DNA from: Salinicola avicenniae
Lineage (GTDB): Bacteria > Pseudomonadota > Gammaproteobacteria > Pseudomonadales > Halomonadaceae
Direction: 5' to 3'
DNA: 64,000 bases
Assembly: GCF_023736115.1 (NCBI RefSeq)
Contig: NZ_JAKQZC010000005.1
Coordinates: 62,001-126,000, forward strand
The position numbers were made by a program, and so were the translations under genes. Positions 1 to 64,000 of the stretch are shown one piece after another (position 1 is the stretch's first letter; every line of letters begins with the position of its first letter). Below the pieces are notes generated by a model that saw only the letters and a program-made list of their open reading frames with translations, was not told the DNA's origin and did no database searches.

Positions 1-741
1 GTCGAAGATGCCGTTGCCCAGTCAAGCATCCAGGCGTCGGGTATTCTGCCAACGCTGGCCGGTATCGGGACACTGTTGGTCGGGGCCACGACGGTGTTCG
101 GGCAGATGCAGTTTTCGCTCAACACGATCTGGGGCGTGGCGCCGCATCCGGATCGCAACAGCGTCTGGCTGTTTGCCAAGAAACGCCTGCTGTCGCTGGC
201 CGTGGTGCTGGCTATCGGCTTTGTGCTGCTGGTGTCGCTGGTGCTGGGCGTGATCCTGCGGGCGACCTTTCGCTACGCCGGCGACTGGGTGCCGGGGAGC
301 GGATTGCTGCTGTCGGCGGCGGAGTTCGGTCTGTCGATCGTCGTCGTGGCCATGTTCTTTGCCGCGATCTTCAAGGTGCTTCCCGACGTGGTGCTGAGCT
401 ACCGCGATGTGGTGCTCGGGGCGCTGGTCACGGCCGTCCTTTTCGTCATCGGCCGCAATGCCATTGCTGCCTATCTCGCGCACACCGCGACGGCTTCCAC
501 CTATGGTGCGGCGGGGTCGGTCGTGCTGGTACTGCTATGGGTCTACTACTCCTCGCTGATCCTGTTGTACGGTGCGGCTTTCACGCGCACGCACGTGGTT
601 GCGCGCGGGCGGCATATCGTTCCCCGCAATACCGCCGTGCTGCTGCGGCAGGAAGTGATCAAGAAGGAGGATCTGGCACATGACCAATCGGACCATCAAG
701 GCGCTGGTGAGCGGGCGCGTTCAGGGCGTGAGCTTCCGTGA
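1..741 (+). CDS. YihY/BrkB-family inner membrane protein, 5' end cut by window
   Basis: The reading frame is open from base 1, so the N-terminus lies outside the window; about 246 codons are visible. At least four long hydrophobic segments are present (around codons 25-35, 60-85, 100-125 and 140-190), with the polar loops and the closing helix LLWVYYSSLILLYGAAFT typical of the YihY/virulence factor BrkB family. These proteins are polytopic inner membrane proteins; some were once called ribonuclease BN, which is a misannotation, and transport function is unproven. The last 20 codons run through the start of the acylphosphatase gene in another frame, giving a 62-base overlap. Family assignment is firm; function is unknown. 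Confidence 0.85.
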   Translation, partial: VEDAVAQSSIQASGILPTLAGIGTLLVGATTVFGQMQFSLNTIWGVAPHPDRNSVWLFAKKRLLSLAVVLAIGFVLLVSLVLGVILRATFRYAGDWVPGSGLLLSAAEFGLSIVVVAMFFAAIFKVLPDVVLSYRDVVLGALVTAVLFVIGRNAIAAYLAHTATASTYGAAGSVVLVLLWVYYSSLILLYGAAFTRTHVVARGRHIVPRNTAVLLRQEVIKKEDLAHDQSDHQGAGERARSGRELP

Positions 742-952
742 GTATGTGCGGCGAGAGGCGGAACGGTGGGGCATTACCGGTCACGCTCACAATCTCGAGG
801 ATGGGCGTGTCGAAGTGGTCGCCTGCGGTGAGGCGACCGCGATTGCCGAGCTGATCGACAGGCTGTGGTCGGGGCCGCCGGCGGCCGATGTGACCGATGT
901 CGCTGTCGAAGAGGCGACCCTGGCGGCGCCGGCAAGCTTCACCACCGGGTAG
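680..952 (+). CDS. acyP: Acylphosphatase
   Basis: This 90-residue protein hydrolyses carboxyl-phosphate bonds of acylphosphates in the cytoplasm. The family signature GRVQGVSFR is at residues 13-21 and carries the phosphate-binding arginine; the second signature, around NLEDGRVEV (residues 38-46), supplies the catalytic asparagine. Length matches the family (about 90-95 residues). The ATG at 680 follows AAGGAGGATC at a good ribosome-binding distance. The gene starts inside the 3' end of the upstream membrane protein gene, so the two are probably co-transcribed and may be translationally linked. Identification is secure. Confidence 0.95.
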   Translation: MTNRTIKALVSGRVQGVSFREYVRREAERWGITGHAHNLEDGRVEVVACGEATAIAELIDRLWSGPPAADVTDVAVEEATLAAPASFTTG

Positions 953-972
953 CCTGGGTCGCCGCATGGCGG

Positions 973-1920
973 TCACTCGGCGGTTAGTGTCTCTACCATC
1001 CACTGAATGACCGCCGGCCCGTCGGCGTTCAGGCAGACATCTGCCGCGACGCTACGGGTCCAGCGGTCGTCGACGAACTGTCGCGAGGCCGGTGCCATGA
1101 GGGTCTGTCCTTCGGCCAGTCCTTCGGTGACCACGCTCAAATAGCCGCGTTCGACCTGGAACAGCTCCGGTTTCAATAGCCAGACCAGTGCACAGCTGTC
1201 GTGCGGGCAGCAGCCGTCGATGCCCTGTGCCTGCTGGTAAAAGTCTCGATAGAAGGTGTAGCTCTCGCCCAGGATCTTGCCCAGCTCGCCCTGGGCGGCG
1301 GCAATCTTCTCCATGCTGGTCGGATCGAGAACGCAGCGATGTGTGGCGTCGAGGCCGACCAGTGTCAGTGGCCAGTCTGCCTGCAAGACGCGCGCGGCGG
1401 CGTGCGGGTCATTGAAGATATTGGCTTCGGCCACCGGCGTCACATTGCCGCCTTCGCGAATCGATCCGCCCATGATCACGACGCGCTTGACCTTCGCCAC
1501 CAGCGAAGGGTCAAGCTGCAGGGCAGCGGCGAGGTTGCCAAGTGGGCCGACCGCGACCAGGACAATCTCTCCCGGGCGCGCGTTGACCTGCTCGACAATG
1601 AACGCTGCCGCACTCTGTGAAACAGCCTGTGTCGTCACCGGCGGCAACGGCATGTTGCCCAACCCGTTATCGCCGTGGATATGACCGGGAGGCGGATTTT
1701 TCGGTTTGACCAGTGGCGCGGAAGCCCCTTGGGCCACTGGGATCGATTGCCCCGCCAGTTCTGCCAGCAGCAGGGCGTTGTGCGTTGCCGTTTCGATGGT
1801 GACGTTGCCGAAGGTGGTCGTCAGTCCGAGTAGTTCGATGTCGGGGTGCGCCAGCGCGATCGCGATGGCCTGGGCATCATCGATGCCGGGGTCGGTGTCG
1901 AAAATGATCGGTGTGGACAT
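973..1920 (-). CDS. Inosine-uridine preferring nucleoside hydrolase
   Basis: 315 residues. It cleaves the N-glycosidic bond of ribonucleosides to give free base and ribose. The N-terminal motif FDTDPGIDDAQA (residues 7-18) is the calcium-binding aspartate cluster of the IUNH/Rih family, and a family-typical H-D-S-C segment occurs near residue 240. I chose the internal ATG at 1920 because it gives the canonical MxxPIIFDTDPG start; the longer frame upstream codes for arginine-rich junk overlapping the kinase gene. It is the last gene of a leftward three-gene operon with a ribokinase-like kinase, which could phosphorylate the ribose released here. Which Rih subtype it is cannot be told by eye. 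Confidence 0.9.
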   Translation of the reverse strand: MSTPIIFDTDPGIDDAQAIAIALAHPDIELLGLTTTFGNVTIETATHNALLLAELAGQSIPVAQGASAPLVKPKNPPPGHIHGDNGLGNMPLPPVTTQAVSQSAAAFIVEQVNARPGEIVLVAVGPLGNLAAALQLDPSLVAKVKRVVIMGGSIREGGNVTPVAEANIFNDPHAAARVLQADWPLTLVGLDATHRCVLDPTSMEKIAAAQGELGKILGESYTFYRDFYQQAQGIDGCCPHDSCALVWLLKPELFQVERGYLSVVTEGLAEGQTLMAPASRQFVDDRWTRSVAADVCLNADGPAVIQWMVETLTAE

Positions 1921-1978
1921 GGGTGCCTCTGAACGCTCGTGTCTGAATGGGCTTGAAAACGACGCTGGGGTGGGGCGG

Positions 1979-2932
1979 CTACGTCGTCGAGTGGCGCGTG
2001 AGTGCCAGCGTCGGCATCGAGCGCAGCGCTGCCTCGACGTCGGCCATCGGCGGGATGCTGGGGGCTGCGCCGGCAACCTGCACGCAAAGCGCCGAGGCGG
2101 TCGTAGCGAGACGGAGCGCGTGTTCGACATTCGCGTCGCGCTGACGGGCAGCCATGAAGTAGCCGATGAACGTATCGCCGGCGGCGGTGGTGTCCACGGC
2201 CTTCACCCGATGCGCGGCGACTTCGATATGGCAGTCGGCATGCCGGTAGTGAACGCCGTCGCTGCCAAGCGTCAGGACGATTTCGACGTCCGGCAAGCGG
2301 CCCGTGAGGGCCTCGAGCAGGGCGTCGGCCGAGGCATCGGGGGCCCGCTCCGCCAGCGCGGCGGCTTCGCCGCGATTGAGGAAGAGCGTCTGACATAGCG
2401 TCAGCGGCAGCTCGGATACCTCTGGCGTCAAGGGGGCCGGGTTGAAGGCGATGGCGAGTCCGCGCGCCGCCGCGAGACGCAGGATCGAGGCGGGGGCGTT
2501 GCATTCGTTCTGCATTAGCAGCCAGCCGCCGGGTTCGGCGCCCCCGACGAGCTTCTCCAGATCGCTTTCGGTGAAGCCGTGATTGGCACCGGGATAGAGA
2601 ATGATCGCATTCTCCGCCGCATCGTCGACCTGGATCAGCGCGTGACCGCTGGGGTCGTCAGTCAGCGCGATCTGCGCGATATCGACGCCGGCTGCCTCGA
2701 GTGGCTCGAGCGCCCAACGATCGGCCTGCGCCAGTCGTCCCCAGTGGCTGACCTGACCATCGGCGCGCGCCAGCGCCAGCGACTGATTCGCGCCCTTGCC
2801 GCCCAGAACGCGGCAAAAGCTAGCACTGGCGAGCGTCTCCCCGGGCTGCACCAGATGCGGGACGCGATAGACATAGTCGATATTGATCGAGCCGTAGTTG
2901 TAGACCGGGGCGTGGTCACGGGTTGGGCGCAT
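1979..2932 (-). CDS. PfkB-family carbohydrate kinase, ribokinase-like
   Basis: 317 residues of the ribokinase/PfkB fold. The first signature contains GGKGANQS (residues 45-52), and the second is DTTAAGDTFIGYF near residue 250, whose aspartate is the catalytic base; the more common form is DTTGAGDTF. Neighbours suggest ribose or a related sugar as substrate: the nucleoside hydrolase lies 58 bases downstream and a D-2-hydroxyacid dehydrogenase overlaps it by 17 bases upstream. Exact substrate (ribose, deoxyribose, another nucleoside) is inference. No transporter gene accompanies the group in the window. Confidence 0.88.
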   Translation of the reverse strand: MRPTRDHAPVYNYGSINIDYVYRVPHLVQPGETLASASFCRVLGGKGANQSLALARADGQVSHWGRLAQADRWALEPLEAAGVDIAQIALTDDPSGHALIQVDDAAENAIILYPGANHGFTESDLEKLVGGAEPGGWLLMQNECNAPASILRLAAARGLAIAFNPAPLTPEVSELPLTLCQTLFLNRGEAAALAERAPDASADALLEALTGRLPDVEIVLTLGSDGVHYRHADCHIEVAAHRVKAVDTTAAGDTFIGYFMAARQRDANVEHALRLATTASALCVQVAGAAPSIPPMADVEAALRSMPTLALTRHSTT

Positions 2933-3866
2933 GCGAATGCCTCCAGGCGCGCAGGTTGTCGGCGGTCAGTTCGATGACCCGCTGACGGGCCTCTGGGGTG
3001 ATCCAGGCATTGTGCGGGGAGACGATCAGGTTGAGCGGTTCCTCCAGCGCGTCGAGCAGCGCGTGGCCGTCGCGGGGAGGTTCCGTCGGCAGGGTGTCGA
3101 CGGCCAATCCGCCCAAGTGGCCGTCGCGCAGGGCGGCCAGTGCGGCGTGTTCATCGATGATGCCGCCGCGCGCGCAATTGACCAGCAGTGCTCCCGGCTT
3201 CAGGGTCGCCAGCGCCGAGGCATCGATCAGCCCGCGCGTGGCCTCGGTCAGCGGACAATGCAGGCTGATCACGTCCGCCTCGGGCAGCAGCGACGTCAGC
3301 GATGGACGAGAGTCCTCGGCTTCTTTGCCGGGACGGGCGGCGAACGTCACGCGCATGCCGAACGCCTCGCCGAGCTTGGCGACGGCGCTGCCCAGTACGC
3401 CGCTACCGACGATGACCAGGTGCTTGTCGGCGAGCTGCAGCGTAGGGTGGTCGAGGAGGCAGAAGATATTGCTGCGCTGCCAGGCACCAGCCTTAACGTC
3501 TTGCTGGTAGCGGGGCAGCTGCGCGGCCAATGCCAGCATCAGCATCAGGGTGTGCTGGGCGACGCTGGCGGTCCCGTAGGCGGCAACGTTGCGCACCACG
3601 ATGCCGCGTCGCTCGGCCGCCGCCATATCGATATTGTTGGTGCCAGTCGCGAGCACGCAGATCAGCTTCAGCGACGGCAGTGCATCGAGTGTCTCGGCAT
3701 CGAGCACCACCTTGTTGGTCAGCGCCACCATGGCGCCGGCCAGGCGGTCGCGCGTCGCCTCGGGCGGCGTCAAGGGATGAATATCGAGATCGTCGACGAG
3801 TGCGCGTACCGGCGCCAGGTCGATATCCTCGCCAAGCGAGGCGGCATCCAGAAGAACGGCTTTCAT
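2916..3866 (-). CDS. D-2-hydroxyacid dehydrogenase (NAD-binding)
   Basis: 316 residues of the D-isomer-specific 2-hydroxyacid dehydrogenase family. The NAD-binding Rossmann loop reads VIVGSGVLGSAVA, with the second family signature at LLVNCARGGIIDE (catalytic arginine), the conserved glutamate in DTLPTEPP and the catalytic histidine in SPHNAW. It resembles hydroxypyruvate/glycerate dehydrogenase types, but substrate cannot be fixed. The start at 3866 is preferred because AAGGAAAAGCGC precedes it; a longer frame reaches 3917 without such a signal. It is first in the operon, and its 3' end overlaps the kinase gene by 17 bases. Confidence 0.9.
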   Translation of the reverse strand: MKAVLLDAASLGEDIDLAPVRALVDDLDIHPLTPPEATRDRLAGAMVALTNKVVLDAETLDALPSLKLICVLATGTNNIDMAAAERRGIVVRNVAAYGTASVAQHTLMLMLALAAQLPRYQQDVKAGAWQRSNIFCLLDHPTLQLADKHLVIVGSGVLGSAVAKLGEAFGMRVTFAARPGKEAEDSRPSLTSLLPEADVISLHCPLTEATRGLIDASALATLKPGALLVNCARGGIIDEHAALAALRDGHLGGLAVDTLPTEPPRDGHALLDALEEPLNLIVSPHNAWITPEARQRVIELTADNLRAWRHSHAPNP

Positions 3867-4227
3867 GCGCTTTTCCTTTTTCGCGGAAGCAAGAGGCAGG
3901 AGTACGCGGTGCAGCACAGTGCGATCGAGTCCTGCAGTGCGTTGGCGTCGACGACGACAGTGGATTCCTCAACCGGTAATATTGCCCGTGACCGGTTGCT
4001 GCGCGCTATACTATGCGGCTTTCGAGCGCGGCTTGAAAAGCGGACAGGCGTCACGGTCGCGAACGACCCGCTTGGAAATTCCGGCGGCAGCCCCGATTTG
4101 ACAGGCAAGCCGCGGTTTGGCGGCGACGTTGGATCACGTATCCGCGAAAGCCCGCGCGGTGCGTCATGACAGCAGGGTGGCGCTGGCGTCTTTTGCAGGG
4201 CGACACCCGTTACAGAGCGACAAAACC
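3867..4227. other. Divergent intergenic region, 361 bases
   Basis: No convincing gene. It separates the leftward hydroxyacid dehydrogenase operon from the rightward fmdB-like gene. A possible sigma70 promoter (TTGCCC at 3982, TATACT at 4007, spacer 19) points right. Two copies of the palindromic hexamer ACCGGT sit at 3972 and 3991 around the candidate -35 element and could be protein-binding half sites, but this is speculative. Confidence 0.4.
3982..4012 (+). promoter_or_regulatory. Candidate sigma70 promoter for the fmdB-like gene
   Basis: TTGCCC (3982-3987) and TATACT (4007-4012) are good -35 and -10 hexamers, but the spacer of 19 bases is longer than ideal. The next gene on this strand starts at 4228, so the leader would be about 210 bases. 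Confidence 0.35.
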
Positions 4228-4506
4228 ATGCCCATCTACGAATATGAGTGCAAGGCCTGCGGTCACCGTCTGGAAAAACTGCAGAAGGTGAGCGCGGCGC
4301 CACTGACCGACTGCCCGGCATGCGAACAGGCGGCCCTGGCTCGGCTGGTGTCGGCGGCCGGTTTCCGTCTCGCAGGCGGCGGTTGGTATGAAACCGACTT
4401 CAAGTCGGGCAGCAAGAAGAATCTGGCAGGCGATGGCGCCAAGCCGGCAGCTTCCGGCGACAGTGGCGGTGCCAAGAGCGGCGGAGAAAGCAAGGCGTCG
4501 GCGTAG
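4228..4506 (+). CDS. FmdB-type zinc ribbon protein
   Basis: 92 residues. The N-terminal half MPIYEYECKACGH followed by DCPAC gives two CxxC knuckles of the FmdB_reg/CxxC_CxxC_SSSS zinc ribbon domain (residues 1-42). The C-terminal half is low-complexity, rich in Gly, Ser, Lys and Ala, as is usual in this family. Function is not established; the name comes from a putative regulator of formamidase genes. In many gammaproteobacteria a gene of this family sits directly before aspS, and that order is kept here. Start chosen at the canonical MPIYEYEC; the ribosome-binding site is weak. Confidence 0.9.
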   Translation: MPIYEYECKACGHRLEKLQKVSAAPLTDCPACEQAALARLVSAAGFRLAGGGWYETDFKSGSKKNLAGDGAKPAASGDSGGAKSGGESKASA

Positions 4507-4600
4507 GCCCGACGTCAGCCGCGCTCGGAAGACGCTACCGTGCGGCCGCCCGGAGGGCGAAGGCGTGACTTCCGAGCAAAGCGCTCACTTTATGAGCCTT

Positions 4601-4636
4601 GGCTCAACATACGAGTCGGGGCTCAACATACGAGTC
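4601..4636 (+). repeat. Short tandem direct repeat in the aspS leader
   Basis: GGCTCAACATACGAGTC occurs at 4601-4617 and again at 4620-4636, two exact 17-base copies with a 19-base period. It lies 29 bases before the aspS start codon and so is probably within the promoter or the leader RNA. Confidence 0.85.
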
Positions 4637-4664
4637 AAAGTATTCACCATTACTAGGATCCAGC

Positions 4665-6446
4665 ATGCGCAGTCATTATTGCGGCCAATTGAACGAATCC
4701 CTGATCGATCACGAAGTCACGCTTTGCGGGTGGGTGCATCGCCGCCGCGACCACGGCGGAGTCATTTTCCTGGATATGCGCGATCGTGACGGTATCGCTC
4801 AGGTCGTGGTGGATCCGGACACGGCGGATGCGTTCGCCAATGCAGATCGTGCCCGCGGGGAGTACGTACTGCGTATCGTCGGTCGCATCCGTCTACGCCC
4901 CGAGGGCACCCAGAATCCGAACATGCCCACCGGCATGATCGAGGTGCTGGCGAAGCAGGTCGATGTGCTCAATACCTCCGCCACGCCGCCGTTCCAGCTC
5001 GACGAGCATGGCAAGGTCGGCGAAGAGGTGCGTCTCAAGCATCGCTACATCGACCTGCGTCGTCCCGAGATGATCGAGCGCCTGCGCCTGCGTTCGCGGA
5101 TCACTCACAGCGTGCGGGCCTATCTCGAGAACGAGGGATTCCTGGATATCGAGACGCCCATCCTGACGCGAGCCACACCGGAAGGTGCACGTGACTATCT
5201 GGTACCAAGCCGGACGCACGACGGGCATTTCTTCGCCCTGCCGCAGTCACCGCAGCTGTTCAAGCAGCTGCTGATGGTGTCCGGTTTCGACCGCTACTAT
5301 CAGATCGCCAAGTGTTTCCGTGACGAGGACCTGCGTGCCGACCGTCAGCCGGAGTTCACTCAGATCGACCTGGAAGCGTCGTTCGTCGACGAGCAGGACA
5401 TCATGGGTACGACGGAGCGCATGATCCGCGAGCTGTTCCAGAGCGTGCTCGATGTGTCGCTGCCCGAGTTTCCGCGCATGCCCTACAGCGAAGCGATGCA
5501 GCGTTACGGCTCCGACAAGCCGGACCTGCGCATTCCGCTGGAGCTGGTCGATGTCGATGACCTGATGCAGTCAGTGGACTTCAAGGTCTTCTCCGGTCCG
5601 GCGAAGGCCGACGACGGCCGGGTGGCGGCGCTCAAGGTGAGCGGTGGCGCCAAGTTGTCGCGCAAGGAGATCGACGAGTACACCAAGTTCGTGGGCATCT
5701 ACGGCGCGAAAGGGCTGGCCTGGATCAAGGTCAACGAGCGCGCCAAGGGGCTAGAGGGCCTGCAGTCGCCGATCGTCAAGTTCATGGAAGGCATCGTCGA
5801 GCAGCTGCTGGATCGCGTGGGCGCCGAGGATGGCGATATCATCTTCTTCGGTGCGGACAAGACGCGTATTGTCAACGAGGCCATCGGCGCGCTGCGTGTC
5901 AAGCTGGGCGAGGATCTCGACCTCTACACCGCCGAATGGGCACCGCTGTGGGTGGTCGACTTTCCGATGTTCGAGGCCGACGACAACGGCCGCCTGTCGG
6001 CGCTGCACCATCCGTTCACGGCGCCTTCCTGCTCGCCGGAAGCGCTGAAGGATTCCCCGGCCACGGCGCTGTCCCGCGCCTACGACATGGTGCTCAACGG
6101 CACCGAGCTGGGTGGTGGCTCCATTCGTATTCACGACCAGGCGATGCAGCGCGCGGTCTTCGACGTCCTGGGTATCGGTAAGGAAGAAGCGGAAGAGAAA
6201 TTCGGCTTCCTGCTCGACGCCCTGCAGTACGGTGCGCCGCCCCATGGTGGCCTGGCCTTCGGTCTCGACCGCTTGGTAATGCTGATGACCGGTTCGCGCA
6301 CGATCCGCGATGTCATCGCCTTCCCCAAGACCCAGAGTGCCGCGGATCTGATGACCGACGCACCGGGTGAAGTCAGTCAGCAGCAGCTGCGTGAACTGCA
6401 CATCCGGCTCCGCCAGAAGGCGCAGCCGGAAAACAGCGGCGAGTGA
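4665..6446 (+). CDS. aspS: Aspartyl-tRNA synthetase
   Basis: 593 residues; class II aminoacyl-tRNA synthetase charging tRNA with aspartate. It has the N-terminal OB-fold anticodon-binding domain (about 1-110), the catalytic core with motif 2 ([22 protein letters not shown], about residues 210-230), a bacterial insertion domain (about 290-420) and motif 3 in [13 protein letters not shown] near 535. I start at the ATG at 4665 (MRSHYCG), which matches the usual MRTHYCG beginning; a frame extension to 4599 only reads through the tandem repeat. Whether it is discriminating or also charges tRNA-Asn cannot be judged without checking the genome for asnS and gatCAB. Confidence 0.97.
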
Positions 6447-6459
6447 TCTCGCCACGATG

Positions 6460-6497
6460 ACGACACCGGCGCCCTGAGTGGCGCCGGTGTCGTTTCT
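6460..6497 (+). terminator. Intrinsic terminator after aspS
   Basis: Perfect 14-base inverted repeat, ACGACACCGGCGCC / GGCGCCGGTGTCGT, with a six-base loop (6474-6479), followed by a short T-run (TTCT). It lies 13 bases after the aspS stop codon. Confidence 0.75.
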
Positions 6498-6573
6498 GGG
6501 CGACGGTGCGTGTCGTATCGACGCTGGATCGAGGCGAGCGGACGCATTCGTGCGTCGAAACAGGAGACCGACC

Positions 6574-6828
6574 ATGCTCAGTTATTGCAGCCTCAGCAGT
6601 TGCCGGCTCAGTCTTAGCCCATCGGGGCGCATTCAGATCACCAGGGTGGGGCGAGAGACTGTCGTGGCTAGCGATGAATGCCTGGTCGGGGGGCAAGCGC
6701 TCACCGTCGTGGGCAGGCGACAGGTGTTGTTCCAGGACCCGGTGCGGCGAGGCGGTCTGCCGGTGGCATGCATCGATGCCGCGCCGACGCCGGTGCGTGC
6801 GACGGCTCCCGGGGGCGCGCACCGATGA
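6574..6828 (+). CDS. Unknown 84-residue protein translationally coupled to ruvC
   Basis: I do not recognise this protein. The case for a real gene: AGGAG ends seven bases before the ATG at 6574, and the TGA stop overlaps the ruvC ATG in an ATGA arrangement, the usual form of translational coupling. The product is 84 residues, starts [20 protein letters not shown], is basic, has no membrane segment and has a Pro/Ala-rich tail. No domain is evident. It occupies the place where yebC sits before ruvC in E. coli and many relatives, but it is not YebC. It follows the aspS terminator, so it is probably the first gene of the ruv transcript. Codon choice looks less biased than in neighbours. Confidence 0.6.
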
Positions 6829-7364
6829 TTCTTCTCGGTATCGATCCCGGGTCGCGGGTCACCGGCTATGGCGTGATCGATGTCAGCGGCAAGCCACGTT
6901 ACGTTGCCAGTGGTTGCCTGCGTATCGATGGGCCCGATCTGGCCCAGAAGCTGGCACGCGTCTACGCCGGCGTCAGCGAGCTGATCGCTCTGTATCGCCC
7001 GAGTGAGTTCGCGATCGAGCGGGTCTTCATGGCCAAGAACGCCGACTCGGCGCTGAAGCTCGGGCAGGCAAGGGGCACAGCGGTGGTGTGTGCCGCCAAC
7101 CACGGCCTGGCCGTCCACGAATATGCCGCGCGTCAGGTCAAGCAGGCGGTGACCGGCAACGGTGGTGCGGACAAGGCGCAGATCCAGCAGATGGTGACGG
7201 CGCTGCTGTCGCTGGATGGCCAGCCGCCCGAGGATGCGGCCGACGCACTCGCCATTGCGCTGACCCACGGTTATGCCCGTCAGGGGCTGGCAAGTGTCGC
7301 ATCCAGGCGACGGGGTAAATCGGCGCGAGGCGCGCGGTGGCGCGACTTCAAGCCCGACGAGTGA
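6825..7364 (+). CDS. ruvC: Crossover junction endodeoxyribonuclease RuvC
   Basis: 179 residues. It resolves Holliday junctions during recombinational repair, acting with RuvAB. The four acidic metal ligands are visible: D7 in LGIDPGS, E65 in FAIERVF, and D137 and D140 in [12 protein letters not shown]. The start at 6825 overlaps the stop of the preceding small gene (ATGA). ruvA begins 61 bases downstream and ruvB follows, so the complete resolvasome is together. I did not find a clear LexA box. Confidence 0.97.
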
Positions 7365-7425
7365 GCTAGTCAGTCGAACCGGCGATGCGTATAGTGGACG
7401 CCGAAACGGCAAGGGCAACGAACGC

Positions 7426-8028
7426 ATGATTGGACGCCTGCACGGCACCCTGTTGGAAAAGCTTCCCCCCTGGATCGTCATCGATGTGAACGGCGTCGGC
7501 TACGAGCTGGAAACGTCGATGACGACGCTTGTCTCGCTTCCCGGCACGGGTGAAACGGTACGTCTTTACACGCATCTCAGTGTGCGCGAAGACGCGCATC
7601 TGCTTTACGGCTTTGGCAGTGACGAAGAGCGCCAGTTGTTCCGGGCATTGATCAAGGTCAATGGTGTGGGACCCAAACTCGCCCTGGCGATCCTCTCCGG
7701 CATGGATCGCGATGCATTCGTCAACTGTGTCATGGAGGACGATAGCAAAGCCTTGACCAAGCTGCCGGGCGTCGGCAAGAAGACAGCCGATCGCCTGATT
7801 GTCGAGATGCGTGATCGTTTCCCGCACTGGCAGAAGGGGCAAGGCTCGCTGCTTGACGGCCCCGCGCCAATGCGGCCTCAGGCTGATCCGCAGGCGGATG
7901 CCGAGGCGGCACTGGTCTCGCTCGGCTACAAGCCGACAGAGGCCTCGCGCATGCTGTCCGGGCTCGATCTGGATCAGCCCACCGAGGCGCTGATCAAGGC
8001 GGCACTGTCACGCCAGCTGGCCGGGTAA
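7426..8028 (+). CDS. ruvA: Holliday junction branch migration protein RuvA
   Basis: 200 residues. RuvA tetramers bind the four-way junction and load RuvB. The N-terminal OB fold starts MIGRLHGTL; two helix-hairpin-helix motifs follow (around [13 protein letters not shown] and [13 protein letters not shown], roughly residues 75-130), with the acidic-linked C-terminal domain III ending the protein. I chose the ATG at 7426 because it gives the family N-terminus; the frame is open further upstream into ruvC. It ends six bases before ruvB. Confidence 0.97.
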
Positions 8029-8034
8029 CGCGTC

Positions 8035-9069
8035 ATGATCGAACCCGACCGCCTGATCGCGGGCCAGCCGCAGCAGGGCGAACAGCAAGTCGACCACGCC
8101 ATCCGTCCGCGTCGCCTCGGTGACTACATCGGCCAGCCGCGCGTGCGCGAGCAGCTCGATATCTTTATCGCGGCGGCACGTCAGCGTGGCGATAGCCTGG
8201 ACCACACGCTGGTATTCGGGCCGCCCGGTCTCGGCAAGACGACGCTGGCGAATATCATCGCGGCGGAAATGGGCGTCGACATCAAGTCCACTTCCGGGCC
8301 GGTGCTGGAGCGGGCCGGCGATCTCGCGGCGATTCTCACCAACCTGCAGCCGGGCGACGTGCTGTTCATCGACGAGATCCATCGCATGTCTTCCTCGGTC
8401 GAGGAGGTTCTCTACCCGGCGATGGAGGATTTTCAGCTCGATATCATGATCGGCGATGGCCCGGCCGCACGTTCGATCAAGCTCGATCTGCCCCAGTTCA
8501 CGTTGGTCGGGGCGACGACGCGGGCGGGTCTGCTGACGGCGCCGCTGCGTGATCGCTTCGGCATCGTGCAGCGCCTCGAGTTCTACGCGATCGACGAGCT
8601 GAGCGAGATCGTTTCCCGCTCCGCCCGCTTGCTGGGTGTCTCCAGCGATGCCGACGGCGCGCGCGAGATTGCGCGTCGTGCGCGCGGCACGCCCCGGATC
8701 GCCAACCGGCTCCTGCGCCGGGTGCGTGACTTCGCCGAAGTCAAGGCCGACGGCGCGGTCACGGCGCAGGTAGCCGACCAGGCGCTCGACATGCTGAATG
8801 TCGATAGCTACGGTCTCGACCATATGGACCGCCGGCTGCTGCTGGCGATGATCGAGAAGTTCGACGGCGGCCCGGTCGGCGTCGACAGCCTGGCAGCGGC
8901 AATCGGCGAGGAGCGGGATACCATCGAGGACGTCATCGAACCCTATCTGATTCAGCAAGGCTTCATGATGCGTACGGCGCGCGGACGCGTCGTCACGCGC
9001 TCGGCCTATGGCCACTTCGGCATGGTCCCGCACGAGCAGGCACCGACCGGCGGCGAGGAGGGGGCGTGA
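8035..9069 (+). CDS. ruvB: Holliday junction ATP-dependent DNA helicase RuvB
   Basis: 344 residues. AAA+ motor that drives branch migration with RuvA. Walker [10 protein letters not shown] is at residues 62-70, Walker [10 protein letters not shown] near 110-120, sensor 1 in GATTRAG, and the arginine finger lies in the PLRDRFG segment; a winged-helix DNA-binding domain is at the C-terminus. Its TGA stop overlaps the GTG start of ybgC by four bases, which links the ruv genes to the Tol-Pal operon. Confidence 0.97.
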
Positions 9070-9476
9070 GCGAGTTCCGCTTTCCGGTCAAGGTCTACAT
9101 CGAGGATACCGACGCCGGCGGTATTGTGTACTACGTTAACTATCTGAAATTCATGGAGCGGGCCCGCAGCGAGTGGTTGAACGCGCTGGGGTTCGGTCAG
9201 CGTGAGCTGCTCGAGCAGGGTGTACAGCTTGTCGTGCACTCGCTCAGTTGCCGCTACGCTCGCCCCGCGCGCCTCGACGACACGCTGGAAGTCAGCGCCG
9301 GCGTGGCGCGCCTGGCAGCCTGCTCGCTGCGGTTCGAGCAAGCCGTTCGGCACCGCGGGGATACATTATGCGAAGCGACGGTCGATATAGCCTGTGTCGA
9401 CGCGCAACGTTTGAAACCGATGCGTTGGCCCGGCGCGCTGCGCGCGGCACTGACGCCAGACATTTCCAGCCAGTGA
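9066..9476 (+). CDS. ybgC: Acyl-CoA thioesterase YbgC
   Basis: 136 residues, hot-dog fold thioesterase of the tol-pal-associated type. The signature [27 protein letters not shown] begins at residue 10 and includes the active-site aspartate (D16 region). In E. coli the protein acts on acyl-CoA or acyl-ACP and associates with phospholipid-synthesis enzymes at the membrane. The start is GTG at 9066, overlapping the ruvB stop (GTGA). It opens the Tol-Pal gene set, as in most gammaproteobacteria. Confidence 0.95.
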
Positions 9477-9489
9477 TTCGAGGATTTTC

Positions 9490-10179
9490 GTGAACGACTC
9501 CATGTCCATCCCCCACCTGATCATGAACGCCAGCCTGGTGGTCCAGCTGGTCATGCTCCTGCTGCTGGCGGCATCCATCGCTTCCTGGGTCGTCATCTTT
9601 CAGCGCAGTTTTGCCCTGGCGCGAGCCCGCAAGGCACAGAAGGCCTTCGACGAGCGCTTCTGGTCCGGTATCGACCTCAACGAGCTTTATCAGGACGTTC
9701 CCGAGCAGCACGAGGCGCAGGGCGCCGAGCATGTCTTCCGCGCCGGGTTCCGTGAATTCAATCGACTGGTACCGAAGACGCGCAGCAGCGAAGCGGTGCT
9801 GGATGGCGTGCAGCGCTCCCAGCGTGTGGCGCTGTCGCGTGAAGAAGATCGTCTCAATGCCAACCTGACACTGCTGGCCACGGTGGCATCCGCCAGCCCG
9901 TACATCGGCCTGTTCGGGACCGTCTGGGGCATCATGGGCTCGTTCCAGAGTCTGTCGATGGCGCAGCAGGCCACGCTCTCCACTGTGGCACCCTGGATCG
10001 CCGAAGCGCTCGTGGCGACCGCCATGGGGCTGTTCGCGGCCATTCCTGCCGTTATTTTCTACAACCGTCTCTCGGCCATCGCCAGTCGTCTGCTCGGCGA
10101 TTACGAAGATTTTGCCGAAGAATTCCACTCGATCCTGCACCGCAATCTGCAGGGTCGTGGCAGCAATCAAGCAGCCTGA
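9490..10179 (+). CDS. tolQ: Tol-Pal system proton channel subunit TolQ
   Basis: 229 residues with three membrane segments (about 15-38, 130-155 and 165-190), a MotA/TolQ/ExbB family protein. With TolR it forms the proton-driven motor that energises TolA for outer-membrane constriction at division. The loop ASASPYIGLFGTVWGIM is the family signature. The GTG at 9490 is preferred: GAGG lies six bases upstream. ATG at 9502 is the alternative. Confidence 0.95.
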   Translation: MNDSMSIPHLIMNASLVVQLVMLLLLAASIASWVVIFQRSFALARARKAQKAFDERFWSGIDLNELYQDVPEQHEAQGAEHVFRAGFREFNRLVPKTRSSEAVLDGVQRSQRVALSREEDRLNANLTLLATVASASPYIGLFGTVWGIMGSFQSLSMAQQATLSTVAPWIAEALVATAMGLFAAIPAVIFYNRLSAIASRLLGDYEDFAEEFHSILHRNLQGRGSNQAA

Positions 10180-10193
10180 GCCGGAGATTCGAC

Positions 10194-10634
10194 ATGGGTG
10201 GTCCCTATAGCCGACACCACCGGCGCAAACCGATGGGCGAGATCAACGTCGTCCCCTTTATCGACGTGATGCTAGTGCTGCTGGTGATCTTCATGATCAC
10301 CGCGCCGATGCTGACGCAGGGGGTACAGGTCGACCTGCCTCAGGTGACGTCCGAGCCGATCGACACCGACGAGCAGGAGCCGATCATCGTGTCGGTCGAC
10401 AGCCATGGCGACTACTTCATTTCGCTGGGCGACCAGGACAAGGCCGTCGATCTGCAGACGGTGGGAGATCAAGTCGTCGCGATCCTTGAGCGCCGGCCGA
10501 ACACGCCGGTCATGGTGCGCGGGGATAGAAATGCGTCCTACGGTCAGATCGTGACGCTCATGAGCACGCTGCAGATGGCGGGTGTGGCGAACGTCGGATT
10601 GATCTCCGAGCCGCCCCAGAGCGACAACGGTTAA
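10194..10634 (+). CDS. tolR: Tol-Pal system protein TolR
   Basis: 146 residues, ExbD/TolR family. One membrane segment (about 19-40) contains the essential proton-pathway aspartate D24 in [13 protein letters not shown]; a periplasmic domain follows. It works in the TolQ-TolR motor. It sits 14 bases after tolQ and nine bases before tolA, within the same operon. Confidence 0.96.
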
Positions 10635-10643
10635 GGAGTCAGC

Positions 10644-11729
10644 ATGGCGAAGCGAACGCGCCGTGTCGGCTACGGTCTGCCGGTGGTTCTGGCGGTTGGG
10701 GTGCATGTCGTGGCGCTGCTGCTGACCATGTTGCGCTTGCCGGATAGCGAGGTGACGCCGACCTCCTCTTCGGTCGTGCAGGCAACCTTGGTCAGCGATG
10801 TGACCGCAACCGATCAGGCCCAATATGCAGAAGCGTCACGGGCCAGGAATGCTCAGCAGCAGGCTGAAGATCAGGCTCAGCAGCAGGCGGCGGAGGCAGC
10901 CGAAGCCGAGGCACGTGCCGAAGCGCAGGAGCAGGCGCGTGATGCCCAGGCGGCTCAGGCCCGCGAGGAGGCCGAGCGTCGCCAGCAGGTGGCAGCCGAA
11001 GCGGCAGAACGTGCAGCAGCGGCCGAGGCGGAGCAGCGCGAGGAAGCCGAAGCGGAACGCCAGCGGCAGGCCGAGGCGGAGCGCGAGGAAGCTGAAGCGG
11101 AACGTCAGCGGCAGGCCGAGGCTGAGCGCAAGCGTCAGGAAGAAGAGGCCGAACGTCAGCGCCAGGCCGAAGCGGAGCGCAAGCGCCAGGAAGAAGAGGC
11201 CGAACGTCAGCGCCAGGCTGAAGCGGAGCGCAAGCGCCAGGAAGAAGAGGCCGAACGTCAACGCGAGGCCGAAGCGGAGCGCAAGCGCCAGGAAGAAGAG
11301 GCCGAACGCCAGCGCCAGGCCGAAGCCCGGCAAGAGCAGGCTGCCGCAGAAGCCGCCGCGGCGGCCAGCCGCGACGCGCTCAACGACTCGATTGCCAGCG
11401 AGCAGGAGCGCATCGCCAACGCGCAGCAGTCCAGCCAGGCGTCGAACAACTTCATCAATCTGGTGAAGCGGGCGGTGGAAGATCGCTGGCACCTGCCGTC
11501 CAACGCCGCGAATGGCTTGGTCGCCCAGGTCCGGGTCCGTCTGGGGCCGTCCGGAGAGCTGTTGGCAGCTAGCATCACCAGCAGCAGCGGCAACCCGAGC
11601 TTCGATCGTTCGGCGACACAGGCGGTGGAAGCCGCCGCGCCGTTCCGTGAATTGCAACAGCTGGATGCTGGTCTGCAACGGCGCTTCCGCGATTTCAATC
11701 TGAGATTCACACCCGGGGATATACAGTGA
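10644..11729 (+). CDS. tolA: Tol-Pal system protein TolA
   Basis: 361 residues. It spans the periplasm, linking the TolQR motor to TolB-Pal. Domain I is a single N-terminal membrane helix (about 9-30). Domain II is a long charged helical stalk (about 60-265), and domain III is the globular C-terminal TonB-like domain (about 270-361). The stalk holds four near-identical 17-residue units of type [17 protein letters not shown] at residues 158-225. The stop codon overlaps the tolB start as TGATG. Confidence 0.95.
11115..11318 (+). repeat. Four 51-bp tandem repeats inside tolA
   Basis: Four consecutive 51-base units encode the 17-residue stalk motif. They differ at only a few, mostly synonymous, positions. 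A more degenerate copy precedes them (residues 141-157). Such repeats are prone to copy-number change, which would alter TolA stalk length in steps of about 25 angstroms of alpha-helix. Confidence 0.9.
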
Positions 11730-13054
11730 TGAAACGATGGACCTCTCAAGGATGGAAGGCTCTGGCCACCGGCTGGTGGGTGTCGCTGATCCTGCTGATC
11801 GGCCTGACAGGCACCGCCCAGGCGCAGGACCTGACCATCGAGATTACCCGTGGCAGCGACCAGGCGACGCCGATCGCCGTCGTGCCGTTCGAGTTCGAGG
11901 GGCAGGGCGGTCTCTCGGAAGATATCGCGCGAATCGTCAGCGATGATCTGGAGCACAGCGGGCAGTTCGCGCCGTTGAATCGCAGTGCCTTGATCTCGCT
12001 GCCGAGCAGCAGCGAAGACGTTTACTACGATGACTGGAAGCGCGTCGATGCACGCTATCTGGTCGTCGGCAAGGTCGAGCCGCAGGGTAGCGATTACCGT
12101 ATTCGCTACGAACTGATGGATGTGTTGGGCGGCAATCGCATGCTGGGCGAGACGCTGGTCTCTCGCGACGGCAATTTGCGTGGCAGCGCTCATTACATCA
12201 GCGATCAGATCTTCGAGGCGATCACCGGTATCCGTGGCGCGTTCTCCACGCGTATCGCCTATATCTCCGCCAGCGGTAGCGGCGACAATGCCCGTTATGC
12301 GCTCTATGTTGCCGATGCCGACGGCCATAACGGACAGCAGGTCCTCTCTTCGGATGATCCGTTGCTGTCCCCGTCATGGTCGCCGGACGGCCAGAAGCTG
12401 GCCTATGTCTCGTTCGAATCCGGCAATTCGGCGATCTACGTGCAGAATGCGGCGACCGGCGAGCGCGTGCGCCTGACCTCGTTCCGCGGTATCAACGGCG
12501 CACCGGCCTGGTCGCCCGACGGCCGCAAGCTGGCGATGTCGCTTTCCAAGGACGGACAGCCCGAGATCTACGTCATGGATCTTGCGTCCCGTCAGCTTAC
12601 GCGTCTGACCAACAATCGGGCGATCGAGACCGAGCCCGAATGGTCGCCCGATGGCCGCTCGCTGATCTTTACCTCCGACCGCAGCGGGGCGCCCCAGCTC
12701 TATCGCATGCCGGCCGGCGGCGGCCAGGCCGAACGCCTGACATTTACCGGCAATTACAATTCCGATGGTCGCTTCGCGCCGGACGGCGAATCGATCTACA
12801 TGGTGACGCGTGATGACAGTGGCTATCACGTTGCCAAGCAGGACCTGGAGACCGCTCGTGTCACGGTCCTGACCGAGTCGCGCTGGGATGAATCACCCAG
12901 TGTCGCACCGAATGGCACCATGGTAATCTTCGCTACCCAGCAAGGGTCGCAAGGGGTGTTGGGGGCAGTCTCTTCCGATGGACGCGCGTCCTTCCGACTG
13001 CCTTCACCGCAAGGCGATGTACGCGAACCCGCGTGGTCGCCGTTTTTGAACTAA
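11729..13054 (+). CDS. tolB: Tol-Pal system beta-propeller protein TolB
   Basis: 441 residues, periplasmic. A signal peptide (about 1-33, ending GTAQAQ) precedes an N-terminal anticodon-binding-like domain and a six-bladed beta-propeller whose blades carry repeated WSPDG motifs ([37 protein letters not shown] and others). TolB shuttles between Pal and TolA. I prefer ATG at 11729, overlapping the tolA stop as TGATG; an in-frame GTG lies directly before it at 11726. Confidence 0.95.
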
Positions 13055-13102
13055 ACGACTACAGTCATTAGTGTCATTCGATATCCGAGCAAGGAGATCA
13101 CA

Positions 13103-13615
13103 ATGCAATTCAAGACCCACGCCAAGACGTTAGCAGTCGCGCTGTCCCTAGCCGTAGTGGCGGGCTGTTCTAGCAGCGGCGGTACCCAGGAAGGGAATAT
13201 GGATGGCACTGCCGGTGGAACTTCCGGCCAGGGCATGACCACCGGTCAAAGCACTTCCGGCTCCCAGATGGGCGCTGGCGAGCAGATGCCGAGCGTCGAC
13301 ACCATCTACTTCGCGTTCGACAGCGAAGAGATTCGTCCGGAGTTCGAATCCGTGCTGAATGGCCACGCGCAGTACCTGATGGCCAACCCGAACACCAACG
13401 TGACGCTGGAAGGCTATGCCGACGAGCGCGGTACGCGTGAATACAACCTGGGTCTCGGCGAGCGCCGTGCACAGGCGGTCGAGCAGTACCTGACCGTCCA
13501 GGGTGTTTCCCCGTCGCAGGTCGACATCGTCAGCTACGGTGAAGAGCGTCCTGCCGTTCAGGGCCACACCGAAGAAGCTTACGCCAAGAACCGTCGCGTC
13601 GTGTTCTCGTACTAA
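13103..13615 (+). CDS. pal: Peptidoglycan-associated lipoprotein Pal
   Basis: 170 residues. The lipobox LAVVAGC places the lipidated cysteine at residue 22, followed by a Gly/Ser/Thr-rich tether (about 23-62) and an OmpA-like peptidoglycan-binding domain with YADERGTREYNLGLGERRA. Pal anchors the outer membrane to the cell wall and is the outer partner of the Tol system. AAGGAG precedes the ATG by seven bases. Confidence 0.96.
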   Translation: MQFKTHAKTLAVALSLAVVAGCSSSGGTQEGNMDGTAGGTSGQGMTTGQSTSGSQMGAGEQMPSVDTIYFAFDSEEIRPEFESVLNGHAQYLMANPNTNVTLEGYADERGTREYNLGLGERRAQAVEQYLTVQGVSPSQVDIVSYGEERPAVQGHTEEAYAKNRRVVFSY

Positions 13616-13633
13616 GTACCGGCGGAGACAAGC

Positions 13634-14455
13634 ATGAAACACGGTCTGAAAAGACTGTGCGGCGCGGGAGCCTTGGTGCTCCCGCTGTCCGTATGGGCTC
13701 AGCAACCGGTCGTCGAGGACCTGACAGGTCCCTCGGGCGGCTTCTATAGTCAGACAGAAGCGCGTGAAAGTGGCGGCGGCACGCTGACGATCCTTAATCA
13801 GCTGCAGGACAATCGTCAGCAGATTCAGCAGCTGCGAGGTCAGGTCGAAGAGCTTCGCTATCAGCTCGAGCAGCTCAAGCGCCAGACCCAGCAGCAATAT
13901 CTCGATCTGGACGATCGCCTCTCGGGCGGCACTGCCGGCTCGCCGCCGGGCAGCGGTAGCGTCGATAGTGAAACGGCCAGCCAGGTCAGCGAAGGTGCCG
14001 AAGGCACGTCCGATGGTGCCAGCGACACGGCTGCCAGCGCCGGTTCGGGTGCAACATCGGCAAGTCAGAGTGGCGGCGGTGAAGGGCGCGAGGCCTATCA
14101 GGCAGCCTTTCAGCAGGTTCAGGCGCGAGAATTCGACGCCGCGATCGATGCCTTCAACCGATTCCTCTCGGATTATCCGCAGTCCAGCCTGGTACCCAAT
14201 GCCCATTACTGGCTGGGCGAGCTTTACTCCGCACAGTCGCAGTTGGATGACGCCTCGAGCGCTTTTCAAAGCGTGATCGACGACTATCCGCAAAGCAACA
14301 AGGTACCGGATGCGCTCTATAAACTGGGGCTGCTCAAGGCGCGCCAAGGGGATTCCCAGGCCAGCCGCGAGCTGCTGACGCGCGTCCGAGACAACTACCC
14401 CGACAGCAATGCTGCGCAGATGGCGGGTGACTTCCTTAACCAGATGGGCAGCTGA
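13634..14455 (+). CDS. cpoB: Cell division coordinator CpoB (YbgF)
   Basis: 273 residues, periplasmic. A signal peptide (about 1-22, ending VWAQ) is followed by a glutamine-rich trimerising coiled coil (about 52-95), a Gly/Ser linker and three TPR repeats (about 150-270; YQAAFQQVQ, YWLGELYSAQ, YKLGLLKARQ). In E. coli CpoB coordinates PBP1B with the Tol machine during septation. It closes the Tol-Pal operon, 18 bases after pal. No strong terminator was seen behind it. Confidence 0.93.
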   Translation: MKHGLKRLCGAGALVLPLSVWAQQPVVEDLTGPSGGFYSQTEARESGGGTLTILNQLQDNRQQIQQLRGQVEELRYQLEQLKRQTQQQYLDLDDRLSGGTAGSPPGSGSVDSETASQVSEGAEGTSDGASDTAASAGSGATSASQSGGGEGREAYQAAFQQVQAREFDAAIDAFNRFLSDYPQSSLVPNAHYWLGELYSAQSQLDDASSAFQSVIDDYPQSNKVPDALYKLGLLKARQGDSQASRELLTRVRDNYPDSNAAQMAGDFLNQMGS

Positions 14456-14514
14456 CGGATGATCGACCTGTCGGCGGTAGGCACTTACCGCCGGATGGGC
14501 CGGGAGGAAACCTC

Positions 14515-15273
14515 ATGACTTGCCACATCGACTACCAGGCGCCGTCGTCCCTGCTCGAGGGGCGTGTCATTCTGGTGACAGGGGCCAGTACCGGCATCGG
14601 CCGGGCGGCGGCCATGGCGTACGCGCGTCACGGCGCGAGCCTGGTGCTGATCGGCCGCAGCGTAGCGCGGCTCGAGGTCGTCTACGATGCCATCGAGGCG
14701 GCGGGTGGGCCTCAACCGGCGATCTTCCCGCTCAACCTGGAAAGTGCGACGTCTCAGGATTACGCGTCGCTGGCCGCTCATCTTGAAAGCGAATTCGGGC
14801 GGCTCGACGGCTTGCTGCACAACGCCAGCGTCCTCGGTGAGCGCCTGCCGGTCGCCGAGGCCGATCTCGAGACCTGGGCGCAGGTGATGCAGGTCAACTT
14901 CACGGCGACATTAGGCCTGACCCAGGCATTGCTGCCGCTGCTCGCGAGGTCGGAAAGTGCTTCGGTCATTTTCACCTCATCCAGTGTGGGCCGACGTGGG
15001 CGCGCCTGCTGGGGGGCATACTCGACCTCGAAGTTCGCCACCGAAGGGTTGATGCAGATCCTGGCTGACGAGCACCGTGATGGTGCCATCCGCTTCAATT
15101 CGATCAATCCCGGGGCGACGCGAACGGCCATGCGACAGGCCGCCTACCCGGACGAAGACCCGGCCATATTGCGCACGCCCGAGGAGATCATGCCGACCTA
15201 TCTCTGGCTGATGGGCAATGACAGTGCCACGGCCAACGGTGAGGCATTCGACGCGCAGCCCCCCAGACACTGA
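14515..15273 (+). CDS. YciK-type short-chain dehydrogenase/reductase
   Basis: 252 residues, classical SDR. The nucleotide-binding motif TGASTGIG is near residue 22, the NAG-like motif is LHNASVLGE, and the catalytic Ser (FTSSSVGRRG) and YxxxK (YSTSK) are present. It matches the YciK group, whose physiological substrate is unsettled. The ubiG-mupP-yciK neighbourhood is the same as in Pseudomonas aeruginosa, except that here yciK is on the opposite strand and convergent. AGGAGG-like sequence (GGGAGGAAACC) precedes the ATG. Confidence 0.88.
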   Translation: MTCHIDYQAPSSLLEGRVILVTGASTGIGRAAAMAYARHGASLVLIGRSVARLEVVYDAIEAAGGPQPAIFPLNLESATSQDYASLAAHLESEFGRLDGLLHNASVLGERLPVAEADLETWAQVMQVNFTATLGLTQALLPLLARSESASVIFTSSSVGRRGRACWGAYSTSKFATEGLMQILADEHRDGAIRFNSINPGATRTAMRQAAYPDEDPAILRTPEEIMPTYLWLMGNDSATANGEAFDAQPPRH

Positions 15274-15334
15274 ACTCTCGCGCGTCGTCTTCTCTGCCAT
15301 TCTCTTCCCGCACCTTGGCGTTGTGTAGACCGCC

Positions 15335-16042
15335 TCAGGTCGGTTTTCGGCCGTCTATCTCGTGTGTCGGGCGATCAAGCCAGCCTGCCAGGTGATCCGA
15401 TAGGGCGGTCGACGTCTCGAACCAGCAATCTGCTGGCCAATTGTCGGTGGTCTCTTCTGTGGGGATATAGCCGTAGCGCACCGCGACTGCATACATCTCC
15501 GCGGCTCTCGCCGCCTGCATGTCGCGGCGGTGGTCGCCGACGTACCAGCAGGCCGTGGGCGCGACCTGCAGCTGCCGGGCAGCCAGCAGTAGAGGGGCAG
15601 GGTCCGGTTTCTTCACCGGCAGGTCGTCGGCGCAGAGCAGACTCCCCGGCTTCAGGCCAAGCGTTTCCACCAGTGGCACGGCGTACCGCCTCGGCTTGTT
15701 AGTGACGATTCCCCAGGCTCGGCCGGCGGCTTCCCAGCGAGCCAATAGGGGCTGGAGCCCGGGGAACACTTGGCTATGGATCGCCACCGCCTCCGCATAA
15801 CGTTCCAGCAGGAAGTCTCTGGCAGCGGCGTGCGCTGAGTGCGTCGGCTCGAGACCCAACGCCAGCGTCACCAGGGCACTGCCACCATTGGAGACCTGTT
15901 GCCGGATCGTCTCATACGGTAGGCGAGGCAGGTCGTGGTGGTCACGCAGGCGATTGGTGGCCTCGGCCAAGTCCGGCGCGGTGTCGACCAGGGTGCCGTC
16001 GAGGTCGAACAGCACCGCCTGGGGCGTCGGCGCCGAGCTCAT
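15335..16042 (-). CDS. mupP: N-acetylmuramic acid 6-phosphate phosphatase MupP (HAD family)
   Basis: 235 residues of the HAD superfamily. Motif I is [13 protein letters not shown] with the nucleophilic and general-acid aspartates; motif II is IVTNKP; the lysine and final acidic motif are in VKKPDPAPL and YVGDHRRDM. It could be taken for phosphoglycolate phosphatase, which shares these motifs. I call MupP because it directly follows ubiG and neighbours a yciK-type SDR, as in Pseudomonas, where MupP feeds the peptidoglycan-recycling shunt to UDP-MurNAc. The start at 16042 overlaps the ubiG stop (ATGA). Confidence 0.8.
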
Positions 16043-16779
16043 GCCGTTTCCGTCGCCGGACCCTGCCATTCGGGGCAGGCATGGACCATGTAGTTGACCG
16101 AGACATCGCTAGCGGTCAATCGGTAGCGTCGAGTCACCGGATTGTAGGTCAGGCCAGTCTGGTCCTGCAGTCTCAGGCCCTGTTCGCGGCACCAGGCCGA
16201 GAGTTCGGAAGGGCGAATGAACTTGCGATACTCATGGGTGCCGCGAGGCAGAAGGCCAAGGACATACTCGGCACCCAGGATTGCGAAGGCATAGGCTTTC
16301 GGATTGCGGTTGATGGTCGAAAAGAACAGATGGCCGCCGGGCTTGACCAGTTTGGCGCAGGCGCGAATCACCGAGCCGGGGTCGGGAACATGCTCGAGCA
16401 TCTCGAGGCAGGTCACGACATCAAACGAAGCCGGCGCTTCCTCGGCCAGCGCTTCTACGCTGATGTGGCGGTAGTCCACCTCCACGCCGCTTTCCATCTG
16501 ATGCAGTCTGGCGACCGCGAGCGGCGCCTCGCCGAGATCGATACCGGTCACGTTGGCGCCGCGCTGTGCCATCGCCTCGCTGAGGATACCGCCGCCGCAA
16601 CCGACGTCGATCACTCGCTTGCCGGCCAGCGAGACATGCCCATCGATATAGCCCAGTCGCAGCGGGTTGATATCGTGGAGCGGCTTGAATTCGCCTTCGC
16701 GGTCCCACCAGCGACTGGCCAGGGCATCGAATTTGGCGATTTCGGCATGGTCGACATTGTCGTGATGCGGTCGTGTCAT
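16039..16779 (-). CDS. ubiG: Ubiquinone biosynthesis O-methyltransferase UbiG
   Basis: 246 residues. It performs both O-methylation steps of ubiquinone synthesis. The SAM-binding motif I is [13 protein letters not shown] near residue 53, with [13 protein letters not shown] and [12 protein letters not shown] following; all are typical of UbiG. The start at 16779 ([17 protein letters not shown]) is preceded by GGAAGGA at nine bases; the frame is open upstream but without family similarity. Downstream mupP is coupled by an ATGA overlap. A ubiquinol oxidase operon (cyo) is also in this window. Confidence 0.95.
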
Positions 16780-17133
16780 TGACGAGGATCCTTCCCGGGA
16801 TGATCGGCGTGGCGGGGTTGGCACGGCGATAGACGAGGTGCTGGTTGCCATGTCGCGCCACTTGGCTTTGCAATAGTCTACTATGGACACGTCAATGACC
16901 GGATGCCATGCCGTCAAAAAATCGCCGCGCCATTTTCGATTGTGCCCGGCGGAGCGGCGTTCGCGAACCACAGTCAAGTTCGTCGTCGCGACGATGGATC
17001 GCCAAAGCGTCACCGGATGTCGCCATACTGCGACTGTGCTTTCGCTTTATAGATCGTTAAGCTATTTCGAGGACGCGATTTTCAGAATGCTGATCATCGT
17101 TGATTTCATACCCAGGAAGGGAAGGACTAGAAA
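16780..17133. other. Divergent ubiG/galU intergenic region, 354 bases
   Basis: No gene I can support. The only frame of note (16883-17137, rightward) lacks a ribosome-binding site and any familiar motif. Promoters for both ubiG and galU must lie here; an AT-richer stretch at about 17040-17110 before galU is the likely place. AAGGGAAGGACTAG at about 17117-17130 is the galU ribosome-binding site. Confidence 0.4.
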
Positions 17134-18021
17134 ATGATTCGCAAGGCCGTACTGCCCGTAGCCGGATTCGGCACCCGTTGCCTGCCAGCCTCCAAGGCGA
17201 TTCCCAAGGAGATGATCACCATCGTCGACAAGCCGGTGATTCAGTACGTGGTCACCGAGGCGGTGAAGGCCGGCATCAAAGAAATCGTTTTGGTCACCCA
17301 CTCCTCCAAGAGCGCCATCGAGAACCATTTCGACAAGCACTTCGAACTCGAGAATCAGCTCGAGGCCAAGGGCAAGGACGAGCTCCTAGACGAGCTGCGC
17401 AACATTATTCCGGACGACGTCAATATCATCAGCGTGCGTCAGCCTGAAGCACTGGGGCTGGGCCATGCCATACTCTGCGCGCGTCCCGTCGTCGGCAACG
17501 ATCCGTTCGCCGTGCTGCTGCCCGACGTGCTGATCGATGACGACAATCGGCCGCAGAACGATCTCGCCGGCATGATTGCCGCCTACGAAGAGACCGGCAA
17601 GGCGCAGATCATGGTCGAGACCGTGCCGCATGAACTGACCTACAAGTACGGTATCGTGGCGCTCGAGGGCGATGAGCCCGCACCGGGTCAAAGTGCACCG
17701 CTGACCGGCATGGTCGAGAAGCCGAAGGTCGAGGAAGCGCCATCGACGCTGGCAGTGATCGGTCGTTACCTGCTGCCGGGCGAGATTTTCCCCATTCTTG
17801 CCCAGACCGCTCCCGGTGCCGGTAACGAAATCCAGTTGACCGATGCTATCGAGACGCTTCGTCAGTCCAGCGGTGCCGCGGCCTATCGCATGCAGGGCCA
17901 GACCTATGACTGCGGTAGCCAGTTGGGCTATCTCGAAGCGACGCTGGCTCTGGGCAAGAAACATCCCAAGCTCGGCGACGGCTTCCGCAAACTGATCCAG
18001 CAATACGCGTCCGAGGACTGA
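17134..18021 (+). CDS. galU: UTP-glucose-1-phosphate uridylyltransferase
   Basis: 295 residues. It makes UDP-glucose for envelope and osmolyte sugars. The N-terminal signature AGFGTRCLPASKAIPKEM (residues 10-27) is the nucleotidyltransferase motif, with the usual Thr of LPAT replaced by Ser. VEKPK, which binds glucose-1-phosphate, and a conserved ...YDCGSQLGYLEA segment are present. Length matches GalU. The next gene starts four bases downstream and encodes a UDP-glucose dehydrogenase homologue, so the pair looks like a UDP-glucose to UDP-glucuronate unit, but the second enzyme appears inactive (see next entry). Confidence 0.96.
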   Translation: MIRKAVLPVAGFGTRCLPASKAIPKEMITIVDKPVIQYVVTEAVKAGIKEIVLVTHSSKSAIENHFDKHFELENQLEAKGKDELLDELRNIIPDDVNIISVRQPEALGLGHAILCARPVVGNDPFAVLLPDVLIDDDNRPQNDLAGMIAAYEETGKAQIMVETVPHELTYKYGIVALEGDEPAPGQSAPLTGMVEKPKVEEAPSTLAVIGRYLLPGEIFPILAQTAPGAGNEIQLTDAIETLRQSSGAAAYRMQGQTYDCGSQLGYLEATLALGKKHPKLGDGFRKLIQQYASED

Positions 18022-18025
18022 ATCC

Positions 18026-19306
18026 ATGCGGGTGGTCGTACACGGTAGCGAACTGGCAGCGGCCACCGCCGCTGCGGCGTTATGCTCGGTGGGGCATCAG
18101 GTCAGCTGGATGCCGCACGCTGAGTTTCCCTGGCAGAGCCTGAAGGACGCCGACTGGCTGGTCAGCGAGCCGGGGCTCAAGACGCAGATCGAAACGGGCG
18201 AGGCGTCCGGCCAGCTGACGCTGGTCGATGCGGTACCTGCGGACCTGGATGCCGACATTCACTGGCTGGCGTTGTCACCGGATCAGCGCGAGGCGGCCGA
18301 AGCCTATGTGGCACAGGTGCCCGGGCAGCAGACGACACCGCTGGTGATCGTTAACAACTCCACGTTCCCTGTCGGCCAGACGGAGAAGCTGGAGGCGCTG
18401 CTCGGTCATAGCGGTCAGGTGGCGGTGGCGCTGCCCGACCGGATCGAGGAAGGGCGTGCCTGGGATACCTTCACGCGGCCGGCGCACTGGCTGCTGGGCA
18501 GCGAAGACGAGTGGGCCACCCAGCAGATTCGTGAACTGCTGCGCGCCTTTAACCGCCGCCACGAAGTGTTTCAATTGATGCCACGTCGGGCTGCCGAGTT
18601 GACCAAGTTGGCCATCAACGGCATGTTGGCTACCCGTATCAGCTTCATGAACGAACTCGCCGGTCTGGCGGATTCTCTCGACGTGGACGTCGAGTACGTT
18701 CGTCAGGGCATGGGCGCAGATACGCGCATTGGTTTTGAATATCTCTATCCGGGATGCGGGTTCGGTGGTCCCAGCTTCTCGCGCGACCTGATGCGTCTCG
18801 CCGATGTCCAGCACTCTACCGGGCGGGAATCTCATCTGCTCGAGCACGTGCTCGATATCAACGAGGGCAAGAAGGAAACTCTGTTCCGCAAGCTGTGGAA
18901 TCATTTTCAGGGTGAACTGTCCGGACGCACAGTGGCGATCTGGGGGGCCGCATTCAAGCCAGGCACCGCGCGCATCGACCATGCGCCGGTGCTGACCCTG
19001 CTGGAGGCGCTGTGGGCGCAGGGCGTGACCGTACGGGTTCACGATCCGGCGGCGTTACACGCACTTCGTGAGGTTTACCCGGATCAGCCGCAGTTGACGC
19101 TGTGTGAGGGGGACTTCTATGCCGCCTGCGAGGGGGCGGATGCCCTGATGCTCGTTACCGAGTGGAAATGCTACTGGAACCCGGACTGGCGTCGGTTGCT
19201 GCAGGCCATGAATACGCCGCTTATCCTCGATGGTCGGAACATCTACGATCCGACCTATGTTGCCTCCCGCGGGTTTGTCTACCGCGGCATCGGCCGCCGC
19301 GCTTAA
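18026..19306 (+). CDS. UDP-glucose dehydrogenase homologue lacking the catalytic cysteine
   Basis: 426 residues, clearly of the UDP-glucose/GDP-mannose dehydrogenase family: AELTKLAINGMLATRISFMNELA (residues 190-212) keeps the conserved Lys and Asn, and the C-terminal domain has AIWGAAFKPGTARIDHAP. Key catalytic features are altered. The active-site motif GFGGSCFPKD reads GFGGPSFSRD (245-254), so the nucleophilic Cys is Ser250. The Rossmann loop GxGYVG reads GSELAA (7-12). The NPEFLREG motif reads LPDRIEEG. Length is normal and there is no frameshift, so it is a maintained, diverged protein rather than a broken gene. It may bind sugar nucleotides or partner GalU; oxidation activity is doubtful. 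Confidence 0.88.
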   Translation: MRVVVHGSELAAATAAAALCSVGHQVSWMPHAEFPWQSLKDADWLVSEPGLKTQIETGEASGQLTLVDAVPADLDADIHWLALSPDQREAAEAYVAQVPGQQTTPLVIVNNSTFPVGQTEKLEALLGHSGQVAVALPDRIEEGRAWDTFTRPAHWLLGSEDEWATQQIRELLRAFNRRHEVFQLMPRRAAELTKLAINGMLATRISFMNELAGLADSLDVDVEYVRQGMGADTRIGFEYLYPGCGFGGPSFSRDLMRLADVQHSTGRESHLLEHVLDINEGKKETLFRKLWNHFQGELSGRTVAIWGAAFKPGTARIDHAPVLTLLEALWAQGVTVRVHDPAALHALREVYPDQPQLTLCEGDFYAACEGADALMLVTEWKCYWNPDWRRLLQAMNTPLILDGRNIYDPTYVASRGFVYRGIGRRA

Positions 19307-19314
19307 GCGCTGTC

Positions 19315-19339
19315 GACCCGCCATCATGTGTGGCGGGTC
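19315..19339. terminator. Hairpin between convergent genes
   Basis: A perfect nine-base inverted repeat GACCCGCCA / TGGCGGGTC with a seven-base loop sits eight bases after the ugd-like stop codon and overlaps the stop of the opposing gene by two bases. There is no T-tract, so termination strength is uncertain; it could serve both strands. Confidence 0.45.
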
Positions 19340-19928
19340 AGCTATCCACCTCCACGCCGAGCTGGGCGAAAGCCCAGTTCAGGTGGGGCCACAGCGCATC
19401 GAAGTAGCGTCCGGCATCCTCACCGAAGTCGATACGCCGTGCCTCGGGGCAGAGCGTGACAGCCAGCAGCGGCGTCGCCTGCTCGAGGCGCACGCCTGCG
19501 GCGCCTACGCGCAGGTCAAGCGTTCCATCGCGTTCGCGTGCGAGCCAGCTCCAGCCTTGCGCAGACGCCTGGGTAACGATACTGGCCCGCCACCGCTCCC
19601 GAAGGGCGCCAACGCCACCGAAATCGCTGACGATACGCTGCTCCAGCCATTCGCTGGGCAGCACGCTCCAAGGTGTCAATGAGTGCCAGAATACGGTCAG
19701 GTTCCAGGCTTCTGCCGCCGCGAAACGCGTCGCCGGATCGGCGGCATCAGTCAGCGCTGCCAGAGAGTGTCGGTTACCGACGGAAACGAGGGTGTTGAGA
19801 CGATCCAACTGGCGGCGATGATAGTGGCTGTAGAGCAGATCTACCTGCGCGCGCGACCATGCCGGCTCCAGCGAGTGGCGCTCGAATGGCAGGGCGGGAA
19901 GCTCGAAGGAAAAATTCGAAACGGACAT
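19338..19928 (-). CDS. Fe/Mn superoxide dismutase homologue with all metal ligands lost
   Basis: 196 residues. The framework of iron/manganese SOD is kept along the whole length: SFELPALP at the N-terminus, AWNLTVFW, SDFGGVGALRERW, GWSWLARERDGTL, TPLLAV and LWPHLNWAF. Set against E. coli SodB as I recall it, the four metal ligands are replaced: His27 by Leu32, His74 by Leu77 (WNHTFYW becomes WNLTVFW), Asp157 by Thr158 and His161 by Glu162. The second-shell His31 and Tyr35 are also gone. It therefore cannot bind iron or manganese in the usual way. The start at 19928 fits the MSxFELPALP beginning. Non-enzymatic function, unknown. Confidence 0.85.
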   Translation of the reverse strand: MSVSNFSFELPALPFERHSLEPAWSRAQVDLLYSHYHRRQLDRLNTLVSVGNRHSLAALTDAADPATRFAAAEAWNLTVFWHSLTPWSVLPSEWLEQRIVSDFGGVGALRERWRASIVTQASAQGWSWLARERDGTLDLRVGAAGVRLEQATPLLAVTLCPEARRIDFGEDAGRYFDALWPHLNWAFAQLGVEVDS

Positions 19929-20192
19929 GATATTCGCGGTCGAGTGAGGTGGCACGCATGCTACCGCGAACGACCCTCGTGTCGCCAATGGCGGCATCCG
20001 ATCCGGCCATCGTGTCGTATCACGACAGGGCGGCGCTGCCAAGCCTAGGCTTTGCGGCGGCTTTCACGTAACGTGACCGGCAGGTCGATAGACTCGGCCG
20101 AGTTTTCATCCGATGCCTGCCTCCTCGGGCATCGGGTTTCATCCGGATCTCTCCCGCGGACCGCATCCCCATCGGTAAGGTATACGACGGCA

Positions 20193-21209
20193 ATGCCACC
20201 ACACTCCGACGACCATCGCGTCAACTCCATCGTACCCGACAGCAGCGACAGGGCGGTTCATCGTGGCTCTGCTCGCCATGCTACCCCGTCTCCAGCGTCA
20301 CCCGGTCGCCGTTCGCCGCGCGTCTGGCCGCTCTGGCTGCTGATACTTTGCCTCATTGCCGCGCTGGTCGGCGGGAGTTGGTATTACCTCCAGGCGCAGA
20401 GAATGCAGGATGCGCGTCTTGATCGCTTCGATCAGCGCCTGGAATCGACCGGCAGCACGCTCGACGCTTCCGGCGAGAGCCTGCGCGCGGAATTCGACCG
20501 TCTGCAGGATCAGCTTGAAGCCACCCGAGCGGCGGTCGGCAGCCTGGAGACGCGAGTCGCCGATTCACAAGATGACGCGTCGTTGGATGCGCGTCTGCAG
20601 GCACTCGAAGAAAGTGACGACAATACGCGAGCGCTGATCGGTGCCTTGCAAGCCTCTTATGCGGCGCTGGAAAGCACCGGCCAGAGCGAGCGAGCCGCGT
20701 TGGCGAGCCGACTGGATTCGATCGAACACGCGCGGCAGCGCGACGGCGAGCGTCTCGAGGCCCTGTCGCAGACGCTGGACGAGGCCCGCGAGCAGCGTGA
20801 AGCGCTCGCCGCTCGGTTGGAAACAGCCAACACGCAGCGGGCGCAGCTCGAGGCGCGCCTGGACGAGCTGGGGGGCGGTGATGCCGCAAACGTCGATCAG
20901 CTGTCGCAACGAGTCGATAACTTGGTCAGTCAGGTGAACAGCCTGAGCGAGCAAGCGTCGCCGTCTCAGGAAAGCGTCGATCGCCTGCGGGATGCGGTAA
21001 CGGAACTTCGTCAGGGGCAAACGGCTCTCAATGCAGGAATGGAGTCGCTCCAGTCTCGTCTCGACGCGTTGCCGAGCGGTGTCAGCGAGTCTCAGCTTCG
21101 CGAAATCCGCGAACGTGTGGGGTCGCTCGAGGCCAGTCGTTCTCAGCTGACGCGCCGTGTGACGTCGCTGATTACCGATGTATCCAATCTGCAGCGTGGC
21201 GGGGGTTGA
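20193..21209 (+). CDS. Membrane-anchored periplasmic coiled-coil protein, unknown function
   Basis: 338 residues. A short cytoplasmic N-terminus with several Arg is followed by one membrane helix (about 45-65). The rest (66-338) is predicted to be periplasmic coiled coil, rich in heptads of Leu/Ala with Arg/Glu/Gln, containing repeated LQARLD/LEARLDEL-like segments. No catalytic motif is visible. It ends four bases before tamA, so it is probably co-expressed with tamAB. I start at 20193 (MPPHSDDH); the frame is open to 20052 but without supporting signals. Coiled-coil proteins of this kind are often annotated as ATPase by spurious similarity; I see no Walker motif. Confidence 0.75.
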   Translation: MPPHSDDHRVNSIVPDSSDRAVHRGSARHATPSPASPGRRSPRVWPLWLLILCLIAALVGGSWYYLQAQRMQDARLDRFDQRLESTGSTLDASGESLRAEFDRLQDQLEATRAAVGSLETRVADSQDDASLDARLQALEESDDNTRALIGALQASYAALESTGQSERAALASRLDSIEHARQRDGERLEALSQTLDEAREQREALAARLETANTQRAQLEARLDELGGGDAANVDQLSQRVDNLVSQVNSLSEQASPSQESVDRLRDAVTELRQGQTALNAGMESLQSRLDALPSGVSESQLREIRERVGSLEASRSQLTRRVTSLITDVSNLQRGGG

Positions 21210-21213
21210 TCGC

Positions 21214-23052
21214 ATGTCGCAACATCAGGTCCTACGGATGGGACTGCTCTGCCTGACGCTGCCGGTTGCCGGGCAGGGATGGGCGCTGGAGGTCACGGTG
21301 CAAGGCATCGGCGGTGCGCCGGCGGACAACATCGTCAATATGCTTTCCGAGCTGGATGCCGACAGTCAGGCCACTCGCGAGCGTCTTGACGGTGTCGTGC
21401 GTGACCGTACCGAGCAGGCGCTGCAGGCCTATGGCTATTATGACACGTCGCTGGCCACGCGTTATCCGGATGACGACAACGAGCGGGTGGTCATCCATGT
21501 GGATGCCGGCGAACGTACCACCATCACGCAGCTGGCCGTCTCCCTCGAGGGCGATGCCGAGCATGATGAGGCTTTCGACACTGCGATGGCCGGCAATCCG
21601 CTGAAGGTTGGTGATCCGCTGGTGCATTCCCGCTATGACGGTTTCAAGGGGCAGCTTTCGACGCTGGCTCTGGAACGCGGCTACTTCAATTCGCGCTTTC
21701 GTCAACAACGCATCGAGGTACGCCCCTGGGAAAGCAGCGCCCGGATCTTCCTCGACTTCGACAGTGGCACCCGCTATCGCTTCGGCCACGTGCGCTTCGA
21801 CGGCAGCCAGATCGAGCCGCATCGCCTCGAGAACATGGTGCCGTTCGCCCCGGGCGACCCTTATCTGGCTGGCGACCTGGCCGAACTCAATCAAAACCTG
21901 GGGCAGACCGAGTGGTTTCGCGGCGTGGCGGTCCGCCCTCGGGTCAACGAAGACGCACCGCCGACGCCCAGCCGCTGGTGGCGCGAGTCCACGGGGCGAG
22001 ACATCATCGAAGATCCGTCGCGGGTGCTGGGCGGGCCAGGGCTACGTGTGGCGCGCGAACTGACGGACACACACCCCACCGTGGTCCCGGTCGATGTCGA
22101 GCTGACGCCGGCTGATCGCCATCAGTTCGAGGTCGGTATCGGTTACGCCACCGACGTCGGTCCGCGCACGCAGTTTTCCTGGACCATGCCGTGGCTCAAT
22201 CGCTACGGGCATAGCCTGACCAATTCGCTCTACCTTTCCGGCCCTGAGCAGCGCTTCAACGGTGAGTATGTCATTCCGCTGGCCAACCCCCTGCGGGACA
22301 GCTATCGCGTGCGCTACGGGCTCAAGAATATCGATAACGAGGATACGCAGAGCCTGGAGAGCTCGGTGCAGCTGGCCCGGCACTGGGAGTTTGCCAACGG
22401 CTGGGAGCAGGACCTCTACTGGCAGACCACCTACGAGGACTTTACCCAGGCCGATCAGGATGATGCCGTTCTGCTGCTCTATCCTGGCATCAGCTGGACA
22501 CGCACTCGCAAGCGTAACGACAGCTTTCCGACCTGGGGCGATCGCCAGCAACTGACGCTGGAGTGGTCCGACCCTGCCTGGGGCTCCGACGCGCGCTTCG
22601 TGCGCAGCACGTTCAGTTCTCACTGGGTGCGTATGCTCGGCCGTGAGAACCGCTTTGTCGGCCGTCTCGGCGGCGGCGCGATGGCGACCAACACGTTCGA
22701 TAAGGTGCCTCCCTCGCTGCGGTTCTTCGCCGGTGGCGATCAGAGCATTCGAGGTTACGATTACGAGAGTCTGTCGCCAGAGAACGATGACGGCGAACTG
22801 CTCGGTGGTCAGCATATGTTGACCGGCAGCGTCGAGTACCAGCGCCATATTACCGGCAACTTCTGGAGCGCTACCTTTGTCGATACGGGCAATGCCTTCG
22901 ACGACTGGTGGCCGGAAACCCTCAAGACCGGTGCCGGTGTCGGCGTACGTTGGATTTCGCCTGTCGGACCGATCCGTTTCGATATTGCCCACCCGTTTGA
23001 CGACGAGGAGGATTCTTGGCGTCTCCATTTCTCCATCGGACCGGAATTCTGA
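21214..23052 (+). CDS. tamA: Translocation and assembly module outer membrane protein TamA
   Basis: 612 residues, Omp85/BamA superfamily. A signal peptide (about 1-24, ending QGWA) precedes three POTRA domains (about 25-265) and a 16-strand beta-barrel. The barrel contains GGDQSIRGYDYESL near residue 507, the conserved L6 RGY motif, and the protein ends in aromatic GPEF. TamA works with TamB in outer membrane homeostasis, now linked to phospholipid transport as well as autotransporter assembly. The ATG at 21214 is chosen because it directly precedes the signal peptide. It overlaps tamB by 37 bases. Confidence 0.95.
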   Translation: MSQHQVLRMGLLCLTLPVAGQGWALEVTVQGIGGAPADNIVNMLSELDADSQATRERLDGVVRDRTEQALQAYGYYDTSLATRYPDDDNERVVIHVDAGERTTITQLAVSLEGDAEHDEAFDTAMAGNPLKVGDPLVHSRYDGFKGQLSTLALERGYFNSRFRQQRIEVRPWESSARIFLDFDSGTRYRFGHVRFDGSQIEPHRLENMVPFAPGDPYLAGDLAELNQNLGQTEWFRGVAVRPRVNEDAPPTPSRWWRESTGRDIIEDPSRVLGGPGLRVARELTDTHPTVVPVDVELTPADRHQFEVGIGYATDVGPRTQFSWTMPWLNRYGHSLTNSLYLSGPEQRFNGEYVIPLANPLRDSYRVRYGLKNIDNEDTQSLESSVQLARHWEFANGWEQDLYWQTTYEDFTQADQDDAVLLLYPGISWTRTRKRNDSFPTWGDRQQLTLEWSDPAWGSDARFVRSTFSSHWVRMLGRENRFVGRLGGGAMATNTFDKVPPSLRFFAGGDQSIRGYDYESLSPENDDGELLGGQHMLTGSVEYQRHITGNFWSATFVDTGNAFDDWWPETLKTGAGVGVRWISPVGPIRFDIAHPFDDEEDSWRLHFSIGPEF

Positions 23053-26000
23053 TTCGGTTAGTTCTTTTTTTGGTCCTCTGGTTCGTCGGTCTGCTTCTGG
23101 CGCTCGCCGGAACGGCGCTGTCGCCTTGGGGCAGTCAATGGCTCTTCGAGCAGGCACAGTCGCGAGGCTGGGTTCAGGCCGAGCGCTTTGCCGGGGCACC
23201 GCTGGATGCGCTGACTCTCGAGGGTTTCACGCTGACGGCGGGTACGCTCGATGTCTCGATCGACTACCTTCATCTCGCCTGGGCGGACGACTGCCTGCTC
23301 TCGGGACGCCTCTGTCTGGACGATTTCACCGTCGAGGGCGCTCGTGTGCGGGGCGGCGAGAGCGCAAGCGAGCCGCCGCCGGCAGCCGCCGAGGCAGACT
23401 CGGGGGGAGGGTTACCGGCATTTTCCGTACCGCTGCCGATCGAGATCCGTCGCGTGCGGCTCAATGATGTCGGCATTCAGCTCGCCAACGGCACGGATCT
23501 TCATTGGGCGCACTTCGAGACCGGCGCCACGCTGTCCGGCTCGCGCGTGTCGCTGAAACCGACCACGCTGGCGGAAACTCGCGTGACGCTGCCGGCAAGC
23601 GAGGAGGATCACCGCTCGCTGGGCGACACGCTGGCTTCGCTCGAGCCCGGCCCGGGCGTCGTCAGCAGTGCCGCCATCGAGAGTGCCCGGACGCTGCACG
23701 AAGATGCCTCTCGGCGAGATCCCGCCGCCGTTTCGGCGGACAACGAGGGCGCGGCTTCCATGACGAGTGCTGTCGTCGCGGACGGCGGGCTGGATGGTCC
23801 GCTAACGCCGTTGACACTCGCGGCGGCCGCCAACGTTTCCGGCGCTAGCGCGTCGGCGGAAAAACCGCCGCTGGCCGGGGTGATCGAACGGCAGCTGCGA
23901 GTGCTTCAAGAGCAGCTCCCGGATTTTACGCTGCCTATCGAGGTCGAGATCCCCAGTCTGGTGATTAGCGATGCGCGCTTGGACGGTCCTTCACCGCAAC
24001 GGCTGGATCACCTCGAACTGGCGGCCTATGCCATCGATCACAAGGTAGAAATTCGACGTCTCCGGCTCCGGTCGCCGGAAGCGGATGCCGACCTGCGCGC
24101 GGAAGCCGATTTGACAGGGGATTTTCCGCTCTCCCTGCGGCTTGACGCCCGACTCAAGCGGACGCCGATTTATGGGCAGACCGTATCATTGGATATCGAT
24201 GGCGATTTGACCGACCTCGACGTTGCGCTCCAGACTTCGGGCAACGCCGAGGCCTCGCTCGATGCCCATCTGAATCTCATGGCAGAGACGCTGCCGTTTT
24301 CGCTTGCGCTTCAAGGGCGGGCTCTGCGCTGGCCGTTGGCATCGCGCGACTTCGCACCGTTCACCGACCTGGCAGAAGGGCTCGATGAATCGGCCATTCT
24401 CGTCGCCCGACAGCTTCACGGTATCGCGTTGGAGACCGATGGCGATTCGGCGCCCTACCGGCTTGATCGCCTGTCCCTACGGGCCGAGGGCGATCTCTCC
24501 GGGTATCAGGCCAATCTTGAGCTGGCGGGCCAGGGTCCCGAGCTGCCTCCGGTGACGCTATCGTTGGCCGGCCGCGGCGATCTGGCCCAGTTTCACTGGC
24601 AGCCGCTCGACGTCGCCAGTCAGAACGGCACTTTGGCGAGTACGGGAACGGTGCGTTGGACGCCGACGCTGTCCGCCAGCGTCGATCTGAATCTCTCGCG
24701 ATTGCCGCTGCAGGCATTCACCCAGGCGGTCAGCGGTCAGTTGAATGGTCAGGCTCGTCTGGCGTTTGCCATGGCCCCGGAGGGCGGCTGGCAACTCGCC
24801 TTGCCGACATTGGCGATCGATGGCCAGCTGCAACAGCGGCCATTGCGTCTGAATGCGGCGCTGGATGGCAACAGTCAGATGCAGTGGAACATTCGGCGAC
24901 TGGACCTGCGGCAGGGCAATAACCGCCTGACGGCCAGCGGACGACTGGATGAACGCATCCAACTCGATGGCCGGGTCGATGCGCCCAATCTTGCCTCGAT
25001 CCTGCCGCAGCTTGCCGGCACGCTGCAAGGCGCGTTCCACGGGCGGGGGACGCTGGAACGACCGCAGATCGATCTGCAACTGCAGGGGGATAACGTAGCA
25101 TTCGCGCAGAACCAGCTGCAGCGCCTGACGCTGTCCGCTCAGTCCGCGGGCACGCAGGATCCGACGTTCGAGGTCGATCTTGACGCGGACGGTGTCGAGG
25201 CCGGCGGGCAGCGTCTCGAGTCACTGGCCCTCGATCTGAGCGGACGCCTGTCTCAGCACCAGCTATCACTGGCGCTCATCGGTGGTGAAGGGCTGCCAGT
25301 CTCTCGCGCATCGCTGGAGCTGCAAGGTGGCTTGAATCTCGACAGCCAGCGCTACCGGGGGCATCTCGCGCCACTTGCCGTCTCGACCGACTACGGCGAT
25401 CTCGCGCTGCGTGAGGCGCTCGACTTTACTGCCAATCTTGCCACCGCCAGCGCGACGGTCGAACCCTTCTGTCTCGACCGCCGGCAGGGTGGCGCACTCT
25501 GTCTGACCGAGCGCATGAATGCCTCCGCGGATCAGGGGCGGGCCGCGCTGTCGCTCGAGGAGGTGCCCATGGCGCTGCTCGACGCCTTTCTGCCCCAGGG
25601 GTGGCAAGCCGACGGTCGTACCGACGGACGCCTGATCGCCAGCTGGTCCCGCGGCGGGCAGGCATGGGCGGCAGCGGCCGATATCGACAGCCAGGTGGCC
25701 GTCAGTGGTGTCGATGCGCGGGGCGCGGCCTGGCAGGTGCCGGAAGCGGCGCTGTCACTATCGCTGGAAGCCAACCAGCGTCAGGTGCAGACCCAGCTCG
25801 AGCTGTCACTTCAGGATGCCGGACGCTTGCGACTGCAGGCGCAGGTGGATGACCCGGCCGGCGCCGGTACGCTGCAAGGCCGATTGCAGCTGGAAAATCT
25901 GCGTTTCAGTCCCTATCGCCCACTGGTGGCCGGTATCGATCAACTCGAGGGCGCTCTCGATGGCGATGTGGCCTTGGGCGGCAACCTCGCCATGCCCTCG

Positions 26001-27215
26001 CTTGACGGCAACGTCGAGATTCGCGATGTGCGTGTCCGCGGCGGCGTCTCGCCGGTCGCGATCACCGACGCCCGTCTGCAGATGGCACTCCGTGGCCAGA
26101 CCTCGACGCTGGAAGGCCATGTGCAGAGCGATGATGGCCGCCTCGAGCTCGATGGCGACGCGGACTGGTCGGATCCGGCCAACTGGCGCGCCAATGCGTC
26201 TATCGATGGCCAGGAGTCGCCGCTGCTGATCGCGCTGCCGGCCTACGGCCGACTTCGGGTGGCGCCCGATATCCAGATTCAGGCTCTCCCGCAGCGTCTG
26301 CGAGTGCGTGGCGATGTCAATGTGCCCTGGGCGCGGTTGGACATCGGGCAGCTTCCAGCGTCGGCCCAAGCACCGAGCAGCGATACGGTGATCATCAGCG
26401 AGGAGGAGGATCGCCAGCAGCGAGCTGCCGCAGCGGCCGAGGCCAACGATCAAGGGGCCGATACCGCGCAGGCGCTGGCCGACGCTGGCATGCAGCTCGA
26501 TGTACTTGTCGATCTGCATCTTGGGCCGGACATGCAGCTCGAGGCCTATGGCCTCGAGGCGGGGTTGCAGGGAGAGCTGCAGGTGAGACAGGGCACGGGG
26601 CCCGTGCAGCTATTCGGCGACGTCAATCTCGTCGATGGTACCTACACGTCTTTCGGTCAGGATTTGATCATTCGTCAGGGGCAGGTGCTGTTCAGTGGGC
26701 CGGCGTCGCAGCCCAGCCTGCGGTTCGAGGCGATCCGCAATCCCGATACCACGGAGGACGACGTCATTGCCGGCCTGCGCGTGACGGGGCAGGCCTCCGC
26801 GCCGCGCTTGACGATCTTCTCCGAGCCGGCGATGACCGAGAGTCGCGCGCTCTCCTATATTCTGCGTGGGCGGGCTCCCGAGGATTCCGGTAGTGGCGAC
26901 GATGCGCTGACCTCGGCATTGATCGGGCTGTCGTTGTCGCAGACCGGCAGCGCTGTCGGACAGGTCGGGGAGGTATTCGGTGTCGAGGATCTGAGTCTCG
27001 ATGCCTCGGGGGCGGGTGACGATAGCCAGGTGGTTGTCAGCGGCTACGTCTTCGACGACTTGAAGGTGAGCTACGGCGTCGGCATATTCTCTCCTATCGC
27101 CGAGCTGACGCTGCGCTATCGCCTGATTCAGAACCTCTACCTGCAGGCGGTCTCAGGCGCTGCCCAGGCGCTGGATCTCATTTATACCTTCAGTCTGGGG
27201 CGCAGCGGCCCCTGA
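23016..27215 (+). CDS. tamB: Translocation and assembly module inner membrane protein TamB
   Basis: 1399 residues. An N-terminal membrane anchor (about 10-31) is followed by a very long beta-rich periplasmic region of the AsmA-like/bridge type and the C-terminal TamB (DUF490) domain (about 1080-1399). TamB spans the periplasm between the inner membrane and TamA. The start is TTG at 23016, with GAGGAGG eight bases upstream, inside the 3' end of tamA. No ATG with comparable support exists nearby. A low-complexity Ala/Glu/Gly stretch (about 112-130) and an extra loop (about 195-290) make the N-terminal part slightly longer than in E. coli (1259 residues). Confidence 0.94.
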   Translation: MASPFLHRTGILIRLVLFLVLWFVGLLLALAGTALSPWGSQWLFEQAQSRGWVQAERFAGAPLDALTLEGFTLTAGTLDVSIDYLHLAWADDCLLSGRLCLDDFTVEGARVRGGESASEPPPAAAEADSGGGLPAFSVPLPIEIRRVRLNDVGIQLANGTDLHWAHFETGATLSGSRVSLKPTTLAETRVTLPASEEDHRSLGDTLASLEPGPGVVSSAAIESARTLHEDASRRDPAAVSADNEGAASMTSAVVADGGLDGPLTPLTLAAAANVSGASASAEKPPLAGVIERQLRVLQEQLPDFTLPIEVEIPSLVISDARLDGPSPQRLDHLELAAYAIDHKVEIRRLRLRSPEADADLRAEADLTGDFPLSLRLDARLKRTPIYGQTVSLDIDGDLTDLDVALQTSGNAEASLDAHLNLMAETLPFSLALQGRALRWPLASRDFAPFTDLAEGLDESAILVARQLHGIALETDGDSAPYRLDRLSLRAEGDLSGYQANLELAGQGPELPPVTLSLAGRGDLAQFHWQPLDVASQNGTLASTGTVRWTPTLSASVDLNLSRLPLQAFTQAVSGQLNGQARLAFAMAPEGGWQLALPTLAIDGQLQQRPLRLNAALDGNSQMQWNIRRLDLRQGNNRLTASGRLDERIQLDGRVDAPNLASILPQLAGTLQGAFHGRGTLERPQIDLQLQGDNVAFAQNQLQRLTLSAQSAGTQDPTFEVDLDADGVEAGGQRLESLALDLSGRLSQHQLSLALIGGEGLPVSRASLELQGGLNLDSQRYRGHLAPLAVSTDYGDLALREALDFTANLATASATVEPFCLDRRQGGALCLTERMNASADQGRAALSLEEVPMALLDAFLPQGWQADGRTDGRLIASWSRGGQAWAAAADIDSQVAVSGVDARGAAWQVPEAALSLSLEANQRQVQTQLELSLQDAGRLRLQAQVDDPAGAGTLQGRLQLENLRFSPYRPLVAGIDQLEGALDGDVALGGNLAMPSLDGNVEIRDVRVRGGVSPVAITDARLQMALRGQTSTLEGHVQSDDGRLELDGDADWSDPANWRANASIDGQESPLLIALPAYGRLRVAPDIQIQALPQRLRVRGDVNVPWARLDIGQLPASAQAPSSDTVIISEEEDRQQRAAAAAEANDQGADTAQALADAGMQLDVLVDLHLGPDMQLEAYGLEAGLQGELQVRQGTGPVQLFGDVNLVDGTYTSFGQDLIIRQGQVLFSGPASQPSLRFEAIRNPDTTEDDVIAGLRVTGQASAPRLTIFSEPAMTESRALSYILRGRAPEDSGSGDDALTSALIGLSLSQTGSAVGQVGEVFGVEDLSLDASGAGDDSQVVVSGYVFDDLKVSYGVGIFSPIAELTLRYRLIQNLYLQAVSGAAQALDLIYTFSLGRSGP

Positions 27216-27219
27216 CACT

Positions 27220-27248
27220 GCCGTCGGCGGGCTCGCCACGCCGACGGC
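27220..27248 (+). terminator. Hairpin after tamB
   Basis: Perfect ten-base inverted repeat GCCGTCGGCG / CGCCGACGGC with a nine-base loop, four bases after the tamB stop and 21 bases before msrA. It lacks a T-tract, so it may be a Rho-dependent or RNA-stabilising hairpin rather than a true terminator. Confidence 0.45.
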
Positions 27249-27269
27249 GCTCTCACTTGGAGTCAACTC

Positions 27270-27908
27270 ATGTTCTCGCGACGTCCCGATTCCCTGCCCA
27301 CCGCGGAGACCGCGCTACCCGGGCGCGACGCGCCGCTTCAGATTAGCGGCCAACATCTCGTCAGCGGTGAGTCGATGCACCCGCCGTTTCCGGAAGGGTT
27401 CGAATACATTGTCCTGGGTCTGGGCTGCTTCTGGGGCGCCGAGCGTCTGTTCTGGCAGACCCCCGGGGTCCATGTCACGGCCGTCGGGTACGCTGGTGGC
27501 ATCACGCCCAACCCCACTTACGAGGAGACCTGCACCGGGCTGACCGGCCACGCTGAGGTAGTTCTGGTGGTCTACGATCCCGCTCGGCTATCGCTGGATC
27601 AGCTACTCGGTCTTTTCTGGGAGGCGCACGATCCTACCCAGGGCATGCGCCAGGGCAACGATCAGGGAACGCAGTATCGCTCGGCGATCTATACCACCGA
27701 CGAGGCACAGTTGCAGGCGGCCCGGCAGAGCCGCGACGCCTACCAGCACGCGCTGAATGCACGAGGCTTGGGTGACATCACGACCGAGATTCGAGCGCTG
27801 GAGACGTTTTACTACGCCGAAGAGATGCACCAGCAGTATCTGGCACGCAATCCCAACGGCTATTGCGGACTCAAGGGAACCGGCGTGACCTGTCCATTGC
27901 CGGCCTGA
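27270..27908 (+). CDS. msrA: Peptide methionine sulfoxide reductase MsrA
   Basis: 212 residues. It reduces methionine-S-sulfoxide in proteins. The catalytic cysteine C53 is in the signature [13 protein letters not shown]; the resolving cysteine is in the C-terminal [12 protein letters not shown]. The extended N-terminal region (residues 1-45) matches the E. coli-type long MsrA (212 residues). The ATG at 27270 follows TTGGAGTCAACTC, an acceptable ribosome-binding site. It follows tamB after a hairpin, so it may have its own promoter. Confidence 0.96.
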
Positions 27909-27981
27909 GCGTCGCGAGAAGCGGCCGATGGCTTGCGGTGGCTTGCGCCCCGAGAGCCCTGTTGTTGTCAAACCACTGCTG

Positions 27982-29001
27982 TCAGACCACCGTGGTTGGC
28001 TGTCGTGCCAGGGCCGCCGGTGCCCATTGCCGTAGCTGCGCCGCCACCCGGCGCGACAGCCAGGAGCGCAGGCGGCCGTCACGGGCCTCGATATAGCCGA
28101 CGTGGCCGCCATGGCCGGCGACTTCCACGCGAACGCTAGGCGAGGGCGCGGGAAGGCGCGAAAAGAGATCTCTCGGCATGAAGGGGTCGTCGTCGGCGTG
28201 CAGTATCAGCGTCGGCAGCTCGATCTCGCCCAGCAAGGGGCCGGCCGATGCCCGTCGATAGTAGTCGCTGGCCGACTGGAACCCATGAAGAGGCGCCGTG
28301 ACATCGTTGTCATAGGCCCAGAACGTATCCAGCTGGCGAATCTGCGGTGCCCCGATGGTCAACGGTAGCGGCGTCGTTTCGAGGCGCTCGAGAACCTTGC
28401 GTTTCAGCGCGTTCAGCAAGTGACGCTGATAAAGCCGGGCCATGCCCTGGTTGAGGGTGTCTGCGCTGGCCGCCAGGTCGAGCGGCGCATTGATGGCAAT
28501 GGCACCGGCCAGCGGCAATCCGTCACCACCTTGCTCGGCCAGCAGCTTGAGCAGCATATTGGCGCCGAGCGAGACCCCGGCGCAGACCATCAACGCCTGG
28601 GGGTAACGCTGCGCCAGCTGGCCGATGATCCAGTAGGCATCGGCTGTATCCCCCGAGTGGTAGGCGCGAGGTAGACGATTGGGTGCCTGCCCGCAGCCGC
28701 GGAAGTGCATCAGCACGGCACGCCAGCCGGCCGTGCCGGCGGCGTACAGGAGATCGCGCGCGTAGGGTGAGTCGAAGGAGCCCTCGAGCCCGTGGAACAG
28801 CAGAAAGATGGGGGCCTCGGGGCTGGCCGGCGCCGGGCGTGCCCAGGCCAGTTCGACGAAGTCGCCGTCCGGCAGATTGACGATTTCCGTATCGCGCGCG
28901 AGCGCCCGGCGCGGTAGCAGCCTCGGTAGTAGCGTCTGCACGTGGCGGTTGCGTAATCCCGGCGGTGCGCGGAAGTCAGCCGATACGATCGGGCTTGCCA
29001 T
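27982..29001 (-). CDS. YheT-family alpha/beta hydrolase
   Basis: 339 residues. The nucleophile elbow is GVSLGANML (serine about residue 150), the acid lies in LILHADDDPFMP, and the histidine in GGHVGYIEA. The N-terminus PPGLRNRHVQTLLPRLLPRR is typical of the YheT/COG0429 group, as is MHFRGCGQAPNRLPRAYHSGDTAD. The natural substrate is unknown (members act on short esters). It starts 11 bases after pepQ on the same strand and is likely the last gene of that leftward cluster. Confidence 0.9.
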   Translation of the reverse strand: MASPIVSADFRAPPGLRNRHVQTLLPRLLPRRALARDTEIVNLPDGDFVELAWARPAPASPEAPIFLLFHGLEGSFDSPYARDLLYAAGTAGWRAVLMHFRGCGQAPNRLPRAYHSGDTADAYWIIGQLAQRYPQALMVCAGVSLGANMLLKLLAEQGGDGLPLAGAIAINAPLDLAASADTLNQGMARLYQRHLLNALKRKVLERLETTPLPLTIGAPQIRQLDTFWAYDNDVTAPLHGFQSASDYYRRASAGPLLGEIELPTLILHADDDPFMPRDLFSRLPAPSPSVRVEVAGHGGHVGYIEARDGRLRSWLSRRVAAQLRQWAPAALARQPTTVV

Positions 29002-29012
29002 GGCGAGAGATC

Positions 29013-30347
29013 CTAGTCGTCGTCGTGGCGCCCACCTCGAGTGAGATTGTCGTGGCCGTGCGCCGTGATATAGACGTTGTCCTCGATCCGGATGCCGCCA
29101 TGATCGGCCAGTCGATCAACCGTCTGCCAATCGACGCTGTGGCGGGTCTCGCCTTGGCGAAATGGCTCGAGGAGCATGGGGATAATGTAGAGCCCCGGCT
29201 CGATCGTCACCACCATGCCAACGTCGAGGTGACGGGTAAAGCGTAGCGCCGGATCCTCGTCAGGCGGCGGTAACAGTGCGCCACTGGCATTCGCCTGACG
29301 GCCACCGACATCGTGGACCTGCACGCCGAGGCTGTGCCCCAGGCCATGGGGGCAGAACGCCCGTGTCAGCCCGCCTGCCACGGCGGCTTCGGCGCTCCCC
29401 TTGAAGAGCCCGGTTTCCGCCAGCAGGGTTGCCAGGTGCCAGTGCATCTCGCGGTGGAGCTCGACGAACTCCACATTTGGCGCCAGTCGCGCGATCAAGC
29501 GCTGCTGATAGCGGCTCACGCCCTCGATCAGCGTCGTGAACAGCGGATCCGCCGCCGCGCCAGCCGCGGTGCGGGTGATATCCGCGCAGTAGCCGGCATG
29601 GCGATGGCCGGCGTCGACCAGCAACGCATTCGCGCGTGTGGGCGGGGTGATGTCGTAGTGCTGGTAATGGAGCGTACCGGCATGCTGATTGATGCCGACA
29701 ATGTTCTGATAGGGCACGTGCGATTCGCGCTGTCGACTCGCCGCCAGATAAGCCAGCTGGATATCGAGCTCTCCGGCGCCTGCCAGGAAGGCTTCCCGGG
29801 CTGCCGCGTGGCCGGCCAGAGCCCAGCGGTTGGCGGTGCGCAACGCGTCGCGCTCGTGCTCGTCCTTGTAGAGGCGCAGCTCGTCGAGCGCGGCGATGAG
29901 ATCCGGTGGGTTGCAAATCACGCCTTGGGGAAGCGCAAGCCCCGCTACGTCCCCCAGCACCGCCAGGCGCTGACTGTCGCCCGGCGGTAACGGCATACCC
30001 AGACCGTCGCGCAATGGTTCCGGCGAGAGTCTTTCGGCCAGTACGCCGGTCGGCGGTGGCGTTGGCAAATGCCAGAAATCCGCCGGAGCATGGTAGTACC
30101 AGCGGGGGCCCTGACCGAGGAGCACGAACAGCCAGTCGTGGGCATTCTGCGCGGCGCCGGTCCAGTGCACGAAGTGCCCATAAGCGGCGAACGAGCTCTC
30201 CTGATCATCGCCAAACAGCGTGCGGGGGGCGCCGCTGTAGATAGCCACGCCATCGTAGCCGCAGCGGGTCAGGATCTCGTCATAGGCCGCCTGCAGGCGG
30301 GTAAGATGGGCATGATGGCGTTGTTCAGCGTCAGTGGAAGGGGGCAT
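29013..30347 (-). CDS. pepQ: Xaa-Pro dipeptidase PepQ
   Basis: 444 residues, the same length as E. coli PepQ (443). It cleaves dipeptides with C-terminal proline in the cytoplasm. The pita-bread fold metal ligands are visible: two Asp in LLVDAGHRHAGYCADITRT, a His in HGLGHSLGVQVHDVGG, and Glu in TIEPGLYI and RIEDNVYI. The gene overlaps the upstream LysR regulator gene by 17 bases and lies downstream of a peptide ABC transporter on the same strand. Together they suggest uptake and hydrolysis of (proline-containing) peptides. Confidence 0.94.
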   Translation of the reverse strand: MPPSTDAEQRHHAHLTRLQAAYDEILTRCGYDGVAIYSGAPRTLFGDDQESSFAAYGHFVHWTGAAQNAHDWLFVLLGQGPRWYYHAPADFWHLPTPPPTGVLAERLSPEPLRDGLGMPLPPGDSQRLAVLGDVAGLALPQGVICNPPDLIAALDELRLYKDEHERDALRTANRWALAGHAAAREAFLAGAGELDIQLAYLAASRQRESHVPYQNIVGINQHAGTLHYQHYDITPPTRANALLVDAGHRHAGYCADITRTAAGAAADPLFTTLIEGVSRYQQRLIARLAPNVEFVELHREMHWHLATLLAETGLFKGSAEAAVAGGLTRAFCPHGLGHSLGVQVHDVGGRQANASGALLPPPDEDPALRFTRHLDVGMVVTIEPGLYIIPMLLEPFRQGETRHSVDWQTVDRLADHGGIRIEDNVYITAHGHDNLTRGGRHDDD

Positions 30348-31257
30348 CGGCGAAGGACTCCTGAATACGGGTCAACAGGTCGGGTAGCGAAGGATGGCGA
30401 CTATCGTGACGGAAATAGAGCCGCAATGTCAGCGGCACGTCCCAGCGTTGATCGCCGGCCCGTGTCAATTCTCCGGTTTCCAACTGGTGGCGCACCGTCC
30501 GCCATGGTAGCCAGCCAAGCCCATAGCCCTCCTGCACCAGCTCGCGGATATTCGATGTCTGAACATTCTCATTGAGCGTCGTCAGATGAATTTCCTGTCG
30601 CGAACGGTGCCAGTGAGCGTCTAGCGCGGCAGCGATCAGACCGCTGGCATGATAGGCGATGTGCGGTAACGGTTGGCGTTTGTCTCCGGGTAGCGAGAAA
30701 CGGGCGCTACCGTTGAGCCCGGCGGCACTCACGGGAATCAGGCGCTCTTCGCCGATGTCGAGATAACGCAGACCACTGAGATCCAGATTGAGCTCGGTGC
30801 GTTCCTGTGGCCAGTAGCATAAGGCGAGATCGACCTCGGCGCGTTCCAGCGCTTGAAAGTAGTCGCCGATCAGCCAGCCGGTTGCACGCAGGTAGGGTTC
30901 CACCTGCTGCGTCAGCCCATGGCGTTGAAGCCAGTCGGGAAGAAACTGCGTGAGCAGGCTCTGCGAGGTTGCCAGCTTGACGCGGGAAGTATCTTCGCGC
31001 TCGAGATTCCGCAATCGTTCGCGGGTCAGGCGTACGCGCTCGGTAATTTGCCGACACAGCATCAGGAACTCCTCGCCGGCGGGCGTTAGTCCCAGCGGCA
31101 GCGACTGACGGTTGACCAGCGTCGCCCCCATTGACTCTTCCAGCAGCTTGATGCGTCGCGAGAACGTCGGCTGTGTCACGTTCTGCAGATCGGCCGCACG
31201 CGAGAAGTGGCGTGTTTCCGCCAGGACGATGAAGTCTTCGAGCCAACGTAGTTCCAT
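30331..31257 (-). CDS. LysR-family transcriptional regulator, HypT/YjiE-like
   Basis: 308 residues. The N-terminal winged helix-turn-helix (about 1-65) begins MELRWLEDFIVLAETRHFSRAA and includes the recognition helix VTQPTFSRRIKLLEESMG; a LysR substrate-binding domain follows. The phrase NRQSLPLGLTPAG and the helix-turn-helix resemble the HypT (YjiE) hypochlorite-responsive subgroup, but the methionines that sense oxidant there were not checked. It lies between a peptide ABC transporter (71 bases upstream) and pepQ (17-base overlap) and may regulate them. LysR proteins usually regulate adjacent genes; here it is co-directional, not divergent. Confidence 0.88.
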   Translation of the reverse strand: MELRWLEDFIVLAETRHFSRAADLQNVTQPTFSRRIKLLEESMGATLVNRQSLPLGLTPAGEEFLMLCRQITERVRLTRERLRNLEREDTSRVKLATSQSLLTQFLPDWLQRHGLTQQVEPYLRATGWLIGDYFQALERAEVDLALCYWPQERTELNLDLSGLRYLDIGEERLIPVSAAGLNGSARFSLPGDKRQPLPHIAYHASGLIAAALDAHWHRSRQEIHLTTLNENVQTSNIRELVQEGYGLGWLPWRTVRHQLETGELTRAGDQRWDVPLTLRLYFRHDSRHPSLPDLLTRIQESFADAPFH

Positions 31258-31328
31258 GATGCTCTCTAGCGTGAATCATGCGGTTGTCGGGAGCTGTGGA
31301 GCGGCCGAGCGGAGAAACGACCGAACAT

Positions 31329-32387
31329 CTACAGGCGCTTCTCTTCGACGCCATGACAGGCGACCCAGCGATCGGCCGCATTGTCTAGCTCGACTAGCGC
31401 AGGGGCTTCCCGGCGGCAGCGCGTCGTGGCATACGGGCAACGGTCGCTGAAGGCGCAACCTGGCATCGACGACGCGGCGACGCCGGCTTCCGGTAGCGGC
31501 CGGCAGTTTCGGTCGTCATCGATCCGGGGCATGGCCGCGAGCAGGGCATGCGTATAGGGATGGCGTGGGCTGGAGAACAGCGTTGCCGGATCGCTGATCT
31601 CGCATAGCGTGCCCCGATACATGACTGCGACTCGCGTGGCAAAGTGCTCAACGACGGCGAGATCGTGGGTAATCATGACAAAGGTCAACTGACGCTTCGT
31701 CTGAATCTCTGCCAGCAGATTGAGGACCTGAGCCTGTACCGAAACATCGAGCGACGACACCGGTTCGTCGGCGACGACGAATTCGGGATTGAGGATCAAG
31801 GCGCGAGCGATGGCGATCCGCTGCCGCTGGCCACCCGAAAATTCGTGGGCATGGCGGCTTCCCCATTCCGGCGACATACCGAGGTCTGCCATCAGCGCTT
31901 CGACAGCCTCCCGTATGCGTCCACGTGTCCAGTCGCGATGGTAAACGCGAAGCGGCTCTTCCAACATGCTGCGCACGCTGAGTCGCGGATTCAGGGACGC
32001 GTAGGGGTCCTGGAAGATCATCTGCATACGGCGCCGATAGGGTCGCCGCTGGGCGGTGCCAAGATGGTCAATGCGCTTGCCGTCGTAGTGGACTTCGCCA
32101 TGGCTGGGGCGAGTCAAGCCCATGATCAGTCGGGCCAGGGTGGATTTACCGCAGCCCGATTCGCCGACGATACAGCAGACATCGCCCCTCTGGATGTCGA
32201 GATCGACACCGTCCACTGCTTCCAGCGATCTCGTCGGTTGTCGCCCAGTCCAGGAGCGGGCGCCGCGTAAGGCATAGCGCTTCTGCAACTGGCGAACCCG
32301 CAGCAGGGGAATATCATCGCCGGCAGGGCGCCCGACCTGGGCCAACGGGGGGTATCCGCTGTCGAGAAGGTTATCCATCGTCGTCAT
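31329..32387 (-). CDS. Peptide ABC transporter ATP-binding protein (DppF/OppF-like)
   Basis: 352 residues. Walker A is GESGCGKST, the signature motif is FSGGQRQRIAIARAL, and Walker B is FVVADEPVSSLD. The C-terminal oligopeptide/dipeptide domain contains the cysteine cluster CAFSDRCPYATTRC, which in related ATPases binds an Fe-S cluster. It pairs with the ATPase encoded three bases upstream. It is the last of the five-gene transporter set. Confidence 0.94.
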   Translation of the reverse strand: MTTMDNLLDSGYPPLAQVGRPAGDDIPLLRVRQLQKRYALRGARSWTGRQPTRSLEAVDGVDLDIQRGDVCCIVGESGCGKSTLARLIMGLTRPSHGEVHYDGKRIDHLGTAQRRPYRRRMQMIFQDPYASLNPRLSVRSMLEEPLRVYHRDWTRGRIREAVEALMADLGMSPEWGSRHAHEFSGGQRQRIAIARALILNPEFVVADEPVSSLDVSVQAQVLNLLAEIQTKRQLTFVMITHDLAVVEHFATRVAVMYRGTLCEISDPATLFSSPRHPYTHALLAAMPRIDDDRNCRPLPEAGVAASSMPGCAFSDRCPYATTRCRREAPALVELDNAADRWVACHGVEEKRL

Positions 32388-32390
32388 ATC

Positions 32391-33407
32391 TCATGTCGAT
32401 GTCTCCTCGAAAGTCGGTATTTCGTGCAGTTCACGAACCCAGTGGCAGGCGACCCGCCCCTCGCCGGCGCTCTCCAGTCGGGGGGCGCGCGCCAGACAGT
32501 CCTCGCGAGGCGTTCCGTCATCGTGAAAACGGTAGGGGCAGCGTGGATGAAACGCGCATCCGACCGGCGAATCCAGCGGATCCGGCAGCGGCCCCGGGAT
32601 CTGGCGTAGCCGCTGGCGAGGCGGTGTCAGTTGAGGCAGGGCATTGACCAGGCCCTGGGTGTAAGGGTGCTGCGCATCATTGATGAGCACGCGCGTCGGC
32701 CCCTGTTCGACGATGCTTCCGGCGTACATGACGAGTGTGCGCTGCGTCAGCTGGTTGATGACGCCGAGATCGTGACTGATCAGAATCAACCCGACATTGT
32801 GCTTGTCGCAAAGCTGACGCAGCAGGGCAATGAGGTTGGCTTGCGTGGTGACATCGAGCGCCGTGGTGGGCTCGTCGGCAATGATGATATCGGGATCCAG
32901 CAGCAGCGCGATGGCAATGACCACGCGCTGGCGCATGCCGCCGGAAAGCTCGTGCGGATACTGGCGCAGACGCAGCTCGGGCTCCGCAATCTGGACGTGG
33001 CCGAGACGGCCTATTGCCAGCGCTCTGGCTTCCCGGCGGGTGAGTCGTCGGTGCGCATGCAGCGTCTCGACCATCTGCTGGCCGATGGTCAGCAGCGGGT
33101 TGAGCGTCATCATCGGATCCTGAAAGATCATCGCCAGACGGCGCCCGCGTAGACGACGCAGGCGTCGCTCGGAGAGGCCGACCAATTCCTGGCCTTCGAA
33201 ACGAATGCTGCCGGCGTTGATGAACCCCGGACGAGAGAGCAGGTTGAGCAGGCTGAAGGCCAGTACCGACTTGCCTGCGCCGGACTCGCCGACAATACCC
33301 AGCCGCTCGCCGCGCTCCAGATGGAAGGCGACACCACGCAGTGCCTGCAGGGGTTGCTGGCGCATCGGGAACTGCACGTCGAGGCCGTTGACTTCGAGCA
33401 GGGCCAT
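32391..33407 (-). CDS. Peptide ABC transporter ATP-binding protein (DppD/OppD-like)
   Basis: 338 residues. Walker A is GESGAGKSV, the signature motif is LSGGMRQRVVIAIAL and Walker B is IIIADEPTTALD, all typical of the OppD/DppD subfamily. The C-terminal cysteine motif is GCAFHPRCPYRF followed by a later Cys. It starts five bases after the second permease gene ends, so it belongs to the same transcript. It provides one of the two ATPase subunits of the importer. Confidence 0.94.
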   Translation of the reverse strand: MALLEVNGLDVQFPMRQQPLQALRGVAFHLERGERLGIVGESGAGKSVLAFSLLNLLSRPGFINAGSIRFEGQELVGLSERRLRRLRGRRLAMIFQDPMMTLNPLLTIGQQMVETLHAHRRLTRREARALAIGRLGHVQIAEPELRLRQYPHELSGGMRQRVVIAIALLLDPDIIIADEPTTALDVTTQANLIALLRQLCDKHNVGLILISHDLGVINQLTQRTLVMYAGSIVEQGPTRVLINDAQHPYTQGLVNALPQLTPPRQRLRQIPGPLPDPLDSPVGCAFHPRCPYRFHDDGTPREDCLARAPRLESAGEGRVACHWVRELHEIPTFEETST

Positions 33408-33411
33408 GTCG

Positions 33412-34356
33412 CTAGTCCTTGTACCGTCGGGGATTCATCGTATCGCGCAGCCAGTCTTCCAGGAGGTTGATGGAGAGCACGAGAACGACGAGAAACAGGC
33501 CCGGAATCAACGTAATCCACCATGAACCGGATTGCAGGTAGTCGAATCCGGACTTGATCAACGAACCCAGCGAAGGCTGGGTTTCCGGCATGCCGAGACC
33601 GAGAAACGAGAGCGCCGCCTCGGTCATGATGGCGTTGGCGATCTGCACCGCCGAGATGACGAGGATTGGCGAGAGGACGTTCGGCAGGAGGTGTCGCAGC
33701 ATGATTCGGCGGTGGGAAAACCCTAGCGTTCGCGCGGCTTCGACGTAATCCTTGCGCGTTTCGGCAAGCACGCTGGCCCGGACCGTTCGCGCGAACTGTG
33801 GCCATTCGCTCAGACCGATGATCAGGACCAGCATGAGCACGGCGTAGTCGCCATAGAAAGCCCCGCCGAACGCCGCCTTGACCACGGCGCCGGCCACGAT
33901 CGCCGTCATCAGAGTGGACAGCGAAAGCTGGATATCCGTCAGGCGCATGATCAATGCATCGACGCTGCCGCCCCGGAAACCGGCCAGCAGGCCGAGTCCG
34001 ATGCCGACCAGCGCTTGCAGCAATACCGCACCGAAACCGATGGCGACCGAGACTCGAGCCCCGTAGAGAATGCTCGACAGCATGTCGCGTCCCTGCGCAT
34101 CGGTGCCCAGCCAATGGGCTGTCGTGCCCCCCGCAACCCAGAAAGGAGGCAGCTCCGAGTCCAGCAGGCGGATCTGTGCCAGATCGTAAGGGTTGCTCGG
34201 CGCGAGCCAGGGGGCCAGCAGGGCAGCGCCCAGCAATAGCGTCAAGATCAGGGCACAGAGCCGTGCCAGGCGATCACGCCGCCAGCGGTAGGCGAAATGG
34301 GAGCCTTGCAGACGCTGCCAGTGTGGCGCCAGTCTCGTCGTCGGGAAGCGCTTCAT
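33412..34356 (-). CDS. Peptide ABC transporter permease (DppC/OppC-like)
   Basis: 314 residues with about six membrane segments, the first near residues 33-52. The N-terminal OppC signature is HWLGTDAQGRDMLSSILYGARVS, and the EAA loop is EAARTLGFSHRRIMLRHLLPN. The start at 34356 overlaps the end of the upstream permease gene by four bases (ATGA). A much longer frame exists upstream but it is the antisense-like shadow of the first permease. Confidence 0.94.
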   Translation of the reverse strand: MKRFPTTRLAPHWQRLQGSHFAYRWRRDRLARLCALILTLLLGAALLAPWLAPSNPYDLAQIRLLDSELPPFWVAGGTTAHWLGTDAQGRDMLSSILYGARVSVAIGFGAVLLQALVGIGLGLLAGFRGGSVDALIMRLTDIQLSLSTLMTAIVAGAVVKAAFGGAFYGDYAVLMLVLIIGLSEWPQFARTVRASVLAETRKDYVEAARTLGFSHRRIMLRHLLPNVLSPILVISAVQIANAIMTEAALSFLGLGMPETQPSLGSLIKSGFDYLQSGSWWITLIPGLFLVVLVLSINLLEDWLRDTMNPRRYKD

Positions 34357-35339
34357 GGTGTCCGCCCGTTCAGCTGAATGCGAGGGTCGAGCCACAGATA
34401 AAGCAGATCGATCACGACGTTGGTCACGACCAGAATGCCCCCCATTACCATGAGATAGGTGACCAGCAGGCGGATGTCCGAGCGTTCGATGGAATCGAGA
34501 AACATTAGCCCTAGCCCCGGCCATTGGAAGACAGTTTCCGTCAGCAGGGTATAGGCAGCCAGCGTCCCGAACTGCATGCCGCCGATGGTCATGACCGGCA
34601 GCAGCGCATTCTTCAAGGCATGGACAAAATAGATCCGCGCGGAGGAAAGTCCCTTGGCTCGCGCAAACTTCACGTAGTCGCTCTCGAGGACCTCCAGCAT
34701 CTCGGCTCGGATCAGACGAACGAACAACGGCAGCATGACTGACGCCAGCGCGGAGGCCGGCAACAGCAGATAACCGAGTCCCTGCCACGTGGAGAAGTTG
34801 GTGTACCAGCTACCCCAGACATGAACCGGATTGCCTCGCCCGTAGGCCGGCATGCCGCCGTCGGTGGATAGCAGGGCGTTGAGCCAGGCGCCCCAGTCTG
34901 TTCCCGGCGGGAACGGAGTGACGTTGACGCCGATGGCGAAGAGCTGGATCAACAGAATGGCAGTGAGGAAGACCGGCATCGAGATGCCGATGGCTGAGCC
35001 GGCCAGGCAGCAACGGGCCAAGAGGCCACGGGGGCGAATCGCCGTGTAAACACCCAGCGGTATCGCTAACAAAAGGGTCAGCAGGGCGCTGGTCATGAAG
35101 AGTTCCAGCGTTGCCGGCAGGTAGCGGACGACGATATCGAGCGCGGGTTCGTGAAAGAAGGCGGAGTCGCCGAAGTCGAGGCGTAGTGCCGCGGCGGCGA
35201 ATTGCAGGTAGCGCTGCCAGATGCTGTGCTCGGCGGGTACGGCAGGCTCTAGGCCGTCCAGTAGGGCGAACCCGATCACGCTGATCGCGCCCATGACGAG
35301 AAGGGTCTGCGCAAGGCGCCGGAGCAGGAAACCCATCAT
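34353..35339 (-). CDS. Peptide ABC transporter permease (DppB/OppB-like)
   Basis: 328 residues, about six membrane helices. It starts MMGFLLRRLAQTLLVM, a standard DppB beginning, and contains the EAA loop FARAKGLSSARIYFVHALKNALLPVMT. It forms the membrane channel with the DppC-like permease. The ATG at 35339 or the next in-frame ATG at 35336 may be used. It follows the binding-protein gene by 16 bases. Confidence 0.94.
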   Translation of the reverse strand: MMGFLLRRLAQTLLVMGAISVIGFALLDGLEPAVPAEHSIWQRYLQFAAAALRLDFGDSAFFHEPALDIVVRYLPATLELFMTSALLTLLLAIPLGVYTAIRPRGLLARCCLAGSAIGISMPVFLTAILLIQLFAIGVNVTPFPPGTDWGAWLNALLSTDGGMPAYGRGNPVHVWGSWYTNFSTWQGLGYLLLPASALASVMLPLFVRLIRAEMLEVLESDYVKFARAKGLSSARIYFVHALKNALLPVMTIGGMQFGTLAAYTLLTETVFQWPGLGLMFLDSIERSDIRLLVTYLMVMGGILVVTNVVIDLLYLWLDPRIQLNGRTP

Positions 35340-35355
35340 GTCCTCTGTGCTCGTG

Positions 35356-36942
35356 TCATGGCGTGTCGACCACGACGTCGCCGAGATAGGGCATGTTCAT
35401 GACGTTGACGACACGCTCGATGTGCACGCGCTCGCCAGCAGCCCAGGTGAGATTGGGCCAGTAGAGCGGGATGAAAGGCGCATCGTCATGGATGAGACGC
35501 TCTGCCCGTCGCAGCAGTGCGCTTCGGCGGGTCGAATCGGTCTCCAGGTTGGCGCGACGGACGAGCGCATCCACGGCAGGCCGACAGTATTCGCTGGCAT
35601 TGTAGCGACCCGCCCCCGTCTCGCTATCTGGGCAGAAGGTCAGGTACTCGAAGAAGTTGGCAGAGTCTCCGGTGTCCGAATACCAGCCCAGCATCATGAT
35701 ATCGGCGGCGCGGGCGTCGTACTTCGACCAGTACTGGTTCTTGGGCAGTGTGGTGAATTCGACATCGACGTTGATTCTCGCCAGCATCGCCGAGACGGCC
35801 AAGGCGACCTGGGCGGTCTGAGCGTCATTGACGTATCGGTTGTTCGGCGCCATCAAGGTGACCTGGAAACCGTCGCCGTAGCCCGCCTCCTGCATCAACT
35901 CACGGGCTCGTGCCAGGTCATAGCGAGGCGTCAGGTCGCTGTCATGGCCGGAGTATCCCGTGGGCGACATCTGGGCCGCCGGTGTAACCGTGCCTTTCAG
36001 CAGTCGGTTGGCAATGGTTCGCTGATCGACGGCATAGGCGAAGGCCTGGCGCACCCGCCGGTCGCGAAACGCGGGGACTCGCGCTTGATTGAGTTGCAGC
36101 ATGGTGATCCGGTTGCCCGGCATGGTGACCAGACGCACGCTGTCCTCGCGCTGGATTCTCGGCAAGGCCGTCGACGGTACCGGCGAGATGAAGTCGACGT
36201 CGCCGGAGAGCAGCGCCGCGACCCGCGTTGCATCCTCGGCGATGGGCGTCAGCGTGATGTGATCGACGTTGCCCGGTGACGCTTCATCCCAGTAATCCTC
36301 GAAGCGCGCGAACTCGGTCCGTACGCCGGGCTCGCGCTCGATCACGCGGAAGGGGCCCGTACCGGACAGGTGAGTGGCCGCGAAGGTATTGCCATTCTTG
36401 ATGATCTCATCCTTGTCGTGTCCTTCTCGGGTCGTACCGCTATAAAAAGCACTATCCATGGGAAAAATGTAGGTCGCCAGATTGAGTAGCAGGGGATAGG
36501 GCTGGCGTGTATGCAGTTCAACGGTGAAATCGTCCAGCGCGCTGACGCGATCGAGCGGCGAGAAAATGGCGCGAAAGTCGGGGCTGCGCTGAAGGCGTTC
36601 GACGGTCCAGACCACGTCCCGGGCGCGAAGCCGATTACCCGAATGAAAACGGACGCCGTGGCGCAGGTGCAGACGCAGGGTCCGGCTGTCGATGCGTTCC
36701 CAATCGGTGGCGAGACGGGGTTCGAAGTCGAGGTGCCGGTCCCAGCGAATCAGCGGATCGAACGCCAGGTGAGCCAGCTGCAGCATGCCGATATTGAGCT
36801 GCTCGTGGATATCCAGCGAGAGCGGATCGGTATCGTAGGCGACGCGCAGTGTGACGCCGCTATCGGTCGCCTGGGCCGGTGGCGTGACAAGACAGAAGAG
36901 CCCACCCAGCAGCAATGCAGGCAGGAGGGAGATCAGACGCAT
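35356..36942 (-). CDS. Peptide ABC transporter substrate-binding protein (SBP family 5)
   Basis: 528 residues, periplasmic. A signal peptide (about 1-25, ending PPAQA) precedes the family 5 binding-protein fold, with LRVAYDTDPLSLDIHEQ at the mature N-terminus and the conserved FEPRLATDWERIDSRTLRLHLRHGVRFHSGNRLRARDVVWTVER-type region near 70-115. Such proteins bind di- or oligopeptides, but also nickel, heme or opines; the dedicated prolidase gene downstream favours peptides. It is the first gene of the leftward operon. Confidence 0.92.
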   Translation of the reverse strand: MRLISLLPALLLGGLFCLVTPPAQATDSGVTLRVAYDTDPLSLDIHEQLNIGMLQLAHLAFDPLIRWDRHLDFEPRLATDWERIDSRTLRLHLRHGVRFHSGNRLRARDVVWTVERLQRSPDFRAIFSPLDRVSALDDFTVELHTRQPYPLLLNLATYIFPMDSAFYSGTTREGHDKDEIIKNGNTFAATHLSGTGPFRVIEREPGVRTEFARFEDYWDEASPGNVDHITLTPIAEDATRVAALLSGDVDFISPVPSTALPRIQREDSVRLVTMPGNRITMLQLNQARVPAFRDRRVRQAFAYAVDQRTIANRLLKGTVTPAAQMSPTGYSGHDSDLTPRYDLARARELMQEAGYGDGFQVTLMAPNNRYVNDAQTAQVALAVSAMLARINVDVEFTTLPKNQYWSKYDARAADIMMLGWYSDTGDSANFFEYLTFCPDSETGAGRYNASEYCRPAVDALVRRANLETDSTRRSALLRRAERLIHDDAPFIPLYWPNLTWAAGERVHIERVVNVMNMPYLGDVVVDTP

Positions 36943-37170
36943 CGATAGGCCGTTTGTTGTTATTGGCGATGATTGATGATGGGCGCGGTCAGCATAGCCG
37001 GCATGACGTCGACAATGGCTGGAGTCGCCGAGCGCGACTGTTGACCGACGCCTCGTCGAATCACCCTATCCGGCGCGAGAGGGCGGGCCAATCGAAATTT
37101 TCTAGGGGGGCATGCATTGATTGAATGAACGCCCGAGGCCGCGTTGGCGGCACTCGGACGGCCTGGCGAG
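36943..37170. other. Intergenic region between peptide transporter and carbonic anhydrase
   Basis: 228 bases without a supported gene. It should contain the promoter of the peptide transporter operon. A bulged inverted repeat (CCGAGGCCGC ... GCGGCACTCGG, about 37133-37157) lies 14 bases beyond the end of the carbonic anhydrase gene and could be its terminator, but no T-tract follows. Confidence 0.35.
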
Positions 37171-37812
37171 TCAGTCAGCCGGCGAGAAAGTGGGCTGAAT
37201 GCGGATACCGCTTGTCTGATCGGCACGGCTGACGGTACAGCCCATGTCGTTCACGCGTCCATCCTTGAGTCCGTAGACCCAGCCATGGACCGAGAGGGGT
37301 TGCCCCCGCTCCCAGGCGCGTTGAATGATCTTGGTTCGGCAAAGGTTAGCGACCTGCAGGCGAACGTTGTGTTCGCACATGCGATCAACCTGTTCCTCCA
37401 GTGGCAGGGCTTCCAACTGGGGACGGTGTTGCTGGTAGAGCTCGCTGATACTGTGCAGCCAGTAATCGACGATGCCGTGTTCGCCGCCGGTGATGGCTGC
37501 CTTGACGCCGCCGCAGCCGTAGTGACCGACGACCATGATGTGCTTGACCTTGAGGACGTCGACCGCGAACTGAACGACGGACAGAGCGTTCATATCGTTG
37601 TGATAGATCAGGTTGGCGACGTTGCGGTGAACGAAGACTTCACCGGGTGGCAGGTCGACGATCTGGTTGGCCGGCACACGACTGTCGGAGCAGCCGATCC
37701 ACAGATAATCAGGGTTCTGCTGCGTGGAGAGGCGCGGGAAGAACTCCGGATCCTGCTGCTGAATCTTGTCGGCCCACTGCCGATTCTGCTCGAGAAGGGT
37801 TTCGATGCTCAT
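37171..37812 (-). CDS. can: Beta-class carbonic anhydrase
   Basis: 213 residues. It interconverts carbon dioxide and bicarbonate. Zinc ligands and catalytic residues are in place: C41, D43 and R45 in CSDSR, then H97 and C100 in VVGHYGCGG. The E. coli Can-like N-terminus reads MSIETLLEQNRQWADKI. It is divergent from glutathione reductase. Bicarbonate supply may matter for growth at ambient carbon dioxide and in alkaline saline habitats, which is inference. Confidence 0.95.
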   Translation of the reverse strand: MSIETLLEQNRQWADKIQQQDPEFFPRLSTQQNPDYLWIGCSDSRVPANQIVDLPPGEVFVHRNVANLIYHNDMNALSVVQFAVDVLKVKHIMVVGHYGCGGVKAAITGGEHGIVDYWLHSISELYQQHRPQLEALPLEEQVDRMCEHNVRLQVANLCRTKIIQRAWERGQPLSVHGWVYGLKDGRVNDMGCTVSRADQTSGIRIQPTFSPAD

Positions 37813-38032
37813 GGGAGTAACCTGAAATACCGGGTTGCGCGAACGTCTAATGTCGCTTTGGAATCAAGAATTCTAGGACATTCCGGCGGCATTTCGTAGT
37901 GAGGCCCTCGCCCGATACGCTGGGTCGGCAGCGTTTTTGTCTTTTTATATCACCTCGATAGTCGCTGGCTTTTCCGCCGCAGGATCGGGACTGGTATCAT
38001 CGCGACATCATTTATCGAGGAGTTGCACTTTG

Positions 38033-39415
38033 GTGAATCACGAGGCGAGTTACGACTACGATCTGTTCGTCATTGGCGCCGGTTCCGGCGGCGTCCGTGC
38101 AGCGCGGACGGCAGCGGCGGCCGGCGCCCGCGTGGCTGTGGCCGAGGATCGTTACCTTGGCGGCACTTGCGTCAACGTTGGCTGCGTACCGAAGAAACTC
38201 TACTCCTACGCGGCGCACTTTCATGATGCGTTCGAGGAGAGCGCTGGCTTCGGCTGGACGCTGGCGCAAGCTCCGAGCTTCGACTGGGCCACGCTGCGTG
38301 ACAACAAGGTCGAAGAGATCAAGCGTCTCAACGGTATCTATAACCGGCTCCTCGATAACGCGGGTGTGACGCTGATCAACGGCCGCGCCAAGGTCGTCGA
38401 TGCGCATGCCGTCGAGATCAACGGTGAGCGGATCAGCGCCGAGAAGATTCTTGTCGCCGTTGGCGGATGGCCCTGGACGCCGGAATTCGAGGGCAGCGAA
38501 CTGACGGTCAATTCGAATCAGGTCTTCGATCTCGATAGTTTCCCCCAGCGCTTCCTCGTGCTCGGCGGTGGCTATATCGCTGTCGAGTTCGCCAGCATCT
38601 TCAACGGTCTCGGTGCCGACACGCATCTGGTCTACCGCGGCGAGCTGTTCTTGCGTGGTTTCGATAATGAAGTCCGCGAATTCACACGCGATGAGATGGC
38701 CAAGAAGGGCGTCAACCTGCACTTCGAGACCAATATTCAGCGTATCCGTCAGGTCGAGACCGGTCTCGAGGTGACGTTGACCGATGGCGAACAGCTCGAG
38801 GTGGACGCTGTGCTGTCGGCGACGGGGCGCAAGCCGCATCTGGCCGGCCTCGGTCTCGACACGCTGGGTGTCGAGCTCAACGCGGACGGTACGCTGAAGG
38901 TCAACGAACGCTACGAGGCCTCCGTGCCCTCGATCCTTGCGCTAGGGGATGTGATCGGCGGTCCGGAGTTGACGCCGGTGGCGCTGGCCGAAGCGATGCA
39001 TCTGGTTCAGCATCACTTTCCCAAGGACGAGAGCGATGGGGCGCCTGGACCACTAGATTACGACGATATCGCGACGGCGGTGTTCTGCCATCCGAATATC
39101 GGCACGGTGGGGCTCTCCGAGGAGGAGGCACGTGCGCGCTACGGGGCGGTGCGCATCTACAGCGCGGATTTCCGGCCGATGAAGCACACGCTGTCGGGCA
39201 GCGACGAACGCTGTCTGATGAAGTTGGTCGTCGACGATACCAGCGACCGTGTGGTTGGCGCCCATATGGTCGGTGAGGAAGCCGGCGAGATCATTCAGGG
39301 CCTGGCTATTGCCGTCAGGGCCAAGCTCACCAAGCGGGATTTCGATGCCACCGTAGGGATTCATCCGACAGCAGCCGAGGAGTTCGTGACCATGCGCAGC
39401 GTGACGCGTCGCTGA
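38033..39415 (+). CDS. gor: Glutathione-disulfide reductase
   Basis: 460 residues. NADPH-dependent flavoprotein that regenerates reduced glutathione. The FAD motif is [13 protein letters not shown] (about 12-24), the redox-active disulfide is C46/C51 in [13 protein letters not shown], the second nucleotide-binding motif is [12 protein letters not shown], and the C-terminal active-site His is in [13 protein letters not shown]. No ATG fits: I choose GTG at 38033 with GAGGAG ten bases upstream. The TTG immediately before it (38030) is an alternative at better spacing, and the frame is open back to 37937. Confidence 0.93.
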
Positions 39416-39439
39416 CACATCGATGTCATCCCGCCCCCT

Positions 39440-39475
39440 GAGAATGGCCGCCGCAAGGCGGCCATTCTCGTTCTG
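39440..39475 (+). terminator. Intrinsic terminator after gor
   Basis: Perfect 13-base inverted repeat GAGAATGGCCGCC / GGCGGCCATTCTC with a four-base loop (GCAA), followed by GTTCT. It begins 25 bases after the gor stop codon. Confidence 0.75.
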
Positions 39476-39530
39476 GCCCCGCCGGCCGCTGACGTTTCCT
39501 GCGGATTTCTTTGACACCGGCTTGTCATTG

Positions 39531-39578
39531 TCATGTTGTCCACGGCTCATGGTGTCCACGGCTCATGTTGTCCACGAC
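39531..39578 (+). repeat. Three tandem 16-bp repeats upstream of ectA
   Basis: TCATGTTGTCCACGGC, TCATGGTGTCCACGGC and TCATGTTGTCCACGAC follow one another without gaps. Each differs from the consensus by at most one base. They lie 150-200 bases upstream of the ectA promoter elements. Confidence 0.9.
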
Positions 39579-39648
39579 GCTTCGCGCCAGACGCTGGGTG
39601 ACTGGCATCATCGAGTCGCCGACGAGGCGGCAACTTGAGATGGGTCGG

Positions 39649-39759
39649 CTAGACTAAGAGCGTCAGCCAAGTTCGGTTTTCAGTATATAAATATTATTTA
39701 TTGAAAGAGCTTGGGTGGATAACCGCCCGTTTGAAGCTTCGCTGACTCGCTGTTATCCT
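39649..39759 (+). promoter_or_regulatory. ectABC promoter region
   Basis: The best element is TTGAAG (39731-39736) with TATCCT (39754-39759) and a 17-base spacer, a sound sigma70 promoter 31 bases before the ectA ATG. Further upstream, CTAGACTAA (39649-39657) resembles the extended -10 of stationary-phase/osmotic sigma38 promoters. In Halomonas elongata ectA is known to be driven by both sigma70 and an osmoregulated sigma38 promoter, so the paired arrangement is plausible. The sigma38 call is weak. Confidence 0.55.
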
Positions 39760-39790
39760 ATCAATCAAATTCGCCATAGCGATCAGGACG

Positions 39791-41688
<1,898 letters not shown>

Positions 41689-41711
41689 GATCGAGCGGCG
41701 TCAACCCGCCC

Positions 41712-41739
41712 CGGCGGCCCTGCGAGGTCGCCGTTTTTC
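41712..41739 (+). terminator. Terminator-like hairpin between ectB and ectC
   Basis: CGGCGGCC (41712-41719) pairs with GGTCGCCG (41726-41733), one G-U pair, loop of six, followed directly by five T. This has the form of an intrinsic terminator placed inside the operon 24 bases after the ectB stop, so it may attenuate ectC. Confidence 0.6.
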
Positions 41740-41783
41740 TGTCATCTCAAGCGTCAATTTCAGCGAAACAGGAGTAGTCATCG

Positions 41784-42179
41784 ATGATCGTTCGCAATCT
41801 GGAAGAGTGCCGCAAGACCGACCGCTTCGTCGAGGCGGAGAACGGCAACTGGGACAGCACCCGTCTGATGCTGGCCGAAGACAACTGCGGTTTTTCCTTC
41901 AATATCACGCGGATTCATCCGGGTACGGAAACCCATATTCACTACAAGAACCATATCGAAGCCGTGTTCTGCTACGAAGGCGAGGGCGAAGTTGAAACCA
42001 TCGCTGATGGCAAGGTCCATACCATCAAGGCCGGCGATATGTATCTGCTGGACCAACACGACGAACATTGGCTGCGAGGGAAGGAGAAGGGTATGACGGT
42101 GGCCTGTGTCTTCAATCCGCCACTGACCGGCCGCGAAGTGCATCGCGAGGATGGCTCCTACGCACCGCCGGAAGATTGA
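41784..42179 (+). CDS. ectC: L-ectoine synthase
   Basis: 131 residues, cupin fold. It cyclises N-gamma-acetyl-diaminobutyrate to ectoine. The region [24 protein letters not shown] (about 48-71) and [16 protein letters not shown] (84-99) are diagnostic. By homology with the structurally studied enzyme, E59, Y87 and H95 are the likely metal ligands. CAGGAG lies 9 bases before the ATG. No ectD hydroxylase or dedicated aspartokinase gene follows in the window, so hydroxyectoine synthesis is not shown here. Confidence 0.97.
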
Positions 42180-42219
42180 GATCTCATTCAAGGCCGCCAT
42201 CCTGAGCAGCCGGAACGTA

Positions 42220-42248
42220 AAAGACCGCCGAATCGGCGGTCTTTTTTT
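42220..42248. terminator. Bidirectional terminator between ectC and cyoE
   Basis: AAAGACCGCCG / CGGCGGTCTTT with a three-base loop, a perfect 11-base stem, followed on the plus strand by a run of T. The leading A-run gives a T-run on the minus strand, so it can end both ectC and cyoE transcripts. Confidence 0.85.
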
Positions 42249-42289
42249 GTTCAAGAGAGGAGAACGTGCTGGTTGTTGCGCCAGGCAAT

Positions 42290-43183
42290 TCAGCCCATCG
42301 TGAACGAGACGAGCGGTTCGGCGACTGGCAGCCGACTGTCGACCGACATCATGACGCTAAGTGCGGTCACCACCATGATCGAAATGCCGAACACCTTACG
42401 CGCCCAGGCCACGTTGTCCGATGCACCGTAGCCACGTAACGTGATACCCAGCCAGTAGAGTCCGACCAGCACGGCAACTACCGCGTAGATCCATCCTGTA
42501 TAGCCGGCCACGCTCAGCATGACCGAGGAAATCACGAACAGGGCCGTGTAGATCACGATGTGGTGCTTGGCCACGCCGATGCCATGCTTGACCGGCAGCA
42601 CCGGAATGGATGCCGAGGCGTAGTCGTTGAAGCGAAATATCGCGATCGCATACGAATGCGGCATCTGCCAGATGCTGAAGATGATCAGCAGGAGCAGGGC
42701 GCCGAGATCGAAGGTCCCCGTGACGGCACAGTAGCCGATCACCGGCGGCGAGGCGCCGGAAAGGCTGCCGATCAGGGTACCGTAGACCGAGTTGCGCTTC
42801 AGGTAGAGGCTGTAGGCGCCGACATAGATCGCGAAGCCGAAGGCGGCGAAACCCGTCGCCAGCGCCGTGGTCTGCCAGGCCAGCAGCCCGAAACCGGCGA
42901 TGCCCAGCAGCGTACCCAACACCAACGCCACGGGGATCGAGATCTGACCCGTCACCATGGCGCGCGTCTGCGTGCGCGCCATGTGCTGGTCGATATCGCG
43001 ATCGATCACGTTATTGAAGACGCAACCGGACGCCACGACCAACGAGGTGCCTAGCACTGCAGCCAGAAACAACAGAGGCTCGAAATGGCCACCGGCGGCC
43101 AGAAAATAGCCGCCGATGACTGTCACGAGATTGCCGAAAATGATGCCGGGTTTGGCCAGCAGCAGATAGGGCTTGAGCGCCAT
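42290..43183 (-). CDS. cyoE: Protoheme IX farnesyltransferase (heme o synthase)
   Basis: 297 residues, UbiA-type prenyltransferase with about nine membrane helices. It makes heme o for the CyoB oxidase. The first prenyl-diphosphate-binding motif is [18 protein letters not shown], preceded by [16 protein letters not shown] at the N-terminus. I start at 43183 ([13 protein letters not shown]), which matches family length; the longer frame to 43237 overlaps cyoD and lacks similarity. It starts eight bases after cyoD ends. Confidence 0.95.
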
Positions 43184-43191
43184 CTGCGAAC

Positions 43192-43527
43192 TTAGCCGCC
43201 GAGCATCATGTTGACGTGGATGTTGTGCATGATCCATAGGGAACCTACAACGATCATCACCAAAATACCGATGGTGAAGACGAACGAGATCACGTTCCAG
43301 CCGCCTTCGGCCTTGGTATTCAGGTGCATGAAGAGGATGAGCTGCACCAGTACCTGCGCGACGGCCGTCACGACGATCGTCACCATCATCACCGGTACGC
43401 TGAAGCTGCCGGTCATGACGACACCGAAGGCGATCAGTGTCAGTACGATCGAGAGTACGAGACCAATGATGTAGGACTTGTAGCTGCCGTGACTGGCGCC
43501 GTCATGTGAAGTGTGAATATCGCTCAT
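43192..43527 (-). CDS. cyoD: Cytochrome bo ubiquinol oxidase subunit IV
   Basis: 111 residues with three membrane helices (about 20-40, 45-67 and 80-102). It is the assembly-assisting small subunit of the oxidase. The [22 protein letters not shown] start and [14 protein letters not shown] loop are typical of CyoD. The start at 43527 is one base from the cyoC stop. The His-rich N-terminus is usual. Confidence 0.95.
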
Positions 43528-43528
43528 G

Positions 43529-44146
43529 TCACATGGCTCCAAACAGGTAGACGAATGAGAAGACGCAGATCCAAACGATGTCCAGGAAGTGCCAGAACAA
43601 GCTCAGGCAGAGCATGCGAGGCTTGGTCACGCTGTCCAGTCCCCGCTTGGAAATCTGGATGAACATGATCGCGATCCAGATCAGGCCGAACGTCACGTGC
43701 AGGCCGTGGGTGCCGACCAGCGTGAAGAAGGCTGACAGGAAAGCGCTGCGATCCGGACCGGCACCTTCGACGATCAGGTGATGGAATTCATAGACTTCCA
43801 TCGCCACGAAGCCGAAGCCAAGCAGGAAGGTGACCGCCAGCCATTTCAGGACTGCGCCGCGGTCGCCGGCGTTCTGCGCGAGCGCCGCCATGCCGAAGGT
43901 AAAACTGCTGATCAGCAGCAGGAAGGTCTCGACGAGAACGAAGGGCAGCTCGAAGAGTTCCTTGCCTGTCGGGCCGCCGGCAGTGGCGGTAGCCAACACG
44001 CCGAAGGTCGCGAACAGGGTGCCGAAGATCACCAGGTCGCTCATCAGGTAGATCCAGAACCCGAAGACCTTCATTGCGCTGGCGTCGTGATGCTCATGCC
44101 CGTCGTGGGCATGAGCGTCATGATTGCTGAGAGTGTCGGTTGCCAT
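43529..44146 (-). CDS. cyoC: Cytochrome bo ubiquinol oxidase subunit III
   Basis: 205 residues with five membrane helices, heme-copper oxidase subunit III family. The His-rich N-terminus ([16 protein letters not shown]) leads into [26 protein letters not shown], a family hallmark. It lacks the first two helices of cytochrome c oxidase subunit III, as quinol oxidases do. Two bases separate it from cyoB. Confidence 0.96.
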
Positions 44147-44148
44147 GA

Positions 44149-46131
44149 TTAAGCCTGCATCTCCAGCCGTTTGTGATATTCACGTTCCGTCCGCTCAACT
44201 TCATCGGCATGCACGTGGTAGTCGATGTCGTCGTTGAAGATGCGGAACATATAGGTCGCGAAAATACCGATCGCGCTGACGCCGACCAGCCACCAGATGT
44301 GCCAGATCAGGGCGAAACCGAAGACGATGCTGATGACGCCGATAATCGGGCCCTCAGTGGTGTTTTTCGGCATGTGAATGTCTTCGAACTTGGTTGCCAG
44401 CTCACGCTTGAAGCCACCCGGCTGCTGCTTCATCTCCCAGAAGCTGTCGATGGAGTCGACGGCTGGCAGGAAAGCGAAGTTGTATTTCGGGGGCGGAGAG
44501 GAAGTGGCCCACTCCAGCGTACGGGCATCCCACGGGTCACCGGTCAGGTCACGATTTTTCTCGCGATCACGAACACTGACAACCAGTTGGATAACGAGAC
44601 AGGCGATACCCAGCGCGATGATGACGGCACCAACCCAGGCAACGATCATCAGCGGCTGCCATTCGGCCTGCTCGTAGGACTGCATGCGACGCATGGCACC
44701 GAAGAAGCTCAGCGCGTAGAGCGGCATGAAGGCAAGGTAGAAACCGACCAACCAGCACCAGAAGGAGCGCTTGCCCCATTTTTCGTTCAGGGTGAAGCCG
44801 AAGGCTTTCGGGAACCAGTAGGTTAGACCGGCCAGCATGCCGAAGACCACGCCACCGATGATGACGTTGTGGAAGTGAGCGATGACGAAGAGGCTGTTGT
44901 GCAGCACGAAGTTCGCGCCCGGCACTGCCAGCATCACACCGGTCATGCCGCCCAGTGTAAAGGTGATAATGAAGCCGATGGTCCAGAGCACCGGAGAGGT
45001 GAACTGAATGCGGCCACGATACATGGTGAACAGCCAGTTGAAGATCTTCACGCCCGTCGGCACGGCGATAATCATCGTCATGATGCCGAAGAAGGCATTG
45101 ACGTTGGCGCCGGCACCCATGGTGAAGAAGTGGTGCAGCCAGACGATAAAGGAGAGTACGGTAATCGCCGCAGTCGCCCAAACCATGGTCTTGTAGCCGA
45201 ACAGACGCTTCTTGGTGAAGGTCGCGATGACCTCGGAGAAGACACCGAATGCCGGCAGGATCAGGATGTAAACTTCGGGGTGGCCCCAGATCCAGATGAG
45301 GTTGACGTACATCATCTGGCTGCCGCCCATGTCATTCGTGAAGAAGTTCATGCCCAGGTAGCGGTCCAGCGTCAGCAGGGCGATCGTCACGGTCAGGACC
45401 GGGAAGGCCAGAATGATCAGAACGTTGGCACAGAGTGCAGTCCAGGTGAAGATCGGCATGCGGAAAAGCGTCATGCCCTTGGTGCGCATCTTCATGATGG
45501 TGACGAAGAAGTTGATACCGGTCAGGGTGGTACCGATCCCCGATATCTGTAACGCCCATATCCAGTAGTCCACACCGACGTCGGGACTGTATTGCAGTTC
45601 CGAGAGTGGTGCATAGGCCAGCCAGCCGGTCTTGGCAAATTCGCCGACGACCAGGGAGATATTGACCAGGACAACGCCCGCCGCCGTCAGCCAGAAGCTC
45701 AGGTTGTTCATGAACGGGAAGGCGACGTCGCGAGCCCCGATCTGCAACGGCACGACCAGGTTCATCAGGCCGATGACCATGGGCATGGCGACGAAGAAGA
45801 TCATGATCACGCCATGGGCGGTGAAGATCTGATCATAGTGGTGGGGTGGTAGATACCCCTCGGCGCCACCAGCCGCTATGGCCTGCTGGGTACGCATCAT
45901 GATCGCATCGGCAAAGCCGCGGACCATCATGACGAGGGCTACGAGGAAATACATGATACCGAGCTTCTTGTGGTCGATCGAGGTGATCCACTCACGCCAC
46001 AGGTAGCCCCACTTGCGATAATAGGTGACGAGCCCGACCACCAGGGCGCCGACGATCCCGATGACCGCCGCCGTCACCATGATGATCGGCTCGTGATAGG
46101 GAATTGAATCTAAGCTGAGTTTTCCGAACAT
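44149..46131 (-). CDS. cyoB: Cytochrome bo ubiquinol oxidase subunit I
   Basis: 660 residues (663 in E. coli), catalytic heme-copper subunit with 15 membrane helices expected. Copper/heme ligands and the Tyr-His cross-link site are in [20 protein letters not shown]; the other copper histidines are in VWLHHFF and the heme histidines in VIAHFHNV; the quinol-side N-terminus YHEPIIM is present. It reduces oxygen to water and pumps protons. The start at 46131 ([12 protein letters not shown]) matches the family; the frame is open further. Confidence 0.97.
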
Positions 46132-46135
46132 GACG

Positions 46136-47071
46136 TTACTCCGCTGCCTGCGCACTCATGGGCGTGGACTGCTCCTGTGATTCGTTGTGCTCACCATGAT
46201 TGACCGAGCCATGCGAATCCTGGCCCGACTTGAAGCTCCGGATCAGGTTTTCATAGAGATCAGGCGAGACCTGAGAGAAGTATTCCACCGGGTTGTCGAT
46301 CGACTCTTCTGCCAGTTCGTTGTAGTCCTCCGGGAACATCATGGTCTCGGAAGATTGACCAACCTGGTCGATCCACGCATCGAAATCTTCCTGAGAAGTG
46401 ACGTGCGTATCGAACAACATCTTCGAGAAGCCTTCGCCACTGTAATGCGTGGCACGTCCCGTGAAGGTGCCGATCTCGTTGGCTTCGAGATAGACGTCGT
46501 TGTTCATGCCGGCCATGGCGTAGATCTGGCTACCAAGGGTCGGGATCATGAACGAGTTCATGACGGTGCCCGAGGTCACCCGGAAATGCACCGGGGTATC
46601 GACCGGAAGGGCGATTTCGTTGACGGTCGCGACACCCTGTTCCGGATAGATGAACAGCCATTTCCAGTCGAGCGAGATGGCGTCGATGGTCAGCGTCTCT
46701 TCATCACTCGCGATCGGCTTGTGGGGGTCGTAGGAGTGGGAGGTCTGCCATGTCAGGATGGCCAGGAAGAAAATGATGACCGCCGGAATTGCCCAGACGA
46801 ACACCTCGATGACATTCGAGTGCTCCCAGTTGGGCGTGTATTTCGCAGCCAGGTTGGTCCCGCGGTATTTCCAGGCAAACAGGATGGTCATGACGATGAC
46901 CGGTATCACCACGATCAACATGAGGCCAAAGGCCGTGATGATCAGTGATTTCAGACCCTGGCCTATGTCGCCGGTCGGGTCCATCAGCGCCGAGCCACAA
47001 CCGCTCAGCAATAATGGCGCGGTTAGCCACGTCATCACACTCAAATACTTGAGGGAGTTCCTTTTTCTCAT
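46136..47071 (-). CDS. cyoA: Cytochrome bo ubiquinol oxidase subunit II
   Basis: 311 residues. A lipoprotein signal with LLLSGC places the lipidated cysteine at residue 25. Two membrane helices (about 48-72 and 92-112) are followed by a periplasmic cupredoxin domain ([43 protein letters not shown]) that has no copper site, as in all quinol oxidases. A His-rich tail ends the protein. It is the first gene of cyoABCDE. Start chosen at 47071 for the signal peptide. Confidence 0.96.
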
Positions 47072-47621
47072 CTCACGACCCCAGTGGAGGAAAGCTTTTC
47101 GGCCCTGCAACAACGGCAAGCCGGCTGCATCATACAGTGCCTGCCAGGGCTGACAACTCAGATGCGACGTCCGGGGCTCGCTCCGGCGTCGGATATCGGT
47201 CGCCAACGAAGTAGGGATTTCGCGGTCGGCATTGTACCCAAAAAATCCCGTCACGCAGACTAACCAGCCATAATCCGTCGAGCAGTGTGTCGATTTGTCG
47301 CAGGGCGTTGTCGTCGTTTGTCAGAGTGCGGCGTCAATGCCCGCCAGAGGCGGCGTAGCCACGATCCAGGCGCCCACAGAGTGTACGCGCCAAGCCGGAC
47401 TGTGGATGCAGAAATCTCATCGATTGTCGTTCGAACCGGAACCTACACGTGGCTGGCTTGTCGCGCGACCTTCGATACGGCGGCCCTGACCGGGTATTGC
47501 CAAAGCGGGCGTGTAGCAGTCGGCTACGATGCCGTGCGCCAGTACCATCTCGCTAACTCGCTCCAAGGAGCCGCATCTGGGCGGGAACCGTAACGACTTG
47601 CGCGCACTGACCTGTATTTCG

Positions 47622-47637
47622 CATAATATATATTATG
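47622..47637. promoter_or_regulatory. AT-rich palindrome, candidate Zur operator
   Basis: CATAATATATATTATG is a perfect 16-base palindrome 145 bases before the chosen zur start. It resembles the AT-rich core of gammaproteobacterial Zur boxes (TTATANTATAA-like) and overlaps probable -10 sequence, so Zur autorepression is plausible. Confidence 0.5.
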
Positions 47638-47730
47638 TTAAATAATGGTTATGACTTTTGATCCCAGGTCCTCCGGTGGCTCCCGCATGACTGAACGCGT
47701 AGACTGTCCGCCTTCTTCAATGAACTTGTC

Positions 47731-47760
47731 GAACGCCCGTTTCTGTCGCAACGGGCGTTC
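47731..47760 (+). other. Perfect ten-base hairpin in the zur leader
   Basis: GAACGCCCGT (47731-47740) and ACGGGCGTTC (47751-47760) are perfect inverted repeats with a ten-base loop. They end 22 bases before the zur ATG and would fold in the leader RNA. No T-run follows. Confidence 0.6.
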
Positions 47761-47782
47761 TACCGTAGCTCCGGAACTTTCG

Positions 47783-48226
47783 ATGCTCGATTCGGATACC
47801 CTGCTCAAGCAGGCAGATCAACAGTGTCAGGAACGCGGCGTTCGTTTCACGCCCATCCGCCGTCGTGTCCTGGAGATGATTTCCAGTACGCCAGGCGGTC
47901 TCAAGGCCTATGATCTGCTGGACCGTCTATCGGACGAACACGCCGCCGCCCGGCCGCCGACCGTCTACCGGGCGCTCGATTTTCTGATCGAACAGGGTCT
48001 GGTGCATCGGATCGAGTCGCTCAATGCGTATATCGCGTGTCCTTGTCCTGATCACGTTCACCGTTTCCAGCTTTTGATCTGCCGCCATTGCGGGCGTGTC
48101 GAGGAGCTGCACCAAGATGCCGTTGGTGAGCTGCTGTCGAGTACGGCGCGAGAACGCGGCTTCACTATCCAGCGTCAGACGATCGAGCTACTCGGGATCT
48201 GCGATGACTGCCGAGAGTCCGCCTGA
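47783..48226 (+). CDS. zur: Fur-family regulator, Zur type
   Basis: 147 residues. The winged helix-turn-helix includes [16 protein letters not shown] and [29 protein letters not shown], which follow E. coli Zur closely ([23 protein letters not shown]). Structural zinc cysteines are in CRHCG and the terminal CDDC. It represses zinc-uptake and zinc-sparing genes when zinc is sufficient. The ATG at 47783 gives the family N-terminus; an open frame to 47645 lacks support. It is followed by hisI after 49 bases. Confidence 0.88.
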
Positions 48227-48275
48227 GCGATTCCGCACGCGCCACTACCTGATTTCAAGAGTCACGAGGAATGCC

Positions 48276-48719
48276 ATGTCCGGTCTGTTTCATGAATTGG
48301 AGCGTTCGTCGCCCGGGACTCGCGTCGCCCTGAACGAGTTGCTGGAAGCGGCACGCTGGAATCCGGAAGGCCTGGTTCCGGCCATCGCTCAACAGCACGA
48401 TACCGGTGAAGTGCTGATGATGGCATGGATGAATCGCCAAGCCCTCGAGGAAACGTTGACGAGCCGTCAGGTGTGCTACTGGTCGCGCTCGCGACAGCGA
48501 TTCTGGCGCAAGGGAGAAACCTCCGGCCAGCGTCAGCGGCTGATTGAAGCCCGATTCGACTGCGATGGTGACACGCTGTTGCTCAAGGTCGATCAACAAG
48601 GGCCGGCTTGCCATACCGGACGTCGGGACTGCTTCTATCTGCGTCTGGATGTGGAGCAAGCGGAGGTCGACCAGGCACCGCTGATCTCTCCTGAAGCCCT
48701 TTACGGGCGAGACAGCTGA
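48276..48719 (+). CDS. hisI: Phosphoribosyl-AMP cyclohydrolase
   Basis: 147 residues. It opens the purine ring of phosphoribosyl-AMP in histidine synthesis. The signature [34 protein letters not shown] and the metal site DCDGD (D95, C96, D97, D99) are present, with the zinc cysteines C112 (ACHTG) and C119 (DCF) also kept. CACGAGGA precedes the ATG. It stands alone, without hisE, downstream of zur, a context in which some bacteria keep a second HisI under zinc control. The retained cysteines argue against a zinc-free variant. Confidence 0.93.
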
Positions 48720-48728
48720 GCCGAGACG

Positions 48729-48983
48729 ATGATCGGCCGACTGGTTGCCTGGCTGATGACGGCGCTGATCCAGTGCTATCGCTACGGGATCAGCCCCCTG
48801 CTCGGTCCTCGCTGTCGTTTCTGGCCTACCTGTTCAAGCTATGCGCTGGAAGCCATTCGCCTTCATGGCCCGTGGCGTGGTGGCTGGCTGGCCATCAAGC
48901 GCATCGGCAAGTGTCACCCATTGCATTCAGGCGGCGTGGATCCCGTGCCGGAACCGCGCTGCTGTCAGGCCCCTGACGACTGA
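48729..48983 (+). CDS. yidD: Membrane protein insertion efficiency factor YidD
   Basis: 84 residues. The hallmark core [30 protein letters not shown], with two conserved cysteines, is complete, as is [15 protein letters not shown]. The N-terminus forms an amphipathic membrane-binding helix. YidD is normally encoded between rnpA and yidC near the origin; here it follows hisI by nine bases, so it is displaced or duplicated. The product assists Sec/YidC membrane protein insertion in E. coli. Confidence 0.93.
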
Positions 48984-48992
48984 ATCGCGATT

Positions 48993-49421
48993 TCAGTGTC
49001 TGACGGTTTCCGCATCCGCACGTTGTGCGACGGCGTAGATCCGTTCGAGCATGGCATGCAGACCGTTGCTGCGCGTTGGCGATAGATGCTTGTCGAGCCC
49101 CAGTTCGTTCAGGAATGTTGGCTCGCTGGCCGTAATCTCCGCCGGCTCGCGGTTATCGTAAATGCGCATCAGGATGGCAATCAGCCCACTCACGATGGCG
49201 GCATCCGAGGTCGCTCGAAAATGCAACCGCCCTGCTTCTTGAGTCGAATACAGCCAGACGTTTGACTGACAGCCTTCTATCTTGAACTCCGGTGTTCTCG
49301 CGGCCTCCGGATACTCCGGTAGCTGTTTCCCCATATCGATGATGTATTGATAACGATCCATCCAGTTATCGAACATCGAGAACTCGTCGGCCAATTCGGC
49401 CTGGGCCTGTTCGGTACTCAT
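48993..49421 (-). CDS. sufE: Cysteine desulfuration protein SufE
   Basis: 142 residues. It accepts sulfur from the SufS (or CsdA) cysteine desulfurase; the persulfide-carrying Cys is C51 in FKIEGCQSNVW. The sequence MDRYQYIIDMGKQLPEYPEAAR and SEPTFLNELGLDKHLSPTRSNGL are characteristic. The gene is solitary, with no suf operon next to it. It converges with yidD and is divergent from the KfrA-like gene, sharing a 184-base intergenic region. Confidence 0.93.
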   Translation of the reverse strand: MSTEQAQAELADEFSMFDNWMDRYQYIIDMGKQLPEYPEAARTPEFKIEGCQSNVWLYSTQEAGRLHFRATSDAAIVSGLIAILMRIYDNREPAEITASEPTFLNELGLDKHLSPTRSNGLHAMLERIYAVAQRADAETVRH

Positions 49422-49514
49422 AATCTCTCCCGGTCAACGACCTCTTATTATACGGGCTGTCGGAGTACGACCCCAACGTTTCGAGTCGACTCCCCTATCA
49501 GGCCTTACAGTTTG

Positions 49515-49543
49515 TTACGTATCCCTCTTACGTAAATGACGTA
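49515..49543. promoter_or_regulatory. Repeated TACGTA elements before the KfrA-like gene
   Basis: TTACGTA (49515-49521), TTACGTAA (49528-49535, palindromic) and TGACGTA (49537-49543) cluster in 29 bases, 63 bases before the kfrA-like ATG. They are candidates for binding of the KfrA-like protein to its own promoter. Confidence 0.5.
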
Positions 49544-49605
49544 TGCTGAGACCGAAAGTGGGCATCAGACCCGCCATCACGATATAGCACGCAAGGGAAT
49601 CCCGC

Positions 49606-50577
49606 ATGGCACGTAACGGTATCCGCTATGACGATGTCTGTCGCGCCGTCGACTCGCTCCAGCAGCGTGGCGACGCGGTCAGCGTCCAGAAAGTTCGCGA
49701 GTTCCTGGGCACCGGGAGCTACACCACGATCAGCGACCACCTCCGCGAGTGGCGCCTTCGCCAAGGCGGTGATGCAGCGCACGCCATCCCGCGTAACCTG
49801 GATCGTCCCGAGTCGCTGGACGCATGGGTGGCCGATATCTGGGACAAGGCGCAGCAGGCGGCGTACGAGAAGCTTGCCGTCTATCGTCAGGAGGCAGACG
49901 AACAGATTCGTGAAGCCGACGAAGCCAGTCACCGTGCCCGTCGCGAGTGCGAGGATGCGGAGCAGCGGCTGGAGGCGCTCAACGAACATATGCTGCGCCT
50001 GCAGGAACGCTTCGAGAACAAGACCACGGAGGCTGCGCATCTACAGGCCGAGCTACAAACCTTGAAGTCGGCCCAGAGCCAGCAGCAGAAACGTATCAAT
50101 CAGCTAGAACAGGCATGCCAGCGACATCAGCAGAGTCTCGAACAGTCCGAGAAGAATCATCGTGAAGCGACGGCCAAGCAGCAGCAAGCGCACCAGACCA
50201 AGCTGGCCCAGGAAGAAAAACGCCACGAGTCAGCCGAATCCCGCCTGATGAGCCTGCTGGACGACGCACGTCAGGAGCGGCTGAAGCAGGAAAAGCAGTA
50301 TGAGCAACGCTTGGCCTCGCTCGATCAGCGCTGCGAGCGCTTGCAGCTCGATCTGAACGAACAGCGCCGTCAGTACGGTCAGCTGCAGGAATCCCAGCGT
50401 AACGAAAAGGCGCACATGGAGCAGGTCGAGAGCGAGAAACGCGTCAGCGACGACCGCTTGCGCACGGTGCAGCAGGAGAAGCAGCGCCTGGAAAGCGAGC
50501 TGAAAAATCTGCGCAACGCCAATCGGGAGCTGCACGAGCGGTTATCACGCGCCGCCCTGCCGCCGACGGCCTCCTGA
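49606..50577 (+). CDS. KfrA-type DNA-binding coiled-coil protein
   Basis: 323 residues. The N-terminal domain (about 1-115) matches KfrA_N: YDDVCRAVDSLQQRGDAVSVQKVREFLGTGSYTTISDHLREWR is a helix-turn-helix-bearing region seen in plasmid KfrA proteins. The rest (about 85-315) is a long Gln/Glu/Arg-rich coiled coil. On plasmids such as RK2, KfrA binds its own promoter and supports stable inheritance, perhaps as an alternative scaffold. This copy appears chromosomal, among core genes, without parA/B or other plasmid genes nearby. Role unknown; nucleoid organisation or regulation is possible. Confidence 0.85.
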   Translation: MARNGIRYDDVCRAVDSLQQRGDAVSVQKVREFLGTGSYTTISDHLREWRLRQGGDAAHAIPRNLDRPESLDAWVADIWDKAQQAAYEKLAVYRQEADEQIREADEASHRARRECEDAEQRLEALNEHMLRLQERFENKTTEAAHLQAELQTLKSAQSQQQKRINQLEQACQRHQQSLEQSEKNHREATAKQQQAHQTKLAQEEKRHESAESRLMSLLDDARQERLKQEKQYEQRLASLDQRCERLQLDLNEQRRQYGQLQESQRNEKAHMEQVESEKRVSDDRLRTVQQEKQRLESELKNLRNANRELHERLSRAALPPTAS

Positions 50578-50604
50578 GGTTCTTTCCTTTTCTAGGGTTC
50601 TTCC

Positions 50605-51591
50605 CTACTTTCCCGCCTGGCCCGTTGCTGGCAGCAGGCCCTTCTCTTCGTAATAACGCCGCGCCCCTGGATGCAGGGGCGCGGTGAGCCCTGCCGTGAC
50701 CATGGCCTCGGGTGAAAGGGTCGACAGCGACGGATGGGCCTGCCTGAAAGTATCCAGATGATCGAACACTGCCGCCACCAGATCGTAAATCTGCTGCGCG
50801 TCTACATCTGCCCGGGTTATCAGCGTGGCCCGCACACCGAAAGTGGCAGTGTCTTCCGGGGTATTGGCATAAGTCCCCCCGGGGATCGACGTCAGACTGT
50901 AGAAAGGCGCGCGGGTCAGCAGCGCGTCGACGTCCGCCCCGGCGACCTCGACCAGATGGGCGTTGCAGCGTCGTGTGGCCTCATCGATCGCCTGCGAGGG
51001 ATGGCCGACCACGTAGAAAAACGCATCCAGTCGGCCGTCGCACATGACGCTTGTCATGTCGGCAGGCCGAAGCTCGGCAGCGACATCGTAGATGCCCTCG
51101 GTTTCGCCCCGGATGTCGAGCAGCGCGCTGAGGGTGGCGCGATGCCCGGAACCGGGGTTGCCGACATTAACGCGGTGCCCGGCCAGGTCATCGAAGCGCT
51201 GGATGTTCGGTGGCGTTGCTACGACCGTGAAGGCTTCCGCGTGCAGTGAAAAAAGCGAGCGCAGCTCCGGGCTCGGGCCGCTGTCGTAGAACTCACCCTC
51301 GCCGCGAAGCGCGGCATATTGAATATCGGACTGGACGATGCCGACATCGAGATCACCGGTGCGCACGCCTTGGGCGTTGTAGATCGAGCCGCCCGTGGAG
51401 AGGGCCTGACAGGCCTTGCCGGTCGTTTCCTGGTAGCGCTGGCAGATGGCCCTGCCCTCGGGCAGATAGACACCGGCTGCGCCGCCCGTGCCCAGCCGGA
51501 GCGCTTCGCCGGCGTGAGCGTCGCTGACGCTCGCGATCCACACCGCGATGGCACCCAGGAGGTGAGCCGAAAGAGATTTGGCGTGCGGCAT
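50605..51591 (-). CDS. TAXI-family TRAP transporter solute receptor, orphan
   Basis: 328 residues, periplasmic. A signal peptide (about 1-27, ending DAHA) is followed by the TAXI fold: LRLGTGGAAGVYLPEGRAICQRY, then LSTGGSIYNAQGVRTGDLDVGIVQSD and VNVGNPGSGHRAT. TAXI receptors deliver solutes (for example glutamate or dicarboxylates) to TRAP membrane subunits. No such membrane gene is adjacent: the neighbours are kfrA-like and nfuA. I start at 51591, with GGGGAG six bases upstream; an open frame continues to 51633. Confidence 0.9.
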   Translation of the reverse strand: MPHAKSLSAHLLGAIAVWIASVSDAHAGEALRLGTGGAAGVYLPEGRAICQRYQETTGKACQALSTGGSIYNAQGVRTGDLDVGIVQSDIQYAALRGEGEFYDSGPSPELRSLFSLHAEAFTVVATPPNIQRFDDLAGHRVNVGNPGSGHRATLSALLDIRGETEGIYDVAAELRPADMTSVMCDGRLDAFFYVVGHPSQAIDEATRRCNAHLVEVAGADVDALLTRAPFYSLTSIPGGTYANTPEDTATFGVRATLITRADVDAQQIYDLVAAVFDHLDTFRQAHPSLSTLSPEAMVTAGLTAPLHPGARRYYEEKGLLPATGQAGK

Positions 51592-51761
51592 GAGGCTCCC
51601 CGCGGTCAGTGGTAGAAGCCCTATCGCTATCATTGGACGGGGAAAAGCACAATGCTTTCAATCGGCCGGCAACAGATTGCCGGCCGATAGACGTTTGAGT
51701 CGCCAAGCAATGCTGGCGTTCTCAGCCTTTACCGCACGCGAGAAGTCGGCGTTCGTAGGGA

Positions 51762-52349
51762 TCAGTAGTAGGCGTTGGTAGTATCGGTGTGGTCGGTAAC
51801 GTCGCGGATACCTGCAAGCTCCGGAATTCGCTCCATCAGCGTACGTTCGACGCCCTCTTTCAGCGTCAGATCGACCGCGGCACAGCCCTGGCACCCCCCG
51901 CCGAACTGCAGCACGGCGACCGGCTCTTCCGTCAATTGGATCAGCCGGATCTCACCGCCATGGGCTGCCAGCCCCGGGTTGATCTCACTGTAGAGGATAT
52001 AGTTGATGCGATCTTCCAGCGGGCTGTCGGCGTTGACCTTGGGCATCTTGGCATTGGGCGCCTTGATCGTCAGCTGGCCACCCATGCGATCGGCGTTGAA
52101 GTCGACCACTGCCTCTTCCAGGAACGGCACACTGTTCTTGTCGAGAAAGACATCGAACTTCGGCAGCGACAGTTTTTCATCGCTGGGCTCTTCTTCGCCG
52201 GGGCGGCAGTAGGCCAAGCAGGTTTCCGCGTAAGGCGTGCCCGGCTGGGTGATGAACACACGGACGGCGATATCGTCGACATCCTGCTTGGCCAACAGTT
52301 CGGCCAGATACTCCTGACCGCTTTCGGTGATCTGTATCGGTTGACTCAT
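51762..52349 (-). CDS. nfuA: Fe-S biogenesis protein NfuA
   Basis: 195 residues. It carries and delivers 4Fe-4S clusters. The N-terminal degenerate A-type domain (about 1-95) begins [15 protein letters not shown]; the C-terminal Nfu domain contains the CxxC cluster ligand site in [17 protein letters not shown]. Length and layout equal E. coli NfuA (191). The gene is solitary; sufE is 2.3 kb away. Confidence 0.95.
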
Positions 52350-52574
52350 GACTCTGAGAACTCTGCTTGAGATGTGCTGCTATGGTAGGAAAAAGCGCCT
52401 ACCAAGACAATCCCGAGTGATTTAGTCAAGAAAAACCGACGCGCGAGGATCACCCCGCTTGCCGAGCCCTTTGCATGGCTCTCTTCGCGCTAGACGCTTT
52501 CTGATATCCTGTCGCCCCCGCGCGTGGCGCCCGATGCGCGCGCAGGCCACTCAACGCCGCCGGAGACCCTCTGC

Positions 52575-56309
<3,735 letters not shown>

Positions 56310-56369
56310 CAGCTATCGATGACGGCACGGTGAAAAGAGATATAACACTTAAGAAAAGAACTATGAGTA

Positions 56370-56390
56370 TTTATTCTTTTGTAGAATAAA
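56370..56390. promoter_or_regulatory. Inverted repeat upstream of the sulfite reductase gene
   Basis: TTTATTCT / AGAATAAA, a perfect eight-base inverted repeat with a five-base spacer, lies 56 bases before the start codon in an AT-rich stretch. The position and AT-rich dyad suit a CysB-like regulator, but the site is not diagnostic. Confidence 0.4.
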
Positions 56391-56445
56391 GCGCACGCGT
56401 TAAGGTGCCCTCATTGGCAATCCATGACTAGCAGGATTAGGCCCG

Positions 56446-58098
56446 ATGTATCGTTACGACTCTTATGATCAGACGCTCGTCGACGAGCGCGTGGCACAGT
56501 TTCGCGATCAAATGGACCGCTATCTGGCCGGCAAGCTGGGTGAAGAGGAGTTTCGCCCCGTACGGCTCCAGAACGGCCTCTATATCCAGCGTCACGCGCC
56601 GATGCTGCGTATTGCGATCCCCTACGGCATGCTCAGCAGTGATCAGCTACGCGCGCTGGCCGCCATCACGCGCCGCTACGACCGTGGTTACGGTCACTTC
56701 ACCACGCGTCAGAATCTGCAGCTCAACTGGCCGGCTCTCGAGGATGTACCCGAGATCCTCGCCGACCTGGCCCAGGTGCAGATGCATGCCATCCAGACCA
56801 GCGGCAATTGTATTCGCAACACGACCAGCGACCAGTTCGCCGGTATCGCCACGGATGAGGTGGTCGATCCCCGGCCGTGGTGCGAGCTGATCCGGCAGTG
56901 GTCGACCCTGCATCCGGAATTTGCCTATCTGCCACGCAAGTTCAAGATTGCGGTCACGGGAGCAACCGAGGATCGCGCGGCGATTCATGTTCATGATATC
57001 GGCCTTCGCCTCTGGCTGAACGATGCCGGTGAGCTGCGCTTCCGCGTGCTGGCAGGTGGCGGTATGGGGCGCACGCCGATGATCGGCGAGGTGATTCGCG
57101 ACGACCTGCCCTGGCAACATCTGCTGACCTATCTGGAAGCTGTGGTCCGGGTCTACAACCAGTTCGGCCGCCGGGACAACAAGTTCAAGGCGCGCATCAA
57201 GATTCTGGTCAAGGCATTGGGCGTCGAGGAGTTCTCGCGGCGCGTCGAGGCCGAGTGGGCACATCTCAAGGATGGCAGTCAGACGCTCGACGAGGAGACG
57301 ATCGAGTCCGCTCGGTCACACTTTCCCGAGCCGGCGCGCCGTCCGGTGGCTGAGTCAGCCGTGGTGACCTTCGAGCAGCTGCGCCGCGACAACCGCGCCT
57401 TCTCGCGTTTCGTGACCAACAATGTCATGGATCACAAGGTGCCTGGCTACAAGGCGGTCACGCTTTCGCTCAAGCGCCATGAACACGCGCCCGGCGATGT
57501 AACCGCCGACCAGATGGATGCGGTGGCCGATCTTGCCGAGACGTTCGGTTTCGGCGAACTGCGCGTGACTCACGAGCAGAACCTGGTGCTCTCCGATGTA
57601 CCGGTCGACGAGATCGAAGCGCTCTGGCAGCAGCTCGAGGCACTGGGCATGGCCAACCCGACGGTCGGCACGCTGAACGACATCATCTGTTGCCCCGGTG
57701 GCGACTACTGCTCATTGGCGAATGCTGTCTCGATCCCGATCGCTCAGGCCATCCAGGAGCGTTTCGACGATCTGGACTATCTCTACGATCTGGGGCCGAT
57801 CGATCTCAATATCTCCGGCTGCATGAATGCCTGCGGACACCATCATGTCGGTAATATCGGTATTCTCGGCGTCGACAAGAAAGGCGAGGAGTATTACCAG
57901 ATCTCGCTGGGTGGCAACGCAAACGACAACGTGTCGCTCGGCAAGATTCTCGGCCCCTCCTTCTATCGTGAGGATGTGCCGGGCGTGATCGACAAGGTCC
58001 TGCAAGTCTATGTCGAGAAGCGCCTCGAGGACGAACATTTCCTCGACACTTATCGCCGTATCGGTCACCAGCCTTTCAAGGAGAGGGTCTATGCCTGA
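56446..58098 (+). CDS. Siroheme-dependent nitrite/sulfite reductase (CysI-like)
   Basis: 550 residues. It reduces sulfite to sulfide in assimilatory sulfur metabolism; nitrite is an alternative substrate by sequence alone. The 4Fe-4S/siroheme cysteines are C416 and C422 (CCPGGDYC) and C459 and C463 (NISGCMNACGHH). Siroheme-contacting segment YGHFTTRQNLQLNWPALED and GNCIRNTTSDQFAG are conserved. The gene overlaps the DUF934 gene by eight bases; this pairing is typical of assimilatory sulfite reductase in pseudomonads and relatives, which favours sulfite. ATG at 56446 starts MYRYDSYDQ. Confidence 0.93.
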   Translation: MYRYDSYDQTLVDERVAQFRDQMDRYLAGKLGEEEFRPVRLQNGLYIQRHAPMLRIAIPYGMLSSDQLRALAAITRRYDRGYGHFTTRQNLQLNWPALEDVPEILADLAQVQMHAIQTSGNCIRNTTSDQFAGIATDEVVDPRPWCELIRQWSTLHPEFAYLPRKFKIAVTGATEDRAAIHVHDIGLRLWLNDAGELRFRVLAGGGMGRTPMIGEVIRDDLPWQHLLTYLEAVVRVYNQFGRRDNKFKARIKILVKALGVEEFSRRVEAEWAHLKDGSQTLDEETIESARSHFPEPARRPVAESAVVTFEQLRRDNRAFSRFVTNNVMDHKVPGYKAVTLSLKRHEHAPGDVTADQMDAVADLAETFGFGELRVTHEQNLVLSDVPVDEIEALWQQLEALGMANPTVGTLNDIICCPGGDYCSLANAVSIPIAQAIQERFDDLDYLYDLGPIDLNISGCMNACGHHHVGNIGILGVDKKGEEYYQISLGGNANDNVSLGKILGPSFYREDVPGVIDKVLQVYVEKRLEDEHFLDTYRRIGHQPFKERVYA

Positions 58099-58648
58099 GT
58101 CCGACGTTCACTCCGCCAACGACGCGCCGGCCGTCGAAGAGGTAGTCACCGCGACGCAGGCACTGATCAAGCTGGGGCAGCACGTTACCGATACCTGGGT
58201 TCTCTCCCGCGATGAAGCGAGCGTGCCGGAGAGCCGCCCTGCCATCGTGCCGTTGGCGGTATGGCAGCAGCAGGCGAACCGGGATGAACTGGCCCCTTGG
58301 CTGTCGAGCGACACCGAATTGACCGCGCCTTTGGCAGAGGAGCTGGAGCAGGCGGCATTGGTCGCCATCGATTTCCCTGCCTTCACCGACGGCCGTGGCT
58401 ACACGCTTGCGCGTCTCCTACGAGAACGCTTCGGCTACGCCGGGGAAATTCGCGCCATCGGCGACGTGCTGATCGATCAGCTCTACTATATGACCCGCTG
58501 CGGCTTCGATGCCCTCGCCCTGCGTGACGATCAGGACGTCGAGGCGGCGCTGGCCGCCTTGCAGGCCTTCTCGGTCAGCTATCAGCCGGCGGTCGATCTG
58601 CATGAGCCGCTGTTCGTGCGTCGCCGGCGTGAGCGTCAGGCAGGATAG
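58091..58648 (+). CDS. DUF934 protein, sulfite-reduction partner
   Basis: 185 residues. Family DUF934 proteins are almost always encoded behind a CysI-like sulfite reductase; here the genes overlap by eight bases. The conserved core FPAFTDGRGYTLARLLRERFGYAGEIRAIGDVLIDQLYYMTRCGFDAL (about residues 97-144) is present. Its biochemical function has not been defined; an accessory role in sulfite or adenylylsulfate reduction is inferred from context. A terminator follows after 23 bases. Confidence 0.9.
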   Translation: MPESDVHSANDAPAVEEVVTATQALIKLGQHVTDTWVLSRDEASVPESRPAIVPLAVWQQQANRDELAPWLSSDTELTAPLAEELEQAALVAIDFPAFTDGRGYTLARLLRERFGYAGEIRAIGDVLIDQLYYMTRCGFDALALRDDQDVEAALAALQAFSVSYQPAVDLHEPLFVRRRRERQAG

Positions 58649-58671
58649 ACGCCCAACGCCCTGCCGTATCG

Positions 58672-58710
58672 AAAACGCCCCCGGCCAGCTTGGTCGGGGG
58701 CGTTTTTCGT
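58672..58710. terminator. Intrinsic terminator after the sulfite reductase operon
   Basis: AAAACGCCCCCGGCC / GGTCGGGGGCGTTTT, a 15-base stem with one G-U pair and a five-base loop, followed by TTTTTC. The A-run on its left lets it also act on the opposing smr transcript. Confidence 0.85.
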
Positions 58711-58739
58711 GATGACGTCGCGGTGAGAGAGCGTCGTGC

Positions 58740-59336
58740 TTAGCCCCGCCGTTTTTGCTGGCGTTCGCGGTTGCGCGCTCGCGCGCGCTCCGATTTCCGC
58801 AACATGACATAGGTAGCACCCAGTCCGCCTTGCTGCGTCGGGGCCGAGCTGAAGGCCTGCACCGGCTCGATCTGCATCAGCCAGTGAAATAGATAGGAGC
58901 GCACCACATTGGCCTTGCCGTCGTCCTCGGCGGAACGTCCATGCACGATCATCACGCTGCGCAGGTCATGCTCGTAGGCCTCCCTGAGGAAGCGGAAGAC
59001 TTCTCGACGACAATCGATGACCGGCAGGCGCATGATGTGCAGGCGTGCTTCGGCCTCGTAGCCGCCTTGGCGCAAGCGCTCCAGAACGCCAATCTGGATC
59101 CCGTCGCGACGATACTCGATGGGATCGTGAGCGCCGACAAGGTCCACGAACTCGTCGGATAGGAAGTCGCGTTCGTCTTCGCCCGCCCGTTGCGCACTCT
59201 CTCTTCGAGCCAGCTGTGCGTCGGAAGGCGTTTGCCGTTGCCGGTTCACGGTCGCCTTCCCGCCACTCTTTAGAGGGCGAACGTCGTTACCCAGCGCTTG
59301 GCGGAATGCCTGAAAGTCATTGGCGGCTTGGCTCAT
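58740..59336 (-). CDS. Smr-domain protein (SmrA/YfcN-like)
   Basis: 198 residues. The C-terminal Smr domain (about 95-185) has RLHIMRLPVIDCRREVFRFLREAYEHDLRSVMIVHGRS, where the usual LDLHG and HGRG motifs read RLHIM and HGRS. Smr proteins are small nucleases or nucleic-acid binding modules; SmrA of E. coli has DNA endonuclease activity, while SmrB cleaves mRNA at collided ribosomes. The start at 59336 has GGAGGAAG upstream; the frame extends to 59474 without support. It is divergent from the GGCT-like gene. Confidence 0.87.
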   Translation of the reverse strand: MSQAANDFQAFRQALGNDVRPLKSGGKATVNRQRQTPSDAQLARRESAQRAGEDERDFLSDEFVDLVGAHDPIEYRRDGIQIGVLERLRQGGYEAEARLHIMRLPVIDCRREVFRFLREAYEHDLRSVMIVHGRSAEDDGKANVVRSYLFHWLMQIEPVQAFSSAPTQQGGLGATYVMLRKSERARARNRERQQKRRG

Positions 59337-59488
59337 GAGGACTTCCTCCGTGGATACCGTCAGATGAATCCGGTGACAGATTGATCCTAGCACGCACCAA
59401 GATTTGCGTAGCAAGTCGGGTATGGGATCATTCTGGCGATATATCGATGGATGGCCGACCCGTATAGCCCGCATGACAAGGAGTTGAT

Positions 59489-59935
59489 ATGTCTCTGAAA
59501 CCGCGTTCGATGCGCCATCTGGTGTACCTGTTCCTGTTGTTGCTACTGACAGCGCTGATCAGTGGCGGCACCTATTTTTGGTATACCTTCATGAGTCCCT
59601 ACGGTTATGCGCCGAGTCAGCCGGTAGTGATTGATAGCCGTCTGGAGCGTCAGGATGTCTTTGTCTACGGGACGCTGCGTCAGCCGTGGCTGCGCTGGGT
59701 CATTATGGGATCTCCGCTTGAGACGCGCCCAGCCGTACTGCCGGGTTATCGTAAACAGGAGTTGGATATCGTCCCGGCCGATAGTGCGTCGACGTCGGGT
59801 GAGGTACTGACGGTGACACCCGAGGCTTTGAAAGCGCTGGATCGGTATGAGCGGGTTGGAGTCCGCTATCATCGCGACAACGTTAAATTGGCTGACGGTT
59901 CTATTGTCTGGGTTTACCGTCGAATCAGCGAGTAG
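59489..59935 (+). CDS. Membrane-anchored gamma-glutamylcyclotransferase-like protein
   Basis: 148 residues. An N-terminal membrane helix (about 10-32) is followed by a short GGCT/AIG2-like domain (about 55-148) with the diagnostic glycine loop VFVYGTLR (57-64) and the conserved GEVLTVTPEALKALDRYERVGVRYHR end. This fold catalyses or derives from gamma-glutamyl amine cyclisation. The membrane anchor would place the domain outside the cytoplasm, which is unusual for this family. AAGGAG lies seven bases before the ATG. Confidence 0.82.
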   Translation: MSLKPRSMRHLVYLFLLLLLTALISGGTYFWYTFMSPYGYAPSQPVVIDSRLERQDVFVYGTLRQPWLRWVIMGSPLETRPAVLPGYRKQELDIVPADSASTSGEVLTVTPEALKALDRYERVGVRYHRDNVKLADGSIVWVYRRISE

Positions 59936-59981
59936 ACCGTTGGTTCATATAATAGATAACGGTATAAAACCCGTATGAATG

Positions 59982-60009
59982 TTGTTGCATCCCTGACACT
60001 AGGTACAAT
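59982..60009 (+). promoter_or_regulatory. Candidate sigma70 promoter of the yfgD-wrbA operon
   Basis: TTGTTG (59982-59987) and TACAAT (60004-60009) with a 16-base spacer, ending 37 bases before the yfgD-like ATG. Confidence 0.5.
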
Positions 60010-60045
60010 AGATCCGAAACATCCCCATTGACTACACGGCTCCCG

Positions 60046-61439
<1,394 letters not shown>

Positions 61440-61443
<4 letters not shown>

Positions 61444-62690
61444 GACCGTCCAGCGTTCTGATTCTGGCCATGCTGGCGCTCAGCGTGGCCAGTAATCTCC
61501 TGGATTGGCCGATTTGGCCCGCCGCGGTACTGGCCTGGCTGGCAACGTTGCGGCTGTTCCGGCAATTGCCACGCACTTCACGACGGCAGGCGGGTATCCT
61601 TTTCGGTATCGGCATCGCGCTTTGGCTAGTCGCGCTCGCCCGCGGTACCGACTACCCACTGCTGGAAGCGCTGACCATCAACCAGTCGCTCCTGATGATG
61701 TTCGCCGGTGTCAGTTTTCTGACCATGGCAACACCGCGCCCTTCCCACGATGGGTGTCAGGCTGGCAGTCGACTGGGCACGATGATGGGCGCTCATCTGT
61801 TCGGTGCGGCGATCAACCTCTCGGTGGTGTTCCTGTTCGGCGAACGCATGCAGACGGCTGGGCGCCTGACGCGACCGCAGGCCCTGATCATTGGCCGCGG
61901 TTTCACCGCCGCCGCCGCCTGGTCACCCTTTTTTGTCGCCATGGGGGTCGCGCTCACTTACGCCCCCGGCCTGGACTATGTAGCACTTTTGCCGTGGGGC
62001 GTACTGGCTGCGGCGCTATTGCTTGTGCTGAACTATCTCGATGTCGCACGCTTGCGGCTGCCCTTCAGCGGTTATCCGATCGAAAAAAGCGCCTTACTGA
62101 TGCCTTGCGCCCTTGCCGTCATGGTCATCGGGCTTCATCTCATCTGGCCGGGTTTGTCGATCCCCTTGATCATCGCCATGGTCTCGCCGCTCTTCTCGTT
62201 TCTCCTGATGCCGCACGACGACCGTCGCGGTCGCATCCAGCGTCAGTTCACGCAGGGGCTGCAACGGCTGGCGCCGCAGTTCGCGCTGTTCCTGGCCGCC
62301 GGCGTCATCTCGACCGGATTGGCCGCGCTCCTTGTCAGCCTGCCCGACGGACTCGACCTACCGATAGCACATTTTGGTCACTGGCATGCCTGGTTTGCGC
62401 TCGGCGCTATCGTTGTCGTCTCCTTCACCGGGGTTCACCCCTTGATCGGCATTGCCACCCTCGCCCCGCTGCTGGTGCCACTGCAACCGGACCCGACGCT
62501 GCTCGGCATGCTATTCCTGATGTCCTGGGCGCTGGGCACTGGCAGCAGCCCGCTGTCCGGCAGCAATCTCGCCATTTGCGTGCGCTATCAGATTGCCGTG
62601 CGTGACATGCTGCGCTGGAATCTTCCCTATGCGTTGATCGGCTGGGCCTGTTGTGGGCTGGTCTTTGCCCTGCATGCCGCCATGACCTGA
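61440..62690 (+). CDS. Polytopic membrane protein, ion-transporter-like
   Basis: 416 residues with 10-12 predicted membrane helices. The motif GTGSSPLSGSNLAICVRYQ in the last third recalls the helix-breaking loop of Ion Transporter superfamily carriers (ArsB/NhaD/CitMHS relatives), but I do not recognise a specific family. No signal peptide. It is coupled by ATGA to DUF2069 and may thus be part of the yfgD-wrbA unit. Substrate unknown; an anion or organic acid is a guess from superfamily only. Confidence 0.75.
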
Positions 62691-62786
62691 GGCAAATGCG
62701 CCCGTCTGGAAGCCGGCCTCTCTATCGCACCGCACGACGGGCTACACTGGTTCCCTATCACCTGAATCCGCACGGAGGACACCCCA

Positions 62787-63434
62787 ATGAGCGATCTCGC
62801 CGGAATGCGTCGCGACTACGAAGGCGAAGCGCTTGCCCCGGAGAATACGCCCGATTCGCCGATGCCGCTGTTCGAGCACTGGCTGGCACAAGCCATTGAG
62901 CAGGAAGGGCTCGACGCCAACGCGATGACGCTGGCGACAGTAGATAGCGCCGGGCATCCACATGCGCGCATCGTCCTGATCAAAGGGGTCGACGACGCGG
63001 GACTGCGCTTCTACACCAATTACCAGAGTCAGAAAGGTAACGAGTTAGCCCATGTGCCACACGCCGCCATCGTCTTCTGGTGGCCGGCCCTGCAGCGTCA
63101 AATCCGCGTGGAAGGCCGAGTCGAGAAAGTCGACCCCGCGCTATCCGATGATTATTTCGCCAGTCGTCCGCGCAAGAGTCAGCTGGCCGCCTGGGTCTCT
63201 CAGCAGAGTGTGGAAATTCCGGATCGCGATTGGATGCGCGAGCGACTGGCACGCTTTGAGCAGGTGTATGCCGATCAACTCGTGGAGCGCCCGCCACACT
63301 GGGGTGGCTACCGGCTGGTGCCACACACGTTTGAATTTTGGCAAGGGCAGCGTAGCCGTCTCCACGATCGCGTTCGCTATACGCGCCATGATCATCAAGC
63401 CGACGACTGGCACCGCACGCGACTGGCGCCGTAG
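62787..63434 (+). CDS. pdxH: Pyridoxamine 5'-phosphate oxidase
   Basis: 215 residues. FMN enzyme that makes pyridoxal 5'-phosphate from pyridoxamine or pyridoxine 5'-phosphate. MTLATVDSAGHPHARIVLIKGVDDAGLRFYTNYQSQKGNEL (about 46-86) holds the FMN-binding residues, and the C-terminal signature contains EFWQGQRSRLHDRVRYTR. The ectB and other PLP enzymes in the window depend on its product. ATG at 62787 follows CGGAGGAC. Confidence 0.96.
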   Translation: MSDLAGMRRDYEGEALAPENTPDSPMPLFEHWLAQAIEQEGLDANAMTLATVDSAGHPHARIVLIKGVDDAGLRFYTNYQSQKGNELAHVPHAAIVFWWPALQRQIRVEGRVEKVDPALSDDYFASRPRKSQLAAWVSQQSVEIPDRDWMRERLARFEQVYADQLVERPPHWGGYRLVPHTFEFWQGQRSRLHDRVRYTRHDHQADDWHRTRLAP

Positions 63435-63473
63435 GCGCCGTCTCGCGGCCAACTGCCGCAACGACCGGCATAA

Positions 63474-63500
63474 AAAAGCCCGGCTCACGGCCGGGCTTTT
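63474..63500. terminator. Bidirectional terminator between pdxH and betaine-binding gene
   Basis: AAAAGCCCGGC / GCCGGGCTTTT, a perfect 11-base stem with a five-base loop, A-run on the left and T-run on the right, so it can act for both converging genes. Confidence 0.88.
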
Positions 63501-63545
63501 GACGTCGGCCTGTCGGTCATCTAGCCGACAGCCTTCAAGCGCCGA

Positions 63546-64000
63546 TCAGTCTTCGACGCCTTCGGTCCACTCCGCGACGACGTCCGGGTTGTCGGCCACC
63601 CACTTCTTCGCGTTCTCGTAGGGATCGCTACCCTCTTCCTGGTTCATGAGCATGACTTCGCTCATCTGCTCCGGCGTCCAGTGGAAGTTGTCGAGAATGG
63701 CATAGGCACCCGGCATCTCTTCCTTGAAGCCTTTGTGCACGATGGTATCGATCTGCTCGGCATCCCCGAAGGCTTTTTCCGGATCGTCGAGGTATTTCAG
63801 ATCCCAGCGCGCGAACATCCAGTGCGGTGTCCAGCCTGTCACCACGATATCTTCCTGGTTCTCGACCGCCGTCGCCAGTGCCGAAGTCATGGCAGCCCCA
63901 CTGCTGGACTGGAGCGACAGGTCATCCATGTCGTAGACATCCATGGCATTCTCGGTCTGCGCCATGAGGCCCGCGCCGGGATCAATGCCGACGATCTGGC
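63546..64000 (-). CDS. Glycine betaine/proline ABC transporter binding protein, N-terminal part outside window
   Basis: The C-terminal 151 codons are visible; the gene continues past base 64000. The visible start reads QIVGIDPGAGLMAQTENAM, the OpuAC/ProX family core, followed by TGWTPHWMFARWDLKYLDDP, which lines the betaine cage with tryptophans (WTPHW, FARW), and an acidic C-terminus. The protein delivers betaine or similar osmolytes to an ABC importer in the cell envelope. Together with ectABC it fits osmoadaptation. Membrane and ATPase genes would lie outside the window. Confidence 0.9.
   Translation of the reverse strand, partial: QIVGIDPGAGLMAQTENAMDVYDMDDLSLQSSSGAAMTSALATAVENQEDIVVTGWTPHWMFARWDLKYLDDPEKAFGDAEQIDTIVHKGFKEEMPGAYAILDNFHWTPEQMSEVMLMNQEEGSDPYENAKKWVADNPDVVAEWTEGVED

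Follow-up and report, generated by a model that had tools for sequence, protein, structure and literature searches.

Here we report that sodL, a gene of Salinicola avicenniae, encodes a full-length superoxide dismutase (SOD) homologue in which all four metal ligands are replaced. Comparison of the aligned genes across the family shows its homology to SodB, orthology in place, loss of ligands and second-shell residues, repeated losses of this kind, and purifying selection on the remaining protein. We are rather confident that the Salinicola protein is dead as an enzyme but under selection. Our whole reading is that the ligands of an ancestral sodB were lost in the Salinicola ancestor, leaving a metal-free pseudoenzyme that would serve an older second role via its N-terminal arm; taken together, we consider this to lie slightly on the probable side of even. 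The window refers to the whole stretch of DNA analyzed, 64,000 nucleotides of contig NZ_JAKQZC010000005.1.

A superoxide dismutase homologue with its metal site replaced

The reading frame of sodL (19338-19928, minus strand) is unbroken and encodes 196 amino acids from the ATG at 19928. The N- and C-terminal SOD domains are both present in the single chain, i.e., Pfam Sod_Fe_N (PF00081) over residues 7-84 with 34.4 bits (cut-off 27) and Sod_Fe_C (PF02777) over residues 92-189 with 36.9 bits (cut-off 20.9). This agrees with an earlier reading of the letters alone (the sequence-only reading), which had described a full-length SOD framework in an intact frame of normal length. On the NCBIfam Fe-SOD equivalog, sodL reaches 84.3 bits vs a cut-off of 348, a value that a ligand-intact orthologue (G151, 284.1 bits) also falls below. 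The closest solved relatives of the protein are Fe-SODs. An AlphaFold model made from three sequences has a mean pLDDT of 72.9 and a pTM of 0.70, with residues 1-8 and 14-24 below 50, and its best match in the PDB is an Fe-SOD (Z 22.8, rmsd 2.1, 187 residues); structure prediction had been proposed as a check in the sequence-only reading, and the model does match Fe-SODs, with Z up to 22.8.

Please note that the ligands are numbered here as in the mature E. coli Fe-SOD, i.e., His26, His73, Asp156, and His160, which become His27, His74, Asp157, and His161 when Met1 is counted. Alignment to this enzyme places Leu32 (codon CTC, 19833-19835) at His26, Leu77 (CTG, 19698-19700) at His73, Thr158 (ACG, 19455-19457) at Asp156, and Glu162 (GAG, 19443-19445) at His160, all on the minus strand, and these are the four replacements that the sequence-only reading had named. 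Its claim that a second-shell His and Tyr are replaced is borne out as well: Tyr36 and Gln40 stand at the gateway positions His30 and Tyr34 (mature numbering), and a Glu at Gln69. The sodL protein thus has neither the three His and one Asp that a Fe/Mn superoxide dismutase enzyme requires as ligands nor the required second-shell His30, Tyr34, and Gln69. The DxWEHxYY motif, the Fe/Mn superoxide dismutase signature, is absent from sodL, where TLCPEARR stands. Fold and length are common to sodL and to the SodB of E. coli and of ligand-intact Halomonadaceae, and its gene place is common to related genera; in contrast to SodB, all four ligands together with His30, Tyr34, and Gln69 are replaced. By its homology to an enzyme and the absence of the conserved catalytic residues, sodL classes, as far as alignment goes, as a pseudoenzyme.

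The gene is present in all 18 Salinicola genomes, the other 17 copies being 48-56% identical to that of the window, and none of the 18 has any of the four ligands. Frameshift, sequencing error, or chance is ruled out by this same state and the open frames in 18 of 18 genomes. It might be argued that metal binding or superoxide dismutation persists through moved residues, as Asp or Glu occupies the fourth ligand position in 18/18 Salinicola copies and His is found at SodB positions 12, 31, and 78 (18/18 each) and 29 (17/18). However, every copy has Leu at the first His position and either Leu or Met at the second, and the ligand Asp has given way to Ala, Thr, Ser, or Pro. The His residues in question all fall outside the old ligand positions in the alignment, and two of them, His31 and His78, are common among the ligand-intact relatives too; we regard such persistence as highly improbable. 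Substitute His or Asp ligands, which in the sequence-only reading would have spoken against its claim, are not evident by alignment, and the new Salinicola His12 and His29 lie off the ligand positions.

Locus, orthology, and repeated losses in the family

On the left, the locus is marked by galU (17134-18021, plus strand; named from Pfam NTP_transferase and layout), followed by ugdL (18026-19306, plus strand), a nucleotide-sugar dehydrogenase homologue convergent with sodL. On the right, it is marked by a gene for a predicted coiled-coil protein (20202-21209, plus strand), followed by a tamA-like gene (21178-23052, plus strand) and a tamB-like gene (23016-27215), the last two tentatively named from sequence and layout. 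The order gph, ubiG, galU, ugdL, SOD, coiled-coil gene, tamA, tamB is found in all 17 other Salinicola stretches, with yciK also around sodL in 13 of them. In other genera, the SOD is flanked by ugdL and tamA in 19 of 20 stretches, the exception being G211; the SODs of those 19 are ligand-intact in 17 and dead, i.e., without the full ligand set, in two (G096 and G122), and the weakly conserved coiled-coil gene is unmatched in four of these other-genus stretches. Locus position was examined in the 130 of 190 genomes with enough flank, the other 60 being short stretches, and 105 of the 130 have ugdL there; the 25 without it have, for the most part, a SodB or another SOD gene located elsewhere. 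Since sodL sits where other genera have a normal Fe-SOD, it was a standing sodB gene that lost its metal site, and place and alignment make sodL orthologous, in place, to the iron SOD gene (sodB) of the family. Acquisition of a paralogue by transfer is rejected as first choice, because the locus holds a ligand-intact SodB in other genera.

The ugdL of the window reads GCGFGGPSFSRD at the place of GCGYGGSCFPKD in Cys-bearing relatives, and GSELAA replaces GxGYVG; the missing motif Cys we take to be the catalytic one. The sequence-only reading had called this convergent UDP-glucose dehydrogenase homologue active-site-defective, and without the Cys and with GSELAA for GxGYVG that description holds. 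The motif Cys is absent in all 101 family ugdL copies compared, so that the ugdL defect is older than and separate from the SOD loss. At 88-91% identity between the window and the 17 other Salinicola, ugdL is far better conserved than sodL, and it appears to be a pseudo-dehydrogenase that has been conserved next to galU and might regulate galU. A functional link between sodL and ugdL from their convergence is unsupported, as ugdL is Cys-less also where SodB is ligand-intact or where there is none at this locus. Cys-bearing ugdL homologues occur elsewhere in at least two genomes (G219 and G200), and the genome of the window has three further full-length ugdL homologues.

The family search covered 275 genomes, and one SOD-like sequence was read in 190; the remaining 85 divide into 75 genomes of genus group g23, six of which gave no match, and 10 from outside it. 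His26, His73, Asp156, and His160 are all kept in 154 of the 190 (six of these sequences are, by eye, another, Mn-like SOD, because those genomes had no better match) and not in 36, which comprise the 18 Salinicola, 17 of genus group g8, and G211. The last (HHGN, off-locus) is excluded, leaving the 35 dead genomes. Among the 17 from g8, ugdL is in the flank of 16, and in G099, where the contig is short, only the tamA side can be seen. Two ligands are lost in G130 and three in G087, G088, and G099; the others have lost four as aligned, with the truncated G113 copy judged at two ligand positions only and the alignment less sure in the C-terminal domain, which is shortened in most g8 dead copies. 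All 35 dead sequences have Leu or Arg at position 26, and 34 of them have Leu, Met, or Phe at position 73, where G130 keeps the His.

How many times the site was lost was read from a ugdL tree of 101 sequences (34 dead and 67 intact genomes; four short ugdL matches excluded), a quick LG+G4 tree in which one gene stands in for the species tree and the dead label is taken from the SOD alignment made before it. Parsimony on this tree gives five kept/lost changes, four of them forced by well-supported (starred) branches, and the dead groups are Salinicola, G087/G088, G130, G096 with ten others, and G076/G050. A topology that unites all dead rows is rejected (p-AU 2.2e-7), as is one that unites the g8 dead rows (p-AU 2.8e-6). 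A single origin of the dead forms is thus rejected on the neighbor-gene tree by AU tests, and the alignments together with this tree show that the metal site was lost several separate times, in parallel and in place.

Several ligand-intact relatives of the dead groups (G081, G061, G083, G085, G066, and G091) are without Tyr34, sometimes without other second-shell residues too. An ordered path in which the second shell goes before the ligands is nevertheless unsupported as a rule: G054 and G119, the nearest relatives of G087/G088, and several relatives of other groups keep the full second shell.

Selection on the dead proteins

In eight pairs of Salinicola copies, pN/pS ranges from 0.12 to 0.50 (pooled 0.34; each Fisher p about 1e-3 or less), with 0.12-0.26 in the five closest pairs; these are uncorrected pairwise proportions, the two most distant Salinicola pairs come close to saturation, and not every pair is strictly independent of the others. 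Six pairs of g8 dead copies give 0.27-0.65 (pooled 0.53), with p <1e-3 in five and one (0.45) not significant. The corrected pairwise ω is 0.11-0.30 in 11 Salinicola pairs and 0.16-0.51 in seven g8 dead pairs, vs 0-0.21 in the ligand-intact pairs (14 measurable of 15). From these values, constraint on the dead proteins is looser than on working SODs but still present, least clearly outside Salinicola. The selection test proposed with the sequence-only reading therefore returned purifying selection in 8/8 Salinicola pairs, and this supports, at the level of the coding sequence, its view that the protein has been kept for some non-dismutase job.

What is conserved differs along the chain, the scaffold being much better kept than the active site. 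The comparison took the 58 columns in which 133 ligand-intact relatives agree to 95% or more; here the five dead groups keep 11-56% at the nine active-site columns, 63-89% at the 38 other columns, and 72-100% at the 11 N-terminal columns.

These patterns have to be weighed against slow decay, i.e., the dismutase was redundant beside the other SOD, and the apparent selection is avoidance of misfolding plus lingering conservation. Another SOD with all four ligands is indeed found in every one of the 35 dead genomes (36 sequences, two of them from the genome of the window), and the gene is dispensable elsewhere: in 10/10 sampled genomes without SodB at this place (eight of g23, G107, and G147), ugdL lies directly beside the coiled-coil gene with no SOD match between. 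The weaker constraint outside Salinicola (pN/pS up to 0.65, one pair of six not significant) and the G113 copy, which reads only 133 amino acids, fit slow decay as well, and Tyr34 is missing in 16 of the 154 ligand-intact sequences, making a relaxed site common across the family. The same can be said of the ribosome-binding sites judged by eye, as the 18 Salinicola copies have four clear GGAG-type sites and two possible ones, by which expression of sodL may be low; all 17 g8 dead copies have a GGA-type site. However, the frames are open at full length in 18/18 Salinicola although synonymous divergence is near saturation (pS 0.58-0.65) and 56 of the 1764 single-base changes of sodL give a stop, the five closest Salinicola pairs are constrained, and a merely harmless gene could be silenced or lost. 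That the gene can be lost elsewhere makes its long retention in Salinicola meaningful. We consider slow decay unlikely as the overall account; outside Salinicola, in the g8 groups, it is a real rival, and some of these copies may be decaying.

A few observations belong beside these counts. The genome of the window has a third, ligand-intact SOD (L025, G000:C3:588322-588912), and the 17 other Salinicola have two SOD matches each. The G113 copy (L105) comes from an assembly that is 76% complete and is either a truncation or an assembly error. Four genomes (G191, G189, G153, and G174) have a more distant Cys-less ugdL with neither neighbor in the flank, two (G134 and G274) have only Cys-bearing ugdL homologues, and G022 has a weak match.

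The N-terminal arm and a proposed second role

The best-kept part of the Salinicola protein is the N-terminal arm with the start of the first helix, residues 8-38 in the window (SodB 2-32; 19815-19907, minus strand), which we propose as a binding surface. Over SodB 2-32, the 18 Salinicola copies have a pN of 0.050, a pS of 0.651, and 91% mean pairwise identity, vs a pN of 0.25-0.42, a pS of 0.58-0.63, and 42-65% identity in the other blocks. Constraint at the nucleotide level or from the antisense strand is rejected for this block, as its pS is no lower than elsewhere. The N-terminal block is best kept also in the eight dead g8 copies (80%; others 56-73%) and in 12 chosen ligand-intact g8 relatives (91%; others 72-87%), and because of the latter its constraint could be structural.

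The block is not shared evenly. All five dead groups keep 79-100% of the ligand-intact consensus over residues 2-9. Over residues 20-32, four of the five keep 12-28%, vs 77% in G130, so that the first helix cannot belong to any surface inherited in common. Salinicola has its own fixed residues at SodB positions 9, 11-13, 20-22, 24-26, 28, 29, and 32. Taken together, the alignments suggest that the arm is the shared part and that the start of the first helix changed in Salinicola and then became fixed.

The Salinicola-specific residues, the fact that four of the five dead groups depart from the ligand-intact consensus over residues 20-32, and the shortened C-terminal domain that most g8 dead copies show instead would all fit independent new functions, in which a dead SOD was recruited separately in each lineage, e.g., as a decoy or a partner subunit. 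Against this, each of the five dead groups still has the ligand-intact residue as its most frequent one at the same 22 positions, including P5, A6, L7, P8, L14, and P16 and thus residues of the arm, which fits one older role, or simply the fold. We think separate recruitment rather improbable.

The mechanism we propose for the preferred reading, an inherited second role, is as follows. All four metal ligands of the family sodB would have been lost in the Salinicola ancestor. The sodL protein would still adopt the SOD fold in a metal-free state, Leu taking up the space of two former His, and would not dismutate superoxide, which would be left to the other, ligand-intact SOD. We are less sure that the family SodB already had a second, non-catalytic role before catalysis was lost. 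Most likely, such a role would consist in binding another protein by means of the N-terminal arm (residues 2-9 of SodB and their surroundings); it would let catalysis go several times without loss of the gene, and the start of the first helix in Salinicola would have been fixed anew as part of the binding surface. Binding through the arm is a possible mechanism that we would place somewhat short of even. A dismutase-independent function of the family SodB, seated in the arm and scaffold, older than the loss of catalysis, and followed by removal of the metal site at least four times, is put forward tentatively and may well not hold. That residues 20-32 are unshared and that no ordered path is seen count against the whole reading, the binding mechanism, and the older role alike, and in favor of separate recruitment.

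Repeated loss of the site in place, with the protein kept, offers a natural experiment for a second SodB function and for the change from enzyme to pseudoenzyme. If our reading is true, two functions have been separated in nature, and each stage is represented by living species: an intact site, a changed second shell, two, three, or four ligands lost, and the gene absent. There is also a caution for annotation, as a gene of Salinicola or of some relatives that is called 'superoxide dismutase' on the basis of homology should not be credited as antioxidant capacity.

Comparable systems are known elsewhere. The fold serves as a subunit of large complexes in chains of the trypanosomal mitochondrial ribosome (6hiw, 7aor), which we take to be without metal ligands, and in the plastid RNA polymerase (8w9z, 8qma); these chains differ from sodL in being stable complex members in eukaryotic organelles. 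The Cu/Zn-SOD fold is unrelated to that of Fe/Mn-SOD. The Cu,Zn-SOD homologues of Shope fibroma virus, a leporipoxvirus, are presented as inert decoys under the term 'pseudodismutase' in a review of pseudoenzymes (PMC10211241). Like sodL as we read it, they are pseudo-dismutases with a non-catalytic job; unlike sodL, they are viral and bind a copper chaperone. A broad survey calls the Fe/Mn-SOD metal site universally conserved (PMC10172142), and among the matches listed from the open-licence literature there was no report of a bacterial Fe/Mn-SOD pseudoenzyme.

Changes around the metal site are also found where the ligands are intact: in genus group g10 (L045, L046, L086, and relatives), a ligand-intact SodB has Val, Ile, or Tyr for the gateway His30, a second shell that, judged from the alignment, would be unusual for a presumed active Fe-SOD.
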